64,000 nt of DNA from Gemmatimonadaceae bacterium (GTDB lineage: Bacteria > Gemmatimonadota > Gemmatimonadetes > Gemmatimonadales > Gemmatimonadaceae), in NCBI GenBank assembly GCA_036496605.1, contig DASXKV010000050.1:62001-126000 (forward strand), read 5' to 3'. A model generated the notes under the pieces. The model was not told the DNA's origin. It ran no database searches and was given only the letters and a program-made list of their open reading frames with translations. Positions within the stretch are counted from its first letter, which is position 1. Each line of letters starts with the position of its first letter. Both the position numbers and the translations under genes were made by a program. Shown here piece after piece: positions 1 through 64,000 of the stretch.

Positions 1-440
1 CGGCCAACTGGCGGCCGACGGAAAAGGTCCGAGTGAATGCATCCTACGTGAGCTCGATGCTGACCCGCCGCGCCGACGACCGGATCACCACATTCATCCG
101 CATTCCTCGGATCAAGGTAGAGTATCAGCTCGCGCGGCCCGTGTTCGTGCGATTCGTCGGCCAGTACACTGCTACCACGACTGGCGATACGCTCGTGCGC
201 GACCCACGCACGGGGCTGCCGCTGACGACGATCGGCTCGTTAGGTCCGCAGAACGTCGAGCGGCTTCCATCGACGGCATTCCGCGTCGATTGGCTGTTCT
301 CCTATCGACCGACGCCGGGCACGGTGTTCTTCGTGGGCTACGGAAGTAGCTTGACGGAGGATGATCCGTTGGCATTCTCGCGGCTACGGCGCGTCAACGA
401 TGCGTTCTTCGTGAAGGCGAGTTATCTGCTGAGGATGTAG
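1..440 (+). CDS. C-terminal end of an outer-membrane beta-barrel protein (DUF5916-like), cut by window start
   Basis: The frame is open from base 3 and ends with a TAG at 438-440, so only the last ~145 residues are visible. They alternate polar and hydrophobic residues as barrel strands do (RIKVEYQLAR, FVRFVGQYTA, VFFVGYGSS), and the chain ends in KASYLLRM, a terminal strand like those of DUF5916/carbohydrate-binding-9 proteins common in Bacteroidota and Gemmatimonadota. A GTG at 33 is only an internal codon. The family call rests on the ending alone; other TonB-type barrels are possible. Confidence 0.55.
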   Translation, partial: ANWRPTEKVRVNASYVSSMLTRRADDRITTFIRIPRIKVEYQLARPVFVRFVGQYTATTTGDTLVRDPRTGLPLTTIGSLGPQNVERLPSTAFRVDWLFSYRPTPGTVFFVGYGSSLTEDDPLAFSRLRRVNDAFFVKASYLLRM

Positions 441-445
441 AAAGC

Positions 446-898
446 ATGGCCGACCTTCTCGAGAATCTCTTCGCTCACATGTGGTGGGCGCATGACGAGT
501 TGTTCGCGGAGCTTCGTAAGGAGCCGCCGGACGCGGAGACGCTCCGGCTCCTTGCACACGTCGTTGCAGCAGAGCATTTGTGGCTCGGTCGCATCGATCT
601 CACCAAGGCAAGAGTCGCCGTGTGGCCGACACTGTCGCTCGACGACGTCGCGCAACTCGAGAGCGAGAACCGCGCGCGCTTTCGCGAACTGATCGGCCGG
701 CGCGACGACACGCGTGAACAACGCGTGCGCTACCGGAACAGCGCCGGCAACGCGTTCGACAACAGTGTCCGCGAGATTCTCACGCACGTCGCGCTGCACG
801 GCCATTACCATCGCGGACAGATCGCGCGCGTGATGCGAGCCGCGGGCCGTGAGCCAGTGTATACGGATTACATCGGCTTCGTGCGAAAGGGGCGCTAG
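446..898 (+). CDS. DinB-family protein
   Basis: 150 residues, the usual length for the DinB/YfiT-like four-helix bundle fold. Histidines sit where the family places its metal triad: HMWWAH near residue 11, AAEHLWLGR near residue 45 and LHGHYHRGQIA near residue 118. Members are often metal-binding, thiol-dependent transferases, but substrates are rarely known. The ATG lies 5 bp after the stop of the upstream barrel gene, so the two may be co-transcribed. The family call is firm; the specific function is unknown. Confidence 0.85.
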   Translation: MADLLENLFAHMWWAHDELFAELRKEPPDAETLRLLAHVVAAEHLWLGRIDLTKARVAVWPTLSLDDVAQLESENRARFRELIGRRDDTREQRVRYRNSAGNAFDNSVREILTHVALHGHYHRGQIARVMRAAGREPVYTDYIGFVRKGR

Positions 899-1228
899 CG
901 TCCCATCGACTCAATCGACCGGCCAGCGCTCGCGGCGTTCGCGGTCGGTGAGAGCCGGTTTGCCGGACGACGACCGATCGGTGCTCGTCCGCTCGCCGCC
1001 ACTCGAACTGTGGCGCCCGTTGCGGTACGAATCATCCTCCGGATTCGGCCCGCTCGGCGCTGAACGATTCGGCGGCGCGGTGTCACGATCCCGGTGTGTC
1101 CGGTCGTCCATGGCTCTCCAGCTCCTCGACTCTCGGGGACCTTTTCAGTTCCGCAGGCGATGTGCCGGATGCGTGTGCCAACCACGAAATTCTTGCGCTT
1201 AGCACCTACTAGCCCCTAGCCCCTAGCG
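899..1228. other. Intergenic stretch with a CTAGCCCC tract
   Basis: No convincing coding region: open frames on both strands are arginine-rich and resemble no family. Near its end (1206-1226) is a short tract of CTAGCCCC units lying just past the stop of the convergent kinase gene. A related tract in opposite orientation lies at 3174-3196. Confidence 0.5.
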
Positions 1229-1990
1229 TTACGCCCAGAGTCGAACGCCGCCAAGTATGCCAGCGGTGTTCGACACGACGCTCACGTCGCGAGGCAGAAC
1301 GACGTCGAGCAAACGCGAATTGCCGCCGCCGATGTAGAGATGGTCGAAGTTCGTAAGATTGCGTAACGAGTCGATCGCTTCCAGCACGTGGCGCTGCCAG
1401 GAGTTGTCGCCGTCACGCTGGCGCGCAGCCTCGCCAAGCTCGTCCTCGTACGTCTTGTCTTTGCGGAAGTTGTGATGAGCAAGCTCGAGGTGTGGACCGA
1501 GATGTCCATCGACGAAGATCGACGAGCCGAAGCCGGTGCCGAGCGTAATCACCATCTCGACGCCCTTCCCCTTCACCGCGGCAAGTCCCTGCACGTCGGC
1601 ATCGTTCTCGACGCGAACCGGCTTATGCAATCGTCGCTCGAGGGCCCGAGCCAGATTGAAGCCCTGAAAGCGCTCGGTGCCGAGGTTCGGCGCGGTACGA
1701 ATGACACCGTTCCGGACGACGCCCGGAAAGCCGACAGATACGCGATCGAATCGCGGCAGTGATGGCACCAGCTGCGAAATCAGCGTCACGAGTTCCTGTG
1801 GCGTCACCCGCTTCGGTGTCTCGATACGCACCCGGTCGTGAATCATGCGACCGCGCGCGTCGAGCACCGACGCTTTGACGTGAGAGCCGCCAATGTCGAC
1901 GGCGAGTGTCGCGGGGCCGGAGCGGGAGCGCGACTTCGCGCGCATCGCTCGCGAGGATTTCCTGGTCGCCGTTTTCTTCGTGCGTGGCAT
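1229..1990 (-). CDS. ROK-family sugar kinase, polyphosphate glucokinase-like
   Basis: Begins after a Lys/Arg-rich leader with the ROK phosphate-binding loop VDIGGSHVKA, followed by the sugar-site segment VENDADVQGLA and GTGFGSS. The stretch around ELGEAARQRDGDNSWQ and the end YIGGGNSRL follow the polyphosphate-glucose phosphotransferase branch rather than ROK repressors, since there is no helix-turn-helix. It would phosphorylate glucose or a similar hexose in the cytoplasm. The ATG at 1990 is chosen because the extra N-terminal residues of a longer frame to 2059 are low in conservation signal. Which phosphoryl donor is used cannot be read from sequence. Confidence 0.75.
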   Translation of the reverse strand: MPRTKKTATRKSSRAMRAKSRSRSGPATLAVDIGGSHVKASVLDARGRMIHDRVRIETPKRVTPQELVTLISQLVPSLPRFDRVSVGFPGVVRNGVIRTAPNLGTERFQGFNLARALERRLHKPVRVENDADVQGLAAVKGKGVEMVITLGTGFGSSIFVDGHLGPHLELAHHNFRKDKTYEDELGEAARQRDGDNSWQRHVLEAIDSLRNLTNFDHLYIGGGNSRLLDVVLPRDVSVVSNTAGILGGVRLWA

Positions 1991-2151
1991 TGTGATCAGT
2001 CGTCTCGGAAGTCTCGAGAGATCGATTGTAAGCCAGTCGGAGCGTGCAGGCGAGGGCACCGGGCGAGGCGCTTGTAGGAATCATTGCTTGTTATGTTCCG
2101 GCGCGGCGTGCGGCACGCGTCGACCCATTGGTCGTGCTGAAGACCTGATGG

Positions 2152-3129
2152 CTATGCGCCGCGCACCACGCTCAACGCGCGCGGAATCTGGTCGACCGGC
2201 TCCGGCGCCGCGGCGAGCTTGCGAAGCGCACGTACGACGTCGGTGGCGAAGATCTGACCCGCACCACGCTCGATCTCCTCGACGGCGCCCCACGGCGAGA
2301 ATGGCGGCCGGTTTGGGCTTGGCATCTGCAGCGTCTCGAATGCGTCGGCGACGGCGAGCACTTTCACGCCGAGGGAGCTGCGAACGAGATCGACGGGCCA
2401 ATCAGCACCGACGTGCTCGTGGTAATGGCTGTACTCGCTCACGAGGTCGAGCGCCGCGCGCATCGACGTCGCGATTGGCAACTGGCGAACATCGCCAGGG
2501 AACTGCTCGAAGAGTCGCAGCAGCCGTGGGTCCTGCGGCCCCAGCTCATGGAGGAGTGCCGCGACACGAAGGTCTTCCAGCTCCTCACTGCGCATACCGA
2601 GTTCGCGGCCGAGCGTGACCGCGCGTGCGGCGACGCGGAAGCTGTGACCGGTATTGTGCCGTTCGCTGGACTCGAGATGGAACGTCAGCAGCTCCAGCAT
2701 GGTCATGTACGCGCCCTTGAGATCCTCGAGCCGCGCACGCCGCTGATCGGCAAGCGTGCCGACGGCGTACCCGGTAAGGATGAGGAATCCTGCCCATGGG
2801 ATCATCGTGAAGAGGAGCCGGATATTCAGCCCGCTTTCGAGCGCGGCCGAGCCATTGAGGCCCACGAACGCTTCAAAGAAGGCAACCAGGGCGACGATGA
2901 ATACCGAAGACCAAACGGCGCTGCGCCGGCCGAGGTAGAACCCCGCGGCGATGACAGGGAGGTAGTAGAAGTTGAGAAAGGCGATCTTCTCGTCGATGAA
3001 CCAGTGGATCGCGAGCATGCTGCTCACGAGCAGGAGCACGAGCACCAGCTCGAAATGCTCGAACACGAACCATCTGGCGCGATTGAGCGCCGTCTGGCGG
3101 ATGGCCGGGTTGTCGAGAGAAGGTCGCAT
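2152..3129 (-). CDS. Membrane-anchored HD-domain protein, degenerate HD-GYP type
   Basis: Four hydrophobic segments fill the first ~140 residues (ELVLVLLLV, YLPVIAAGFYL, VFIVALVAFF, TMIPWAGFLILTGYAV). A short coiled region and an HD-type domain follow: SSERHNTGHSF, then AALLHELG, where HD-GYP enzymes have LHDIG, and HYHEHVGADWP, resembling the HHE-GYP segment. The metal-binding His-Asp pair reads His-Glu, so cyclic-di-GMP hydrolysis is doubtful and a sensory or binding role is possible. The start at 3129 is preferred over 3171 because it directly precedes the hydrophobic part. Confidence 0.7.
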   Translation of the reverse strand: MRPSLDNPAIRQTALNRARWFVFEHFELVLVLLLVSSMLAIHWFIDEKIAFLNFYYLPVIAAGFYLGRRSAVWSSVFIVALVAFFEAFVGLNGSAALESGLNIRLLFTMIPWAGFLILTGYAVGTLADQRRARLEDLKGAYMTMLELLTFHLESSERHNTGHSFRVAARAVTLGRELGMRSEELEDLRVAALLHELGPQDPRLLRLFEQFPGDVRQLPIATSMRAALDLVSEYSHYHEHVGADWPVDLVRSSLGVKVLAVADAFETLQMPSPNRPPFSPWGAVEEIERGAGQIFATDVVRALRKLAAAPEPVDQIPRALSVVRGA

Positions 3130-3173
3130 GCGGAAGATGGACGAGCAGCGATGCCGGCCTGCAACACCCAAAA

Positions 3174-3267
3174 GGGCTAGGGGCTAGGGGATAGGAGCCA
3201 GGGAGTGGCATTATGCATTGCTTCTTTCACTTCACCCTAACCCCTGGGCCCTAGCCTCTAGCTCCTC
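3174..3267. repeat. Intergenic CTAGGGG/CCCTAG-rich tracts
   Basis: Between divergent genes lies GGGCTAGGGGCTAGGGG (3174-3196) and, after about 30 bp, a C-rich tract with CCCTAACCCC, CCCTAG and CTAGCTCC (3235-3267). The two could pair as a loose inverted repeat. A similar tract lies at 1206-1226 and a looser one (CTAGCACC...ACCTAACACC) at 58222-58248. Function unknown. Confidence 0.6.
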
Positions 3268-3864
3268 GTGAAAGCTTACGATTCCTCGTACTTCCACCGC
3301 TGGTATCGCGATCCACACACGCGCGTGACGTCGGAACGCACGCTCGAGCGGAAGGTGCATCTCGCGGTATCGGCCGCCGAGTATATGCTTGGCCGCCGCG
3401 TGCGAACGGTGCTCGACGTCGGATGCGGGGAGGCGCGATGGTGCGTCGCGCTCCGGCGTATGCGGCCCGGCGTCGGGTACATCGGCGTCGAATCGAGCGA
3501 GTACGCGGTGCGAACCTTTGGTGCGAGCCGAAACGTTAGGCAGGGAAGTTTCGGCACGCTCCGTTCGCTGAAGCTGCGCGGTCCGTTCGATCTCGTCGTC
3601 TGCGCCGACGTGCTGCAGTATGTGTCGAGGCCCGACCTGGGCCGGGGGCTCCGCGAGATTCGCCGCTTGTTAGGCGGCGTTGCCTACATCGAGGCCTACG
3701 CCCGCGAGGACGACATGGAGGGTGACATGGACGGCTGGATCTACCGCTCGGCTGCAACGTACCGGCGGGAGTTTCGAAACGCGGGTTTGACACACTGCGG
3801 GCTGTACTGCTTTATCGACGCGTTGAAGATCGAGGCAGTGAACGCCCTGGAGGTGTGCTCGTGA
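3268..3864 (+). CDS. Class I SAM-dependent methyltransferase
   Basis: 198 residues with the glycine-rich SAM motif VLDVGCGEARW near residue 47, an acidic end of the second strand in YIGVESSEYA and a motif-IV-like LVVCADVLQYV near residue 108. The HDSTW-like opening and lack of extra domains suggest a small-molecule or unknown substrate. The GTG start at 3268 lies 20 bp after the C-rich tract. The last 10 bp overlap the following permease gene, so the two are probably translated together. Confidence 0.8.
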   Translation: MKAYDSSYFHRWYRDPHTRVTSERTLERKVHLAVSAAEYMLGRRVRTVLDVGCGEARWCVALRRMRPGVGYIGVESSEYAVRTFGASRNVRQGSFGTLRSLKLRGPFDLVVCADVLQYVSRPDLGRGLREIRRLLGGVAYIEAYAREDDMEGDMDGWIYRSAATYRREFRNAGLTHCGLYCFIDALKIEAVNALEVCS

Positions 3865-6335
3865 CGCTTAGCGTCTTCGACCGACTCGATCTGTTGCGCC
3901 ACGACCTACGGCTCGCCGCGCGTTCCTTGTCGCGGAGCCCAGTGTTCGTCGCGACGACTGTGTTGTCGCTCGCGCTTGGCATTGGCGCGAGCGCGGCGGC
4001 ATTCAGCGTGCTCGAGGCCGTCCGCTTTCGCGCGCTTCCCTTCCCCAATGGCGACCGCCTCGTCGTCATTCAGGAAGTGCCGCTCTCGGCGAACGGCAGC
4101 GCGGCGGCCTGCCCGATCGGCTGCGATCCGTCGTACGAGACGTTTGCCCAGGTGCTGCGCAACCGTCCCTTCCATTCGCTCGACGCCGTCGCCGCGTTCA
4201 CCTCCGGCGCCAAGGGTCTGGTCTTGGGCGACGAAATCGTCCCAATCCTCGGCGGCGTCGTGTCGCCTAACGTCTTTCCGCTTCTGAACGCACGAGCGAC
4301 GCTCGGTCGCACCTTCAGCTCCGAGGATGACCGCCTCGGCACGACGCCGGTCGTGGTCCTGAGCTACGCACTCTGGACCGGGCGCTTCGCGCAGGATCCC
4401 GACATCCTCGGAAAGATCGTGAAGCTCAGCGACACGCGCTACACGGTAGTAGGGGTCATGCCGGCGGGTTTCGAGTTCGAGTCTGGCTCGCAGTTCTGGC
4501 TGCCCGTGGTGCCGACGCTCGATCCGAGCACGCGTCCGTCGATTCGAAATATGACGGTTGTCGGCCGACTCGCACCTAACGCGACCATCAGCATGCTTCG
4601 GAGCGAGCTGACGACGATCGCGCCCGCGGTGCAGATGACCGCGCGCGGCCAGCCGGTGTCGACGAAGCTCGCGGCCCAACCGCTTCGCGAGCGCTATGTC
4701 GCGTCGACGCAATCGCACGACGTGATTTTTGCCGGCGTCGTCGCGTGCGTGTTGCTGATCGCCGTCGCCAACGTCGCGACATTGCTGCTCGTTCGCACGG
4801 CGCACCAGGAGCGCGAGCTCGCGGTGCGAACCGCCCTCGGCGGCGGAACCGGCAACCTAACGAGATATCTTGTCGCACAGCAGGCGATGCTGGTCGCCGC
4901 CGGTGCCGTGCTCGGGCTCCTCCTTGCGAGTTGGCTGCTGCGCGGTTTGCGGTCGCTCGCGGTGCTCGACTCGATACGGCCGCTCGGCATGGAGTATCGA
5001 ATCGACGGCACTGTCGCCGCCTTTGCCATTGCGCTCTCGCTCGGCATCGCGCTCGTGCTCGGCCTCTTGCCCGTACGCGCGGTGCGCCGGATGGATGTGC
5101 AGCGTGTCCTGCGTGAGAGCGCGAGCGGTGCGGGTGGTGGACGGCGCAGCCTCACCCAGCGGGCTTTTGTCGTCGCCGAAACGGCGGGCGCCGTCGTGCT
5201 GCTCGTCGGCGCGGCGCTCATGGCGCGAACGGTGCTCCGCCTAACGCAAGTCGACGTCGGCTTCGACGCCGCGCGATTGGTCCAGGGGACGCCGAGCTTC
5301 CCGCACAGCTGGCGCGTGAAGGAGACGTACGTGCCGGTGGCGAAACGGATCCTCGTGGATATGGGAGCGCTGCCTGGGGCGGCGTCGGCGGCGATGCGGG
5401 CGTCGAACTCGCTCGGCATACGCGGCGCGCCCGGTGAGATCCGCCTCGCGGGAGACGCGTCTCCGCTCGCGCCGTCGCTGACGCCGAAGAACGTCATCTC
5501 GGTGAGCTCTTCCTATTTCTCGACGGCCGGCGTTCGTCTCGTTGCCGGTCGCGAGTTCAACGACGCCGACCGCGAGACGACGGTGCCCGTCGCGATCGTG
5601 AACGAGTGGGCGGCGCGGAAGTGGTGGCCCGGGACGAACGCAGTCGGCCAGATGTTCCGCGTCGACAGCGCGCCGCGCGTGAGGGTAACGGTGACGGTTG
5701 TCGGCGTCGTCCGCGACAACAAGGCGACTCAGCCTAACGTGTTGCTCGCGATCGATGGACCCGAAGTGTATCGTCCGTATGAGCAGGCGCCCTCGGCCTT
5801 TCCGACTTATGTCGTTCGGGCCACGAATGGCCTGGCGCCACAAGCGCTGCTCCGTCCGACTCGTCAGGCGCTGATCCGCGCCGTGCCGGATCGGCCGCTC
5901 TTCACACAGCTCGTCGCCGAGCAGGTCGCGCTGCAGCTTGCGGGCGTGCGAACGAACGCGCTTCAGATCATGGCCTTCGCCTTGATCGGCCTTGTGCTCT
6001 CGCTCGTCGGCATTCACGGCGTGCTAGCCTACACGGTGAGCCGACGCACGCGCGAGATAGGAATTCGCGGTGCGCTCGGTGCAACTCGTGGAACGCTACG
6101 CGCGATGGTTCTGCGCGACGCGTTACTGCTCGTCGTGGTCGGGTTGGTGATTGGATTGCCGGCCGCCGCGCTTGCGGCGCCGGTGATCGGCGGCCTGATG
6201 CACGGCGGGCGTCTTGCGGACCCGCTGGTGTACTTCGCGGTCGCAGTGACTGTGCTGTTGGCGTCGTTCGTGGCGAGCTGGATACCGGCTCGGCGGGCGT
6301 CGAACGTCGATCCAAATATTGCGTTGAGGACTTGA
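3855..6335 (+). CDS. MacB/FtsX-type ABC permease, ADOP class
   Basis: 826 residues, about twice the length of a MacB permease, with the duplicated layout of acidobacterial duplicated orphan permeases: TM1 (VLSLALGIGASAAAF), periplasmic MacB core domain, FtsX-like three-helix block near residues 285-410 ending PVRAVRRMDV, then a second core domain and C-terminal FtsX block ending PARRASNVDP. No ATPase gene is adjacent, typical of these orphan permeases. Start GTG at 3855 overlaps the methyltransferase stop. The transported or extracted substrate is unknown. Confidence 0.9.
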   Translation: MLVTLSVFDRLDLLRHDLRLAARSLSRSPVFVATTVLSLALGIGASAAAFSVLEAVRFRALPFPNGDRLVVIQEVPLSANGSAAACPIGCDPSYETFAQVLRNRPFHSLDAVAAFTSGAKGLVLGDEIVPILGGVVSPNVFPLLNARATLGRTFSSEDDRLGTTPVVVLSYALWTGRFAQDPDILGKIVKLSDTRYTVVGVMPAGFEFESGSQFWLPVVPTLDPSTRPSIRNMTVVGRLAPNATISMLRSELTTIAPAVQMTARGQPVSTKLAAQPLRERYVASTQSHDVIFAGVVACVLLIAVANVATLLLVRTAHQERELAVRTALGGGTGNLTRYLVAQQAMLVAAGAVLGLLLASWLLRGLRSLAVLDSIRPLGMEYRIDGTVAAFAIALSLGIALVLGLLPVRAVRRMDVQRVLRESASGAGGGRRSLTQRAFVVAETAGAVVLLVGAALMARTVLRLTQVDVGFDAARLVQGTPSFPHSWRVKETYVPVAKRILVDMGALPGAASAAMRASNSLGIRGAPGEIRLAGDASPLAPSLTPKNVISVSSSYFSTAGVRLVAGREFNDADRETTVPVAIVNEWAARKWWPGTNAVGQMFRVDSAPRVRVTVTVVGVVRDNKATQPNVLLAIDGPEVYRPYEQAPSAFPTYVVRATNGLAPQALLRPTRQALIRAVPDRPLFTQLVAEQVALQLAGVRTNALQIMAFALIGLVLSLVGIHGVLAYTVSRRTREIGIRGALGATRGTLRAMVLRDALLLVVVGLVIGLPAAALAAPVIGGLMHGGRLADPLVYFAVAVTVLLASFVASWIPARRASNVDPNIALRT

Positions 6336-6340
6336 GCGGC

Positions 6341-7504
6341 TCAAGCCTTACGAGCGTGCCATTCAGCAAGCACTTGCGCCTCGCGGTCCGCGGCAAGACC
6401 CGCGCGCAGCGTCTCCTGACGCGCGGGCGGCTGCGAGTGATAGTAGTCGAGCGTGTCGCGAGTCGTCACCGCGAGCGGGCGGAAGGTGATGCCTAACGCG
6501 AGCTCGGGCGAGATATCGAACCGCGCGAAGCCGAGATTCTTACCGCGCGCGGGCTGCCAGACGGGCATCTCTCGGTACGCGCGCACGTCACGGGCGATGA
6601 GGAAATCCGCGTCGACCCATGTAAATGTCGCCTCGGAGCTGGTCGCGGCCTTGATGCCATGGAGAAACTCGGCGAACGAACGCGGGTTTTTCGGACCGAC
6701 GGCGTTGAACACACCAGGGGCATCTTGCTCGACCAGGCGAACCATCCATTCCGCGAGATCGCGCGCGTCGATGATCTGAACGGGATCGCTGCCGTCGCCA
6801 GGCGAGAGCACTTCTCCACCCCGCTCGATACGAACGGGCCAATAGGTGAAGCGGTCGGTTAGATCACCCGGTCCGATGATGAGCCCTGGTCGAACGATCG
6901 TCGTGCGACCCGGGAAATACTTCTGCGCCTCCTTCTCGGCGAGCGCCTTCACGAGACCATATGGCATCGGCTTGCTGCGATCCCAACGCGCCGTCTCTTC
7001 CGTGAAGACGGGTGCGTCCGAGGTCATCGGCACGCGGCTCAGGTCAGAGTAGACCGAACGCGTCGACACGAAGACGTACTGCTTGACGCTGTTCTTCAGC
7101 AGATCGGCGCTCAGCGTAACCCAATGCGGATCGGTCTGCACCGAGTTGTCGATCACCGCATCCCATTGGCGCCCCTCGAGCGACTTGAGGTCGCCATTGC
7201 GATCGCCGATGAGCTTCTCGACGGTCGGGAAGAGTTTCGGGTTCGTTTTGCCACGATTGAAGAGCGTGACCGTGTGACCGCGATCGAGCGCGTACTGCAC
7301 CTGATAGGGCCCGATGAATCCCGTGCCGCCGAGGATGAGAATGCGGAGCGGACGCGGCGCCTTCTCTCGCGGTGGGGTGGTGAACTCGACGCGGTCGTTT
7401 GGTGGGATCTGCGCTGGATGCGCGCAACCATCGAGGTTGACGCCGAGGCCAACGGCGCCGCCAGCAATGGCCGTGGTTTTCAGGAAATCGCGGCGAGTGG
7501 TCAT
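6341..7504 (-). CDS. Tat-exported NAD-dependent epimerase/dehydratase family protein
   Basis: N-terminus MTTRRDFLKTTAIAGGAVGLG is a twin-arginine signal; LDGCAH follows and could be a lipobox-like cysteine. The Rossmann motif LILGGTGFIGPY is near residue 57. SVYSD and PYGLVKALAE carry a degenerate Ser-Tyr-Lys arrangement of extended short-chain dehydrogenases; the tail SPELALGITFRPL is typical of the isoflavone-reductase/epimerase group. Export of a Rossmann enzyme suggests it folds with cofactor before Tat transport. Convergent with the permease gene, 5 bp apart. Substrate unknown. Confidence 0.8.
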   Translation of the reverse strand: MTTRRDFLKTTAIAGGAVGLGVNLDGCAHPAQIPPNDRVEFTTPPREKAPRPLRILILGGTGFIGPYQVQYALDRGHTVTLFNRGKTNPKLFPTVEKLIGDRNGDLKSLEGRQWDAVIDNSVQTDPHWVTLSADLLKNSVKQYVFVSTRSVYSDLSRVPMTSDAPVFTEETARWDRSKPMPYGLVKALAEKEAQKYFPGRTTIVRPGLIIGPGDLTDRFTYWPVRIERGGEVLSPGDGSDPVQIIDARDLAEWMVRLVEQDAPGVFNAVGPKNPRSFAEFLHGIKAATSSEATFTWVDADFLIARDVRAYREMPVWQPARGKNLGFARFDISPELALGITFRPLAVTTRDTLDYYHSQPPARQETLRAGLAADREAQVLAEWHARKA

Positions 7505-7641
7505 TCTGATCGCGGTGAGAGATGATGTTGGAGGCTACGTCTCAAGATGACCTACCGTTGTACCACGATCAATCGTAAGGCTTGCGCGATCCACGTACCC
7601 GGCCCATGCTCGTGCGTCTCCAACACCACCCTGACGAACCG

Positions 7642-9507
7642 ATGAGAATTCGAGCCTTCCTCGTCTTCGCGCTCGCGGCGAATGTCGCCGGCGCGCAGCA
7701 GCCTGCGTCCGACAACGTACAGCGCTACGTGAAGACGAACGCCATGATCACGATGCGCGACGGCGTTCGCCTCAATACCGACATCTACGCTCCGCGAGAT
7801 CAAGCAGGGCAGTTGCCAATCATCTTCCGACGCACGCCCTACGGCATCGACAACCTCGCCGGCGCGCTCGATGCCTCGTACAAGGAGCTCGCGGACGACG
7901 GATACATCTTCGTCTTCCAGGACATTCGCGGGCGCTTCAAGTCCGAGGGGCAGTTCGTAATGCAGCGCCCCGCGCGCGACGCAGCGCAGCGCAAGAACCC
8001 GAAAGCCATCGACGAGGCGACGGACGCGTACGACACGATCGACTGGCTCGTGAAGAACGTGCCCCAGAACAACGGCCGCGTTGGCATGTTAGGCGTTTCG
8101 TACGATGGATGGACAACCGCGATGGCGCTCACGGACCCGCATCCTGCGCTGCGCGCTTCGTCTCCTCAGGCATCGCCCTCGGACATGTGGCTCGGCGACG
8201 ACTTCCATCACAACGGCGCGTTCCGCCTCAGTTACGGCTTCGAGTACGCGGCGATGATGGAGGCGGGCAAGGACGTCGAGAACTTCAATTTCGACAAGTA
8301 CGACACCTATGAGTGGTATCTCACGTTAGGCCCGTTGTCGAACGTCAACGCGAAGTACCTGCACGGCAAGATTCCGACGTGGAACGACTACGTCGCGCAT
8401 CCCAATTACGATCTCTTCTGGCAGCGACAAACGCTGATCCCGGCGTTGACGCAGGTCACCGTGCCCACGCTCAACGTCGCCGGATGGTGGGACCAGGAGG
8501 ATTTCTACGGCCCGGTGCAGATCTACGAGCGACTCGAGAAGTTCGACACACAAAACAAGAACTTTCTCGTCGTCGGTCCGTGGAATCACGGCGGATGGAA
8601 TGCGCAGTCGGGACAGAAGCTCGGCAACATCGACTTTGGCAGCCCGACGTCGAAGTATTTCCGCGATAGCATTCAGGCTCCGTTCTTCGCGTACTACCTG
8701 AAGGATCGCGGCAATCTGCATCAACCCGAGGCGATCACGTTCGAGGCCGGGTCGAATCAGTGGCGCCACTACGACGCGTGGCCGCCGAAGGCCAATGTCA
8801 CCGCGCGCTCGATCTTCTTCCGCGATAACGGCGATCTGTCCTTCGACCCGCCCGTGGTGCAGCAGGGCGCGCTGGCTTATGACTCGTACGTCTCCGATCC
8901 CGCGCATCCGGTGCCATACCGGCATCGGCCGATCCAGGCGACGTACGATCCGCGGGGCTCCGGCTGGTACACCTGGCTCACCGAGGATCAGCGGTTCGTG
9001 CGGGACCGTCCCGATGTCCTGACGTGGGAGACGCCGGTGTTGACGCAGGACGTGACGATCGCGGGCGATGTCAGCGCCGATCTTTTCGCGGCAACATCAG
9101 GGAGTGATGCCGACTGGATCGTGAAGCTCATCGATGTGTACCCGGAGGAGATGCCTAACGATGCAAAGATGGGCGGGTACGAGTTCATGGTCGCGAACGA
9201 GGTACTGCGCGGGCGGTACCGCAAGAGCTACGAGCGCCCGGAAGCGATCACGCCCAATCAGACGACGGAGTTCAAGTACAGCCTGCACGGCCAGAGCTAC
9301 CGGTTCCAGAAGGGACATCGGATCATGGTGCAGGTGCAGAGTACGTGGTTCCCGATCATCGATCGGAACCCGCAGACGTTCGTCCCGAACATCTTCGAGG
9401 CCAAGGCGTCGGATTACCGTCCGGCGACAATCAAGGTGTATCGCACGCCTCAGGCGGCGTCGCATCTCGTGCTGCCGGTCGTGAGCGATCTCAGGCCCGT
9501 ACCATAG
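7642..9507 (+). CDS. Secreted CocE/NonD-family alpha/beta hydrolase
   Basis: Signal peptide MRIRAFLVFALAANVAGAQQ, which fixes the start at 7642 rather than the upstream ATG. The X-Pro dipeptidyl peptidase S15-like catalytic domain has the nucleophile elbow LGVSYDGW near residue 150 and candidate acid/base residues in AGWWDQEDF and VGPWNHGGW. The C-terminal jelly-roll (VTIAGDVSADLFAATSGSDADW) is the non-catalytic domain of cocaine esterase and glutaryl acylase relatives. It likely cleaves esters or acyl-peptides in the periplasm or outside. About 621 residues, normal for the family. Confidence 0.88.
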   Translation: MRIRAFLVFALAANVAGAQQPASDNVQRYVKTNAMITMRDGVRLNTDIYAPRDQAGQLPIIFRRTPYGIDNLAGALDASYKELADDGYIFVFQDIRGRFKSEGQFVMQRPARDAAQRKNPKAIDEATDAYDTIDWLVKNVPQNNGRVGMLGVSYDGWTTAMALTDPHPALRASSPQASPSDMWLGDDFHHNGAFRLSYGFEYAAMMEAGKDVENFNFDKYDTYEWYLTLGPLSNVNAKYLHGKIPTWNDYVAHPNYDLFWQRQTLIPALTQVTVPTLNVAGWWDQEDFYGPVQIYERLEKFDTQNKNFLVVGPWNHGGWNAQSGQKLGNIDFGSPTSKYFRDSIQAPFFAYYLKDRGNLHQPEAITFEAGSNQWRHYDAWPPKANVTARSIFFRDNGDLSFDPPVVQQGALAYDSYVSDPAHPVPYRHRPIQATYDPRGSGWYTWLTEDQRFVRDRPDVLTWETPVLTQDVTIAGDVSADLFAATSGSDADWIVKLIDVYPEEMPNDAKMGGYEFMVANEVLRGRYRKSYERPEAITPNQTTEFKYSLHGQSYRFQKGHRIMVQVQSTWFPIIDRNPQTFVPNIFEAKASDYRPATIKVYRTPQAASHLVLPVVSDLRPVP

Positions 9508-9527
9508 TCTCGCCGCGAGTTGAGCCG

Positions 9528-9899
9528 TTGCTGAACGTCGAACGGCGTTCGTCGATCATTGTCCGCATCATTGCGGTCTTCGTCGGCGTGCTCGGCGTGC
9601 CGCACGTGGCGCAGGCGGTGCTCGGCATGCGAGGAAATGGCGACCCCCGCCTTCTCGCACTCGAGCACCTCGACGTCGCCATTTTTTCGTTCGTCGCCGC
9701 ATACGCGCTGTGGACCGGCAAACGGTGGGCGCCATGGGCGCTTGCCGTTGCCGGCGGCGCGACCGCGCTCCTCGTGTTTAGTCTCGGTCCGTTGCTGGCG
9801 CTGGATCCGGTGGCGCAGAAAGGGCTGTGGAGCGGAGCCGGATCGATCGCAGTGATGACCGCGATTGGGGTTTGGTACGTGCGCCGTCGCTCAGGATGA
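9528..9899 (+). CDS. Small four-helix membrane protein
   Basis: About 123 residues from a TTG at 9528, 20 bp after the hydrolase stop. Four hydrophobic segments are visible: IIAVFVGVLGVPHVAQAVL, LDVAIFSFVAAYALW, WALAVAGGATALLVF and GSIAVMTAIGVWYV. No catalytic motif. The last 9 bp overlap the convergent ATP-grasp gene. The start is uncertain since no ATG is available in this frame. Function unknown. Confidence 0.55.
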   Translation: MLNVERRSSIIVRIIAVFVGVLGVPHVAQAVLGMRGNGDPRLLALEHLDVAIFSFVAAYALWTGKRWAPWALAVAGGATALLVFSLGPLLALDPVAQKGLWSGAGSIAVMTAIGVWYVRRRSG

Positions 9900-10775
9900 C
9901 AAGAGGAGAGCCGCGGCAAAGCGTTCTGCCGCGTCAGGTGCGTGTAGCAAGAACAGCGACGGCTCGATCAGCTCGAGCTCGAGCAGCAGATACTCATCGC
10001 CAGCGGGTGCGAGGTCGACGCGCGAGTAGAGCAGTTCGTTAGGCGGGACGCCGGTGATCGCTCCGGCGGCCTCGAGGACGCGCTCCGCACACCGGCGAGC
10101 GCTCGCCGGCGCCTCGGCCGGAGCCGACTTCGGCATCAAATGTCCTTCGACCAGCGCCGAGCGACGCCGCACCGCGTGCGTGAACTGGCCCCGCGCGAAG
10201 AGCAGCGACAATTCGCCCTCCTCGGCGAGCGCCGAGAGGTGTGGTTGAATCATCACGTCGCGCGTCGCGAGCAGGCGATCGAGATGCACCTGACCTTGCG
10301 CGGTTTCGTTCGCATCGAAGCGGCGCGTCTCGTGTGCCGACGCGGAGACCGCGGGCTTCACGACGATGTCGGTCCAACCGTGGGCGCGAGCGACGTCGCT
10401 CAGGTCGAGACTCGCCCCCCCGTCGACGAACACCGTGTCGATCACCGGGACGCCGCGTTCCGCGATTGCGCCGAGATAGCGCTTGTGCGAGTTCCAGCGG
10501 ACGACGCGTGCGTCGTTATGCAGCACGGTCTCGCTGCCGACGCGATCGATCCACCGGAGAAAATCCGGCCGACGCAGGTGATAGTCCCACGTCGACCGAA
10601 TGACGACGGCGGCGCCGCTGGACCAAGCCGCCGCCGAATCGTCCCACACCACTGCCTTCACGCGCGCGCCGCGAAGCTCGACCGCGCGCGCGAACAACTG
10701 GTCGTCCTCGCTCAGCCCGGGCCGCTCGGCGTACGTCGCAAAGAGAACGAGTGGCCGCGCGTCATCGCTGGTCAT
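9891..10775 (-). CDS. ATP-grasp domain protein
   Basis: 294 residues. The pattern VVIRSTWDYHLRRPDFLRWI, NSHKRYLGAIAERGVPV, DIVVKPAVSASAHET (ATP-binding Lys) and ELELIEPSLF (metal-binding acidic and Asn/Glu region) follows the small ATP-grasp ligases related to prokaryotic glutathione synthetase and cycloserine-pathway DcsG. It would ligate an acid to an amine or thiol with ATP. The start overlaps the 3' end of the Tricorn gene by 14 bp on the same strand, so the two are likely translationally coupled. Substrate unknown. Confidence 0.75.
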   Translation of the reverse strand: MTSDDARPLVLFATYAERPGLSEDDQLFARAVELRGARVKAVVWDDSAAAWSSGAAVVIRSTWDYHLRRPDFLRWIDRVGSETVLHNDARVVRWNSHKRYLGAIAERGVPVIDTVFVDGGASLDLSDVARAHGWTDIVVKPAVSASAHETRRFDANETAQGQVHLDRLLATRDVMIQPHLSALAEEGELSLLFARGQFTHAVRRRSALVEGHLMPKSAPAEAPASARRCAERVLEAAGAITGVPPNELLYSRVDLAPAGDEYLLLELELIEPSLFLLHAPDAAERFAAALLLSS

Positions 10776-13700
10776 TCCGCTTCGGCGCGCCTGCCTTGGT
10801 GTTCCCCGCCTGCACCGCTGCTTTGAGCGACTTGTTCGGATACGCAGGCGCGGCCGGCACCGGCACCGGATGCGCCTTGATCTCGCCCTGCAGATACGCG
10901 ATCGCCGCGTCGAGCTGCGCGTCCTGACCTTTGAACGTCGCGTGTGGTTCGTTGTCGACGACCATGTCCGGATCGACGCCGTGGCCCTCGATGAGCCACT
11001 GCCGCTCGGGACCGTAGACGCCCATCTCCGCCGCCGTCGCGATGCCGCGATCGACGAGGTTGTTGCTCGACGAGAGCCAGATCTCGCCGCCCCACGTGCG
11101 GGTGCCGATCAGCTTTCCGAGGCCAAGCCGGCGGAAGCCTTCGCTGAACGCTTCACCGTCGGAAGCAGTATTCTCGTCGGTGAGCACAACCATGTGTCCG
11201 CGAAAAGCGTACTGCATGTTCCAGTACGGATTTCCGGTGCGGGCCTGCCAGAAGAACCACGCCTTGCGCATCAGCCGCTCGAGAAGCCAGCTGTCGATGT
11301 TGCCGCCGTTGTTGTGCCTAACGTCGATGATCAAACCCTGGCGGTTGAAGGCGGGGTAATAATCGCGGGCGAACTCCGCGATGTCGTTCTGTCCCATCGC
11401 GCGGAGATGCACGTAACCGATCTGTTCGGCGCTCTTCTTCTCGACCTCGACGCGGCGCGTGTACTCCCACTCCGAGTATCGAAGTCCCTGCTCGCGCTGC
11501 TGGCTGATCGGCGTGACGATGACTTCTCGTTCGCCACCGGTCTTCGGCTTGACGCGGAGCAGCACCTGTCGATCTGCTTCGTCGCGCAGGAGCGAGCCGA
11601 TGTCAGCGCTGAGTGTCGGAATGCCGTTGACGGCTTCAATGATATCGCCTTCGTTCACGTTCACACCGAAGCGCGCGAGCGGCGACAGATCGCGCGGCGA
11701 GTCGGGATCGTTTTGATAGATGTGGTCGACGCGATAGCCGCCGCCGCTCTCGTCACGCGTCAGGCGTGCGCCGAGTGACGCGGGAGCGATGGCTTCGGAA
11801 CCGCGGCGGAAGTCGCCGCCGTAGACAAAGATGTGGAGCGCCGAGAGCTCGCCGACCATCTGCGCGAGGATGTCGCTCAGCTCGGCGCGGTCGGTGACGC
11901 GGTCGACGAGCGGCCGATAGTGTTCTTTCATCGCCGGCCAGTCGACGCCGTTCATGCCGCGATCGTAGAAGTAGTCGCGCTCGAGTCGCCACGCGTCGGC
12001 GAACTCCTGCCGCCACTCGTCGCGCGGTTCGAAGTGCAACACCCAGTTCTGCAGATTGACTCCCGCCTTGGAGAGGTCGGTCGGCGCCTTCGCGCCGGCG
12101 TCGACGACGTAGATGTCATTGCCGCGCCTGACGAGGACTTTCTTGCCGTCGAGGGAGAGCTCGTAACCGCGGACGTCGGCCATGAACGTCTCTGGCTTCG
12201 GCTCCTTGTTCTCGATCGGGAAGGTCATGAGCTGCGGCCGCGCGGTGAAGCCCGCGTCGCGCGAGAGATAGTACAGACGCTTGCCGTCGGTCGAGAGGAG
12301 GCCGTAGTTGCCGGAGGGTGCGGGGACTTCGATGATGCGGCGGTCGATGCCGTCGAGGTCGACCGTTAGGCGCGGCGATGGCGGCACGCCCTGGCGCGTG
12401 GCGGGCGGCTTGATGCTGTCCGGTGCCGGCGACTTCGCCGTGCTGTCTGTCTTGATCGCGACTGGCTTTCCCGATCCGAGCTCGTCGTCCGGCTGGAAGG
12501 GGTTGCGCTCGTTGGGCGCGAGTGCCAAAGCGTAGATGAGCGTCTGCTTATCGAAATAGGGCTCCGGCGCACGGGCGCCCCACGGCCCGCCGACGAGCGA
12601 TTGCAGGTTCCGATCGGACAGGAAATACAGCCACTTGCCGTCGGGACTCCACGTCGGACTCTCGCTGTCGTAGCGGTCGGACGTGACTGCCGTCGCCTTT
12701 CCAGTCTCGACAGAGTAGAGGAAGATCTGATCGAACTGGTTGTCGGCCGGCGCGGCGTAGGCCAGCCACTTTCCGTCGGGCGACCAGCGGACGCCGCTGA
12801 AACCGCCGTCCTTGTTCACCGCGAGGCGCGTGTTCTTCTTTGTCTGCGTGTCGAAGAGCCAGAGCTGCTGGTCTTTGTCCGTGTGCGCGATGTAGCGTCC
12901 GTCGGCCGACGGGATGCCGTCCCAGCGCAGCACCTTCGCGTCGTTCGTGATCTGCGTCGGCGTGCCGATGCCATTCGCCGAGACGCGCCAGAACTCGACT
13001 TCGCCACTCTGGTCGGTGAGCGCGAGGAGTCCTTTGCCGTCGGGCATGAAGCGCGCGTCGCGGACGCGGACCTTCTTGTCGCGGAATGCTTCGACGAGGC
13101 GGCCTTGCTGCACCGGCGCGACGAAGAGCTGGCCGCGCGCGGTGAGGACGACGCGATCGCCGTTCGGCGAGAGGTGAACGTCGGAGATCCATTCGACGGG
13201 ATTCTTGATCCACTTCTCGCGCGTCTGGTCGAAATCGGAGACGAGGGTGATCGGCACCTGCGAGTCGTTGTTCGACGCGATGTCGTAGACACGGAGGTCT
13301 GCCCCCAGTTGATACACAATCTTTCCGTCGCCTAACGAGGGAGATTGGACGTCGAAGTTTGCGTGGCGCGTGAGCTGTTTGAGGTCTTTGCCATTCTCGT
13401 CCATCGACCAGAGGTTCATCGTCCCGTCGCGGTCCGAGGCGAAGTAGACGCGTCCCTTCCACACCATCGGCGAGCGGCTGGTGCCTTCGTAGTCTCCGGT
13501 GAGCGGCTGCGCGTGCTCGGCGTTCGAGGCGAAGCGCCAGATATTCTGCGCGGTGCCGCCGCGATAGCGCTTGGTGTTGCTGCCCTGCCAGGCAAAGCGC
13601 GTGAAGAAGAGCGTGGCGTTGTCATACGAGCCGTCGCTTGCCTGCGCGAGAGGCACGACCGCAGTGGCATTGGAGCGCGGATCGACGGTCGCGAGCTCGT

Positions 13701-14094
13701 TGTTGGGGAGCGTCGAGAAGTGGCGCGTCGAGTAGAGGACCTTGCCGTCGGGCGTCCACCCGGTGACGATGGCGGCACCGCCCTCGAATGTGCGTCGCGT
13801 CGGCGCGCCGCCGTCGATCGGCATCGTGTAGACCTCAGTCGGTCCTTCGTAGGACGCCGAGAAGGCGATGGTTTTGCCGTCGGGCGAGATGGCGGCGTGT
13901 GATTCTTCGCCCTGTGCGGTCGTTAGTCGCTGGGCGACGCCGCCGGCGATGGGGATGCGCCAGAGGTCGCCTTCGGCGGTGAAGACGATGGAATTGCCTG
14001 AGATCGTCGGGAAGCGGTAGTAGCCGAGCTGGGGCTGCTGCGCGGCGAGCGGTACCGCCACGAATAGTGCGGCAAGGATGCGATATGGATGCAT
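10762..14094 (-). CDS. Secreted Tricorn-type protease (TolB-like propellers, PDZ, S41 core)
   Basis: 1110 residues with signal peptide MHPYRILAALFVAVPLAAQQ. The N-terminal ~650 residues contain repeated propeller blades (SPDGKTIAFS, SPDGKWLAYA, SPDGKWLYFLSD). A PDZ-like region follows with LSPLARFGVNVNEGDIIEAVNG, then the tail-specific protease core with LIIDVRHNNGGN, VVLTDENTASDGEAFSE (nucleophile Ser in TASDGE) and LIGTRTWGGE. Archaeal Tricorn is cytosolic; this exported form likely trims peptides in the periplasm. It shares a transcript with the downstream ATP-grasp gene. Its start lies 63 bp from the divergent integrase start. Confidence 0.93.
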   Translation of the reverse strand: MHPYRILAALFVAVPLAAQQPQLGYYRFPTISGNSIVFTAEGDLWRIPIAGGVAQRLTTAQGEESHAAISPDGKTIAFSASYEGPTEVYTMPIDGGAPTRRTFEGGAAIVTGWTPDGKVLYSTRHFSTLPNNELATVDPRSNATAVVPLAQASDGSYDNATLFFTRFAWQGSNTKRYRGGTAQNIWRFASNAEHAQPLTGDYEGTSRSPMVWKGRVYFASDRDGTMNLWSMDENGKDLKQLTRHANFDVQSPSLGDGKIVYQLGADLRVYDIASNNDSQVPITLVSDFDQTREKWIKNPVEWISDVHLSPNGDRVVLTARGQLFVAPVQQGRLVEAFRDKKVRVRDARFMPDGKGLLALTDQSGEVEFWRVSANGIGTPTQITNDAKVLRWDGIPSADGRYIAHTDKDQQLWLFDTQTKKNTRLAVNKDGGFSGVRWSPDGKWLAYAAPADNQFDQIFLYSVETGKATAVTSDRYDSESPTWSPDGKWLYFLSDRNLQSLVGGPWGARAPEPYFDKQTLIYALALAPNERNPFQPDDELGSGKPVAIKTDSTAKSPAPDSIKPPATRQGVPPSPRLTVDLDGIDRRIIEVPAPSGNYGLLSTDGKRLYYLSRDAGFTARPQLMTFPIENKEPKPETFMADVRGYELSLDGKKVLVRRGNDIYVVDAGAKAPTDLSKAGVNLQNWVLHFEPRDEWRQEFADAWRLERDYFYDRGMNGVDWPAMKEHYRPLVDRVTDRAELSDILAQMVGELSALHIFVYGGDFRRGSEAIAPASLGARLTRDESGGGYRVDHIYQNDPDSPRDLSPLARFGVNVNEGDIIEAVNGIPTLSADIGSLLRDEADRQVLLRVKPKTGGEREVIVTPISQQREQGLRYSEWEYTRRVEVEKKSAEQIGYVHLRAMGQNDIAEFARDYYPAFNRQGLIIDVRHNNGGNIDSWLLERLMRKAWFFWQARTGNPYWNMQYAFRGHMVVLTDENTASDGEAFSEGFRRLGLGKLIGTRTWGGEIWLSSSNNLVDRGIATAAEMGVYGPERQWLIEGHGVDPDMVVDNEPHATFKGQDAQLDAAIAYLQGEIKAHPVPVPAAPAYPNKSLKAAVQAGNTKAGAPKRNDQR

Positions 14095-14156
14095 GGTCAG
14101 TGTGGTACGGGAAGCACGAGCTTATCTGGTGCGCGCGCGCGGGGCAAGGAATTGGG

Positions 14157-15224
14157 ATGAGGCGGCTTCGCCATGCGGTGAAACGATGGTGCGCGCTGCC
14201 GGTCGCACCGCAGACTGGAGTCGTGCTCATTCCCAAAGCGCATCTCGTTGGAGCGCCTGATCCGGTACGACGGTTTCGTCTGCTCGAACAGGTGCGTCGA
14301 TGCGGTCGGGAGCGGCGGTATAGCGAACGGACTATCGCCGCGTACGTGCATTGGATTCGCCGGTTCGTGGTTCATTTTGGCCGGCGGCATCCGCGAGAGC
14401 TCGGGCCGCTGCACGTGCGTGAGTTTCTTGCGCACATGTGTGTGGAAGGGCGAGCGGCGCCGTCGACTCAGAATCAGGCATTGGCGGCGTTGACCTTTCT
14501 GTACGCAGGCGTGCTCCATGCGCCGTTCGATCGAATACCAGGGATCACGCCGGCGCGTCAGCAGCGGGGCGTTCCGATCGTCCTGTCGCAGCGCGAGATC
14601 GGACGTCTGCTCGAGCAACTCGAGCCGGTTCCGCGGCTCGCCGTATTACTGATGTACGGCAGCGGTCTGCGGGTGCTCGAGTGCCTAACGTTGCGCGCGA
14701 ATGACATCGATCTCGATCGACGCGAGATCGTGTTGGGGAATGGGAAGGGTGGGAAGGACCGGCGCGCACCGATTGCGGTGGCGGCGCTGCCCGCGTTGCG
14801 ACGTCATTTGCGCGAGCGGCAGCGCCAGTATTATCGTGACCTGAAGCTGAGCGTTCGCTGCACGGGACTCACCGTGGCTCTCGAGCGGAAGTATCCCAGG
14901 GCGAGCATCAGTTGGCCGTGGGCCTACCTCTTCGCGGCGACACGGACTTTTGTGGACACACTCGGCGTTCGCCGGCGTCATCATCTTCACATGACGGTCA
15001 TCCATCGCGCCATTGCCCGCGCCGCGCGCGGTGCCGGCCTAACGAAGCGGGTGACGTGTCACGCCTTTCGCCATTCGTTCGCGACGCATCTCCTCGAGGC
15101 GGGCGCCGATATCCGCACGATACAGGAATTGCTGGGCCACTCGGATGTACGGAAAACGATGATCTATACGCAGGTGCTCAACCGGGGCGGGCTCGGTGTG
15201 ACGAGTCCCGCCGATCTGCTGTGA
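14157..15224 (+). CDS. intI: Integron integrase IntI
   Basis: Tyrosine recombinase of about 355 residues. Catalytic residues are R172 (GSGLRVLE), K197 (GKGGKDR), H302-R305 (HAFRH), H328 (LLGHSD) and Y337 (MIYTQV), with the same internal spacings as in class 1 IntI. The insert unique to integron integrases lies at about residues 245-285 (LERKYPRAS, WPWAYLF, RRRHHLH), and the end LNRGGLGVTSPADLL is IntI-typical. It should recombine attI with folded attC sites. A GTG at 14223 would give 333 residues, closer to the family length. It reads toward the cassettes, the reverse of class 1 integrons. Confidence 0.95.
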   Translation: MRRLRHAVKRWCALPVAPQTGVVLIPKAHLVGAPDPVRRFRLLEQVRRCGRERRYSERTIAAYVHWIRRFVVHFGRRHPRELGPLHVREFLAHMCVEGRAAPSTQNQALAALTFLYAGVLHAPFDRIPGITPARQQRGVPIVLSQREIGRLLEQLEPVPRLAVLLMYGSGLRVLECLTLRANDIDLDRREIVLGNGKGGKDRRAPIAVAALPALRRHLRERQRQYYRDLKLSVRCTGLTVALERKYPRASISWPWAYLFAATRTFVDTLGVRRRHHLHMTVIHRAIARAARGAGLTKRVTCHAFRHSFATHLLEAGADIRTIQELLGHSDVRKTMIYTQVLNRGGLGVTSPADLL

Positions 15225-15270
15225 GTATTGGCGCGTCCGACAGCGCGGCGAACGTGGTCGGGGCGGGGAC

Positions 15271-15435
15271 TGGGGGTCCCTGCCGCGTGCTCGGCCTCGG
15301 GCGATGCCGCCGTACACCTTACATTGCAAGCGCGCGACATTAGACTGCAGGCGCTTCGGGAATGCGAGGCCGATCAGTCAGTGTTGTCAGCAGTTAAACA
15401 AAGAGGGAGCAATCCAGCTCGTAGCTTAGATTGCG
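15271..15435 (+). repeat. 165-bp direct repeat copy 1; candidate attI region
   Basis: Matches 32740-32904 without gaps; I count five mismatches, all after position 15400. It contains CAGCAGTTAAACAAAG at 15399-15414, reminiscent of the attI1 end (CAGCAG...TAAAACAAAG) and including GTTAAAC, which fits the GTTRRRY core rule. It lies 46 bp past intI. Homology may extend about 20 bp upstream in diverged form (GGTCgGGgCG against GGTCaGGcGC). The repeat is seen directly; the attI identity is inference. Confidence 0.6.
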
Positions 15436-15498
15436 AGCAGTGATGGGTTACGTATTTTCGAGTTTGTGAATCCCGCTATCTAATTAGCGTTGAACTCA

Positions 15499-15515
15499 AT
15501 CCGCCTGCGGCGGAT
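15499..15515. other. Perfect hairpin at left end of IS91-like element
   Basis: ATCCGCC TGC GGCGGAT forms a 7-bp stem with a 3-base loop. IS91-type ends carry hairpins, so it may be the terIS-side structure. Alternatively it is the tip of a degraded attC site, since GTTGAAC precedes it and GTTGCGC follows. Confidence 0.5.
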
Positions 15516-15606
15516 GGACGTTGCGCAGTGGCCACCCTTAGCGCGCGGTTGATGTTCCGCGGTCGCGCTGATCTGATCCTCTCCTCCCTTTCCCTGAGAG
15601 GATCAT

Positions 15607-16479
15607 ATGACGGCTCTACGCCGGCGCCTCACCGAGAACCTCCAGCTCCGAGGCTATGCTGAGCGGACGGTCGAATCATACGTCGCGGTCGTCGCTCGCC
15701 TGGCGCAGCACTATCGGCGTGCACCTGACCAACTGACGGAAGCCGAGCTGCGCGCGTATCTGCTCTATCTCACGTGCGAGCGTAAACTCTGTCGCGCGAG
15801 TTTCACGCAGACCTTGTGCGGGCTGCGCTTCTTCTACGAACAGACACTCGGTCGCCACTGGACCATCCTCGACGTGGCGCGGCCGAAACGGGACCGAAAA
15901 CTTCCGGTCGTCCTCAGCCGGGACGAAGTCTGGCGCGTGCTCGGAGCGGTGCGCACGCCGATGTATCGCACCTGCCTCACGACCATCTACTCGTGTGGCC
16001 TCCGCTTGTGCGAGGCGCTCGATCTTCACGTCGAGCAGATCGACAGTGACCGCTTGCTCTTCCACATCCGGCGCGGCAAGGGGGGCGTCGACCGGATGGT
16101 GCCGATACCGCACGCCTTGCTCACGGTGCTCCGCGCCCACTGGCGCACGCATCGCAATCCGGTGTGGGTCTTTCCCGCGCCGCGTCGGCGGCCCCCACGC
16201 GCCGTCTCGGATCCGACGATTGGGCCAATCGATGCCACCGTTCTGCAGCGCGCGTTCACCCGGGCGGTGACCGATAGCGGCGTCCAGAAACGGGCGCACG
16301 TGCACACGCTTCGGCACAGCTACGCGACACATCTGCTCGAAGCCGGCGTGCCACTCGCGCTCATTCAGGAATACCTGGGGCATAGCAGTCCCAGTACAAC
16401 GTCGATCTACACGCACGTGACCCGCGAGCTGCGCGACGCGGCCATCGATCCGATAAATGAGTTGATGCCGGCCCCGTAG
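15607..16479 (+). CDS. Tyrosine site-specific recombinase of the IS91-like element
   Basis: 290 residues with an N-terminal SAM-like core-binding domain (ENLQLRGYAERTVESYV) and catalytic residues R133 (CGLRLCEAL), K158 (RRGKGG), H233-R236 (HTLRH), H259 (LGHSS) and Y268 (SIYTHV). It lacks the integron-specific insert, so it is not a second IntI. ATG at 15607 follows GAGAGGATCAT, a weak Shine-Dalgarno. It stands immediately upstream of the IS91-type transposase, a pairing seen in some IS91-family elements; its role there (for example resolving intermediates) is not established from sequence. Confidence 0.88.
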   Translation: MTALRRRLTENLQLRGYAERTVESYVAVVARLAQHYRRAPDQLTEAELRAYLLYLTCERKLCRASFTQTLCGLRFFYEQTLGRHWTILDVARPKRDRKLPVVLSRDEVWRVLGAVRTPMYRTCLTTIYSCGLRLCEALDLHVEQIDSDRLLFHIRRGKGGVDRMVPIPHALLTVLRAHWRTHRNPVWVFPAPRRRPPRAVSDPTIGPIDATVLQRAFTRAVTDSGVQKRAHVHTLRHSYATHLLEAGVPLALIQEYLGHSSPSTTSIYTHVTRELRDAAIDPINELMPAP

Positions 16480-16498
16480 CTCGCGTCGGCCGCGTCTC

Positions 16499-17647
16499 GT
16501 GCTCGAGCTGGCGGACATCATCCGCGCAGCAGGACCGGCGTACGTCGCTACGCACGCCGGCACGCTTCTGCCGTCCCAGCGCCGGGCACTCCATGACATC
16601 ATCCAGTGTCGCACTGCAGCCCTCGGCGGCTCGCTGTATCGCTGTGACGATTGCGGCGCGCTCGACTACCGCTATCACTCCTGTCGCAGTCGCCATTGTC
16701 CAAAGTGCCAGACCGATCGTGCCCAGCGGTGGCTCGATCGAGTCCAGGAGCGCTTGCTTCCGTGCGATTACTATTTGCTCACTTTTACCTTGCCCGCGCA
16801 GCTGCGGACAGTGGCGCATCGTCATCAGCGCTCGGTTTATGGGGCGTTGCTCCGCGAGGCAGCTGCCACCGTACAACGCGTCGCCGCCGATCGCGCCTGG
16901 ATCGGCGGGACGCCTGGCATCCTCGCCGTGCTCCATACGTGGTCACGCACGCTCGACTACCATCCGCACGTGCATCTCCTGGTGAGCGCAGGTGGTCTGA
17001 CCGCGGATGGAGCGGCGTGGATTCGGCCAGCACACCCTCGGTTCCTTTTGCCAGGCTATGTGCTCTCCCGGATCTTTCGCGCGAAGATGCGCGATGCGCT
17101 GACACGCGCTGGTGTTGTCTCGAATATCGATGCCCGCGTATGGCACCGCCGCTGGACCGTCCATGTTGAGCAAGCTGGTACTGGTGCACACGCGACGCTA
17201 TACCTCTCGCGCTATGTCTATCGCGTCGCGCTCACGAATCAACGACTCGAACGCTTCGCCGACGGGCGCGTCACGTTTCAGTACACGGACGCGCGGACGC
17301 ACACAACACGCTCGCTCACGCTGCCAGTCGACGTCTTCCTGACTCGATTTCTGCACCACGTCTTACCACGAGGCTTCACCAAGGTCCGCTGGTACGGGCT
17401 CCTGAGCCCCAGTCATCGCGCGGATCTCGAACGCGCTCGCCATCTCATCGCGCATCATGCTTCATCCAGTGCGCGCGGAGCGTCGCCCTCCACCGCCGCC
17501 GCCGCGACCTCGACACGCGACGATCAGTCACCCCCTTCGTTCGTGCCGCTCGCGAACCGATGCCCCGTGTGCTCTCGCGGTCACCGTGTGCTCGTGCAAC
17601 GCTACCTCCCTTCGCGCGCTCCGCCGCTATGCTCGCGCGTCGCGTAG
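16499..17647 (+). CDS. IS91/IS801-family HUH transposase
   Basis: 382 residues, full length. An N-terminal zinc ribbon (CDDCGALDYRYHSCRSRHC plus PKC) is followed by the HUH metal site in HPHVHLL and the paired catalytic tyrosines in YLSRY, spaced four residues as in IS91. A C-terminal CPVC motif completes the usual ending. It nicks and rejoins single strands in rolling-circle transposition. GTG start at 16499, 19 bp after the recombinase stop; the long GC-rich spacer codes (SSARGASPSTAAAATS) near the end are a linker. No frameshift seen, so it may be active. Confidence 0.93.
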   Translation: MLELADIIRAAGPAYVATHAGTLLPSQRRALHDIIQCRTAALGGSLYRCDDCGALDYRYHSCRSRHCPKCQTDRAQRWLDRVQERLLPCDYYLLTFTLPAQLRTVAHRHQRSVYGALLREAAATVQRVAADRAWIGGTPGILAVLHTWSRTLDYHPHVHLLVSAGGLTADGAAWIRPAHPRFLLPGYVLSRIFRAKMRDALTRAGVVSNIDARVWHRRWTVHVEQAGTGAHATLYLSRYVYRVALTNQRLERFADGRVTFQYTDARTHTTRSLTLPVDVFLTRFLHHVLPRGFTKVRWYGLLSPSHRADLERARHLIAHHASSSARGASPSTAAAATSTRDDQSPPSFVPLANRCPVCSRGHRVLVQRYLPSRAPPLCSRVA

Positions 17648-17966
17648 CCACCTGCGCAGCGGCCGGCGCTCCGCTCACCACGCGGACTGCCCAGCCGGGC
17701 TGTGCCCACGTCCCTGTCGTGCACCGCGATCGCGCTCACGCCGACCACGTGCGACGCTCAGACTTGCTTCGACTCTGGCCAGCCGGCATCTTCGCACCAG
17801 CGGAACGGTCGTCCACGCGCTCTTCGATTTCGATCAAATTCCAAGTGTAGGTCCGTCGCACCATTCACGGCGGATCGAGTTCAACAGGAGATTCTTATCC
17901 GCGGCTTCGCGCGGCAAGAATCTCTACTGCGTTAGGTAGCGCCCAATTCTCCGGGGCGATACAGAT
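17648..17966. other. Right-end noncoding DNA of the IS91-like element, then attC1
   Basis: No credible gene. 17648-17878 is GC-rich noncoding DNA downstream of the transposase where oriIS is expected; 17879-17937 is the first attC site; 17938-17966 is the 5' leader of the first cassette gene. Confidence 0.55.
17879..17937 (+). other. attC1 recombination site (complete, 59 bp)
   Basis: R'' box GTTCAAC (fits RYYYAAC) at 17879-17885 and R' box GTTAGGT (fits GTTRRRY) at 17931-17937. Between them AGATTCTT at 17889 pairs with AAGAATCT at 17916, and the top of the fold is CCGCG/CGCGG around a short loop. Size and palindromy are those of a short integron attC. The R'' box coincides with the GTTC at the IS91-like right end. 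Confidence 0.8.
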
Positions 17967-18311
17967 ATGCCTATCGGCGATGCGTCCGAGGCACGCCCCG
18001 CGAACACCACACGCGCTGCACCGCCGAGCGTTGCGGCCGTGGCGTCTCTGCTATCCTGGGTCGTCGGTGGCGCAGTCGGCTGGACGTTCTCGCGGCGGCA
18101 TCCCGCCGCGCCAGCGTTGGAGTGGGCCGGTGTTGCGGTGGCGGGCGCTTCGATCGTGCTCAGCGTCTACGCCGTCTGGTGGCGCCGCAGCACTGGCCGG
18201 CCCCTGGTCACCCGCGCCGTGTGGCCTGCCCTGGCGACAACGATCGCGCTTAACGGACCGTTCGCCGTTCTGGTCGCGTGGATTCTAAGACTCGTGGACC
18301 GCGCTACCTAA
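17967..18311 (+). CDS. Cassette gene: small membrane protein of unknown function
   Basis: 114 residues with three or four hydrophobic segments (VAAVASLLSWVVGGAVGW, GVAVAGASIVLSVYAVWW, LATTIALNGPFAVLVAWIL). ATG is 30 bp after the R' box of attC1, and the TAA stop is part of the R'' box of the next attC (ACCTAAC), the classic one-gene cassette arrangement. No family recognised. Promoterless cassettes depend on read-through from an upstream promoter, here possibly disturbed by the IS91-like insertion. Confidence 0.75.
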   Translation: MPIGDASEARPANTTRAAPPSVAAVASLLSWVVGGAVGWTFSRRHPAAPALEWAGVAVAGASIVLSVYAVWWRRSTGRPLVTRAVWPALATTIALNGPFAVLVAWILRLVDRAT

Positions 18312-18441
18312 CGTCCGTTGAACCCGCCGAGCGCTGGGAGCATCCGGTGGGGAGGTGGCATCCGGTATCTTCCCTTTAGCATCGCGAACCGGTTGGGTTA
18401 TGCGCTCGCAGGTTAACTCTGGCGTTGATATGACTGGGCTG

Positions 18442-18671
18442 CTGTCAAGGAGCGAATGAGGTCGCGTGGTCTGGAGCAGCATCGACGGTGAATCCTGCTG
18501 ATATACGCCGGTCAGCACGTCGCCATGCCGGAGCCACAAGAATTGGATTCGTCGGGAGCTGGCCCCTTCTAGACTCGGGGATCTCGCGTCTTACCCGCGA
18601 GCCGCATAACGCCATCGGGAGTGCTCGCCCTTCGAGCCCCAGGCGCACGCGACCACATCTTCATCAATTCG
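18442..18671 (-). ncRNA. Candidate bridge/seek RNA of the IS1111-type element
   Basis: 230 bp with no gene, downstream of the transposase where IS1111-subgroup elements encode their guide RNA. Read on the minus strand it can form several stems: GCTCG/CGAGC (18623-18637), CTCGCG/CGCGAG (18582-18600) and GCTGA/TCAGC (18498-18517). It contains TGGCGTTATGC (complement of 18604-18614), matching 10 of 11 bases of the restored target TGGCGTTAGGC. GCCTAACG at the transposase stop is complementary to the other strand of the same site. Position and matches are seen; the RNA itself is inference. Confidence 0.5.
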
Positions 18672-19805
18672 TTAGGCGACGAGCGCGACCTCCGGCGCCG
18701 GCAGGTCCCGCATCACGGCCCACAAGAAGCCGACCAACTCTCGCGCCACCGCCACGACCGCGATCTGCGGCACCTTCCGATACGCGAGATGTTGATACCG
18801 TTGGTGTAATCGCTGCTGCGCCTTCCACGCGTGGGCGATGACCGTGGCCGGTTGGCCCTGTTGCCGCCGACGAATCTCGACGCTCAGGTTGGGGCGATAG
18901 TGATAGCACCACGCCGCCTGCACGAGCACGTGCCGGCAGTGGCTGTTCCCCGCTTTCGTGATCGAGCCTTTCCGCTCGCGCGGGCCACTCGAGTCCTCAC
19001 GACAGACGAGACCGAGGTAGGCCGCGAGCTGGCCCGGCCGTTCGAAGCGCCGCCAGTCGCCGATCTCCGTCGCCAACACCATCGCCGCACGAAGCCCGAT
19101 CCCGCGGAAGCACGGTAACCGCGCGACCGCGGGAGCGAGCGTCGGGAGGAGCGCGAGCTGCTCGATCTGGCGATCGAGCTCGTCGCGCCGCTGCAACTTG
19201 TACGCGAGCAGCGCATGGTACTCCCGGAACACGAGCCGATCGGCGGGCGCGAGCGGCGATTGCTCACTCGTGAGGTGCTCGAGCCAGCGGAGATGCGGCG
19301 TACACCAGTTCGTCCCGTCGCGAAAGACGAAGCCACGGCGGGCGAGGAACTTGAGAATGTAGTGCCGCGACTTCAGGATCTCGCGCTGGAAGGTCTCGCG
19401 ACACCGCACGACGTCGCGCACGCGTTCCTCGGCCTCGGTGGGGATGCGAATCGCCGTGAGCTCGCCGGCGCGATAGAGCCGAGCCAGCTCGCAGGCGTCT
19501 CGCTTGTCGTGCTTCCGCTGGACGCCGGGGCGTTGCGGGATAAGCGACGGCGCGATCACCTCACACGCGTCGCCCCAGTCGCGCAGCGCGCGGTGGAGGA
19601 CGTAGCCAGCGCCACTCGCCTCATAGCAACTGCGCAACTCACCCTGCCGGGCGAGTCGATCAAGATACCGTTTGAGCTTCGGCAACTCGTTAGGAAGCCG
19701 GTCGACGTGCCTCGGCGTCTTCGCGCCGACCGGCAGCACCGCGATCGTGATGGAGTCCTTGTGGACATCCATGCCGAGATAGATGATAAGGGCAGCAGAT
19801 GACAT
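18672..19805 (-). CDS. IS110-family DEDD transposase
   Basis: 377 residues. The N-terminal RuvC-like DEDD domain has GMDVHKDSI (first Asp), CYEASGAGY (Glu) and HDKRDACEL (Asp pair); the C-terminal Transposase_20 domain has CFRGIGLRAAMVLATEIGD, with LAAYLGLVCREDSSG and TKAGNSHCRHVLVQAAW. It recombines via a circular intermediate under guidance of an element-encoded RNA. The TAA stop is embedded in GCCTAACG (18669-18676). The reading frame is intact, so the element may be functional. Confidence 0.95.
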   Translation of the reverse strand: MSSAALIIYLGMDVHKDSITIAVLPVGAKTPRHVDRLPNELPKLKRYLDRLARQGELRSCYEASGAGYVLHRALRDWGDACEVIAPSLIPQRPGVQRKHDKRDACELARLYRAGELTAIRIPTEAEERVRDVVRCRETFQREILKSRHYILKFLARRGFVFRDGTNWCTPHLRWLEHLTSEQSPLAPADRLVFREYHALLAYKLQRRDELDRQIEQLALLPTLAPAVARLPCFRGIGLRAAMVLATEIGDWRRFERPGQLAAYLGLVCREDSSGPRERKGSITKAGNSHCRHVLVQAAWCYHYRPNLSVEIRRRQQGQPATVIAHAWKAQQRLHQRYQHLAYRKVPQIAVVAVARELVGFLWAVMRDLPAPEVALVA

Positions 19806-19957
19806 GGGCTGGTCTCCGTGATGAGTGCGACAGTTCGATCGTCGCAGGTGGCTCTGGCAACTCCGGTTCGCACCGAGGAGCTAATCCACGTGAGAACCGG
19901 GGGCCAGCCCAGTCATATTTTCTAGGCTGCACACGCATCCAGATCATCGGTCAGAAC

Positions 19958-20512
19958 ATGGATCTCGTGCGGCCGACGCGCGAACACCTGGCGAGCTACG
20001 CGGATGCGCTCGATCGCGGTTGGTCGGCGGACACGCAGCGAGTTGAGGCTCGGCTCGATGAACTCCAGCGCATCGCTGCGGAGCCGGAAACCTTTCTCAC
20101 CGAGCAAATCGACCCCGAGGGCCGCGGGCCGCCGATCACGCTTTCCGACGGGTCCATCGTTCCGCGCCTTCCGAGCTATCGGCTTTGGATGTGGGATGGC
20201 GCGTTCAGCGGCAGTATCTCGTTCCGTTGGCAACCCGGAACCACGGTGCTTCCGCCGCATTGCCTGGGCCACATCGGATACAGCGTTGTGCCGTGGAAGC
20301 GCCAACGCGGCTACGCGACGCGCGCGCTGAGCCTCATACTCCCGCTCGCGCGCGCCCAAGGGTTGCCGTTTGTTGAGCTCACCGCCGATCCGGATAACGT
20401 CGCCTCACAGCGCGTGATCATTAGTAACGGTGGTGAGCTGATTGAGCGCTTCATCAAGCCGGTGGGCCACGGCGGTGGTGAAAGTCTTCGGTTTCGGATT
20501 CGATTTTCGTAG
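19958..20512 (+). CDS. Cassette gene: GNAT-family N-acetyltransferase
   Basis: 184 residues. The acetyl-CoA site is visible as IGYSVVPWKRQRGYATRAL, with a following helix ending ARAQGLPFVELTADPDNVASQRVI, the usual GNAT strand-4/helix-3 pair; ENGGELIE-like SNGGELIE closes the fold. The sequence resembles RimJ/RimL-type cassette acetyltransferases. The gene begins 31 bp after the restored R' box of attC2 and ends 8 bp before attC3. Substrate unknown; acetyltransferases including aminoglycoside types are common in cassettes, but nothing here singles out an antibiotic. Confidence 0.85.
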   Translation: MDLVRPTREHLASYADALDRGWSADTQRVEARLDELQRIAAEPETFLTEQIDPEGRGPPITLSDGSIVPRLPSYRLWMWDGAFSGSISFRWQPGTTVLPPHCLGHIGYSVVPWKRQRGYATRALSLILPLARAQGLPFVELTADPDNVASQRVIISNGGELIERFIKPVGHGGGESLRFRIRFS

Positions 20513-20520
20513 TGGCTGTA

Positions 20521-20615
20521 GGCTAACGAACGCTGAAGCTGACAATGGAGCTATCGATGATGCGTGCTTCGCGCGCATCTTTGTATCTCCCTTGCAGCTG
20601 GCTAACGCGTGAGAT
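20521..20615 (+). other. attC3 site
   Basis: R''-like GGCTAAC (20521), five-base spacer GAACG, L'' CTGAAGCT. The right arm has CAGCTGG and a decayed R' GTGAGAT (20609-20615). Arms pair imperfectly over AGCTGaCAATGGAG against CTCCCTTGCAGCT. An inner stem GATGCG/CGCATC tops the fold. Both R boxes deviate from consensus by one base, so recombination may be weak. Confidence 0.65.
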
Positions 20616-20645
20616 GGGCACGAGCATCCAGGTGAGGAAGTTCTC

Positions 20646-20966
20646 ATGAGCTCCGATGACCCCGACCATCCAGTGCTGTCCGATGCTTGGCGCTATGAGA
20701 TCGTCGGCCTTCGACTTGAACTCAAACCCGAGAACAGCGCTGAGCCATTCCTCGATCTCACTGTGGACCTCGACGGCAGCCGCCGCACATTGCGCTTTTT
20801 CAGTCCGCAGTCGATCGAGATTGAGGAAGGGGGGCCTGTGAGCGGCGGATTGAAGATTTTGGACGTGTCAGAACGTCAGCTCGATCGGCTGGGCGTGCGC
20901 GTTGATGACTACGAAGGGCGTTCCGGCTCGTTACGGTTCTGGGCTCGCGATGTCGTGCCCATCTAA
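20646..20966 (+). CDS. Cassette gene: hypothetical protein
   Basis: 106 residues, acidic, with a beta-rich pattern (YEIVGLRLELK, FLDLTVDLDGSRRTLRFFS, SLRFWARDVV). GAGGAAG precedes the ATG. The TAA stop lies within the R'' box of attC4 (ATCTAAC), and the gene starts 31 bp after attC3, so it is a standard single-gene cassette. No family is recognised; proteins of this kind are common unknowns of soil cassettes. Confidence 0.7.
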   Translation: MSSDDPDHPVLSDAWRYEIVGLRLELKPENSAEPFLDLTVDLDGSRRTLRFFSPQSIEIEEGGPVSGGLKILDVSERQLDRLGVRVDDYEGRSGSLRFWARDVVPI

Positions 20967-21051
20967 CGTTGCGTTGCAGCTGGCAGCCACCGTGTTGTTT
21001 CCCGGACGCCTGTCCGCAACTACCAACTCGAGTTCATCGCGCAGGTTGCCT
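20961..21051 (+). other. attC4 site, degenerate right end
   Basis: R'' ATCTAAC at 20961 contains the stop codon of the upstream cassette gene; spacer GTTGC; L'' GTTGCAGC. The right half is unclear: the best R' candidate, GTTGCCT at 21045, breaks the GTTRRRY rule and overlaps the R'' box of attC5. The two sites are nearly back to back with no gene between them. Confidence 0.5.
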
Positions 21052-21166
21052 AACGAACACTGAGGCTGAGGAGTTCTGCATCTCGGCGGAATGGCGCCGG
21101 CCAACATCTCGATTTAGTCTTTGATATTGCGCATGGAGTGCTTGCAGCTTGGCAGGGGCGTTAGTT
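21048..21166 (+). other. attC5 site
   Basis: R'' GCCTAAC (21048-21054), spacer GAACA, L'' CTGAGGCTG. The right arm CAGCTTGGCAGGGGCGTTAG at 21145 pairs with it in the pattern CTAACG...CTG...GCTG, ending in R' GTTAGTT (21160-21166), one base off consensus. 119 bp. Confidence 0.65.
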
Positions 21167-21191
21167 CGCAACAGGGGGTTGAATCGCAAGT

Positions 21192-21527
21192 CTCAATCGG
21201 TCAGCGATCCTCGTCATCCCGAAGCAGCCATACGCCGACTGGGCTAACTCGCTCGATGACCATGGCCCGCGGTTCAAGCTCTCAGAGGAGAGCGATGAAC
21301 TCACCGTCTTCCTCGGTCCAGAGCTCGATACTGTCGAGGAAGTCGAGGCGTTTGTCACCAAGCATTTCGACTTCTTCTTCGAACACTGGCTCTTCGGCTG
21401 GTCCACGGACGAGACTCAGTGGCCGGCACGCCGGACCCGTCGCCTGTTTCGCGAATGGTTTGACGTCCGAGTTCACACGATGGTGGAGGACGTTATTGAC
21501 GCGCCGTACGAGCTTGAGGACCTTTGA
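21192..21527 (+). CDS. Cassette gene without a standard start codon: hypothetical protein
   Basis: An open frame of 111 codons translates to a coherent acidic protein (ILVIPKQPYADWANSLD, GPELDTVEEVEAFVTKHFD, EHWLFGWSTDETQWPA) ending EDL, the look of a conserved small cassette protein. No ATG, GTG or TTG opens it: a TGA lies just upstream at 21180-21182 and the first plausible codon is CTC at 21192 (an ATC at 21183 is another option). It sits between attC5 and attC6. Either the start has mutated or an unusual codon is used. Confidence 0.55.
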   Translation, partial: LNRSAILVIPKQPYADWANSLDDHGPRFKLSEESDELTVFLGPELDTVEEVEAFVTKHFDFFFEHWLFGWSTDETQWPARRTRRLFREWFDVRVHTMVEDVIDAPYELEDL

Positions 21528-21543
21528 GCTCCTCGCGCCTGCG

Positions 21544-21612
21544 AGCTGACGAACGCCGAACGTGACAAGCGATCATTGCGTGCGGCTTTGCCGCATGATT
21601 GTGAAGGTGAGA
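21544..21612 (+). other. attC6 site, degenerate
   Basis: AGCTGAC replaces the R'' consensus (TAAC to TGAC), followed by the array's usual spacer GAACG and CCGAACG. A clear fold is present: ATCATTGCGTGCGGC/GCCGCATGAT around a TTT loop (21571-21599). No R' box fits. Probably a decayed site. Confidence 0.45.
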
Positions 21613-21640
21613 GCTGAGCTCGATCATGGAGGAACACACA

Positions 21641-22129
21641 ATGCGTGGCTCGAAGCAGACCGCAGTCGCCGCTCGTTTCGTCTCAGTGCTCGTACCGGTG
21701 GTCGCTTCCCTGCTCGTCGCGTCCGGCCTGCGGGCCGCCGGCGCCCAGGCGCCGAGCAATCCCTGCGCACAGGTCACGGTGGCCGAGGTGAGCGCCGCGC
21801 TCGGCGAGACCGTCGCGGCGGGACAACAGGCTGGCACGAAGACGTGCTCGTGGTCGGCCAACAAGCCGACGCATCAAGTCGTCTCCCTCATGTACTCGCC
21901 ACCTGGCGACTGGCAGACGCGCAAGACGCGGCCGATGCCCGGCATCACGAAGACGAGCGTAAGCGGCGTCGGCGACGAGGCGTTCACCGAGACGGCCGGT
22001 AATTTCTCGACGCTCTATGTGAAGAAGGGAAGCACGACCTTCATGGTGCGCGTATACGGCGTGCCCGATCTCGGTCGGCAGCTAGCTATCCAGAAGCCGA
22101 TCGCGCAGAAGGTCGCGGCGAAGGTCTGA
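21641..22129 (+). CDS. Exported hypothetical protein, DUF3558-like
   Basis: Signal peptide with a long hydrophobic core (VSVLVPVVASLLVASGLRAAGAQA). The mature part has NPCAQVTVAEVSAALGE and KTCSWSANKP, the cysteine pair and 'C..v...ea...lG' pattern seen in DUF3558-type proteins, then a beta-rich tail. Start at 21641 is chosen because GGAGGA lies 8 bp before it, inside the upstream alternative ATG at 21626. About 162 residues. It follows a decayed attC but has no attC of its own, so it may be chromosomal. Confidence 0.65.
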   Translation: MRGSKQTAVAARFVSVLVPVVASLLVASGLRAAGAQAPSNPCAQVTVAEVSAALGETVAAGQQAGTKTCSWSANKPTHQVVSLMYSPPGDWQTRKTRPMPGITKTSVSGVGDEAFTETAGNFSTLYVKKGSTTFMVRVYGVPDLGRQLAIQKPIAQKVAAKV

Positions 22130-22179
22130 CGGCCGGCGGACAGCTGTCAGGGGTCCACTACGTTCATCGAGCCGTTGAC

Positions 22180-23148
22180 CTACGCCGTCTGCACCTGAGT
22201 CGTGTACGCGAGCCACGCGTGGTACTGCGGCAGGCGGCCGTGCACAGCGTCGAAGTATGTCTGCTGGATGCGACGCGTGATCGGTCCCGGCTTGCCGTCG
22301 CCCACCGGACTGCCGTCCACCTCGGTGATCGGCGTGACCTCGATGGCAGTGCCAGTGAAGAACGCCTCGTCGGCGCCGGCGACGTCGTCGAGCGTGAGTG
22401 GGCGAACGTCGACGGGGACGCCAAGGTCGGGCGCGATCTGGAGGACGCTGTCGCGCGTGATGCCGAGGACGATGGACGCGTCGGCGTCGTTGGTGATGAC
22501 GCGCCCGTCCTTCACGAGAAAGAGGTTGGCGCCGGAGCCTTCGGCAACGTCTCCCTTGTAGTTCAGCATCAGCGCATCGTCGAAGCCGCGCTTGTTGGCA
22601 TCTTGCACGGCGCGCACCGAGTTGGTGTAGTGGCCGCATGCTTTCACGAACGGCGGGAGCGAGGCGGCATCGATGCGGCGCACGCTCGAGACGGTGACGC
22701 GCACGCCGCGCTCCGGGCCGCCCTGGATGTACGGCCGACCGGGCACGGCGATGATGGCGACGGAGACCGGGCACCCCTTGGGCCAGACGTTGAAGCTGTA
22801 CGAGTCGAAGAAGGCGAGTGGGCGGAGATACGCGTTATCCAGCGAGTTCGCTCGGATGACGTCGAGCGACGCGGCGCAGAGTTGCTCGAAGGAGTAGGGC
22901 CACGCGATTTCGTAGTACGACGCAGACGCCGCGAATCGACGCATGTGGGCGTCGAGGCGAAAGATCGCCGGGCCATCGGCGGTGTCGTAGGAGCGCATCC
23001 CCTCGAAGACGCCGGTACCGTATTGCAGCGCGTGCGCACTGACGTGTATACGGGCGTCGTCCCAGGGTGTCAGTTCGCCGTTGAACCAAATGAGGTCGGA
23101 TTTGGTAAAGGGGGGCATGGGCGGCGCCGGCCGGGGATAGGGTTGCAT
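22180..23148 (-). CDS. ilvE: Branched-chain amino acid aminotransferase
   Basis: About 322 residues of fold-type IV PLP enzyme: WFNGELTPWDDARIHVSAHALQYGTGVFEGMR, PFVKACGHYTNS with the PLP lysine, FDDALMLNYKGDVAEGSGANLFLV and EAFFTGTAIEVTPI are all diagnostic of IlvE. It interconverts Leu, Ile and Val with their 2-oxo acids. ATG at 23148 is used; it lies 6 bp from the divergent hydrolase start. It stands in the middle of the cassette region but reads against it and has no attC, so it is probably chromosomal rather than a cassette. Confidence 0.93.
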   Translation of the reverse strand: MQPYPRPAPPMPPFTKSDLIWFNGELTPWDDARIHVSAHALQYGTGVFEGMRSYDTADGPAIFRLDAHMRRFAASASYYEIAWPYSFEQLCAASLDVIRANSLDNAYLRPLAFFDSYSFNVWPKGCPVSVAIIAVPGRPYIQGGPERGVRVTVSSVRRIDAASLPPFVKACGHYTNSVRAVQDANKRGFDDALMLNYKGDVAEGSGANLFLVKDGRVITNDADASIVLGITRDSVLQIAPDLGVPVDVRPLTLDDVAGADEAFFTGTAIEVTPITEVDGSPVGDGKPGPITRRIQQTYFDAVHGRLPQYHAWLAYTTQVQTA

Positions 23149-23153
23149 AGAAT

Positions 23154-24293
23154 ATGAGCTTCGCCTTCGATCCGACGATAGCCATGAAGTCACATCGGGC
23201 TCCAACGAACGGTCTTCGCCGCGAGCGACTGCGGGCGTCCCCGCGCTTCGACGGCCGAGTGTTTCGCAATACGTACCCCGTCTCGACAGGGCTCAAGGCG
23301 GGCGTCGAGCGTCCGACGATGCGCGACTTCCTCTGTCCCGACGAAGAGCGTGTGCCCTCGGCGCCGCTCCCGCTCGTCGACCCAGTCGGGTTCTGGGCAA
23401 AGCGACCGGCGTCCGGCCTTCGCGTCACGTGGCTCGGACATTCGACTCTGCTCATCGAGATCGACGGCGTGCGCGTCCTCACGGATCCGGTTTGGAGTGA
23501 CCGAGCCTCGCCGCTGTCCTTCGCTGGACCCAAGCGATTTCATCCTCCTCCAGCGGCTCTCGCCGCGCTGCCGCCGCTCGACGCCATAATCTTGTCGCAC
23601 GACCATTACGACCATCTCGATAGTTCGACCATTCGCAAGTTGGCCAGGACGCGCGGCGCCACGCCGTTCATCACCTCGCTCGGAGTCGGCGAGCGCCTCG
23701 AGCGCTGGGGCGTCCCGGCGAAGCGCGTCACGGAGTTGGACTGGTGGGAGACGGCCGAGGTGAAGGGCCTAACGATTACCGCGGCGCCGGCGCAGCATTT
23801 CTCCGGGCGAGGCATCCGGGACCGCAACATGACGCTCTGGTCGTCGTTCCACCTGCGCGGCGCGAGGCACTCCTTCTTCTTCGGCGCGGACAGCGGCCTC
23901 ACGCCGGAATACTCGGACATCGCGCGGCGCCTCGGCCCATTCGACATGGTCGCCCTGGAGATTGGCGCGTATCACCCGTCGTGGGGCGACATCCACATGG
24001 GTCCCGTCAACGCACTGAAAGCGTATGAGCTGCTGGGAAGCGGCGACTTTCTGCCGATTCACTGGGGAACGTTCAATCTCGCGATTCACCCCTGGAGTGA
24101 GCCGGCGGAGACCGTATATCGGCTCGGGGCGGGTGTGCCGTTGATCATGCCGAGGCTCGGCGCGCCCACCGAACCGAGCGAGCCGAATGGCGTGGATCCG
24201 TGGTGGCGGGCGGTTGCGAGCACCGCTCCGGAGCCGCTCGCGGAGTCGGATGCTCCGGAGACCCTGGTGTCGGTGAAGCGCCTGATGGACTGA
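23154..24293 (+). CDS. Metallo-beta-lactamase-fold hydrolase, NAPE-PLD/UlaG-like
   Basis: 379 residues. The fold's metal motif HDHYDHLD follows the hydrophobic strand in DAIILSHDHYD; earlier TWLGHSTLLIEIDG and LTDPVWSDRASP are the conserved opening of the NAPE-PLD branch, and EIGAYHP plus LPIHWGTFNLA supply later metal ligands. It likely cleaves phosphodiester or lactone bonds. An internal ATG at 23184 could also serve. The final TGA is followed directly and in the same frame by a truncated zinc-ribbon coding stretch, indicating a join. Confidence 0.85.
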   Translation: MSFAFDPTIAMKSHRAPTNGLRRERLRASPRFDGRVFRNTYPVSTGLKAGVERPTMRDFLCPDEERVPSAPLPLVDPVGFWAKRPASGLRVTWLGHSTLLIEIDGVRVLTDPVWSDRASPLSFAGPKRFHPPPAALAALPPLDAIILSHDHYDHLDSSTIRKLARTRGATPFITSLGVGERLERWGVPAKRVTELDWWETAEVKGLTITAAPAQHFSGRGIRDRNMTLWSSFHLRGARHSFFFGADSGLTPEYSDIARRLGPFDMVALEIGAYHPSWGDIHMGPVNALKAYELLGSGDFLPIHWGTFNLAIHPWSEPAETVYRLGAGVPLIMPRLGAPTEPSEPNGVDPWWRAVASTAPEPLAESDAPETLVSVKRLMD

Positions 24294-24431
24294 GCATGCT
24301 GGGCACCGGGCGAGCCGGAGCCGCGACGGTTTCTCCGCGGAATCAAGTACCATGCGGACGAGGTGATTCCACTGACGGGGTATCGCTGTCCGACGTGCGG
24401 CTATGTCGAGTTCTATGCGCGGCCTGCCTAA
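24294..24431 (+). pseudogene. Start-less zinc-ribbon cassette gene remnant
   Basis: 45 codons directly after the hydrolase TGA, in the same frame, encode ACWAPGEPEPRRFLRGIKY and then PLTGYRCPTCGYVEFYARPA. The CPTC pair is half of a zinc ribbon; only one cysteine of the expected first pair is present (CWAPGE). There is no start codon. The TAA stop is inside the R'' box of attC7, so this is the 3' end of a cassette gene joined to the chromosomal gene. It could also be made by read-through. Confidence 0.55.
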
Positions 24432-24526
24432 CGAACGCCGAAGCTGCCAGAGGATCCATTGAATTGTTTGCGGCTCCGCCGTAAACTCTTATTGAATTTC
24501 GTTGCCGCTTAGCTCGGGCGTTCGAT
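24426..24526 (+). other. attC7 site
   Basis: R'' GCCTAAC (24426-24432), spacer GAACG, L'' CCGAAGCT; then ATTGAATTG and the stem TTTGCGG/CCGTAAA. The right arm GCTTAGCTCGGGC ends in GTTCGAT (24520-24526), one base off the GTTRRRY rule. 101 bp; the left arm is nearly the same as in attC3 and attC8. Confidence 0.7.
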
Positions 24527-24541
24527 GGACACGACTCGCTC

Positions 24542-24916
24542 ATGACGTTGAGGATTTCAAACACGCTCACGCCGCGCCAACGCTACCTTCTCATACTCTA
24601 CGGCGTCGCAACCACATTCGCCGTCGTATCCACGCTTTGGGGCTGGCTCGGCGATTGTGCTCGACGCGAAATCGACGGCCAGTGCGGTATGTCGACGGCG
24701 TTCGGAGCCGCCATCGGCTTTGTCGGCGCCTGTATGATTCTCGCCTTCGGCCACTGGTTTCCCGTCCTTGCTCGGCTCGCAGGACTTTCACGCCCAGCTA
24801 ACGATGTGACCAGGGGGCGCACTCTAACTACTTCTCGCGAGTGCCCGCCGAACCAGCCGCCCGCGTCTGACATCCTTCGTGTCCCGCTCCCGAAGAGTCC
24901 ATCTGACGAACGCTGA
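24542..24916 (+). CDS. Cassette gene: two-helix membrane protein
   Basis: 124 residues with two clear membrane segments (YLLILYGVATTFAVVSTLWGWL and AAIGFVGACMILAFGHWF) separated by CARREIDGQC, and a polar proline-rich tail. ATG at 24542 lies 15 bp after the R' box of attC7; the stop overlaps the attC8 left arm. Unknown function; small inner-membrane proteins recur in this array (three others). Confidence 0.7.
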   Translation: MTLRISNTLTPRQRYLLILYGVATTFAVVSTLWGWLGDCARREIDGQCGMSTAFGAAIGFVGACMILAFGHWFPVLARLAGLSRPANDVTRGRTLTTSRECPPNQPPASDILRVPLPKSPSDER

Positions 24917-24939
24917 CGCTGGCCACGGGGTTTATTGAA
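24901..24939 (+). other. attC8, left arm only
   Basis: ATCTGAC (R'' with TAAC changed to TGAC), spacer GAACG, L'' CTGACGCT and the conserved ATTGAATTG. No matching right arm or GTTRRRY was found before the next gene, so the site seems truncated. Confidence 0.45.
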
Positions 24940-25341
24940 TTGCGAACGCCTTCGGGGTGGCGCCGGCGGCCCACGGTCGCAAAGCTCGATCTCACCCTCG
25001 CCCTTGCGATGCTCGTACTTGCAATCGGACTCTGTGTCGATGGCGCCCTCGCGGCGCGTGCCGCGGTTGCCGCCAATGGCTACAATGTTGATTCGGGCGT
25101 CTACGAACAGGCGTTCGCCGTGGTCGTGCTCGTCCCAATCGTTGCCGTCCTTCTACTTGCGGCACGCGCGAATAGTACGCGTCCCTGGACTCCCCGCTGG
25201 ACGGGGCTCGTACTGCATTTTGCCGGCCTGCTGCTAGTGGGCCTGGTGGCCATGATCCTAGTCTTCGTAGCAGCTGCACCGCTCTTCCGCGACAGACAAA
25301 CGCGACCCTCGCCGCCTAACGCGAACGTTGCTGCTGACTAG
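24940..25341 (+). CDS. Cassette gene: three-helix membrane protein
   Basis: 133 residues from a TTG at 24940, with three membrane segments (LTLALAMLVLAIGLCVDGALA, AFAVVVLVPIVAVLLLAA, LVLHFAGLLLVGLVAMILVFVAAA). The true start is uncertain because the first ~14 residues overlap the decayed attC8 and no ATG is available. The stop TAG lies 19 bp after the R'' box of attC9, so the coding frame runs into the site. No family recognised. Confidence 0.6.
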   Translation: MRTPSGWRRRPTVAKLDLTLALAMLVLAIGLCVDGALAARAAVAANGYNVDSGVYEQAFAVVVLVPIVAVLLLAARANSTRPWTPRWTGLVLHFAGLLLVGLVAMILVFVAAAPLFRDRQTRPSPPNANVAAD

Positions 25342-25432
25342 CGATTCATTGAAATGTGCGCTGCGCGTGCACTCTGATTGCGTTCCACTTGAAGCAGAAC
25401 TGGCGCGGTAGCCGGCCAGTACAGCTTTCTAA
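25314..25432 (+). other. attC9 site, right end unclear
   Basis: R'' GCCTAAC (25314-25320), then GCGAACGTTGCTGC, an ATTGAAATG version of the box seen in attC7 and attC8, and a stem TGTGCGC/GCGTGCAC (25350-25370). No consensus R' box precedes the next gene. Confidence 0.5.
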
Positions 25433-25435
25433 GTC

Positions 25436-25702
25436 ATGACCATTCGACTTATCGGCCGTGTGCAGCCAGGCAAGGGAGACGCGTCGAATTTGGCGAACGA
25501 GCATGATTGGCTCTGGACGCCGACGACAGCGGCGCGAGATCGGCCAGATCCGTGGGTCATCGAAATAATTGCGGCCGTCAATCTGCGGGCAACCTATGGG
25601 CTCGTCGACGGCGCATCTCTTGAAGTAGCGTCGCTCGGCGTGGCCCCACGCCCACGCTCACCGAGCGCGCCCCCGGCGGACGTCGCTGATCCTGCCCGCT
25701 AA
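25436..25702 (+). CDS. Cassette gene: hypothetical protein
   Basis: 88 residues (MTIRLIGRVQPGKGDASNLA, WVIEIIAAVNLRATYGLVDG), ending in a proline-rich tail. No membrane segment or known motif. Its TAA stop is part of CGCTAAC, the R''-like box of attC10. Start ATG at 25436 directly follows attC9. Function unknown. Confidence 0.6.
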   Translation: MTIRLIGRVQPGKGDASNLANEHDWLWTPTTAARDRPDPWVIEIIAAVNLRATYGLVDGASLEVASLGVAPRPRSPSAPPADVADPAR

Positions 25703-25735
25703 CGAACGTCTTGTCGAGGTGCTGACAGAAGGAGG
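25697..25735 (+). other. attC10, short or truncated
   Basis: CGCTAAC (first base off the R'' rule) with spacer GAACG, then TCTTGTC and a partly complementary GACAGAAG. Only about 40 bp separate it from the next ribosome-binding site, too short for a full site. Confidence 0.35.
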
Positions 25736-25742
25736 ACAGGTC

Positions 25743-26033
25743 ATGAACCTGCATAACGTGCTCTGTCGAACCGCCACCCGCTTCGTGCCTGCGTTCGCGT
25801 CGCCAATTCAGTGTCTCGTGTGCGGGCGTGCTCGCACCCGTGCACGTCGCCTCGTTTCCGGACCGGCGCCACCCATTCATTCGGGGCAGAGGGTTCGCTG
25901 CGACTGGTGCCGAGCCCCGCGATTGTCCACGCAACTGCTGGCGCTTGGCCCGACGGCGGTTTGTACCGCATGTCTCGACTACATGCGAGCGATCGCAGTT
26001 GACGCGGGCCAGTATCGCGATCCTGACGCCTAA
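25743..26033 (+). CDS. Cassette gene: cysteine-rich, zinc-finger-like protein
   Basis: 97 residues with three Cys pairs: CLVCGR near residue 25, CDWCRA near residue 56 and CTACLD near residue 79, spaced like small treble-clef or ribbon zinc sites. AAGGAGGACAGGTC gives an unusually strong Shine-Dalgarno 7 bp before the ATG at 25743, which decides this start over an upstream TTG. The TAA stop lies in the R'' box of attC11. Probable metal-binding protein of unknown partner. Confidence 0.7.
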   Translation: MNLHNVLCRTATRFVPAFASPIQCLVCGRARTRARRLVSGPAPPIHSGQRVRCDWCRAPRLSTQLLALGPTAVCTACLDYMRAIAVDAGQYRDPDA

Positions 26034-26096
26034 CGTGGCGTTGCTTCTGCCGAGCGCCGATGTCAATCGCCGCCTCAAAGCAGTTTCCGCTTCTCA
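26028..26096 (+). other. attC11, last recognisable attC
   Basis: R'' GCCTAAC (26028-26034), spacer GTGGC, L'' GTTGCTTC. A weak complement AAAGCAGTTT is found near 26080, but no R' box. It marks the distal end of the array as far as can be seen. Confidence 0.4.
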
Positions 26097-26539
26097 TGGT
26101 CGGTGAGTTCGGCCTCGGCGGCATGCCCAGGGCTGTCGGGCAATTCCCGCCTTGCCGCTCGCCTGGCCACAGCGAGCGAACCAGAGGCGCAGACCGCGCA
26201 AGCAAGGGCGAACGTAGGGGCGATCGCTAGCACGTCGCCCCAGCCAAGGGACGCGGCCTTGGCGAAGAGGGCCGAGAGCAGAAGGCCGCCCATGGCACCC
26301 CACACCGCAAAGCGCCGAAGCGACATCTGATCAAACCTGCGACGGCGCTCGGTCAGCGCGAGGAACACGGAGAATATGACCCCGGCCATGAAACCGAGTA
26401 CTCCAAAGATGAGCGGAAACGGCGCGTCGGCCTGGAAGCGAGTCACCACCGCCAGCACGAAGCCCGCACCGGACCACGCTGCTCCCCAAGTGAAGCCCAT
26501 CCCGATTGCACCGCGAATGCGTCGTATCCAGTTCTGCAT
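26075..26539 (-). CDS. Membrane protein of unknown function, antiparallel to the array
   Basis: 154 residues with four hydrophobic segments (FTWGAAWSGAGFVLAVV, FPLIFGVLGFMAGVIFSVFLAL, FAVWGAMGGLLLSALFAKAA, AIAPTFALACAVCASGSLAV) and a charged tail ELTDHEKRKLL. The opening WIRRIRGAIGMGFTWGAAW resembles a hypothetical family frequent in Gemmatimonadota. Its 3' end overlaps the presumed attC11, so it may be a reversed cassette or the first chromosomal gene after the array. Confidence 0.6.
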   Translation of the reverse strand: MQNWIRRIRGAIGMGFTWGAAWSGAGFVLAVVTRFQADAPFPLIFGVLGFMAGVIFSVFLALTERRRRFDQMSLRRFAVWGAMGGLLLSALFAKAASLGWGDVLAIAPTFALACAVCASGSLAVARRAARRELPDSPGHAAEAELTDHEKRKLL

Positions 26540-27078
26540 TATCAACTCCGACCTTAGAGTCTCACACCTTCGCGGCCTCCGCATTCGGACGAGTGCAAAA
26601 GCTCTTTGTGATGTAAAGTATCGCCTCACGTGGGCGGGATTCAAGAGCGGGCATCGCCGGTCTGACCGGCGCGTGGCGGGAGCCGGGCGCGTTTCTGTTG
26701 AGCGAAACGGCGTTCGTGTCGTATGAAGCCACGGTCGTGTCGTGCGAAGCCACGGTCGTGTCGTGCGAAGCCTCGGTCGTGTCATGCGAAGCCTCGGTCG
26801 TGTCATGCGAAGCCACGGTCGTGTCATGCGAAGCCACGGTCGTGTCATGCGAAGCCACGGTCGTGTCATGCGAAGCCGCGGTCGTGTCATGCGAAGCCGC
26901 GGTCGTGTCGTGTGCAATCGCGGTCGCCTCATGCATGGGCGCGGTCGTGTCACACATTGCCGCGGTGCACTCGCTCTGAGCCGACGTCGCCTTCAGTTTT
27001 GCGCGCGTCGCCTAACGAAGTGTTCCGGTCGCGCTCTATTTTGTCGCGGGCGGCTCACGATTTGGTAGCGACCGCTAC
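26540..27078. other. Region without a clear gene, holding a minisatellite
   Basis: The stretch has a 12-unit tandem repeat at 26716-26967. The repeat unit is a multiple of three, so long frames stay open on both strands (SCEATVV repeats forward, HDTTVAS repeats reverse). I do not call either as a gene. After the repeat comes a CCTAACG word (27012) and GGTCGC-rich DNA leading into the sigma-like gene. Confidence 0.6.
26716..26967. repeat. Minisatellite, 12 tandem units of 21 bp
   Basis: Unit about GTGTCATGCGAAGCCACGGTC. Units 5-7 are identical to each other and units 8-9 differ from them by one base; units 1-4 carry one to three changes and units 10-12 diverge more, consistent with expansion from the middle by slippage or unequal crossing over. 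Total 252 bp with no length change in any unit. Confidence 0.95.
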
Positions 27079-27777
27079 CTATGCGGCACCGGCGCGCGAG
27101 TTATTGCCGCGGTCGCGTTCAGAGTTGGACCGGTCGCCTCCGAAGTTGGACCGGTCGCTCTTCAATGTGGAACGTTTTCCTTTCTTGGCGGAAGCGCGGC
27201 GCAGGCGCGAGGCCTCGTGGCGCTCGCTCAGCTCCTCGATGAAATCGTACCAGAGCGGGCGATCGACGTCGGTGAACAGTTCGACGACGTGCGCCAACTG
27301 GGCGCGCAACGAGCGTAGCGCGGCCTGGAGGTGGACGTCGTAGGTGTTCACACTGATGCCAAGGCGTAGCGCGACCTCGGCCCGTTTGCGTTCGTCGATG
27401 AAGGTTTCGAGGATGATCTGACGTTGCATCCACGGCAGGTCGGGCAGATGACAGCGAAGGATCCGATCGAGCTGCTGTGTGTCGTCTTTGGCGCGCTGCT
27501 CCGCAGGCGCGGGCGCGTCGTACTTGCCGTCGTCGTTCCGGACGATGGCAAGGAACCAACGGGGCACGCTTCTTAGGCTGCTGCAACGATTCAATGAAGA
27601 GAGGGCGCCAGAATTGACGACGTCCTCGACGCTCTGCCGCGAGACGAATTGGGCCGCCATGCGGCGAGCCGCGTCGAGGTTGGAGACGATGCCAGCCCAG
27701 AACGCAGAAAGCTGGGCCTCGGCGGCGCTGACGCGTTGCGTTTGCGTTTGGCTGCTCCAAAGTTTGGCTGACGACAC
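27079..27777 (-). CDS. Sigma-70-like (ECF-type) regulatory protein
   Basis: 232 residues. A region-2-like helical part (FWAGIVSNLDAARRMAAQFVSRQSVEDVVN) is followed by a region-4-like helix-turn-helix (IILETFIDERKRAEVALRLGISVNTYDVHLQAALRSLRAQL). The C-terminal extension is basic with repeated DRSN/DR units. It probably directs RNA polymerase to a small regulon; no anti-sigma gene is adjacent, unless the small membrane gene divergent from it acts so. Start GTG at 27777. The region-2 DNA-melting residues are not obvious, so activity is uncertain. Confidence 0.65.
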   Translation of the reverse strand: MSSAKLWSSQTQTQRVSAAEAQLSAFWAGIVSNLDAARRMAAQFVSRQSVEDVVNSGALSSLNRCSSLRSVPRWFLAIVRNDDGKYDAPAPAEQRAKDDTQQLDRILRCHLPDLPWMQRQIILETFIDERKRAEVALRLGISVNTYDVHLQAALRSLRAQLAHVVELFTDVDRPLWYDFIEELSERHEASRLRRASAKKGKRSTLKSDRSNFGGDRSNSERDRGNNSRAGAA

Positions 27778-27797
27778 CTTTTAGGAGCGATAAACTG

Positions 27798-28040
27798 ATG
27801 CGCGGCATCGGCCAGTTCTTGATGGCGCTCGGCGCAGCCATCGGTGTTCTTGTAGCGGTGGCGATGGTCGCTCATCTCGGCTTTGCCGGTGCCCCATGGC
27901 TGGTGAACGTCGCGCTGGCGAAGCTCGGGCTGATCGCTGCCGGTGGCCTGATGGCCGGGGGCGCCGTAAGCGTCCGCCTTGCCCGACGACATGAGCAGCG
28001 CCAATTGGAATCGCAACTGAGCAGCCGGGATGATGGGTAA
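27798..28040 (+). CDS. Small two-helix membrane protein
   Basis: 80 residues: FLMALGAAIGVLVAVAMVAHLG and ALAKLGLIAAGGLMAGGAVSV, then a charged tail LARRHEQRQLESQLSSRDDG. Divergent from the sigma-like gene with 20 bp between start codons, so they may share a control region. No family recognised. Confidence 0.6.
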   Translation: MRGIGQFLMALGAAIGVLVAVAMVAHLGFAGAPWLVNVALAKLGLIAAGGLMAGGAVSVRLARRHEQRQLESQLSSRDDG

Positions 28041-28086
28041 CAGAGTTCGCGAGCACCCGTGCCTGCATTTAGCAAACAATAGCAGC

Positions 28087-29823
28087 TCAATCGCGATCCT
28101 CTCGCACCAGTACCTTCTTCCCGCGTAGCTTCGTTCCTCGAAGCGCCGCGATGATCGACTTGGCTTCGCTGTCGGGAACCTCGACGATCGAGAACTTGTC
28201 CGCTATATCGATCGCACCGATGCCGTCCGGACTCACTCCGGCCTCATTGGCGATGGCGCCGACGATGTCCGCCGGGCGCATTCCGCTCGAGCGACCGAGA
28301 CCGATGAAGAGCCGCGTGATGTCGCCCCCGCCGCCGGAGCGGCGGCGTGCTGCGCGCGGTTCCTTGCGTTTCCTCTTGTGCCGGATCGGCTCGACATCGC
28401 GCGCTCCCCGCCCCTCCCGTTCCCTTCTCTCTGGCGCATGCTGCGGAGCTGGGATCTCCGTTTCGCTCGTCGCTTTGCCGCGTCCCCCCGCTTCGTGCAG
28501 CAGCTTCACCGCTGCCATCGCGACGTCCACGACGTCGTGCTCCGAGCTCAGGGTCTCGACGACGACTCGGTAGTCCTCGACCTCGCCGGCCTCGATCGCT
28601 TGCTCGATGGCGGCGCGTGTGAGGTCCAGCTTGCGCGCGCGCAGGTCGACGATCGTGGGAAGCTGCTCTCGTTCGATTTTCTGCTTGGTGAGGCGCTCGA
28701 TGTTCCCCAGATAGCGATGCTCGCGCGGCTCCGCAAACGTGATCGCGACGCCTGCGCGCCCTGCGCGGCCCGTGCGGCCGATGCGGTGGACATACGCGTC
28801 GGGAGAGGAGGGCACGTCGTAGTTGACCACGTGTGACACGCCTTCGATGTCCAGACCGCGCGCGGCGACGTCGGTGGCGACGAGCAGTTCGACGCTCCCC
28901 TCGCGAAAGCGCTTCATCACCCGGTCACGTTCCTGCTGCGACAGGCCGCCGTGCAGCGCGGCAGCCCTATAGCCGTGGGCCGCAAGCGACTCCGTGAGCT
29001 CGTCCACCTCGCCGCGCGTGCGGCAGAAAACGATCGCCGACGACGGGTCCTCCATGTCGAGCACACGACCAAGGGCTGCGAGCTTGTGCTGGCGTCCCAC
29101 GACGTACGCGGTCTGACGCACGCGGGGAACCGCCCCCTCCGCATGCTTCTCAGCTCGGATGGTCACGCGCACTGGATTGTTCAGATGGCGCTCCGCGAGA
29201 GCGGCGATGCGCGGCGGGATCGTCGCCGACAGCAACGCGGTCTGCCGCTCCTTCGGTACGGCTTCGAGAATGGCCTCGAGGTCCTCCGCGAATCCCATGT
29301 CGAGCATCTCGTCCGCCTCGTCAAGCACGACGACACGGACGTCCGAGAGCTCCAGCGTGCGGCGCGAGATGTGATCCAGGGCGCGTCCCGGCGTTGCGAC
29401 GACGACGTCGACGCCGCGCTTGAGCGCACGCAGCTGCTGCTGGATAGCCTGGCCGCCATACACCGGAACCACGCACGTCCCGAATGCCGCATAGCCGTAC
29501 TTGTGCACCGCCTCGGCGACCTGCATCGCGAGCTCGCGCGTCGGTACGAGGATGAGCGCCCGAGCGCGACCCGACTCGTCGTCGCCGCGCTCCTCGTCGT
29601 GGATGCGTTGAAGCAGCGGAAGCGCGAAAGCAGCGGTCTTCCCGGTACCCGTCGCTGCCTGCCCCAGGAGATCGCGTCCTTCGAGCAGCGGCGGTATCGC
29701 CTCACGCTGAATCGGCGTCGGCTCCTCATACCCCAGGGCACTCAGGGCGTCGAGCAGCTTCGGTGAAAGGCCGAGGCTGCGGAATCCGTCGGTGACTATC
29801 GTGCGCGCGTCTGACACTGTCAT
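28087..29823 (-). CDS. DEAD-box ATP-dependent RNA helicase with C-terminal RNA-binding domain
   Basis: All family motifs occur in order: Q motif (YEEPTPIQREAIPP), AATGTGKT, VPTRELAMQ, ATPGRALDH, DEAD (VVLDEADEML), SATIPP, IVFCRTRGEV, ATDVAARGLDI and HRIGRTGRAG. The C-terminal end after a basic linker (RHKRKRKEPRAARRR) has LFIGLGRSSGMRPADIVGAI and a KVLVRED end, the DbpA-type RNA-binding fold, as in DeaD/CsdA. It would unwind rRNA structures in ribosome assembly or cold adaptation. Start 29823 is chosen; an ATG at 29859 overlaps the rsmD start. Confidence 0.93.
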   Translation of the reverse strand: MTVSDARTIVTDGFRSLGLSPKLLDALSALGYEEPTPIQREAIPPLLEGRDLLGQAATGTGKTAAFALPLLQRIHDEERGDDESGRARALILVPTRELAMQVAEAVHKYGYAAFGTCVVPVYGGQAIQQQLRALKRGVDVVVATPGRALDHISRRTLELSDVRVVVLDEADEMLDMGFAEDLEAILEAVPKERQTALLSATIPPRIAALAERHLNNPVRVTIRAEKHAEGAVPRVRQTAYVVGRQHKLAALGRVLDMEDPSSAIVFCRTRGEVDELTESLAAHGYRAAALHGGLSQQERDRVMKRFREGSVELLVATDVAARGLDIEGVSHVVNYDVPSSPDAYVHRIGRTGRAGRAGVAITFAEPREHRYLGNIERLTKQKIEREQLPTIVDLRARKLDLTRAAIEQAIEAGEVEDYRVVVETLSSEHDVVDVAMAAVKLLHEAGGRGKATSETEIPAPQHAPERREREGRGARDVEPIRHKRKRKEPRAARRRSGGGGDITRLFIGLGRSSGMRPADIVGAIANEAGVSPDGIGAIDIADKFSIVEVPDSEAKSIIAALRGTKLRGKKVLVREDRD

Positions 29824-29857
29824 GTGGGTCGAGGCTGAAGCTGAGTTAGGATCCGTC

Positions 29858-30385
29858 ATGAGGATCGTGGGCGGGAAATTCGCGGGATGGGACCTCACGT
29901 CGCCCAACGATTTCCGCGTCCGGCCTACCGGGGAGCTCGTGCGTGTAGCAATGCTCGACCGGCTGGTGAATGTACTCACGGGAGCCCGCATCCTGGATCT
30001 GTTTGCCGGCACAGGCGCACTGGGGCTCGAAGCGCTCTCACGCGGAGCCGCCACGGCGGACTTTGTCGAGACGCGCGCATCGAGTCTGCATGCGCTCAAG
30101 GCGAACATCGTATTGCTCCGTGCGCGCGACCGAACCCGCGTGTTCAAGAAAGACGCGCTCCGCTTTGCCGCCGCGCTCCGCGAAGGCAGCTATGACGTCG
30201 CCTTCGTGGACCCGCCCTATGAGTCGCGGATGCTGGACCGCGTGATCGAGGGTTGGCAGCTGACCCGCTTCTCCGCGATACTGGTCGCCCAGCACGCGAC
30301 GACTCACACGTTGCCACCGGGCGCGGAGCTCGAGAGGTTCGGCGAGACGAGCGTGAGTTTCTACGGTTTGCGTGCCGCCCGATAG
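29858..30385 (+). CDS. rsmD: 16S rRNA (guanine-N2)-methyltransferase RsmD
   Basis: 175 residues, normal for RsmD, starting at the conserved MRIVGGKFAGW. SAM motif ILDLFAGTGALGLEAL follows near residue 47 and the catalytic FVDPPYES near residue 118. It methylates G966 of 16S rRNA. Divergent from the helicase, and its ATG overlaps by two bases one possible helicase start, hence the choice of the downstream helicase ATG. Its last 14 bp overlap the next gene. Confidence 0.92.
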   Translation: MRIVGGKFAGWDLTSPNDFRVRPTGELVRVAMLDRLVNVLTGARILDLFAGTGALGLEALSRGAATADFVETRASSLHALKANIVLLRARDRTRVFKKDALRFAAALREGSYDVAFVDPPYESRMLDRVIEGWQLTRFSAILVAQHATTHTLPPGAELERFGETSVSFYGLRAAR

Positions 30386-31631
30386 CACTTCCCAAGCGCC
30401 GCGGCGCGTCGTCGTCATCGGCGCGGGTGCAGCCGGCTCAATGGCAGCCATTTTTGCCGCCACGGCCGGCGCCGAGACCACGCTCCTCGAGCGCACTCGC
30501 GACGGCGGCCGGAAGATCCTGATCAGCGGCGGCGGCCGCTGCAACGTGCTCCCGATGCGCGTCGACGAATCTCGCTTCGTCACGGATTCCTCACCGCATC
30601 TGCTCCGGAAGATTCTCCGTTCGTGGCCGTTGGCCGAGCAGATCGCGTTCTTCGAACACGAGCTTCGCCTGCCGCTCGCCGAGGAACCGGAATCGGCGAA
30701 GCTGTTCCCGGTATCGAACAAGGCTCGCGACGTACGCGATGGACTTCTCGCGTACGCCGCACGAGCCGGCGCGACGCTGCGCATGAACACCCTCGTCGCC
30801 GGGTTCGAAACGCATGACGATTGTTGGCGCGTCGAGTGCAACGGCGCGCCGCCAATCGACGCCGATGCCGTCATCGTCGCGACTGGCGGCCTCTCGGTGC
30901 CGAACACGGGGAGCGATGGTCTCGGCCTTCGAGAGTTGGCGCGGCTGGGTCACACGATGCACCCCGTGTACGCCGCGCTCACTCCAATCACGGCTTCCGG
31001 CTCGATCTTCGGCGCGCTCAGCGGCGTATCGCTCCGCGTCACGCTATCGGCGCGTGATGACGTGGCGAAACGCAGCGCCACCGCGAGCGGCGGCTTCCTG
31101 TTCACGCATCAGGGCTACAGCGGGCCGGCGCTACTCGACGTGTCGCACGTCGCGGTTCGGTCACGCGCCAAATCGCCTGCGTTGGCGCGACTGACGGTGA
31201 AGTGGACGGAGCTCGGCGCCGACGAATGCGAAGCGGCGCTGCGCCCGCAGGGCAATCGCACGGTGACGGGAGCGCTGCGAGCGTTGCTGCCGGACCGTCT
31301 CGTCACGATGCTTCTGACGTTGGCGCAGGTCGACCCAACGCGGTCGCTCGCCGAGCTTCGAAAAGATGAGCGCCGCCGAGTCATTGATATCCTAGTGGCG
31401 ACTGCGCTGCCTTGGAATGGCGACGAAGGATACCGAAAGGCGGAGGTTACCGGAGGCGGCGTCAGTCTCGCCGAAGTGGACCCGCGCACGATGGAGAGCC
31501 GGCGTCATGTGGGACTGTTCATTTGTGGTGAAGTACTCGATGCGTTTGGTCCAGTCGGCGGATACAACTTCCTTTGGGCCTGGGCGACGGGGCGCGCGGC
31601 AGGACTCGGCGCGGCAATGAGCGCGCGGTAA
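30372..31631 (+). CDS. BaiN/HI0933-type NAD(P)/FAD-dependent oxidoreductase
   Basis: 419 residues. FAD-binding VVVIGAGAAGSMAAIFAATAG at the N-terminus, then the family signature GGRKILISGGGRCNV, an inner TGGLSVPNTGSDGLG, and the C-terminal VTGGGVSLAEVDPRTMESR and GEVLDAFGPVGGYNF. Members are flavoproteins with aminoacetone-oxidase-like or unassigned roles. GTG start at 30372 overlaps rsmD, suggesting translational coupling. Substrate unknown. Confidence 0.9.
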   Translation: MPPDSTSQAPRRVVVIGAGAAGSMAAIFAATAGAETTLLERTRDGGRKILISGGGRCNVLPMRVDESRFVTDSSPHLLRKILRSWPLAEQIAFFEHELRLPLAEEPESAKLFPVSNKARDVRDGLLAYAARAGATLRMNTLVAGFETHDDCWRVECNGAPPIDADAVIVATGGLSVPNTGSDGLGLRELARLGHTMHPVYAALTPITASGSIFGALSGVSLRVTLSARDDVAKRSATASGGFLFTHQGYSGPALLDVSHVAVRSRAKSPALARLTVKWTELGADECEAALRPQGNRTVTGALRALLPDRLVTMLLTLAQVDPTRSLAELRKDERRRVIDILVATALPWNGDEGYRKAEVTGGGVSLAEVDPRTMESRRHVGLFICGEVLDAFGPVGGYNFLWAWATGRAAGLGAAMSAR

Positions 31632-31650
31632 TGCCGGGCGACGGCGCAAC

Positions 31651-32061
31651 TCAAGCGTTGGGTATCTCTACTCCCACATCCGCCGGCGATTGAATCGCCC
31701 GCGCGCTCCGAAGTGCACGCACCGAGAGGATGACGCCAAAGGTCCCGGTCACGCCGAGTGCGTACAGGGTCCAAATGAAGAAGAAGGCTCCGGCGGACCT
31801 TTTGACGCCGACGCCCGCTCCTGTCATATGGATGACGGGCATGCCCACGGCCACGATCGATCCGAGGAGGACAATCACCTGGCCCGATCGCCGGTCGCTC
31901 AACAGCAGCGTTCCGCACAGATAGACGACGAGGATGGCGATGCCGAAGAGATTCGTGAGCCCTCCTGGCGCAAAACCCAGCACGATGTCCTCGGAAATGT
32001 GGAGCGACAACAAGAGGATTGAGAGGAGAGACGTCACGGTGAGCATGACGCTGGGTTTCAT
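31651..32061 (-). CDS. Four-helix membrane protein
   Basis: 136 residues: MLTVTSLLSILLLSLHIS, LTNLFGIAILVVYLCGTLLL, VIVLLGSIVAVGMPVIHM and AGAFFFIWTLYALGVTGTFGVILSV. A conserved-looking SEDIVLG after helix 1 and short polar tail. It is convergent with the flavoprotein gene. No family recognised. Confidence 0.6.
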   Translation of the reverse strand: MKPSVMLTVTSLLSILLLSLHISEDIVLGFAPGGLTNLFGIAILVVYLCGTLLLSDRRSGQVIVLLGSIVAVGMPVIHMTGAGVGVKRSAGAFFFIWTLYALGVTGTFGVILSVRALRSARAIQSPADVGVEIPNA

Positions 32062-32152
32062 GTGATACCCGTCGTGTCGGTTTGCCGTGGGACTTCGTAT
32101 GGGTTAGCCATACGAGAAAATCTCTTCCCGGTTTCGGAAGCCTCTTATGCAG

Positions 32153-32533
32153 TTACGCCGTGCTCTCGACAATGGCGAGGATGTTCCCCTCGGTGTCCTT
32201 GAACCATGCTGTCTTCGCGCCGCCTCCGGTCGCGATGCTGTCCTTCGTCCTGAGGCCCGGCATGTCGTACTCCTCGAATGTCACACCGCGCGCTTTCAGC
32301 TCGGCGACCTCGCGCGCGACATCATCGACTTCCCAGAATGCCTGGCTCGCGCGCGACGTCCCCGCGTTGGGAGTAGGGTACATGAAGCACGCCGTGCCGT
32401 TGCCGAAGTCGTAGTGCACGCCACCCGCGACCTCGTGGCCGCGCGTGAAGCCGAGTTTCTGCTCATAGAATTCGCGCGCCCGATGGAGATTCGTCACGGG
32501 GATATACGCATACATCGGGAATTTCTGCAGCAT
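32153..32533 (-). CDS. VOC-family protein (glyoxalase/bleomycin-resistance fold)
   Basis: 126 residues with two beta-alpha-beta-beta-beta halves: YIPVTNLHRAREFYEQKLGF opens the first, SQAFWEVDDVAREVAEL the second, and AWFKDTEGNILAIVES closes it. Candidate metal-site residues are His in GGVHYDFG and Glu in the last strand. Typical of stand-alone VOC proteins with unknown substrate. Start 32533 follows GTGAGG by 9 bp; a GTG at 32548 is an alternative. Confidence 0.82.
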   Translation of the reverse strand: MLQKFPMYAYIPVTNLHRAREFYEQKLGFTRGHEVAGGVHYDFGNGTACFMYPTPNAGTSRASQAFWEVDDVAREVAELKARGVTFEEYDMPGLRTKDSIATGGGAKTAWFKDTEGNILAIVESTA

Positions 32534-33018
32534 CGATGATTGCCTCACTGAAAGAAGTTCTTCGCGCTTTGATGTAGACGCCTAACGCCGATCTTCCTGT
32601 CCGCTGACCGAGGCACAGTCTCGGCGAGGCTGTCCCCGTGGTGAGAGAACTCTCCCGCGCTCCACCGAATCGCAATATGGCCCGCGCACGTCGGCGTCGG
32701 CTCCCCTGCCACCACGTCCGATCGCGGTCAGGCGCGGATTGGGGGTCCCTGCCGCGTGCTCGGCCTCGGGCGATGCCGCCGTACACCTTACATTGCAAGC
32801 GCGCGACATTAGACTGCAGGCGCTTCGGGAATGCGAGGCCGATCAGTCAGTGTTGTCAGCAGTTAAACAAAGGGGAAGCGATCCAGCTCGTAGCTTAGGA
32901 TGCGTTGAAGCCACCGACCACGATGGAGCCGACGTGGACGCCGCAAGGCTTGTGTCGATGAGGCGGGACGTGGCCAATTGCGGCATCCGGCAAACAGAGA
33001 CGTGGTCGACGCTCGCGT
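32534..33018. other. Noncoding region holding the second 165-bp repeat
   Basis: No gene. It has a GCCTAACG at 32580, a small GC-rich part with a short hairpin (CCGAG/CTCGG near 32609-32625), the repeat at 32740-32904, and about 110 bp of unremarkable DNA to the stop of the next gene. No integrase or attC is recognised beside the repeat. Confidence 0.6.
32740..32904 (+). repeat. 165-bp direct repeat copy 2
   Basis: Same orientation as 15271-15435 and 17,469 bp away. Identical through the CAGCAGTTAAACAAAG segment; three A/G changes follow in the next 12 bases and two at the end. No recombinase gene is next to this copy. It may be a second attI-like site or the trace of a duplication that formed the 17-kb interval. 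Confidence 0.85.
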
Positions 33019-33753
33019 TCAATGGATCGTCGTCAGCCCGAGAATTCCTGACAGAATGTTGCTGAGGATCGAGGCCGAACCATTCGATAACGCACCGTAC
33101 CGCAATCGGCTGCCGTACCCGTCGGAATAGCCGCGGCTGAAGCCTTGGCGGAAGTAGTAGTTGTAGTCGCTCTGCGCAATGTAGCTGCCGTTGTAGCCGT
33201 AATTGGCATCCTGATAGGCGAACGACCGCCGGTAGTTCGACGAGACTCCGTCGGAGCGATCGGCCTGACCCTGCTGATAGCCGACCCGGTATCCGTTATT
33301 GACGGCGGCGCGCAATGCGTCGGCTCCGTACTGATTCGTCTCGCGCGCTACGCCGTTGAAGCGGTAGCGGTAGGCAGGCGCCGCGGTTACGTACGGATCG
33401 TGTGCGTAGTCGCGCTGCCTCCGCAGTTGCTCCTGCTGTTGCTGCAATTCCTGCACGTAGCGTTCGTGCGCCTCGAGTTGCGCGCGCGTACGCTGCTGCG
33501 CCTGGATCTGCGCTGTTCGCGCCTGCGCCGCGCGCACCTGGGCGTCGAGCGACCGTTGATAATCCGTCTGACGCTTCTGCTCTTCGGCGATGCGCCGTTG
33601 CTGCTCCTGCGGCGACACTTGCCGTTGGGCGGGAGGATTGTGATGCTCGTCGTCGCGGTCTTTGCCGCGGTCTTTGCCGCGTCCCTGCGCGTTTGCGATC
33701 GTGCTGCCGAGCACCATCAGCGCTGCAACGGCTACGAGATCGTTGTACTTCAT
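33019..33753 (-). CDS. Exported Gln/Arg-rich coiled-coil protein
   Basis: 244 residues. Signal peptide MKYNDLVAVAALMVLGSTIANA, a polar linker rich in Lys/Asp (GKDRGKDRDDEHHN), then about 80 residues of coiled coil rich in Gln and Arg (QEQQRRIAEEQKRQ, VQELQQQQEQLRRQR), and a Tyr/Gly-rich C-terminus (QDANYGYNGSYIAQ, GFSRGYSDGYGS). Likely periplasmic or surface-associated. No family recognised. Confidence 0.65.
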   Translation of the reverse strand: MKYNDLVAVAALMVLGSTIANAQGRGKDRGKDRDDEHHNPPAQRQVSPQEQQRRIAEEQKRQTDYQRSLDAQVRAAQARTAQIQAQQRTRAQLEAHERYVQELQQQQEQLRRQRDYAHDPYVTAAPAYRYRFNGVARETNQYGADALRAAVNNGYRVGYQQGQADRSDGVSSNYRRSFAYQDANYGYNGSYIAQSDYNYYFRQGFSRGYSDGYGSRLRYGALSNGSASILSNILSGILGLTTIH

Positions 33754-33831
33754 ATAGGCAAGGCCTCGATTGCATGATGGAAAGGACGTACGGAGCCGAT
33801 CATGCGAGGCATCGACCGTGCCGGGCGGCCT

Positions 33832-34407
33832 CTACTTCGGCCTCCTCGTGTACCGGATCTCCACTGCTTTCCACTCCGGCACCTTCCCGAAACTCAGAAA
33901 GCTGGTTGCGACCATCGAGTTCGCCGACGTCGGCTCGATGACCGTGCGCTGCGTCCACGTGTCGCCGGCCAGCTGGTACGACGCCTTCAGCTCGAAATGG
34001 CGCGCTTGCTCATCCCACGCGCCGGCTTCGGCAATCCGGCTGGTGTTCGTGCTGGCGATGCGTGTGGCTTCGTACTGATGAGTGCCGGTGTTGAACCCCG
34101 TCCATGCGAGCGTCGTGAACGGGGCACCGTTCAGCGCGCCCTCGATCTTCTCTTCGATGAACAGACCATCGAACAGAGGCCGGATCGTCGAAACGCCTTT
34201 GCTCACGACGGCGGGGCCGCCAGGCCGAAACCAGAACGTCAGCTCCACATCCCAGGTATCGCACATCGCAATGAGGCGCGCGTGCTCCGGGTCCGGACCG
34301 ACCGACGTTCTCGTGGACCGCACCGATGCCTCGGCAACGGCGCCAGTGACGACGACAGCGCTCGCGATGACGAGGGCGCCGGTGACCAATCTGATGGTAC
34401 GGCTCAT
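33832..34407 (-). CDS. Exported DUF1579-like protein
   Basis: 191 residues from the ATG at 34407, which opens a signal peptide (MSRTIRLVTGALVIASAVVVTGAVA). The mature beta-rich part has MCDTWDVELTFWFRPGGP, FIEEKIEGALNGAPFTTLAWTGFN and the YEATRIASTNTSR block, the pattern of DUF1579 (lipocalin-like) proteins. Function unknown. Divergent from the UvrA-like gene. Confidence 0.65.
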   Translation of the reverse strand: MSRTIRLVTGALVIASAVVVTGAVAEASVRSTRTSVGPDPEHARLIAMCDTWDVELTFWFRPGGPAVVSKGVSTIRPLFDGLFIEEKIEGALNGAPFTTLAWTGFNTGTHQYEATRIASTNTSRIAEAGAWDEQARHFELKASYQLAGDTWTQRTVIEPTSANSMVATSFLSFGKVPEWKAVEIRYTRRPK

Positions 34408-34507
34408 TGTGGCTCTCGGGCTTGTGGGTTTCGAACGACGGTGCGTGAGTATGGCATCACGAGGCATCCGGCGACATCACCTGAATGGATGATTTTGGGG
34501 TCTCGTT

Positions 34508-36907
<2,400 letters not shown>

Positions 36908-36916
<9 letters not shown>

Positions 36917-38179
36917 TGCCTCCAGCAGGCGGTCGACGTCGTCCATGTCGTTGTAGATCGACGGCGACACGCGCATCCAGTTGTCGGCGACTCGTACGTC
37001 GACGCGCGCTCTGGCGAGCTTGTCAGGCACGTCACTCGCCGCGAGTCCCTTGCGCGCAAACGTAATGATGCTCGCTGTGGATCCCGGTGGTGTGACGCAC
37101 GTGAAACCGCGCCGCGGGACTTCGGCTCGGAGTTTCTGGATCATCGGCTTGCGATACGCCTGGATGTTGGCGACGCCGAGCTCTTTCACGTAGGCGAGTG
37201 AAGCGGCGAGACCCGCGCCGAGGGCACCGCCGATGGAGCCCGTCTCGAAGTGGCCGGTCGCATCGTGCTTGAACGTCCACGACACGGGTTCGGACTCGCC
37301 CGCGATGTCGAACGGCGGCTCGTGACCGGTCATGTCCGCGGCCTGATAGTAGCCGATCTGCGGACGTCGGATTCGCTCGAGCAGATCGTCGCGCGCATAG
37401 AGAAAGCCAAGCCCATAGTCTGCCATGAGCCACTTGAAGCTGGAGCACGCGGCGAAATCGACACCGCTCGCTTTTACGTCGAACGGCTCCGCTCCTGCAG
37501 TGTGAATGATGTCCGCGTAGACATAAGCGCCATGCGAATGCGCGAGCTCGCAGACCGCTTTGAGGTCGTGCTGGAAGCCGTTGTACATTGCGGTGGACGA
37601 CAGCTCGACGAGCTTCGTCTTGCGGTCGATCACACGCGCGAGATCGTCGATATTGATGCGAAAATCGGTCGTCGGTTTCACGATGCGGACATCGAGTCCG
37701 CCGCGCTTCAGCTCGAGGAGATGAACGAGCGCGCCGTCGAAGTGAAGCCAGTCGCTGACGACATTGAAGTCAGTCGGCCGATCGAGTCCGAGCGCGCTGA
37801 CAACGAGATTCTCGCCCGCACTGGTGCTGGGAACGTACGCGATCTCGGATGTCTTCGCGTTGATCAGTTCCGCGAAGAGCGTTTTGGCATTGAAGCCTTC
37901 ACCCGAGCCGCCACCGGATCCGGGCCGTGGCATCGCGAACTTGTTGCGTTGCGCGAGATACGCGCGCGCGGCGTCGGCGGCTGGCCGAGGGATCGGATGC
38001 GTGTACGCGGCGTTGAGGTACGTGAAACCGTCCGCAAGGTCGAAGTCCTGCTTTCGGGGCAGACCGGCGTTAGGCGTCACCGTAATTCCCAGAGCAGACG
38101 CTGGGCGAAGCTTCGCGAATGCCAGCGACGCGGCCATGCCGCTCACTTCTTTGAGAAGCTCACGACGATCGAGTGTCAT
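36908..38179 (-). CDS. Class V aminotransferase / cysteine-desulfurase-like PLP enzyme
   Basis: About 423 residues. A Tat-like N-terminus (MTLDRRELLKEVSGMAASLAFA) suggests export. The fold-type I core shows FTYLNAAYTHPIPRPA, VYADIIHTAGAEPFDVKASGVDFAACSSFKWL with the PLP lysine in SSFKWL, and the aspartate in the YADIIHTAG stretch. Close to isopenicillin-N-epimerase-like family members. A periplasmic PLP enzyme is unusual but recurrent in this phylum. Substrate unknown. Confidence 0.82.
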
Positions 38180-38225
38180 AGCGAGGCCAATTGTATCCAA
38201 CGAGAGAGGAAGAGGGTGAAGTCGC

Positions 38226-39851
38226 CTAACGACTAGGAGCATGTTGTCGCTGCTGTTCCGCCTCCGCCAACCATTTCGCCATCTTCTCGTCCTTGGCGGC
38301 GTACAGCGCCCAACCCCGCGCGGTACTGTTCCAGCGATAGTCCTCGATGGTCAGGTCGATGCCGCGGTCGATGAGAAATTGCATCGACTCGTAGTTCGCG
38401 GGATTCTCGCCAGTCCCGACCTGTCCGACCAACTCGTGCAGGATGCTCGCCGGCTCGTGGGAGCCCCATCTGGTGTTGATGTCCGCGCCGTGCGCGAGCA
38501 GAAAGTCCGCGACGTCGAAGTGGCGGTTGATGACGGACCAGGCGAGCGCCGTGTCGAGAATCGACTGGGTACGCGACGCGCTCCACTGGTAGTCGATCGC
38601 GGTGTGCGTGTTGTAGGGAAAGTGATTGTCGAGATTGCCCAGCGCCGGCGCGCCTGACTCGTCGAACCAATGCTTCACGCGCGCGATGTTTCCCATGGCT
38701 GCCGCGTGTGGCAGGTCGTCGGGCAGTGGCCAGATGCGCGTGAGGAGCGGAATGAGGTGCAGCTTCGCGTATGTGACGGCGAACTCGATTGCTCCAGACG
38801 GAGGCGGCGGCCGGCGCCGTCGTAAGGCGGGATCGAGATCGAGCAAAGCAACGATGAATTCGGCGCGATCCCGTATCGTGGCCCGCTCTATCAACCCCGC
38901 CTGAAACGGCACGTGCGCTTCGCCAAGCAGCCACGGTTCGCGTTGCAACCAACTGACGAACGCCGTCAGGTCGCCATCCTGCAGCGCGCGCGTGACCTGA
39001 TCCATGAGAAAGGCCTGCCACGGGCCGCTCGGTGTGGCGTGCATGAAGGCGAGCGTTCGATTTCCAATGAGGTACCTGACGAAGGCGGAGCGCCCCACGC
39101 TTCCATCGACGTGTTTTCCGAGCGCGGGATCGAGTGCGATGGCTCGGTCGAGCAGAACGGAGGCGGCCGCTTCGTGCCCGAAGTGGCACGCGGTCATGAA
39201 CCCCTCATTGACGACTGCGAGATCGTTCCCGTTCTCGTCGAGCGAGGCGTGAACCGCGTCGAGATCGCCTAACGCTGAGAAGAATCTGAGCGTTTGCGGC
39301 AGCAAGCCTCTCCGCCGAAACAATTGCAATAGTCCCCTGGCGCGCGATTCGACGAGTCCGTCGGGCACCGACGACGTCACGACCGCGCCGGCGTCGATCA
39401 GCAGCTCGGCGCACGCCGGCCGCGTAAAGGTCTGTTCTCTCTCCGGATCGAAGGCGTCGCCGTAGGCGCCCGTGGCGATTCCCAGCAGGCCACCGCTGCT
39501 ATCCGAGTCGTCGCCAGTCCAGGAAAGCAACGCCGGGTACTCAGCCAACAATTGCTTCAAGTGCTCGACGTCGTTGTCGTGAATCGCGCGTCGCGCCTGT
39601 GTTACTGCCCACTCCAAGCCGTTGCCGAGGCGTTTGTTCACTTCAGCGGTGAGATCTTGCCAGCCGGCGTAGCCGTACTCACGCGCGATGATTAGTTGCG
39701 CATTGCGCTGCGTCAACGTCAGATCGACGTTAGGCAGCTGCTCGCGCGCACGTGCGACGGCAGCGGCGTCGCCGGCGGCGATGTCGCGCGTGAGTTTCTT
39801 TGCCTGCTTTCGGAGGGACTCGAGCGACGGGCGAGCGGGAAGCGACTTCAT
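38226..39851 (-). CDS. Ankyrin-repeat protein
   Basis: 541 residues, no signal peptide. Repeats are degenerate: HDNDVEHLKQLLAEYPALLS, GNDLAVVNEGFMTACHFGHEAAASVLLDRA, RHFDVADFLLAHGADINTRWGSHEPASILHEL and MQFLIDRGIDLTIEDYRWNSTARGWAL. It probably mediates protein contacts. The starting part (LPARPSLESLRKQAKKLTRDI) is shared by a family of DUF-like ankyrin proteins in soil bacteria. It lies 46 bp upstream of the aminotransferase gene on the same strand. Confidence 0.8.
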   Translation of the reverse strand: MKSLPARPSLESLRKQAKKLTRDIAAGDAAAVARAREQLPNVDLTLTQRNAQLIIAREYGYAGWQDLTAEVNKRLGNGLEWAVTQARRAIHDNDVEHLKQLLAEYPALLSWTGDDSDSSGGLLGIATGAYGDAFDPEREQTFTRPACAELLIDAGAVVTSSVPDGLVESRARGLLQLFRRRGLLPQTLRFFSALGDLDAVHASLDENGNDLAVVNEGFMTACHFGHEAAASVLLDRAIALDPALGKHVDGSVGRSAFVRYLIGNRTLAFMHATPSGPWQAFLMDQVTRALQDGDLTAFVSWLQREPWLLGEAHVPFQAGLIERATIRDRAEFIVALLDLDPALRRRRPPPPSGAIEFAVTYAKLHLIPLLTRIWPLPDDLPHAAAMGNIARVKHWFDESGAPALGNLDNHFPYNTHTAIDYQWSASRTQSILDTALAWSVINRHFDVADFLLAHGADINTRWGSHEPASILHELVGQVGTGENPANYESMQFLIDRGIDLTIEDYRWNSTARGWALYAAKDEKMAKWLAEAEQQRQHAPSR

Positions 39852-40059
39852 GGCGACCTCCTTTCATGAATCGCCTGTTCCCCGCTGAGGCCAGGCTGAA
39901 AGAAGGTGCGAACGCACGCGACTTTGGACCTAATCAGGTGGGAGTATTCCCTTGCCGCGGGTAGGTGGCGCCCTGTAGCGCTCTGCCAGCAGTATCAAGG
40001 GAGAGCGCTTCGATGTCAACCGCGGCGAGGTCTCCGGCGCCCGAGCTTATCTTGAGCGC

Positions 40060-40830
40060 ATGACGTCCCCGTCCGTTCTCGTCGAGGCCTGTGTCGACTC
40101 CGTCGCGTCGTCGCTCGCGGCCGAGCGCGGCGGAGCACGACGGCTGGAGCTGTGCGATGCGCTCTTCGACGGCGGGACGACGCCGAGTGCCGGGATGATT
40201 GCCGCTTGCAAGGAAACGGTGTCGATCCCGGTCGTCGTGATGATCCGTCCGCGCGGCGGCGGCTTCGTCTACTCCGACGCGGAGCGCGACGTGATGCGAC
40301 GGGACGTCGTCGTCGCCCGTGAGCTCGGCGCCGATGGCGTGGTGATCGGCGGCCTCCATCGCGACGGCACCGTTGATCTCGCGCTCGTGCGGCTCCTCGT
40401 GGAGGCGGCGCAGGAGCTGCCGGTGACCTTCCACCGCGCGTTCGACCTCACACCCAGTTTGGCGGAGTCGCTGGCTTCGCTCGCCGACGCCGGCATTGAG
40501 CGTGTACTCACCGCCGGTGGCGCGTCGACGGCCGCGGAGGGCGCGACGGCACTCGCCGATCTGGTCCGCCGGGCAGGGTCGCGGATCGTCGTGATGGCGG
40601 GCGGAGGCGTCCGGGAGGAGAATGTGCGTACTCTGGTCGAGACCTCCGGCGTGCGCGAAGTTCACGTGCGGCTCACTCGCCGGCGGCACGGCGGAGAAGT
40701 ACCGTCTCGAAATGGACTGCGCGTGCGCAAGCCTTTACCCGAAGACGAGGCAGCCTGGGAAGAAACGGACGAGCAGCGCGTGCGAAGCTTCGTCAGAAGC
40801 GCCGCCGCCATATCGGGTCGCGGCGCCTAA
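40060..40830 (+). CDS. cutC: Copper homeostasis protein CutC
   Basis: 256 residues with the TIM-barrel pattern of CutC: VEACVDSVASSLAAERGGARRLELCDALFDGGTTPS, VVVMIRPRGGGFVYSDAE, VTFHRAFDLTP and VLTAGGASTAAEGA are all conserved segments. The family was linked with copper handling, but its biochemical role is not settled. The gene stands alone on the + strand, followed 45 bp later by a membrane gene; a GGCGCCTAACGAG overlaps its stop. Confidence 0.9.
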   Translation: MTSPSVLVEACVDSVASSLAAERGGARRLELCDALFDGGTTPSAGMIAACKETVSIPVVVMIRPRGGGFVYSDAERDVMRRDVVVARELGADGVVIGGLHRDGTVDLALVRLLVEAAQELPVTFHRAFDLTPSLAESLASLADAGIERVLTAGGASTAAEGATALADLVRRAGSRIVVMAGGGVREENVRTLVETSGVREVHVRLTRRRHGGEVPSRNGLRVRKPLPEDEAAWEETDEQRVRSFVRSAAAISGRGA

Positions 40831-40875
40831 CGAGCCGAGTCATCGAAGAACGAGAAGAGCACCGGAGAGCGGGCA

Positions 40876-41697
40876 ATGCGCATCGCAAGCTGGGGGCATG
40901 CTTTTTTTGCTGCGACGCTGATGGCGCTTGGAATCATCGGCCTGGTCCAACGCGACTTTCCGCCGACATGGACGGGCGTGCCCGCGAGTCTGCCCCTTCG
41001 TGAGCTACTGCTCTATCTCTGCGCTCTCGTGTCTCTGGTGACTGGCGTCGGCCTGCTCCTTCGGCGCACGGCTGTCGTCGCCGCCCGCGTGCTGCTCATC
41101 TATCTTCTGCTCTGGCTGCTGTTGTTCAGGATCTCGTACATCTTCGTCGCTCCAACTTCGACGGATGTGTGGTGGGCCTGCGGCGACACCGCACTGATGG
41201 CTGCCGCCGCCTGGGTGCTCTACGCGTGGTTCGCGGCCGACCGGGAAGGGACAGGTCTCCGTTTCGCTACCGGCGACAGTGGCCTGCGCATCGCGAGGGT
41301 GCTTTACGGTTTGGCTTTGATCCCATTCGGCGTTGCCCATTTCACGTATCTCGAGCACACCGCCGAGCTGGTGCCCGGCTGGCTGCCGTGGCATTTGGGT
41401 TGGGCGTACTTCACCGGCGGCGCGTTCATCGCAGCGGGCGTCGCGATACTCACCGGCGTCTACGCTCGGCTCGCAGCCGTCCTCTCGGCGTGGGAGCTTG
41501 GCCTGTTCACGCTGCTGGTGTGGGTACCAGTCGTCGCGGCGGGCCCCAACGCATCTCAATGGACCGAGTTCGTCAACTCCTGGGCGTTGACCGCGGGCGC
41601 GTGGGTGGTAGCAGATTCCTACCGCGGCACGCCCTGGCTTGCCGCGGAGTGGCGCTGGCGCCGATTGGACAATGAGAGATTGCTCGCTCGCAACTAA
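40876..41697 (+). CDS. DoxX-like membrane protein
   Basis: 273 residues with about seven hydrophobic segments ([112 protein letters not shown]). The second half ([25 protein letters not shown]) is a DoxX-type signature. Probable redox-linked membrane protein; partner unknown. Confidence 0.75.
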
Positions 41698-41746
41698 ACG
41701 TTAGACGTTAGGCAACAACGTGAAGGGTCCCTGACGGGAGGTCGCA

Positions 41747-43918
41747 ATGCGCACGCAGAACCTACTCGTGGTCACGGCAATACTCATCGTGGGCCTTGGT
41801 TCTGTCGCGGGCCTCGCTCGCTCAGTCGACGCGGCCGACGCTGCGCGACAACAAGCCGGCGCGAACGACATCACCGGCACGGTCTCGGGCCCACGCGGCC
41901 CGGAAGCTGGCGTGTGGGTGATCGCCGAAACGAACGAGCTCCCCACGAAGTTCGTGCGGATCGTCGTCACCGACGATCGCGGACGCTATCTCATCCCGGA
42001 CTTGCCTGCAGCCACCTACGATGTGTGGGTGCGTGGCTACGGTCTCGTCGATTCACCAAAGTCTAAATCGACGATTGGAAGGACACTCGACCTCAAAGCC
42101 ATACCGGCGCCTAACGCGCGCGCCGCGGCGGCGTACTACCCAGCCGGGTACTGGCTGTCGATGCTCCGCGTACCGGAGAAAAGCGAGTTCCCCGGTACTG
42201 GCCCGGAAGGCAATGGCATCGCGGCTAACGTGAAATCGCAGGACGATTGGATTCGCACGATCAAATCCGGTGGCTGTACAGCGTGCCATCAGCTCGGCAC
42301 CAGAGGCACGCGGATCGTTCCCGAGGAGTACCGGAAGCTGGGCTCGAGCTTCGCGGCGTGGGAGCGTCGCGTGCAGTCGGGTCAGGCCGGCACGCAGATG
42401 CTCGGCACGATCGACAATCTTGGCCACACGCGCGCGCTGCAATTGTTCGCGGATTGGACCGACCGTATCGCCGCGGGCGAAGTGCCAGCGACGGCACCGC
42501 GTCGTCCACAAGGAATCGAACGAAATGTCGTGATCACCGAATGGGATTGGGCGGATCCGAAGTCGTACCTGCACGACGTGGTGTCGACCGATCGCCGCGA
42601 TCCCACCGTGAACGCGAATGGCTTGATGTACGGCTCGCTGGAGCTGAGCTCCGATTATCTGCCGGTGCTCGATCCAATACACAACACGGTGAGTCGCGTG
42701 CCACTCACCGTGCGCGATCCCGCGACACAGCCGGCGACGGGACCGAATCACGGCGCGCCATCGGTCTACTGGGGCACGGAAACGATCTGGACGAGCAAGA
42801 ACAACGTCCACAATCCGATGATGGACGAGACCGGGCGCGTGTGGATCACGTCCACCGTGCGCCCGGCGGACAATCCGGCGTTCTGCAAAGCGGGATCGAC
42901 GCATCCATCGGCGAGGCTCTTTCCGCTCAATCGCTCCGGGCGGCAGCTCGCGATGTACGATCCGAAGATGAAGAAGCTGACGCACATCAGCACATGCTTC
43001 AGCACGCACCATCTGATGTTCGCCGAGGACTCGAATCGCACGTTGTGGACGAGCGGCGGCGGACCAGTCGTGGGCTGGCTCGACACCAAGCTGTTCGACG
43101 CCACGGGCGACGAGGAGAAATCGCAGGGATGGACGGCACTCATCCTCGACACGAATGGCGACGGCAAGCGCGGTGAGTACACGGAGCCCAATCAGCCGAT
43201 CGACCCGACCAAGGATCATCGGATCAACGCCGGCTTCTACGCGGTCGCGCCGGCGCCGGACGGATCGATCTGGGGATCGACGTTAGGCTATCCTGGTGGG
43301 ATTATCCGTCTCGTACCCGGAAGTCACCCTCCCGAGACGGCTTTAGTAGAGTATTACGAGCCGCCGTATCACAGCGCCGATCCGTCCAAGCGTGGCTTCT
43401 CGCCACGCGGAATGGACATCGACCGAAACGGCGTCGCGTGGGTCGCGCTCGCGAGTGGCCACATGGCGAGCTTCGATCGACGGAAGTGCAAGGCCCCGCT
43501 CAACGGACCAACGGCGACGGGCCAACATTGCCCGGAAGGCTGGACGCTCTATCCGGAACCGCTGCCGCAGTTAGCGAATGTGAAAGAATCGGGGAGCGCC
43601 GAGGCGAGCTACTACACATGGGTCGACCAGCAGGACGTGCTCGGCCTCGGAAAGAACACGCCGATCAACACCGGCAACGCGTCCGAGGGCCTGTTGGCGC
43701 TCAAGGATGGGCAGTGGGTGATCTTGCGCGTGCCGTATCCGACGGGTTTCTACACAAAATGGATGGATGGTCGTATCGACGACGCGAACGCCGGATGGAA
43801 GGGGCGCGGATTGTGGGCGACGGTCAGCACGCGCGCACCATTTCACATGGAGACTGGCAAAGGAACGACGAGCAAGGTGCTTCACTTCCAGCTGCGGCCG
43901 AGTCCTCTTGCTCGCTGA
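41747..43918 (+). CDS. Exported haem-c protein with carboxypeptidase-regulatory-like and lyase-propeller regions
   Basis: 723 residues. Signal peptide (LLVVTAILIVGLGSVAGLA), then a CarboxypepD-reg-like beta domain (DITGTVSGPRGPEAGVWVIAE to YDVWVRGYGLVD), one covalent haem motif CTACH at about residue 182, and a propeller part with repeated IWGSTLG/VWVALASG-like blades resembling virginiamycin-B-lyase-type repeats. It may couple a single c-type haem to an oxidising or lyase-like propeller. Start 41747 follows GGGAGGTCGCA. Function unresolved. Confidence 0.75.
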   Translation: MRTQNLLVVTAILIVGLGSVAGLARSVDAADAARQQAGANDITGTVSGPRGPEAGVWVIAETNELPTKFVRIVVTDDRGRYLIPDLPAATYDVWVRGYGLVDSPKSKSTIGRTLDLKAIPAPNARAAAAYYPAGYWLSMLRVPEKSEFPGTGPEGNGIAANVKSQDDWIRTIKSGGCTACHQLGTRGTRIVPEEYRKLGSSFAAWERRVQSGQAGTQMLGTIDNLGHTRALQLFADWTDRIAAGEVPATAPRRPQGIERNVVITEWDWADPKSYLHDVVSTDRRDPTVNANGLMYGSLELSSDYLPVLDPIHNTVSRVPLTVRDPATQPATGPNHGAPSVYWGTETIWTSKNNVHNPMMDETGRVWITSTVRPADNPAFCKAGSTHPSARLFPLNRSGRQLAMYDPKMKKLTHISTCFSTHHLMFAEDSNRTLWTSGGGPVVGWLDTKLFDATGDEEKSQGWTALILDTNGDGKRGEYTEPNQPIDPTKDHRINAGFYAVAPAPDGSIWGSTLGYPGGIIRLVPGSHPPETALVEYYEPPYHSADPSKRGFSPRGMDIDRNGVAWVALASGHMASFDRRKCKAPLNGPTATGQHCPEGWTLYPEPLPQLANVKESGSAEASYYTWVDQQDVLGLGKNTPINTGNASEGLLALKDGQWVILRVPYPTGFYTKWMDGRIDDANAGWKGRGLWATVSTRAPFHMETGKGTTSKVLHFQLRPSPLAR

Positions 43919-43927
43919 CGTCGGAAA

Positions 43928-44515
43928 ATGATTCCGAACACTGACTCTTGCATAACCATCCATATGGTGGCGAGCCTCGACGGCTTCATCGCCCGAAAGG
44001 ACGGGAGCGTCGGCTGGCTCGAGACAGCAGACGAATTCGTGGGCGGGAAGACGATGGACCCGGGTGTCATCGCAGCGTTCCTCGAGACGATCGACTGCTA
44101 TGTGATGGGAGCGCGGACATATGAAACCGCGTTGGGTTTCGAGGCCAAAGGGTTCGGGTGGTCGTATGGCAACAAGCCTACGTTCGTCCTGACTCACCAC
44201 GAGTTGCCGCGGACTCGGCAAACCGTCGAGTTCTATTCCGGCGATCTCGCGCTTTTCGTCAACGAGCGCTTGCGACCTGCGTTCCGAAGTATCTGGTTTG
44301 TCGGAGGCGGTTGCGTCGCTGGGGAATGCCTTCGCCTCGGGCTCGCCGATGAAGTTCGTTATTCGATCGTGCCGATCCTGATTGGTGATGGCCTCCCTTT
44401 CTTCGAGAAGCTCGACGGAGACATCGCCCTCCACATGGCCGAGGTCACAGCCTATGTGAACGGCATGATCGAGCTTCGTTACGAAGTGCGAAAGACGCTC
44501 GCGAAGACGAGTTGA
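43928..44515 (+). CDS. Dihydrofolate-reductase-like (RibD C-terminal) protein
   Basis: 195 residues with the RibD_C fold: ITIHMVASLDGFIARKDGS at the start, DCYVMGARTYET, PTFVLTHHELPR, IWFVGGGCVAGECLRLGLADEVRYSIVPILIGDGLPFF. Stand-alone members reduce deaminated pyrimidine or unrelated substrates. The reading frame begins 9 bp after the haem protein, so the two may be an operon. Substrate unknown. Confidence 0.88.
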   Translation: MIPNTDSCITIHMVASLDGFIARKDGSVGWLETADEFVGGKTMDPGVIAAFLETIDCYVMGARTYETALGFEAKGFGWSYGNKPTFVLTHHELPRTRQTVEFYSGDLALFVNERLRPAFRSIWFVGGGCVAGECLRLGLADEVRYSIVPILIGDGLPFFEKLDGDIALHMAEVTAYVNGMIELRYEVRKTLAKTS

Positions 44516-44550
44516 TTGCAAGGGGAGACGCGACCATTCTCATTTATCGT

Positions 44551-46299
44551 ATGCTCAACATCGCACAGTACCGCCTGACTCCCGTCGCCGTCCGGATGCT
44601 GATGCTCCTTCTCGTCGCGCCCGCGTCGGTACTCGCTCAAGCAGCCACGGAGCAACCGGCGGCGGTGGTGCCGCTACCGGCGACGCGGCTCCCGCGCACG
44701 CATCAGCCGCGACCGACGAGCGCCGCGATCTCCGCCGGCGACCTGATGACCCGCCTCTACATCTTCGCCGACGATTCGATGCAGGGACGCGAGGCCGGGA
44801 CCATCGGGAGCGTGAAGGCGACGGCGTACATCGCCGGCGAGTTGAAGCGAATGGGGCTCGAGCCCGCGGGCGACAGCGGGACCTACTTCCAGGTGCTGCC
44901 ATTCAAGATGCGCTCGGTCGATACGAATTCCGTAATCACCGTCGGTGACGTTAGGCTCCCGTTCGGACACGAATGGGGCTCGGCGCCGCCGACGGACATC
45001 GTCTTGCACGATCAACCGATCGTCTACGGCGGCGTGCTCGGCGACTCGAGCTTCATTCCACTGGACTCGCTCAAGGGCAAAGTCGTCGTCGCTCGCCTGT
45101 CGCCGACGAACATTCAGGGCGGGCTGCGCGTCATCGGCGAGGTCGCGTCGAAAAGCGCCGGCGTCATCGTCGTGGGGCCGGCGCAGTTTCTTTCCTTCTT
45201 CACGCAGCCGCAGCAGTACCTCGACGAGCCCGGCGCGTCGTCGGGCCCGCTCGGCTCCATGATCTACGTATCCGACAGCGCCGCGGCGCGTCTCTTCGAG
45301 ACGCCGTTAGGCACGCTTGCTGTCGGCGGCGCGGGAAAGCCGGTTGGCATCGAGATCCACGTGCGAACGGAGCCGACCCCCTACGCCGCTCGCAATGTCG
45401 TCGCCATTCTGCCGGGGAGCGATCCGAAGCTGCGCGGCGAATACGTCGCGATCGGCGCGCACACCGATCACATCGGCTTCAATCACACACCGGTCGACCA
45501 CGACTCGATCCGCATCTACAACCACACCGTCAGGCCGGGCGGCGCCGAGCAGCAGGGAGCGCGCGCAACACCGGAGCAGCAAGTCGAGGTGAACAAGGAG
45601 CTCGCCGCGTGGCGCGCGGCGCATCCGGGCGAGACACGGATCGATTCGATCTACAACGGCGCGGACGACGACGGCAGCGGCACAGTGACCGTGCTCGAGA
45701 TCGCGGAAAAGATGGCGTCACTCCGGCCGGCGCCGAAGCGGTCGATGCTGTTCGTGTTTCACGTCGGCGAGGAGAAGGGCCTCCTCGGGTCGAAGTATTT
45801 CACCGATCATCCGACAGTGCCGCGCGACTCGATCGACGCGCAGCTCAACATGGACATGGTCGGCCGTGGCGATGCGTGGGACCAGACTGGCGTCGACAAG
45901 ACCGGCAAGCCGTTGCACGGCGGTCCGCGTTCGTTGATGCTCGTCGGATCGCGGCGTCTCTCGACGGAGCTCGGCGATCTCGTCGAGCGGGTGAACACCG
46001 AGGGGAAGCATGGCCTCGCGTTCGACTACTCATTCGACGCGAATGGTCATCCGGAGAACGTCTATTGTCGGAGCGATCATTACGAGTACGCTCGCTACGG
46101 CATTCCGATCGTGTTCTTCACGACGGGCGTACACTCGGACTATCACCAGGTGACGGACGAGCCGGAGTACATCGATTACGATCACATGTCGCGCATCGCG
46201 TCGTTCATCGAGGACGTCGCGCTTCACGTCGCGAGTCTCGATCATCGAATCGTGGTCGATCACGCAAAGCCGGACCCGCGCGGCTCGTGTCAACAATGA
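44551..46299 (+). CDS. Secreted M28-family zinc aminopeptidase
   Basis: 582 residues from the ATG at 44551, which starts the signal peptide (LMLLLVAPASVLAQA). A PA-like insert (VLGDSSFIPLDSLKGKVVVARL) follows, then metal ligands in order: GAHTDH, DDDGSGTVTVLEIAE, HVGEEKGLLGSKYF, QLNMDMVGR, and the final YHQVTDE. Probably cuts N-terminal residues from peptides outside the cytoplasm. It follows the RibD-like gene by 35 bp. Confidence 0.92.
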   Translation: MLNIAQYRLTPVAVRMLMLLLVAPASVLAQAATEQPAAVVPLPATRLPRTHQPRPTSAAISAGDLMTRLYIFADDSMQGREAGTIGSVKATAYIAGELKRMGLEPAGDSGTYFQVLPFKMRSVDTNSVITVGDVRLPFGHEWGSAPPTDIVLHDQPIVYGGVLGDSSFIPLDSLKGKVVVARLSPTNIQGGLRVIGEVASKSAGVIVVGPAQFLSFFTQPQQYLDEPGASSGPLGSMIYVSDSAAARLFETPLGTLAVGGAGKPVGIEIHVRTEPTPYAARNVVAILPGSDPKLRGEYVAIGAHTDHIGFNHTPVDHDSIRIYNHTVRPGGAEQQGARATPEQQVEVNKELAAWRAAHPGETRIDSIYNGADDDGSGTVTVLEIAEKMASLRPAPKRSMLFVFHVGEEKGLLGSKYFTDHPTVPRDSIDAQLNMDMVGRGDAWDQTGVDKTGKPLHGGPRSLMLVGSRRLSTELGDLVERVNTEGKHGLAFDYSFDANGHPENVYCRSDHYEYARYGIPIVFFTTGVHSDYHQVTDEPEYIDYDHMSRIASFIEDVALHVASLDHRIVVDHAKPDPRGSCQQ

Positions 46300-46323
46300 G
46301 ACGCTGCGGAAATCGTTGCTGAC

Positions 46324-47967
46324 TTATCGCAGCCCGTAGACGACGACCTGATTCGAGAACGTAGGCAGATACACGTGGCCGTTGGCGATCGTCGGCGACG
46401 CGAATTTGGCGTAGTAGCCGGCGCCGTCACGGGCGAGATTCTGCTGATTGTTCCAGAGCTGCTTCGTGACGTCGTTCGCGTCGAATGCCCGCAGAATACC
46501 AGTGCTCACCGCATGCGCGGCGTCGCCACCGGACGCGTATGATGCCCAGAGGATACCCGTGCCGTCCTTGCTTCCGTTGGATGACACCGACAGCACCGCT
46601 CCGTTCTGTCCTGTCGGTCCGCCCACGTTGAACAGAGTCTGGCCGCTCTGATTCAGCTGGTTGCTACTGCGGTCGAATGGGATAGCACGCAACGCATCAT
46701 TCTCGGACCACACATAGACGAATTCCTTGGTGGAACCTTTGTAGTACGCGGGCTGACAGTGCATGTTCGCATTCGCGCTCAACGAGATGACTTGCTGCAC
46801 CCGGTTGCCTGACGACTGGTAGCCGCCCATGTCATCCTTGTTCAACAAGTAGAGAGTGCCGTTCTTGTCGCCCGTGAAGAAGTAACTCGAATTGGGAATC
46901 AGCATCGCACCTGGGCCACCGTAATCCAGGTCGTTGTCGTTGAGGTATTGGTAATTGTTGGGGGTGAAGTAGCTTGCGACGTGCAACGTCGCTCCGGTCG
47001 GCGTCAGTTTCAGGGCGCTCTCGCCGCGATCCTGCAGGCTCGTCGGATCACCGTTGTTCCCTACGGTGCCGTTTCCGACGACCACGAACAGGTTGCCCTG
47101 CGCGTCAGCGGCCATGCCGACTCCGCTCTCCCACAGGCCTCCGGCGCTTCCGTCGGGCGTCGCGTTGTAGACGATTCGCTGTTGTAGCGTGGCGGCGTCG
47201 TATCCCAGGATCCATCCGTGATACGGTCCCCAATCGCAGTGAGATGAAAACGTGACATACACGACGCCGTCGAGCAGCGTTAGGCCCTGGCGCTGGTTCT
47301 GGCGTTGAGCATCGAATGCGATCACGCCGTTGACGCTGCCATCGCCATTGCCGCCGTAGGTGGCACTGATTGCGACGGGGCTACCAGGCAATTCATTTCC
47401 GCTGACGATGTCGACGGCGTGGAGGTGTTGCACGAACGTGCTGTCGGCGGTGCTGCGCGCAACGAAATAAATGGCGTGTCTCGCCGCGTCGATCACTGGC
47501 GTGCCGACGATTCCGAGATTGCCGCTGAAATCCGCGTACGTCCCACCACACGCTCCGCTCAGGTCGGTATTCTTGGTCGGCCGCATGCCGGGCGCCGTGA
47601 AGCTTTTTCGCCAGTACAGTTGTCCGTTGTCCCCGTCATAGGCGTACAGCGTATTACTGACCGTGGCGATGTAGGCCACGTTGTGCGCGCCGTTGCCGAT
47701 GCTGACGTTGCCGACGACCAACGGCTGGGCATACACCTGGTCGTCCACGGCGAGCCCGAACACTCTGCCGAAGTGCTGCGCGTCCACATTGCTCGTCGTC
47801 AACAGCGTTTCGTTGCTGTTCCACCCCGTCCGGGTGTTGTCGTTATGCTGCGTGAGCACCGAGACAGATTGGGGATTCGACGTGCTGCTGTCGTTCGCGC
47901 GATCGGTGATTGCGCTCTTGCAGGCAACCACCCAGGCGACGGCGACAAGCACAGTGCGTTTGTCCAT
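46324..47967 (-). CDS. PQQ-type beta-propeller lipoprotein
   Basis: 547 residues from the ATG at 47967. A lipobox VVACKS at about residue 15 indicates lipidation. Repeated propeller blades contain NTLYAYDGDNGQLYWRKSF, GWILGYDAATLQQRIVYN and GTLYLLNKDDMGGYQ. The sequence resembles outer-membrane quinoprotein-like proteins that lack the dehydrogenase catalytic triad. Possibly a binding or scaffold protein. The upstream frame to 48120 is Arg/Ser-rich and not part of it. Confidence 0.8.
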   Translation of the reverse strand: MDKRTVLVAVAWVVACKSAITDRANDSSTSNPQSVSVLTQHNDNTRTGWNSNETLLTTSNVDAQHFGRVFGLAVDDQVYAQPLVVGNVSIGNGAHNVAYIATVSNTLYAYDGDNGQLYWRKSFTAPGMRPTKNTDLSGACGGTYADFSGNLGIVGTPVIDAARHAIYFVARSTADSTFVQHLHAVDIVSGNELPGSPVAISATYGGNGDGSVNGVIAFDAQRQNQRQGLTLLDGVVYVTFSSHCDWGPYHGWILGYDAATLQQRIVYNATPDGSAGGLWESGVGMAADAQGNLFVVVGNGTVGNNGDPTSLQDRGESALKLTPTGATLHVASYFTPNNYQYLNDNDLDYGGPGAMLIPNSSYFFTGDKNGTLYLLNKDDMGGYQSSGNRVQQVISLSANANMHCQPAYYKGSTKEFVYVWSENDALRAIPFDRSSNQLNQSGQTLFNVGGPTGQNGAVLSVSSNGSKDGTGILWASYASGGDAAHAVSTGILRAFDANDVTKQLWNNQQNLARDGAGYYAKFASPTIANGHVYLPTFSNQVVVYGLR

Positions 47968-48176
47968 GAGCGCGCTCAGAGGCCTCGGTGAAATCGCGAC
48001 GCAGACGTGCACGCTGATGGTCGCGCTGACGATCAGTTTGCGCCGGGACGATAATAAGCGAACCGGGCTGCGGGGCGGCAAGGGGCCGCCGGCGTGAGTC
48101 GACTGGTACCGATGGGCCAATATGAACTCGACGACACCGAGCGAAGATTCGAAAGGCGAGCCGCTCGAGGTGCCGA

Positions 48177-48677
48177 ATGTTCGCTGCTGCCCATATTAGA
48201 AAGTTTTCATCGATCATCGCGCTAGCTGCCTGTGCCGGAGCCTTTGCCATGGCAAGCGCGCAGGAGCAGCAGCCGGTGCCGGTCAAGACGCAGCCGGCCC
48301 GATCGCGCTCGGCTCCGTATAAAGACCCGGAGCTCGCGACCGTGGTCGGCGTTCTCGTGCCGGGTGGCGGGCAGCTCTATGCCGGGCGGTACGGGAAGGG
48401 GCTCGGACTCTTTGCCGCGAGCGCGGTCGGCGTCGCCCTCGCGCTCGACTCCAGGCACAGCAACCGGTGCAGCGTCGGCATCTCGTGCAGCAGCGACGCG
48501 CTCAAGGCCGGCGGGATCGTGATCGCGGCGCTGGGCTGGGGCTTCGGTTGGGCGACGGCGGCCCGCGACGCGCGTAAGCAGAATTCGCAAATGCTCAACA
48601 ACGCCAGGTCGTGGGTGCCATTCCTCGAGCGGCGGGATGGACGGTTGCTGGCGGGCCTCGCTCTGGCAACACGATAG
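48177..48677 (+). CDS. Exported small membrane protein, DUF5683-like
   Basis: 166 residues. Signal peptide (SSIIALAACAGAFAMASAQ), a proline-rich linker, then the motif VLVPGGGQLYAGRYGKGLGLFAASAVGVALALD, typical of small proteins with a PGxGQ(L/F)Y box, and a second helix AGGIVIAALGWGFGWATAA. Function unknown; found beside envelope genes in many phyla. Confidence 0.65.
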   Translation: MFAAAHIRKFSSIIALAACAGAFAMASAQEQQPVPVKTQPARSRSAPYKDPELATVVGVLVPGGGQLYAGRYGKGLGLFAASAVGVALALDSRHSNRCSVGISCSSDALKAGGIVIAALGWGFGWATAARDARKQNSQMLNNARSWVPFLERRDGRLLAGLALATR

Positions 48678-48734
48678 CGCAAGGGTTCGACCATAGATTG
48701 CTTCTTGGCGAGGTAGGGCGAGACCAAGGAGCCA

Positions 48735-49205
48735 GTGAAGCGATCAGCGGTGATCTCGGCGAATGGCCAGTATCGTTATGCGCTGCGCCGAGTGTGGGCC
48801 CCGGCGAAAGGAAGTGTCCTGTTCATCGGGCTCAACCCGTCGACGGCCGATCATCGCGTCGACGACCCAACGATTCGCCGCTGCGTGCAGTTCGCGCGGA
48901 CGTGGGGGTTTGGCCGGCTTGCGGTGGCGAATCTCTTCGCGTTGCGAACATCCTCGCCGCGCGGACTTCGTCGCGTGAACGATCCCGTCGGTCCGCGCAA
49001 TGATCGCTGGCTACGTCAGCTGATCGACGACGCCGCGGTAGTCGTCGCGGCGTGGGGCAACGGCGGCGCATATCTCGAGCGAGATCGAATGGTGCTCGGG
49101 ATGATCCGCCGGCCGCGATGCCTAGGCATCAGCAAGCGCGGATTCCCACGGCATCCACTTTACATCCGCTCGACCACAGCGCTGATCGACCTTTCCGAGG
49201 CCTAA
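48735..49205 (+). CDS. DUF1643-domain protein
   Basis: 156 residues that match the family throughout: LFIGLNPSTADHRVDDPTIRRCVQFARTWGFGRLAVANLFALRTSSPRGLR, then AWGNGGAYLERDRMV and KRGFPRHPLYIRS. Often encoded on plasmids, phages and in accessory regions; role unknown. GTG start at 48735. The stop is 3 bp into GGCCTAACG. Confidence 0.88.
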   Translation: MKRSAVISANGQYRYALRRVWAPAKGSVLFIGLNPSTADHRVDDPTIRRCVQFARTWGFGRLAVANLFALRTSSPRGLRRVNDPVGPRNDRWLRQLIDDAAVVVAAWGNGGAYLERDRMVLGMIRRPRCLGISKRGFPRHPLYIRSTTALIDLSEA

Positions 49206-49394
49206 CGTCTTGCGCAATTGATGTTCATCGCCGAATCCGACGACAGCGACGAGCCGCCATACCACGTACGCGATGAAGAAGACGTCCTCGCGGAGGGCGC
49301 TCACCGTGTTGCGCAGTTGGCGCATGCGGTTCTTATTTGACGCGCCCGCACCGACGTCGCGACCCAAAACACCACAATTGGAGCGGAAGGGTCG

Positions 49395-49817
49395 ATGCGC
49401 CTAACGCGAGTGACACACGTTGCGATTGCTGTTCTCCTGTTCTGCTCGAGCCGATTGAGTTCCGCGCAGGCGGCAACGCAGGGCGTCGTACGACCGCATG
49501 AGGTCCTCAAACAGGTCGTGACGGGGATGCCGCGGGACTCGGCGCAGGAAATTCGCGTGATCACCGCGATCTTTCAGGCGGGCGACAAAACCGTGTTCCA
49601 CACGCATCGGCAGCCCGTCACGGTTTATGTCCTCGAGGGCACGTTCACGCTGGAGATGGAGGGACGGAAGCCAGCCACGGTCCGAGCCGGCGAGGCGTTC
49701 GTCGAACCGCCGAACGTTCGCATGACGGGTCACGACTACAGCGCGACGGGGCGGACGCGGGTCGTTGTTTTTTACGTCAGCGAGCCGCGTGCGCCGTTCC
49801 TCGACCCGATTTCCTAG
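49395..49817 (+). CDS. Exported cupin-domain protein
   Basis: 140 residues. Signal peptide (VTHVAIAVLLFCSSRLSSAQA). Cupin motif 1 appears as FQAGDKTVFHTHRQPVTVYVLEG with two His and motif 2 as PATVRAGEAFVEPPNVRMTGHD. Probably a small metal-binding enzyme or sensor in the periplasm. Start ATG at 49395 is preceded by GGAGCGGAAGGGTCG, a purine-rich ribosome-binding region. Confidence 0.8.
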   Translation: MRLTRVTHVAIAVLLFCSSRLSSAQAATQGVVRPHEVLKQVVTGMPRDSAQEIRVITAIFQAGDKTVFHTHRQPVTVYVLEGTFTLEMEGRKPATVRAGEAFVEPPNVRMTGHDYSATGRTRVVVFYVSEPRAPFLDPIS

Positions 49818-49949
49818 CCCGCCTGCAGTGTCCGGACAGCCGGTCTGCGCCTAGCCGTCGACGACTCGCCTAACGGCAACTGGCCCTCAACGTTTGTGGG
49901 CCCTTACGCGATATTCATAGGCAAGTCCCACACAACGGAGAAACTGAAC

Positions 49950-51539
49950 ATGCACAGACGCATCGTCCCGCTCTGTGCAGCGCTGTCGCTTGTGGCCGCC
50001 GCGAGTGTCGCGGCCCAGCGGCCTGTGCTGCCAGGAGAACGGGGGCGCGCGGGAGCCGTCGAGAATCCCCGCGAAGACTCGACCGGCATTCCCGCGATCG
50101 AGAAGGTATCGACGACGACTCACAACGTCACCGTCGGCGGCCAGGCGTTCGCCTATACGACGAACGCCGGCACGATGGTGATCCGGGATGACGAAGGCCG
50201 CCCGAAGGGCACCGTCTTCTACGTCGCTTACACGCGTGACAAGGAGGACGCCGCGCGCCGTCCGGTGACCTTCTTCTTCAATGGCGGACCGGGCTCGGCG
50301 TCGATCTGGCTGGACATGGGCCTCATGGCGCCGCGGCATCCGGAGATGGGCCCGAATGGCGCGCAGCCCGCGCCGCCATACGACCTCGTCGACAATCCGT
50401 ACTCGCCGCTCGACGTCACCGACCTCGTCCAGGTCGACGCGATGATGACTGGTTATTCACGACCCGGCCCGGGCGTGAAGGTGGCGGATTTCACGGGCGC
50501 GACGAACGACATCAAGATGTTCGGCCAGTTCATCCGGAACTACCTCGACAAGTACAACCGCTGGGCGTCACCGAAGTACCTCTTCGGCGAGAGCTACGGG
50601 ACCTTCCGGTCGGCGGGCCTCGCGTCCGAGTTGCAGAGCGGCGAAGGGATCGAGCTCAACGGCATCATGCTCCTTGGCACTGTGCTCGATTTCCAGAACA
50701 TCCTGACGTCGCCATCGAACGACCTATCGTATGAGTGCTTCCTCCCGACGTACACGGCGACGGCGTGGTATCACAAGAAGCTTCCAGCCGATCTCCAGCG
50801 CCTGAGCCTCGACCAGGCGGTTCAGCAAGCTCGAACGTACGCTTTCGGGGATTACATGGCTGCGCTCGCGAAGGGGAACACCCTGTCGCAGGCCGAGCGA
50901 AACACGGTGGCGCAGCAGGTCTCGCGGCTCACGGGCGTTTCGCTTCAGTATGTTCTCAACACGAACCTGCGCGTCGACCCCGGCACCTTCCGGACCGAGT
51001 TGATGCGCGGCTCGCGCGAGACGGTGGGCCGATACGACAGCCGCATGATCGGTCTCAACGGTAACGCGGCGAGCCAGCGCCAGGATTACGACCCGTCGGA
51101 CGTGGCGCCCTCCGGTGCGTTCATGTCGGCGTTCATGCGCTATCTGCACGGCGAGCTCGGATACACCAGCGATTTGCAGTACTACATGGGTGGGCACGCC
51201 GGACGGTGGGACTATTCGTCGCTGATTGGACCGGGCAATCTCGGCGGCGGCTATCCGAGCGAGACCGAGTCGCTCCGCGAGGCGATGGCGAAGAATCCGT
51301 ATCTGCGCGTGATGGTCGGCGCTGGGTACTACGATATGGCGACGCCGTTTGCGAACGCGGAATACACGTTCAATCATCTCGGGTACGATCAGACGTATCG
51401 CGACCGTGTGGAGTTCAAGTACTACGAGAGCGGCCACATGGCGTACCTGAATCAGGATTCGGCGAAGCAGCTCAAAGCGGACATCGCCAACTTCATCAGG
51501 ACGACGGCGCATCCAACCACGACGGTGAGCTCGAGGTAG
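49950..51539 (+). CDS. Secreted S10-family serine carboxypeptidase
   Basis: 529 residues from the ATG at 49950 (upstream frame from 49896 lacks a signal; this start gives IVPLCAALSLVAAASVAAQ). The catalytic serine is in LFGESYGTFRSAG near residue 215; FFFNGGPGSASIWLD is the oxyanion-region signature of the family; the histidine is in YESGHMAYLN, and the Asp lies before it in the MVGAGYYDMATPF segment. Removes C-terminal residues from peptides in an acidic environment; several such genes are typical in Gemmatimonadota. Confidence 0.92.
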   Translation: MHRRIVPLCAALSLVAAASVAAQRPVLPGERGRAGAVENPREDSTGIPAIEKVSTTTHNVTVGGQAFAYTTNAGTMVIRDDEGRPKGTVFYVAYTRDKEDAARRPVTFFFNGGPGSASIWLDMGLMAPRHPEMGPNGAQPAPPYDLVDNPYSPLDVTDLVQVDAMMTGYSRPGPGVKVADFTGATNDIKMFGQFIRNYLDKYNRWASPKYLFGESYGTFRSAGLASELQSGEGIELNGIMLLGTVLDFQNILTSPSNDLSYECFLPTYTATAWYHKKLPADLQRLSLDQAVQQARTYAFGDYMAALAKGNTLSQAERNTVAQQVSRLTGVSLQYVLNTNLRVDPGTFRTELMRGSRETVGRYDSRMIGLNGNAASQRQDYDPSDVAPSGAFMSAFMRYLHGELGYTSDLQYYMGGHAGRWDYSSLIGPGNLGGGYPSETESLREAMAKNPYLRVMVGAGYYDMATPFANAEYTFNHLGYDQTYRDRVEFKYYESGHMAYLNQDSAKQLKADIANFIRTTAHPTTTVSSR

Positions 51540-51746
51540 CGTTTCGCGTCGTACAAATTCGGTGAATGAGGATACGCTCCGGTGCCGCGTGGTAGTGCGC
51601 AGTATCGGAGCGCTTCTTACGCCCGATCGGGCTGGCTCGATTGAGCCCTCATGGACCTGGGGAGCGTCGCTGCGAGCACCGCGAGGCTGGGCAGGAGTTT
51701 GTGCATGTTATAAACTGTAGCTGGAAGCCGCGGAGCGCGAGGACGT

Positions 51747-52211
51747 ATGAATCGAACGCTGGCATCCATTAGTGCAATCCAACGCGGCGACGTCGCAGAG
51801 GTGCGCGCACTCCTTGCCGCACATCCAGAGCTCGCCACTGCGCGCGACGACACTGGCGCGACGGGTCTGCACTACGCTGCGTTCAATGCGAATCGCGAGA
51901 TCATCGACGCGCTCATCGCCGCCGGCGGAGACGTGAACGCTCGCGACGCACGACACGGCGCAACGCCAGCTGGCTGGGCCGTCCACTTCATGCGCGAGCG
52001 CGGCGGCTTGCTCGCGATCGAGATCGAGGATGTCCGCTTCGCGATCGAGCGAGGGGATGTCGACTGGGTCGATCGACTCGTGACGCGTCATCCGGCATTG
52101 CTCGACGCCGTTGACCGTGAGGGCAAGCCGCTGCGCCAACATGCGGAGGAAAGCTCCAGTCCCCGGATCCGACAGATCTTTGACGTTCGTGCGATTGCGC
52201 GCGATGCGTAA
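51747..52211 (+). CDS. Small ankyrin-repeat protein
   Basis: 154 residues with two to three ankyrin units: RGDVAEVRALLAAHPELATARDDTGATGLHYAAFNANREIIDALIAAGGDVNARD, then a third partial repeat in the second half (FAIERGDVDWVDRLVTRHPALLDAVD). Protein-contact module of unknown partner. Confidence 0.75.
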   Translation: MNRTLASISAIQRGDVAEVRALLAAHPELATARDDTGATGLHYAAFNANREIIDALIAAGGDVNARDARHGATPAGWAVHFMRERGGLLAIEIEDVRFAIERGDVDWVDRLVTRHPALLDAVDREGKPLRQHAEESSSPRIRQIFDVRAIARDA

Positions 52212-52578
52212 CGGCGAGCGCGCATCTCGCTGTCGTTTCTGCTCGATCTCGTCATCTCCACTTTTCTCCTCGCATACCTGTTCGGCCGCAAGCCGCTTGG
52301 TCGAGTGCGAGTCATTTCTCATTGCGCCGTCGTTTTGCTCCTTGGACTATGTGTGATATTCCCGCGGTGAACGAGAGCCTGGGCGGCGAAGCCGAGCGCC
52401 TCTGGCACACGGCGCACGAAGCCATCATCATGATTGGTAGCATGCTGCTCGCGATATCGTCGGTGATGCCGCTGCTCGTGCTCGAGCGGCGCGCAGCGCA
52501 GGTGTTGGCGGTTCGCGCGGCCTGAGGCCGCGGAAGGCGGACTCGGTGCAAGCATGAAGGCCCTAACGCGGGAGACAT
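52212..52578. other. Stretch with a start-less membrane-like reading frame
   Basis: Directly after the ankyrin stop and in the same frame, about 50 codons encode ISLSFLLDLVISTFLLAYLF and VISHCAVVLLLGLCVIF, a two-helix membrane peptide ending at a TGA (52367-52369). It has no ATG, GTG or TTG start. It may be a decayed gene or be read only by a CTG start. The rest to 52578 holds no convincing gene and a CCTAACG at 52562. Confidence 0.35.
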
Positions 52579-53043
52579 ATGCCTGATCGCGCGACACCGG
52601 AAACGCGCGGCGCCATCGTCGACGGGACCGACGCTGTCGTCGCCACGCTCTCGGCGCGACTCGACGCGCTCCTTGCATCGTGGCAACTCGCGATCGATTC
52701 GAAACGCAAGGCGCCCGTTGGTACGGACAAGGTGAGGACCCCGACTGAGGTGCTCGCGGAGCTCGAGCGCGATCTCGCCGATCTCGAGCGACGTTGCGCG
52801 GACCAGCGACAGGCCTCCGAAGTCGAGACACAAGCCGCGGGCGATTGGGAACGTCGCGCGATGTCAGCCGTGCAGGATGGCCGCGACGATGTGGCGCGTG
52901 AGGCGCTCAATCAGCTCCGGAATCACCTGGACACCGCGAAACAGCTTGCAACCGAAGCGAGCGAGTTGGAAGTGCTGCGTGACTCCTATCGAAATGCGGT
53001 GAAAGCCGTTCGAGTGACAAGCGTCGGCGCCGCCACGGCGTGA
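52579..53043 (+). CDS. Coiled-coil hypothetical protein upstream of the fusion enzyme
   Basis: 154 residues, strongly helical and charged (EVLAELERDLADLERRCADQ, DDVAREALNQLRNHLDTAKQLATEASELEVLRDSYRN). The TGA overlaps the GTG start of the next gene by 4 bp (GTGA), a translationally coupled pair. It may assist or regulate the fused enzyme downstream. No family recognised. Confidence 0.65.
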   Translation: MPDRATPETRGAIVDGTDAVVATLSARLDALLASWQLAIDSKRKAPVGTDKVRTPTEVLAELERDLADLERRCADQRQASEVETQAAGDWERRAMSAVQDGRDDVAREALNQLRNHLDTAKQLATEASELEVLRDSYRNAVKAVRVTSVGAATA

Positions 53044-54869
53044 GTCGGCCGACCGCGAGTCGGGCAATCGGCCTCGGCTGCATGCGTCTCTCGACGCGCG
53101 CCGATCGCGACGATGAGCGCTCGATCCAAGTCATTCGCGCCGCGCTCGACGCCGGTGCGACGTTACTCGACACGGCCGACGCCTATTGCCTCGACAACGA
53201 CGACATCGGCCATAACGAGCGTCTCATCGCGCGGGCGCTCGATGGATGGAAGGACGCCCGCGCGCGCATCACCGTCGCGACGAAGGGTGGCATGCGCCGG
53301 CCGACTGGCGCCTGGATCCCCGATGGACGCGCCAAGCATCTTCGCGACGCTTGTCAGGCCAGTCGCCGCGCACTTGACGTAGACGCGATCGATCTCTACC
53401 AATTGCACGCCGTCGATCCGAAGACCGCGATCGAGACGAGTGTTCGGGCACTCGCGCGGCTGCGGGAGGAGGGCAAGATCCGCGACGTTGGTCTCTGCAA
53501 CGTCACCGTGAGTCAGATTCGGGCGGCGCAGGCAATCGTACCGATCGCGTCGGTCCAGGTGAGCCTCTCGCCGCTCGACGATGACAACCTGCGTAATGGC
53601 GTGGCTGAGTACTGTCGCGACGCAGGCATCCGGTTGATCGCGTATCGGCCGCTCGGCGGCGACCGCGTTAGGCAGCTCGGGCGCGATGTGGTTCTGTCCC
53701 GCATCGCGGCCAAACGCGGCGTCACCGCCGAGGATGTCGTTCTCGCGTGGTTGATGAGCTTTGGCGAAGGCGTGGTGCCCATTCCCGGCGCGACGCGCGT
53801 CGAGACGGCAGCAGCGCTCGCGGGCGCTCTCTCGATCGAGTTGGACGATGAGGACCGCGCCGCGCTCGATGCACGCTTTGCCGGGCGCCTTCTCCGCGTG
53901 CCCCGCTCGAAGCGCCGGCCTAACGCGAATACCAGTGCCGATGTCGTGCTCGTGATGGGCATGCCGGGTGCCGGCAAGACGGACGTGGCTTGCGCGCTCG
54001 AATCGCACGGCTACGCGCGCCTCAATCGCGACACCGTTGGCGGATCGCTCGGGGATCTCGTACCGCAGCTCGACGAACTGCTCGGCGCCGGCCAGCGACG
54101 CGTCGTGCTCGACAACACGTACCCGACGCGCAGATCGCGCAACGAGATCATCGAGGCAGCATGGGAGCGCAGCGCGCTCGTACGATGCATCTGGCTGACG
54201 ACCGACGTCGCGAACGCGCAGATCAACTGCATTCACCGCATGCTCGACGTACACGGATCACTGCCAACACCAGAAGAAATCCGTGAACGCGGCAAGCGCG
54301 ACACGCGCTATCTGCTCCCCGACGCACAGTTCCGTTACGAGCGAATCCTCGAACCGCCGTCGACGGACGAGGGATTCGAATCGGTCGAGGTCCGGGAGTT
54401 TGTCCGCGCGCCAAGTCACGCTCGTGAACGCGCGATCATTCTCGATTTCGACGACTTCGTGGCGCGCGACACGCCGGCGTTGGCCGCGGCCGATGTCGTG
54501 CTCGATGAAAGCCGGCGTCAAAGGCTGATCCGACAACGTGAGGAGGGCTGGCGGCTCTTCGTCCACGCCTGGCGACCGCAAATCGTGCGCAATGAGACAA
54601 CGCTAACCGCGGCCGACGGTTGCTTTGCGCGCCTTCGCGAACTGCTCGGTGACGTCGATATCGCCTATTGTGCGCATGACGCTGGTCCGCCGATCTGTTG
54701 GTGCCGAAAGCCGATCCCTGGCTCGGTGCTCGAGTTTGCACGGCGCCGAGACATCGCGCTCACGCGTTCGATCGTTGTCGGAAGGTCGACCGCGGACCGC
54801 ACGATGGCAGAACGCATTGGCGCTCGCTTCGAGCCGGCGGCATCCTTCTTCGGATCTTTGGTCGTATAG
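53040..54869 (+). CDS. Fusion of aldo-keto reductase, polynucleotide-kinase-like and HisB/GmhB-type phosphatase domains
   Basis: 609 residues. Residues 1-290 are an aldo-keto reductase with the tetrad D44 and Y49 (LLDTADAY), K82 (ATKGG) and H123 (YQLHAVD). Residues 300-440 hold a P-loop kinase (GMPGAGKT at 307-314) with RRVVLDNTYPTRRSRNEIIEAA, like the kinase of polynucleotide kinase-phosphatase. Residues 465-609 are HAD-like: LDFDD (D469, D471), the GmhB/HisB zinc motif CAHDAG...CWCRKPIPG (C544, H546, C553, C555) and VVGRSTADRTMA, where the usual GDS Asp reads Arg. No linker region or frameshift. Substrate unknown. Confidence 0.8.
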   Translation: MSRPTASRAIGLGCMRLSTRADRDDERSIQVIRAALDAGATLLDTADAYCLDNDDIGHNERLIARALDGWKDARARITVATKGGMRRPTGAWIPDGRAKHLRDACQASRRALDVDAIDLYQLHAVDPKTAIETSVRALARLREEGKIRDVGLCNVTVSQIRAAQAIVPIASVQVSLSPLDDDNLRNGVAEYCRDAGIRLIAYRPLGGDRVRQLGRDVVLSRIAAKRGVTAEDVVLAWLMSFGEGVVPIPGATRVETAAALAGALSIELDDEDRAALDARFAGRLLRVPRSKRRPNANTSADVVLVMGMPGAGKTDVACALESHGYARLNRDTVGGSLGDLVPQLDELLGAGQRRVVLDNTYPTRRSRNEIIEAAWERSALVRCIWLTTDVANAQINCIHRMLDVHGSLPTPEEIRERGKRDTRYLLPDAQFRYERILEPPSTDEGFESVEVREFVRAPSHARERAIILDFDDFVARDTPALAAADVVLDESRRQRLIRQREEGWRLFVHAWRPQIVRNETTLTAADGCFARLRELLGDVDIAYCAHDAGPPICWCRKPIPGSVLEFARRRDIALTRSIVVGRSTADRTMAERIGARFEPAASFFGSLVV

Positions 54870-54993
54870 CGCAGCACGTCGCGCGTCCCGACTTTCATTG
54901 ATTCCGAAACGTGCCGAAGACGTCGCGTTGATCTTCGGCATTCGCGTGTGGCCGGGAATCGGTGGTCCTGCCCGCTGCTTGATGATTAGACGA

Positions 54994-55749
54994 TCATAAG
55001 CCCGGCAGCTCGCCGCCCTGCCGATCGCGATTGAGGTGCACGAATGCTTCGGCGGCTGCCACGCCGATCTCGCGCCCCCGCCACTGCGCCATGATCTCGT
55101 GATGCTCGCGCCAGATGCCCTTGCCGTCCTGGCTCACGTGCGCGAACAGCGCCGACTTCTTCTGCTCGATGACCGGCGTGATATCCACGTACACGTTAGG
55201 CAGAAAGCCCTCCGTCTGGCTGCCGCTATTCACCTCGAAGAAGTACAGTGACGGCGCGGGGCGCATCGTCATCCAGGCGCGGATCGTGAGCATACTCGCA
55301 ACCTGGTGATCCATGTGCGTGTCGACGGGCCAGTGGGTGAGCATGATGTCGGGCTTGTGCGACGCGAGCAATCTCGTCATCGCGTCGACGTGGACGTGCG
55401 TGGCCTCCGTCGCGCCGTCGATCTGACCGACGAACACCGGCGTCGCGCCGATGATCTTGCAGGCCGCCTCGCACTCCGCAGTGCGGATTCGCGCCGCCTC
55501 GTCGAGCGACTTGCCGGGGATCCCTCGTTCGCCACGCGTCAAGTAGACGACGACCACATTGTGACCGGCGGTCGCGTAACGCACGAGCGACCCACCGCAG
55601 CCGGACTCCGGGTCGTCCGGATGCCCGCCGACACAGACCACCGTGAGGCGCGCGGCAGTCGAATCGGATCGTCCTGAGGTCAGCGGCAGTGCGCCGGCCG
55701 CGGCAAGCGACTGCTTGACGAACGTTCGACGCGAGAGGTCGGTCTCCAT
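54994..55749 (-). CDS. Tat-exported PIG-L/LmbE-family deacetylase
   Basis: 251 residues from METDLSRRTFVKQSLAAAGALP, a Tat-type signal, beginning at the ATG at 55749. GGHPDDPESGCGG is the family signature with zinc ligands (H and DD), VYLTRGERGIPGKSLDEAARIRTAECEAACKIIG is the second conserved block, and HWPVDTHMDHQVAS supplies the third ligand. It removes N-acetyl groups from GlcNAc-type substrates, lipids or glycosides. Unknown substrate. Confidence 0.9.
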   Translation of the reverse strand: METDLSRRTFVKQSLAAAGALPLTSGRSDSTAARLTVVCVGGHPDDPESGCGGSLVRYATAGHNVVVVYLTRGERGIPGKSLDEAARIRTAECEAACKIIGATPVFVGQIDGATEATHVHVDAMTRLLASHKPDIMLTHWPVDTHMDHQVASMLTIRAWMTMRPAPSLYFFEVNSGSQTEGFLPNVYVDITPVIEQKKSALFAHVSQDGKGIWREHHEIMAQWRGREIGVAAAEAFVHLNRDRQGGELPGL

Positions 55750-55911
55750 GTTTTGAGCTCGCTGCGTATGGTTCCGTGATAGGAGAATGCTTTCCTGGAA
55801 CATCCGACAGGGTGGGCGACGACAAGTCGATCAAATTGCTGCGGCTGTCCTCGCCAGACCCCGTCCCGCGTAGTAAGCTTGGCCCGCCCAGACCTTCGGA
55901 CAGCCAAGCCC

Positions 55912-57192
55912 ATGACCGAAGCAGCTTCGGTTTCCGCAGAAAAAGCCGTCTCGATTCGCCTCGGACGCTGGTGGCAGTTGAGCCTCGGCGTGATCTGCAT
56001 GTCGATGATCGCCAACCTGCAGTACGGGTGGACGCTCTTCGTGAATCCGATTCACGATACACGCGGTTGGAGTCTCTCGGCGATTCAGGTCGCGTTCACG
56101 GTCTTCGTTCTCGTCGAGACGTGGCTGGTCCCGATCGAGGGCTATCTCGTCGACAAAGTGGGACCGCGCTTCGTCGGCGTCGCTGCGGGAATTCTCGTCG
56201 CGCTGTCGTGGGTGATCAACTCCGTTGCCGGCTCGCTGGCGATGCTCTACCTCGGTGCGATCGTTGGCGGGATCGGGGCTGGTGCGGTGTACGGCGCGTG
56301 CGTCGGCAATGCGCTCAAGTGGTTCCCCGATCGGCGCGGACTTGCCGCGGGGATCACGGCGATGGGATTCGGCGCCGGCTCGGCGTTCACGGTGTTCCCG
56401 ATTGCAAACATGATCAAGTCGCAGGGCTACGAGGCGACCTTCTTCAAGTTCGGCATCGCGCAGGGCGCGGTCGTTTTTCTAGTGAGCTGGCTGCTGCGCG
56501 CGCCCGACGCGTCGTTTGCGGCAACGCGCGCGACGCCTTTACGGGGCTCGACCGCCGTTCGCACGCACGAGTACACGCCCATCGAGATGCTGCGCACCGC
56601 GCCGTTCTGGGTCATGTTCGTCATGTTCGTGCTCACGGCGGCGGGAGGGCTCATCGCGACCGCGCAGCTCACGCCGATCGCGAAAGACTTTGGCGTCGCC
56701 GATTCGCCGGTCTCGCTCGTCGGCATCACCTTGCTCGCGCTTCCCTTCGCGTTGTCGATGAATCGGGTGCTGAATGGTGTGAGTCGCCCGTTTTTCGGAT
56801 GGGTATCGGATCAGCTCGGGCGTGAGCACACGATGCTGGTCGCTTTCACACTCGAGGGCGCGGCGATCCTGCTGCTCAGCAAGTTCGGCGGCAATCCGAT
56901 GTGGTTTGTCCTGCTCACGGCGTTAGTGTTCTTCGCATATGGTGAGATCTACAGTCTCTTTCCCGCGATCTGCGGCGACGCGTACGGGCGGAAATTCGCA
57001 TCTGCTAATGCGGGGTTGCTCTATGTGGCCAAGGGCGTCGCGTCGCTCGTGGTGCCGGTGAGCAGCGTGATCGGCGCTTCGGCAGCAGGATGGCATGGCG
57101 TATTTCTCGTCGCCGCGTTCATGAACTTCGCGGCGGCACTGTTGGCGATCTTCGTGCTTCAGCCGCTGCGCCGGCGCGAGACCAAGGCGTGA
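55912..57192 (+). CDS. MFS transporter, OxlT-like (oxalate/formate antiporter family)
   Basis: 427 residues, 12 hydrophobic segments. The opening LSLGVICMSMIANLQYGWTLFVNPIHDTRGWSLSAIQVAFTVFVLVETW is OxlT-like, and GIGAGAVYGACVGNALKWFPDRRGLAAGITAMGFGAGS is its helix-4/5 signature. ATG at 55912. It is the first of four closely spaced + genes that together suggest uptake of a C2 dicarboxylate. The actual substrate is unproven; a monocarboxylate or sugar acid is possible. Confidence 0.82.
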   Translation: MTEAASVSAEKAVSIRLGRWWQLSLGVICMSMIANLQYGWTLFVNPIHDTRGWSLSAIQVAFTVFVLVETWLVPIEGYLVDKVGPRFVGVAAGILVALSWVINSVAGSLAMLYLGAIVGGIGAGAVYGACVGNALKWFPDRRGLAAGITAMGFGAGSAFTVFPIANMIKSQGYEATFFKFGIAQGAVVFLVSWLLRAPDASFAATRATPLRGSTAVRTHEYTPIEMLRTAPFWVMFVMFVLTAAGGLIATAQLTPIAKDFGVADSPVSLVGITLLALPFALSMNRVLNGVSRPFFGWVSDQLGREHTMLVAFTLEGAAILLLSKFGGNPMWFVLLTALVFFAYGEIYSLFPAICGDAYGRKFASANAGLLYVAKGVASLVVPVSSVIGASAAGWHGVFLVAAFMNFAAALLAIFVLQPLRRRETKA

Positions 57193-57193
57193 C

Positions 57194-58240
57194 GTGAAGA
57201 TCGCGGTCGTTGGCGCCGGCGCGATCGGAGGCTACGTCGGCGGATGGCTTGCCGCGGCGGGTGAGGAGGTCACGTTCATCGCGCGCGGCGCAAACCTCGA
57301 CGCGATTCGCCGCGACGGGATGCGCGTCGTTGGCGAAGACGGATCCGTCGTGAACGCACGCGCGTCCGCGTTCGAGAAGACGCGCGATGCCGGACCACAA
57401 GACGTCGTTGTTCTCGCTGTCAAAGCGCATCAGGTCGCCGCGGTTGCGGGAGATCTCGCCGCGCTATGCAACGACGGCACCGCGATCGTGACGATGCAGA
57501 ACGGAATTCCGTGGTGGTATTTCCACAAGCATGGCGGGGAGTATGAGGGTACGCCGATTCGGTCCGCGGATCCCGACGGCTCGATCGCGCGCCATGTCGA
57601 CGCCAATCTCGTTGTCGGCTCTGTAGTGTATCCCGCGGCGACGCTCGAAGCGCCAGGGGTCGTGCGAGTCGTCGAGGGCAAGCGCTTCACGTTTGGCGAG
57701 CCCGACGGATCGGCGTCGCAGCGCGTTCAGGCAATCGCCGCGGCCTTCACGCGCGCCGGCTTCAAGGCGTCGGTGATTTCAGACATCCGAAGCGAGATCT
57801 GGCTCAAGCTCTGGGGAAACTTGAGCTTCAACCCGATCAGCGCGTTGACGCATGCGACGCTCGCCGGCCTGCTGCGCTTTCCATTGACTCGCGAGCTGAG
57901 CATCGAGATGATGCGCGAAGCCGAGGCAGTCGCGAAGAAGCTCGGGGTTACCTTTCGCGTCGGCATCGAGAAGCGCATCGCCGGCGCGGAGAAGGTTGGC
58001 GAACATAAGACGTCGATGTTGCAGGACGTCGAGGCGGGTCGCCCGCTGGAGATCGAGGCACTCGTGGGCGCGGTCGTCGAGCTCGGTCGCCTAACGGCGA
58101 CGCCGACTCCGCACATCGATTCCGTGTACGCGCTTGTAAGCCTGTTGGCGAAGGAACTGGCAAATGGCGGCAAGCTCTCGATAGCGAGAAGCTCAGCGCC
58201 GATATCGCGAGCGCAGCCAGCGCTAGCACCAAGTACCTAA
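57194..58240 (+). CDS. 2-Dehydropantoate 2-reductase (ketopantoate reductase) family protein
   Basis: 348 residues. NAD(P)-binding IAVVGAGAIGGYVGGWLAAAG, then QDVVVLAVKAHQ, TMQNGIPWWYF and the catalytic lysine in IWLKLWGNLSFNPISALTH, matching ApbA/PanE. It would reduce a 2-oxoacid to a 2-hydroxyacid. GTG start two bases after the MFS stop, so it belongs to the same transcript. In its context it may act on glyoxylate or a related 2-oxoacid rather than ketopantoate; no proof. Confidence 0.85.
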   Translation: MKIAVVGAGAIGGYVGGWLAAAGEEVTFIARGANLDAIRRDGMRVVGEDGSVVNARASAFEKTRDAGPQDVVVLAVKAHQVAAVAGDLAALCNDGTAIVTMQNGIPWWYFHKHGGEYEGTPIRSADPDGSIARHVDANLVVGSVVYPAATLEAPGVVRVVEGKRFTFGEPDGSASQRVQAIAAAFTRAGFKASVISDIRSEIWLKLWGNLSFNPISALTHATLAGLLRFPLTRELSIEMMREAEAVAKKLGVTFRVGIEKRIAGAEKVGEHKTSMLQDVEAGRPLEIEALVGAVVELGRLTATPTPHIDSVYALVSLLAKELANGGKLSIARSSAPISRAQPALAPST

Positions 58241-58255
58241 CACCTGGCACCGACG

Positions 58256-59773
58256 ATGTCCGAAGGAACAATTCTCGAGTTGTTAAGAGCCGGCGCCGAT
58301 GGCGCTACGGCTCTGAGCGCGCCTGGTGGCGTGCCACCGCTCACCTATCGCGCGCTCCGCGCGCACGTTGCCGAGATCACGAAATTTCTCGCGTCGCAGG
58401 GGATCGGTCCCGGTGACCGCGTCGGGATCGTGCTCGACAACGGCCCCGAGATGGCCGCGTCCTTTCTCTCGATCGCGTCTGCCGCGACTGCCGCGCCACT
58501 CAATCCGTCGTATCGGGCCGAGGAGTTCGAGTTCTATCTCTCGGACCTCGGGGCCAAGCTGCTCGTCGTCGCCGCCGGGAAGGACTCGCCGTCGTTAGGT
58601 GTCGCCGTCAAGCTCGGCGTTCCGGTCGCGCGCCTCACACCACATGCGGAGCGTGGCGCCGGGAGCTTCTCACTGGAGTGCGAGACGCGCGCGACGCCCA
58701 AATCGGCGCGCGCGGCGACGCCAAACGACGTCGCGCTCGTGCTGCACACGTCGGGTACGACGTCGCGTCCAAAGATCGTTCCGCTCGCGCACAAGAACAT
58801 CGTCGCGTCGGCGGGCAATATCCGTCGAACGCTCACGCTCACCGCGCAGGATCGCGGCCTCGTGATCATGCCTCTGTTTCACATCCATGGTCTCATCGCC
58901 GCGCTCTCGGCGCCGATCTCCGCTGGTGGCGAGGTGTGCTGCACGCCGGGCTTCAGCGCGCTCAAGTTCTTTGGTTGGGTGGACGAGATGAAGCCGACGT
59001 GGTACACGGGCGTGCCGACGATGCATCAGGCCATTCTCCTCCGTGCGCCAGGAAACGCCCAAGTGCTCGAGCATCACCGGCTGCGATTCATTCGCTCGTC
59101 GTCCTCGGCGCTTCCACCGACGGTGATCGCTGAGCTCGAGCGCGTTTTCGGCGTGCCCGTCGTCGAGGCGTACGGCATGACCGAAGCCACGCACCAGATG
59201 GCGAGCAACCCGTTAGGCGGACCGCGCAAGGCCGGCACGGTGGGACCGAGCGGCGGCCCGGAGATCCGCATCGCCGACGACAGGGGCGAGACGATGCCGC
59301 GCGGCCAGACGGGAGAGATCGTCATTCGCGGGCCTAACGTCATGACGGCCTACGAGAACAACCCGAAGGCCAATGCCGACGCCTTCTACGGAGATTGGTT
59401 CCGCACCGGCGACCAGGGCGTGATGGACGCCGACGGCTACGTCGCCATCACCGGGCGTCTCAAGGAGATCATCAATCGCGGCGGCGAGAAGATCTCCCCG
59501 CGCGAAGTTGACGAAATTATCATGGAGCACCCGGCGGTCCATCAGTGCGTGACGTTCGGGCTGCCGCATGATATGCTCGGCGAAGACGTCGCGGCAGCGA
59601 TCGTGCTGCGTCAGGGCACCGCGGCGACGGATAAGGAGCTGCGCGAATTCGCGGCGGCGCGGTTGGCGCCGTACAAGGTGCCACGAAAGATTGTCATTCT
59701 GACGGAGATCCCGGTTGGCGCAACGGGGAAGCTGCAAAGGATCGGATTGGCGAAGAAATTGGGATTGGCGTGA
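58256..59773 (+). CDS. AMP-forming acyl-CoA ligase, oxalyl-CoA synthetase-like
   Basis: 505 residues. ANL motifs: LVLHTSGTTSRPKIVPLAHKN, EAYGMTEATHQMASNPL, TGDQGVMDADGYVAITGRLKEIINRGGEKISPREVDEII and the lysine in PVGATGKLQRIGL. AAPLNPSYRAEEFEFYLSD, FHIHGLIAALSAP and MTEATHQMASNPLGG resemble plant AAE3 and yeast Pcs60 oxalyl-CoA synthetases more than fatty-acid ligases. Together with the OxlT-like transporter it points to oxalate. Start 58256, 15 bp after the previous stop. Confidence 0.8.
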   Translation: MSEGTILELLRAGADGATALSAPGGVPPLTYRALRAHVAEITKFLASQGIGPGDRVGIVLDNGPEMAASFLSIASAATAAPLNPSYRAEEFEFYLSDLGAKLLVVAAGKDSPSLGVAVKLGVPVARLTPHAERGAGSFSLECETRATPKSARAATPNDVALVLHTSGTTSRPKIVPLAHKNIVASAGNIRRTLTLTAQDRGLVIMPLFHIHGLIAALSAPISAGGEVCCTPGFSALKFFGWVDEMKPTWYTGVPTMHQAILLRAPGNAQVLEHHRLRFIRSSSSALPPTVIAELERVFGVPVVEAYGMTEATHQMASNPLGGPRKAGTVGPSGGPEIRIADDRGETMPRGQTGEIVIRGPNVMTAYENNPKANADAFYGDWFRTGDQGVMDADGYVAITGRLKEIINRGGEKISPREVDEIIMEHPAVHQCVTFGLPHDMLGEDVAAAIVLRQGTAATDKELREFAAARLAPYKVPRKIVILTEIPVGATGKLQRIGLAKKLGLA

Positions 59774-59813
59774 TCCCTGGTTTTTTGGAGCCTGAGGCAG
59801 CGACAAGGCGACT

Positions 59814-60959
59814 ATGACTGAAGCAACCGTGGTATCGGAGGTCGGACCGCCCAGACTGAATCCACCCCAGCGCCTCTTGATGGGCCCGGGACCGAGCAAT
59901 CCAGATCCGCGTGTACTCGCCGCGATGGGCGCGAATCCGGTCGGACATCTCGATCCCTATTTCGTCGAGCTGATGGACCAGACGATGGGCGCGCTGCGCG
60001 CGGTGTACGGCACGCACAACCATCACACGTTGCCGATATCGGCAACGGGATCGGCGGGGCTCGAGACGATCATGCTCAATCTCCTCGAGCCGGGGGACAG
60101 CGCGGTTATCGCCGTCATGGGCTACTTCGGAGAGCGGCTGGCCGAGATGGCTCGGCGTGCCGGCGCCGATGTCCGCACCGTCAACGTTCCGCCGGGCGAG
60201 ATCGTCGATCCGGCGGAAATCGAAGCGCAGCTCGAGGAGCGTCCGGCGAAGCTCGTCGCGTTCGTCCATGTCGAGACGACCACTGGCGCGTGCCAGCCGA
60301 TCGCTCCGATGGTCGAAGTGGCGCACCGTCATGGGGCGCTCGTCGCCATGGATTGCGTGACGTCGTTAGGTGGTCTGGCGATCGAGATCGATACGTTAGG
60401 CGTCGACGCTGCGGGCTCGTGCAGCCAGAAGTGCATCGGGGCGCCACCGGGCTTGGGGCCAATCACGGTCGGGCCACGAGCGATGGAAGCGGTTCGCGCG
60501 CGAAAGCACAAACCGTCGACGTGGTACTTCGATCTCAATCTGCTCTTCCAGTATTGGGGCGAGTCGACCGGTGCGCGGAAGCGCGCGTTCCATCACACGG
60601 CGCCCGTCGCCGCGATTTACGGCTTTCACGAAGCCTTGCGTCTGATTCTCGAGGAAGGCCTCGAGGCGCGTTGGACGCGGCATCAGAGGGCGCACGACGT
60701 GCTCGTTCGAGGTCTCGATCGGTTAGGCATCTCGCTCTTTCCACCCGCGCAGAACCGGTGCGCGACGATCAATGTCGTCAACGTTCCCGCAGGCGTCGAC
60801 GACGCGCGCGTGCGTGCGCGGCTGCTCGACGCGGGCGTCGAGATGGGCGGCGGACTCGGCGCGCTCGCCGGCAAGGTGTGGCGCATCGGCGTAATGGGGT
60901 ATAACGCGCAGGCATCCACCGTGGAGCGGTTTCTCGGGGCGTTGGAAATAGCGCTTTAG
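59814..60959 (+). CDS. Class V aminotransferase, alanine/serine-glyoxylate type
   Basis: 381 residues. LLMGPGPSNPDPRVLAAMGANPVGHLDPYFVELMDQTMGALRAVYGT, then ISATGSAGLETIMLNLLEPGD, DCVTSLGGLAIEIDTLGVDAAGSCSQKCIGAPPGLGPITVG with the PLP lysine in SQKCIG, are diagnostic of alanine-glyoxylate aminotransferase. It converts glyoxylate to glycine. 40 bp after the ligase. The four genes would bring oxalate in, activate it, and drain glyoxylate; an oxalyl-CoA reductase is not present here. Confidence 0.88.
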   Translation: MTEATVVSEVGPPRLNPPQRLLMGPGPSNPDPRVLAAMGANPVGHLDPYFVELMDQTMGALRAVYGTHNHHTLPISATGSAGLETIMLNLLEPGDSAVIAVMGYFGERLAEMARRAGADVRTVNVPPGEIVDPAEIEAQLEERPAKLVAFVHVETTTGACQPIAPMVEVAHRHGALVAMDCVTSLGGLAIEIDTLGVDAAGSCSQKCIGAPPGLGPITVGPRAMEAVRARKHKPSTWYFDLNLLFQYWGESTGARKRAFHHTAPVAAIYGFHEALRLILEEGLEARWTRHQRAHDVLVRGLDRLGISLFPPAQNRCATINVVNVPAGVDDARVRARLLDAGVEMGGGLGALAGKVWRIGVMGYNAQASTVERFLGALEIAL

Positions 60960-61064
60960 CCGCGCAACGATCCTCAAGGGGCCTCCAGCTTCGCAGCTTT
61001 ACCCCACGCACCCCTGCGTCGCGATCGTCATAACGACGAAACACGCGCCACGCTCACCAGAGCG

Positions 61065-61445
61065 CTAGCGATCGCGCTTTAGTTGAACGACGATGACTTC
61101 GACCGGCTTCGAGCCCGGATTCACGTCGGCGTGCATCTGTCCCGGCGGATCGACGCCGAGCCACATCGCCGTTCCTGCCTTGAGATGGTAGGTGTTCAGC
61201 ACCTTGCCATTCTTGTCGACCACATCGAGCTGCCCATCGTTGAGCGCGACCAGCGCGCGCCCGTGCTCGTGCCGGTGCAGCGTCAAAGGCTGCTTCGGCA
61301 TTACGATGGACTTCCACACGCTCACCTGATCGTTCTCGAACTGCGGTTCGCGCCGCGAGCCGCCTTGCTGCTGCGCCCACATCACGCCGCCGCCCGCAAC
61401 GAAGCAAATGGCACAAGCGATACTTGTCGATCGAGAGAAAGTCAT
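61065..61445 (-). CDS. Exported cupin-like protein
   Basis: 126 residues. Signal peptide (MTFSRSTSIACAICFVAGGGVMWAQ). Motif KSIVMPKQPLTLHRHEHGRALVALNDGQLDVVDKNG carries two His as in cupin motif 1, and MWLGVDPPGQMHADVNPGSKPVEVIVV includes the third. Single-domain. Divergent from the lactonase gene with 31 bp between starts. Confidence 0.78.
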   Translation of the reverse strand: MTFSRSTSIACAICFVAGGGVMWAQQQGGSRREPQFENDQVSVWKSIVMPKQPLTLHRHEHGRALVALNDGQLDVVDKNGKVLNTYHLKAGTAMWLGVDPPGQMHADVNPGSKPVEVIVVQLKRDR

Positions 61446-61476
61446 GGATGTTTGCGTTGAACGTTGAACGCAAACA

Positions 61477-62670
61477 ATGCCCGATCATCTCGACCCGTCA
61501 AGACGCGAATTCATCGCTGCATCGGCGCTCGGCATCCTCGGCTTCGCCAACTTCGGCCGCGGCGCCGGGTCGCGCTCCGACAGCGAGCTGCTTTACGTCG
61601 GGACATACACCGAAGACAAACGCACCGAGGGAATCTTTCTCGTGCGGTTCGACACGCGTTCAGGTGAGCTTCATCTCGACCGCGGAGTCGATGCGGGCCC
61701 GAATCCTTCGTTTCTCGCGATTCACCCCAACGGCCGTGTACTCTACGCGGTGAACGAGGTCGACCAGCGCAACGGCAAGGCGAGTGGCGCGGTCAGCGCA
61801 TTCGCCATCGCAAGTGACACGGGCACGCTGACGCGAATCAACGAGCAGGCGTCCGAAGGCGGCTCGCCCTGCTACGTGAGCGTCGATCGCAGCGGTCGAG
61901 CCGTGCTCGTCGCGAACTACGTCGGCGGCAGTATCGCCATGCTTCCAATCGCTCGCGATGGCTCGTTAGGTGCGGCGATCGGCGTCGATCAGCACCGCGG
62001 CAAGGGGCCCAACGCCGAGCGGCAGGAAGCGCCGCACGCGCATTGCATCGTTACCGAGCCCTGGAATCACTTCGCCTTTGCGACCGATCTCGGTCTTGAT
62101 ACTGTTTTCGTCTATCGTATCGACGTCGATGGTGGTGCCCTCACTATCGTCGACGACGCCGATGGACACGTGAAAGCTGGCGCGGGCCCACGTCACCTCG
62201 CCTTCCACCCACAACTGCCAATCGTCTACGTCGTCAACGAACTGGACTCCACGATCACGACGTTTCGCTTGGCGCGCGGAGCTGGCGCGCTCACGCCGAT
62301 CGCGACGCACTCGACACTGCCGGTGGGATGGACGGGCAGCAGCTTCGCCGCCGACCTCCACGTCGCGCCGTCGGGACGCGTGCTCTACACATCGAATCGA
62401 GGCCACAACAGCATCGCGGTGTTCTCCATCGACGAATCCTCGGGCGCACCCGCGCTCGAGCAAACGATTTCGACCGGTGGCGACTGGCCGCGCAACTTCA
62501 CGCTCGACCCAACTGGCCGCTGGTTGCTCGTCGGCAATCAGAATTCGGGCTCGATCGTCGTCTTGGCGCGCGATGAGAAGACTGGTAAGTTGTCGCCCAC
62601 GCAGCAACGTATCCAGTTGCCGAGTCCCGTCTGTGTTCGCTTCCGTGCGCACGTTGGCGTAACGACTTGA
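61477..62670 (+). CDS. Tat-exported lactonase-family protein (6-phosphogluconolactonase-like propeller)
   Basis: 397 residues. N-terminus DPSRREFIAASALGILGFA is a Tat signal. Seven-bladed propeller: LLYVGTYTEDKRTEGIF, GPNPSFLAIHPNGRVLYAVNEV, GPRHLAFHPQLPIVYVVNELDSTITTF, GWTGSSFAADLHVAPSGRVLYTSNRGHNSIAVF and NFTLDPTGRWLLVGNQNSGSIVV match YbhE/Pgl-type lactonases. Likely hydrolyses a sugar lactone or serves another propeller role in the periplasm. Confidence 0.88.
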   Translation: MPDHLDPSRREFIAASALGILGFANFGRGAGSRSDSELLYVGTYTEDKRTEGIFLVRFDTRSGELHLDRGVDAGPNPSFLAIHPNGRVLYAVNEVDQRNGKASGAVSAFAIASDTGTLTRINEQASEGGSPCYVSVDRSGRAVLVANYVGGSIAMLPIARDGSLGAAIGVDQHRGKGPNAERQEAPHAHCIVTEPWNHFAFATDLGLDTVFVYRIDVDGGALTIVDDADGHVKAGAGPRHLAFHPQLPIVYVVNELDSTITTFRLARGAGALTPIATHSTLPVGWTGSSFAADLHVAPSGRVLYTSNRGHNSIAVFSIDESSGAPALEQTISTGGDWPRNFTLDPTGRWLLVGNQNSGSIVVLARDEKTGKLSPTQQRIQLPSPVCVRFRAHVGVTT

Positions 62671-62698
62671 ATCGATCTATGACGACACCCCGACCGCA

Positions 62699-63637
62699 GT
62701 GAGTCGCCGCGTTGCCCTTGTCCTCTCGGTCGTCGCTGCACTTGTTCTCGTTGCGGCCGGTTTCTACGTCGCACGCAACCCAGAGCGAAAGACGCTCGAT
62801 GCGGCCGCGCGAGCGGGCGTTCCCGGCAGCTTCGTGCGCCTGAGCGACGGCATCACGCAATACGATCTCTCCGGTTCTGAAACGGGGCGCGTGATCGTAC
62901 TGCTCTCGGGCGCGAGCGTCCCGTTTTATATCTGGGACTCCACGAGCACGGCACTCGCCGCGAACGGCTTCCGCGTACTGCGCTACAACTATTACGGACG
63001 CGGCTACTCCGACCGACCCGATCTTCGCTACGATCTCGCGACGTACGATCGCCAACTCACCGACCTGCTCGACGCGCTCGGCCTCGGCGGTCGTGTCGAC
63101 GTCGCCGGGTTGTCGATGGGCGGCCCGATCGCCGCGAACTTCGCGGACCGTCATCCCGAGCGCGTTCGCACGCTCACACTCGTCGATCCAGCCTTTAGTA
63201 TGTTCTCACGCGCACCACTCGCAATCCGGGCGCCTGTCGTCGGCAAGTACTTGCTGACCGTTGCTGCCGCGCCGGGAATGGCGAAGGGCCAGTACGACGA
63301 CTTCCTGCATCCTGAGCGCTACCCCGATTGGGCGACGCGTTACGAAGTACAGATGCAATACAAGGGCTTTCTCCGAAGCCTACTGCAATCGAGGCGCGGC
63401 GACGTGCTCACGCGACCGGCGTCGAGCTTCACGTCGCTCGCGCGAAGTGGGATACCCGTACTGCTCCTCTGGGGAAAGCAAGATCACACCGTCCCCCTTC
63501 CAAAGAGTGACAGCATCCGCTCGGCGTTTCCGCGCGCCGAGTTCCACGCGATCGACAGCGCAGGGCACCTTCCCAACATCGAGGAAGCGGCGCAGGTCGA
63601 CTCGATTCTCATAAGCTTTCTTCGCGCGCACGTATAG
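62699..63637 (+). CDS. Alpha/beta-hydrolase with N-terminal membrane anchor
   Basis: 312 residues. N-terminal helix VALVLSVVAALVLVAAGFYVA, then oxyanion-region VIVLLSGASVPFYIW, YNYYGRGYSDRPD, the nucleophile elbow DVAGLSMGGPIAANF, acid in LLWGKQDHTVP and histidine in AIDSAGHLPNIE. A canonical catalytic triad. Substrate unknown; probably an ester, in the periplasm. GTG start at 62699, 29 bp after the lactonase stop, so the two may be an operon. Confidence 0.88.
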   Translation: MSRRVALVLSVVAALVLVAAGFYVARNPERKTLDAAARAGVPGSFVRLSDGITQYDLSGSETGRVIVLLSGASVPFYIWDSTSTALAANGFRVLRYNYYGRGYSDRPDLRYDLATYDRQLTDLLDALGLGGRVDVAGLSMGGPIAANFADRHPERVRTLTLVDPAFSMFSRAPLAIRAPVVGKYLLTVAAAPGMAKGQYDDFLHPERYPDWATRYEVQMQYKGFLRSLLQSRRGDVLTRPASSFTSLARSGIPVLLLWGKQDHTVPLPKSDSIRSAFPRAEFHAIDSAGHLPNIEEAAQVDSILISFLRAHV

Positions 63638-63678
63638 CCAATGCCGGACACCGAGTGGTGGCAGCGCCGCCGCTCTCG

Positions 63679-64000
63679 CTAACGCGGTAGCGCGACATTT
63701 CCCGTGTAGGGCCCGAGCAGCTCGCGGCGCCACCACGCTCCCGTGGCACGCTTCGTCGCCTCATCCGTGAACCAGTACTGCCAGATCACCGTTCGCACGA
63801 GCGTCGGAGGCTGCCCCTTGAAGGGATCGTTCCGGAATAATCGCAGGACGCTCGGACTACCTTCGGTGAGTCGAACCTGCGCGTTGACGACCCACGGCGA
63901 CTGCTGCCACGGACCTAACGACGCGAACCAGAGATTCCAGTCGAAGCGCGGCTGGTACGGCGCGTAGATTCCTGGCCGTTCGTTCACATCCTGTGGTTTG
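63679..64000 (-). CDS. C-terminal end of a lipase-maturation-factor-family protein, cut by window end
   Basis: The frame is open to the window edge; about 107 residues are visible and the stop is at 63679-63681. ERPGIYAPYQPRFDWNLWFASLGPWQQ and LRLFRNDPFKGQPPTLVRTVIWQYWFTD match the distinctive C-terminal region of LMF1-type proteins, which assist folding of extracellular lipases. Membrane part lies outside the window. Confidence 0.8.
   Translation of the reverse strand, partial: KPQDVNERPGIYAPYQPRFDWNLWFASLGPWQQSPWVVNAQVRLTEGSPSVLRLFRNDPFKGQPPTLVRTVIWQYWFTDEATKRATGAWWRRELLGPYTGNVALPR

What the first reader, a model, noticed from the sequence alone, without database searches (positions are those of the whole stretch)
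18442..18671. Candidate guide (bridge/seek) RNA with target matches
The noncoding 3' tail of the IS has three small stems and two stretches related to the restored attC target. One (complement of 18604-18614) matches 10/11 with TGGCGTTAGGC; the other, GCCTAACG at the transposase stop, is complementary to the opposite strand of the same site. Paired guides against two strands are what IS110-family bridge RNAs require. Caution: GCCTAACG is an abundant word in this genome.
Basis: partly seen in the sequence, partly recalled or inferred. Interest (0 to 1): 0.78.

Follow-up and report, generated by a model that had tools for sequence, protein, structure and literature searches.

The report
Guide RNA of attC-targeting IS1111-type element
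A small mobile DNA element in a Gemmatimonadota bacterium carries, next to its transposase gene, an RNA whose short guide stretches spell out the DNA site where it inserts (here an integron cassette's recombination site); in about 40 relatives the guides change together with the site, which places it in a recently discovered class of RNA-guided mobile elements.

Summary
The element at 18427-19923 (1,497 bp, transposase on the minus strand) is an IS110-superfamily element of IS1111 type. It sits in an attC site (restored GCAGCCT|AACGCCAGAG) of a large Gemmatimonadota cassette array. Its 3' noncoding tail encodes a conserved, covarying RNA (about 18479-18654, minus strand), found beside related transposases in dozens of Gemmatimonadota genomes. 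Guide 1 (TGGCGTT, 18608-18614) pairs with the right flank. The real second guide is AGTCT (18571-18575), matching the left flank. Over 36 distinct guide/flank pairs, guide 1 matches its own right flank at 5.0 of 7 positions against 2.6 shuffled (0 of 20,000); guide 2 also passes. Targets include attC sites and IS630-type tips, with guides changed to match. A second loop carries donor guides that track the element's own ends, including its terminal 3 bp. This is a new member of a known kind (seekRNA/bridge RNA), with an unusually clear natural-retargeting series.

The parts
18427..19923 (-). whole IS1111-type element (1,497 bp) inserted in an attC; left end at 19923, right end at 18427
   Evidence: inverted repeats plus 7/3-bp extensions; same layout in relatives
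18672..19805 (-). transposase gene, 377 aa, IS110 family (DEDD_Tnp_IS110 + Transposase_20; GLVCREDSSG motif at residue 265)
   Evidence: Pfam, NCBIfam NF033542 213 bits, cutoff 140, motif
18479..18654 (-). conserved guide (seek/bridge) RNA region; true RNA ends unknown
   Evidence: alignment A1/A2, covariance model R1, covariation
18556..18626 (-). target-reading domain of the RNA (outer stem, loop with guides 1 and 2, inner hairpin)
   Evidence: consensus structure
18608..18614 (-). guide 1: TGGCGTT, complement of the right flank AACGCCA (top strand); A at 18607 pairs with the T before the junction
18571..18575 (-). guide 2: AGTCT, same sequence as the left flank AGCCT except one U-G wobble position, so it pairs with the bottom strand
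18484..18553 (-). donor-reading domain of the RNA
   Evidence: consensus structure
18539..18544 (-). guide 3: AATTCT, complement of the left-end AGAA(TT)
   Evidence: weaker covariation with left ends
18500..18505 (-). guide 4: TATATC, same sequence as the right end (CATATC)
   Evidence: covaries with the terminal 3 bp in relatives
19905..19916 (-). left subterminal inverted repeat ATGACTGGGCTG; 7-bp extension AGAAAAT at 19917-19923
18430..18441 (-). right subterminal inverted repeat CAGCCCAGTCAT; 3-bp extension ATC at 18427-18429
18443..18448 (-). TTGACA next to the right repeat, candidate -35 of a circle-junction promoter
   Evidence: TTGAC(A) in 46 of 47 relatives; -10 weak
18301..18426 (+). 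left part of the interrupted attC (R'' ACCTAAC ... GGCGTT); continues AGGC at 19924-19927
   Evidence: inverted repeat I23, fold of joined flanks

Best explanation
The element is an RNA-guided IS1111-type transposon. The tail downstream of the transposase gene is transcribed, most likely from a promoter formed when the ends abut in an excised circle. The RNA folds into two loops. The first reads the target: guide 1 pairs with the top strand right of the insertion point (AACGCCA) and guide 2 with the bottom strand left of it (AGCCT). The second reads the element's own joined ends: guide 3 the left end (AGAA), guide 4 the right end (TATC). The DEDD transposase with this RNA recombines circle and target without duplicating the target, here inside the R' box of an attC, two bases past the cassette crossover point (G^TT|AGGC), which should cripple that attC. 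Shown by sequence comparison: the RNA, its structure, and covariation of guides 1, 2 and 4 with flanks and ends (guide 3 more weakly). Inferred: transcription, binding to the transposase, circle formation, recombination chemistry, loss of attC function.
For: Conserved RNA with covarying structure beside the transposase in many Gemmatimonadota genomes. Guide 1 against own right flank: 36 distinct pairs, 4.97/7 against 2.61 shuffled, 0/20,000; 19 pairs not beginning AACG, 5.0 against 2.5, 0/20,000; guide 2 against left flank 3.64/6 against 2.58, 0/20,000. Four copies of one element in one genome sit in four different sequences that all share AACGTGTGC on the right and CAT on the left, as its guides read. 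Right-end 3 bp agree with the RNA donor loop in 48 of 49 elements, including six with ends other than ATC, and two further cases predicted from the RNA were then found. IS1111 hallmarks: subterminal repeats, 7/3-bp extensions, downstream noncoding region, guide order.
Against: L084 and L008 have identical RNAs but right flanks matching at only 2 and 4 of 7; L002 and L079 match at 3 of 7, and L164 fails in the register used. The shuffle tests do not correct for shared ancestry. Guide 2 in the window needs one wobble. No RNA or protein data. The junction promoter is weak.
Confidence: 0.93

Rival explanations
1. One reading: the two target guides are the complement of 18604-18614 and GCCTAACG at the transposase stop.
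For: Both words are present and complementary to the two strands of the site.
Against: GCCTAACG occurs 45 times in the window, overlaps the Ala-stop codons, has no counterpart matching the target in 17 other elements, lies outside the conserved RNA, and would give the reverse of the IS1111 guide order.
Confidence: 0.02
2. The transposase alone, not an RNA, recognises the folded attC hairpin or its sequence; the tail is only regulatory.
For: Elements of this kind were first described by their preference for attC, and the restored site folds well.
Against: Close relatives with the same RNA scaffold insert in unrelated non-attC sites and their guide bases change to match.
Confidence: 0.02
3. A target-only seekRNA: the first loop finds the target, and the second loop does not read the element's ends (its match to the right end is a by-product of common descent or serves binding to the protein).
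For: For ISEc11 an 82-nt seekRNA sufficed for transposition. Most right ends here are the same ATC, so the informative cases are few, and guide 3 matches loosely.
Against: Several changes of the terminal 3 bp (AAC, AGC, ACG, GAG) are mirrored in the RNA, and two cases were predicted from the RNA before looking. Durrant et al. predicted donor loops in IS1111 RNAs.
Confidence: 0.15

Closest known systems
ISKpn4, ISPst6, ISPa25 (IS1111-attC group; seekRNA, Siddiquee et al. 2024, PMC11187229)
   Same: IS1111-type element, downstream noncoding region with a target-matching RNA, insertion at one end of attC sites, top-strand guide before bottom-strand guide
   Different: Gemmatimonadota lineage with a 377-aa transposase; the sequences of those elements could not be fetched, so their RNAs were not compared base by base
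IS621 and bridge RNAs of the IS110 family (Durrant et al. 2024, PMC11208160)
   Same: RNA with a target loop and a donor loop, two guides each
   Different: There the RNA is upstream of the transposase gene and repeats are short; here it is downstream, with 12-bp subterminal repeats and the opposite guide order. Transposase similarity by phmmer is limited to the C-terminal domain
ISEc11/ISXne4 natural retargeting pair (PMC11187229)
   Same: Related elements whose seekRNA guides differ in step with their targets
   Different: Here the same is seen over 36 distinct guide/flank pairs, attC and non-attC
IS4321/IS5075 (IS1111 family, target Tn21 terminal repeats)
   Same: Subterminal repeats and a downstream noncoding region; some relatives here also insert at the tips of other elements
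   Different: Transposase only 26% identical over 78%; here attC and element-tip targets occur within one close family

Membership tests
IS110 superfamily (DEDD transposase) | DEDD N-terminal and Transposase_20 C-terminal domains | tested here: met
   Pfam PF01548 1e-11, PF02371 3e-18; NCBIfam NF033542 above cutoff
IS1111 family | subterminal inverted repeats of 11-13 bp with 7-bp left and 3-bp right extensions | tested here: met
   12 bp, AGAAAAT and ATC
IS1111 family | long noncoding region downstream of the transposase gene | tested here: met
   245 bp between stop and right end in the window; similar in relatives
IS1111 family | no target duplication | tested here: met
   joined flanks restore a standard attC box GTTAGGC with no extra base; no empty copy was available
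IS1111 family | transposase inside the IS1111 clade (330-350 aa) | tested here: inconclusive
   377 aa; only 26% identity over 78% to IS4321; no tree with reference members was built
seekRNA of IS1111 elements | top-strand guide 5' of bottom-strand guide, both matching the flanks | tested here: met
seekRNA / bridge RNA | guides differ in step with targets among relatives | tested here: met
   permutation tests 0/20,000; four copies in one genome
bridge RNA | second loop matching the element's own ends | tested here: met
   right end 48 of 49, left end weaker; by comparison only
seekRNA / bridge RNA | RNA made and bound to the transposase, required for transposition | not testable with these tools
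   needs RNA sequencing and transposition assays
IS1111-attC group | insertion at a fixed point and orientation in attC | tested here: met
   most group-1 relatives insert at the same junction YT|AACG; direct comparison with ISKpn4 not made
Rfam 15 families | match at gathering score | tested here: not met
   no match in the window

The most novel reading that the evidence does not exclude
In this IS1111-type lineage one RNA reads all four half-sites, including the element's own terminal 3 bp, and the lineage has repeatedly switched between integron attC sites and other targets (IS630-type tips and others) by rewriting about 7 plus 4 guide bases. This would reconcile the seekRNA and bridge RNA models for IS1111 elements.
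Probability: 0.65. Interest if true: 0.5.

Novelty: new member of a known kind. Interest (0 to 1): 0.42.

Why it matters
It adds a well-resolved guide RNA lineage without an Rfam model, in Gemmatimonadota, with a natural series of guide/target pairs that shows by comparison alone which bases read the target and which read the element's ends. It shows RNA-guided elements inserting in environmental cassette arrays, not only in clinical integrons. The donor-loop covariation bears on whether IS1111 RNAs are target-only seekRNAs or full bridge RNAs.

Tried and rejected
GCCTAACG at the transposase stop as a guide: rejected. Rfam: nothing. Viral contigs: no relatives. Single-sequence fold: not more stable than shuffles. 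Promoter and terminator scan in the inserted form: nothing. Search for an empty copy of this attC and for other copies of the element in its genome: none. ISKpn4, ISPst6 and ISPa25: not shown by name in the tblastn lists of plasmids, and Tetu and Holmes 2008 is not in the library, so no direct comparison with the known attC group. Automatic left-end or right-end calls with poor arm matches were dropped by hand before the statistics. Paper search for integrons plus insertion sequences in Gemmatimonadetes: none.

Full report
WHAT IS THERE. The window lies in a genome (G000, contig C50) whose close transposase relatives are Gemmatimonadota. The transposase gene 18672-19805 (minus, 377 aa, intact) matches Pfam DEDD_Tnp_IS110 and Transposase_20 and NCBIfam NF033542, 'IS110 family RNA-guided transposase'. 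A 12-bp inverted repeat, ATGACTGGGCTG, at 19905-19916 and 18430-18441, with a 7-bp left extension (AGAAAAT) and a 3-bp right extension (ATC), defines the element as 18427-19923. Joining the flanks in the transposase's orientation gives GCAGCCT|AACGCCAGAG, i.e. CTCTGGCGTT|AGGC on the plus strand, the R' box of an attC. The cassette start GTTAGGTAGCGC at 17930-17942 and its inverted partner at 18301-18313 and the fold of the joined flanks agree. The element has one copy in its genome.

CHECK OF THE OBSERVATION. TGGCGTTATGC is at 18604-18614 (minus) as stated. GCCTAACG is at 18670-18677, but it occurs 45 times in the window, because attC sites carry it, and here it coincides with the Ala-stop codons of the transposase.

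RELATIVES. Searches for the transposase found close relatives (about 59-81% identity) in Gemmatimonadota and more distant ones (about 36-43%) in other phyla and on plasmids. The tails of the close relatives, and of three at about 40%, align, giving a conserved region of about 170 nt. A covariance model (R1) found it in 40 of 395 genomes of the phylum and 24 of 179 of the family. Pairs in the consensus structure are kept in 93.3% of cells, with 66 cells changed on both sides against 22 in shuffles (0/500); sliding the partner by one column drops pairing to 34-41%. The structure has two domains: a stem-enclosed loop with an inner variable hairpin at 18556-18626, and a second one at 18484-18553.

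GUIDES AND TARGETS. The ends of each relative were located from its inverted repeats, and guides were read from fixed alignment columns. Guide 1 (window TGGCGTT, 18608-18614) is the complement of the right flank. Over 36 distinct pairs it matches its own flank at 4.97 of 7 positions beyond the invariant A, against 2.61 with flanks swapped (sd 0.23; 0 of 20,000). For the 19 pairs whose flank does not begin AACG the figures are 5.0 against 2.5, so the signal is not just a shared attC word. Uninterrupted matches, counted from the junction: L098 10 bases, L090, L070 and L173 9, L085 and L091 8, L088, L092, L081, L099 and the window 7. Guide 2 (window AGTCT, 18571-18575) matches the left flank: 3.64 of 6 against 2.58 (0 of 20,000), strongest next to the junction. 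One genome (G164) holds four copies of one element in four different sequences. All four have right flank AACGTGTGCTTCTGCTG and left flank ending CAT, which is what that RNA's guides read (CGCAT and AACGTGTGC). The order of guides, top-strand complement first, is that reported for IS1111 elements.

OTHER TARGETS. In L059 and L185 the right flank begins an element whose first gene starts like IS630-family transposases (MARGRPRQPLV..., MRGRPKAELI...; my own reading of the sequence, not tested against a family library). In L088 it begins a short element of about 160 bp with an inverted copy of its tip at the other end. This resembles IS4321 and IS5075, which target the tips of Tn21-type transposons (title of reference 1).

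DONOR LOOP. The second RNA loop carries, on its 3' side, the sequence of the element's own right end: RNA TATATC against end CATATC. In the elements whose last three bases are not ATC, the RNA differs in the same way: AAC (L098, L173, L174), AGC (L090), ACG (L088), GAG (L184). In all, 48 of 49 agree; the exception is L165. From the RNA alone I predicted GAG for L015 and AGC for L178; the downstream DNA shows GATCATGAG|AGC and TTCATAGC|AGT. The 5' side matches the left-end extension more loosely (3.1 of 5 against 2.5). This supports a bridge-type RNA with donor guides, as predicted for IS1111 by Durrant et al., although a short target-only seekRNA sufficed for ISEc11.

EXPRESSION. TTGACA, with at most one change, stands next to the right repeat in all 47 elements checked, and TTGAC in 46 of them, where a -35 would be needed for a promoter formed by abutted ends, as reported for other members. 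The -10 part is weak, so this remains an inference.

MISFITS. L084 and L008 have identical RNAs but different right flanks matching at 2 and 4 of 7; L002 and L079 match at 3 of 7; L164 fails in the register used. These may be off-target insertions, later guide changes or alignment shifts; I did not resolve them. The shuffle tests ignore shared ancestry; the non-AACG subset and the four-copy genome reduce but do not remove that concern.

VERDICT. The finding is real and half of its detail is right. It is a new member of a known kind (IS1111-type element with a seekRNA/bridge RNA and an attC target; known from ISKpn4, ISPst6 and ISPa25). Whether the 377-aa transposase belongs inside the IS1111 clade was not settled. 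The value lies in the natural retargeting series and the donor-loop covariation.

Noticed in passing
window 3534-60401: GCCTAACG, a typical attC core word, occurs 45 times on both strands in 64 kb (1.4 expected): a very large cassette array, with cassettes apparently in both orientations.
   Followed up: partly
window 15607-17647: A tyrosine recombinase gene (best NCBIfam hit integron integrase, 206 bits, below its cutoff of 265) directly precedes an IS91-family transposase gene inside the array.
   Followed up: partly
L185 (Cupriavidus necator pBB1), L184 (Sphingobium fuliginis pSF4), L012, L014, L015: The same RNA layout (guide loop, then donor loop) is visible in distant relatives at about 37-43% transposase identity, so the RNA family is wider than Gemmatimonadota.
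   Followed up: partly
L059, L185, L088 right flanks: Relatives inserted exactly at the tip of other elements, two of them IS630-like by my reading, one a short element with inverted tips.
   Followed up: partly
G164 contig C1 (L153-L156): Four copies of one relative in one genome, all at sites with CAT|AACGTGTGCTTCTGCTG, probably four attC sites.
   Followed up: yes
L084 and L008: Identical guide RNAs but two different right flanks, both poorly matched; left flanks match well.
   Followed up: no
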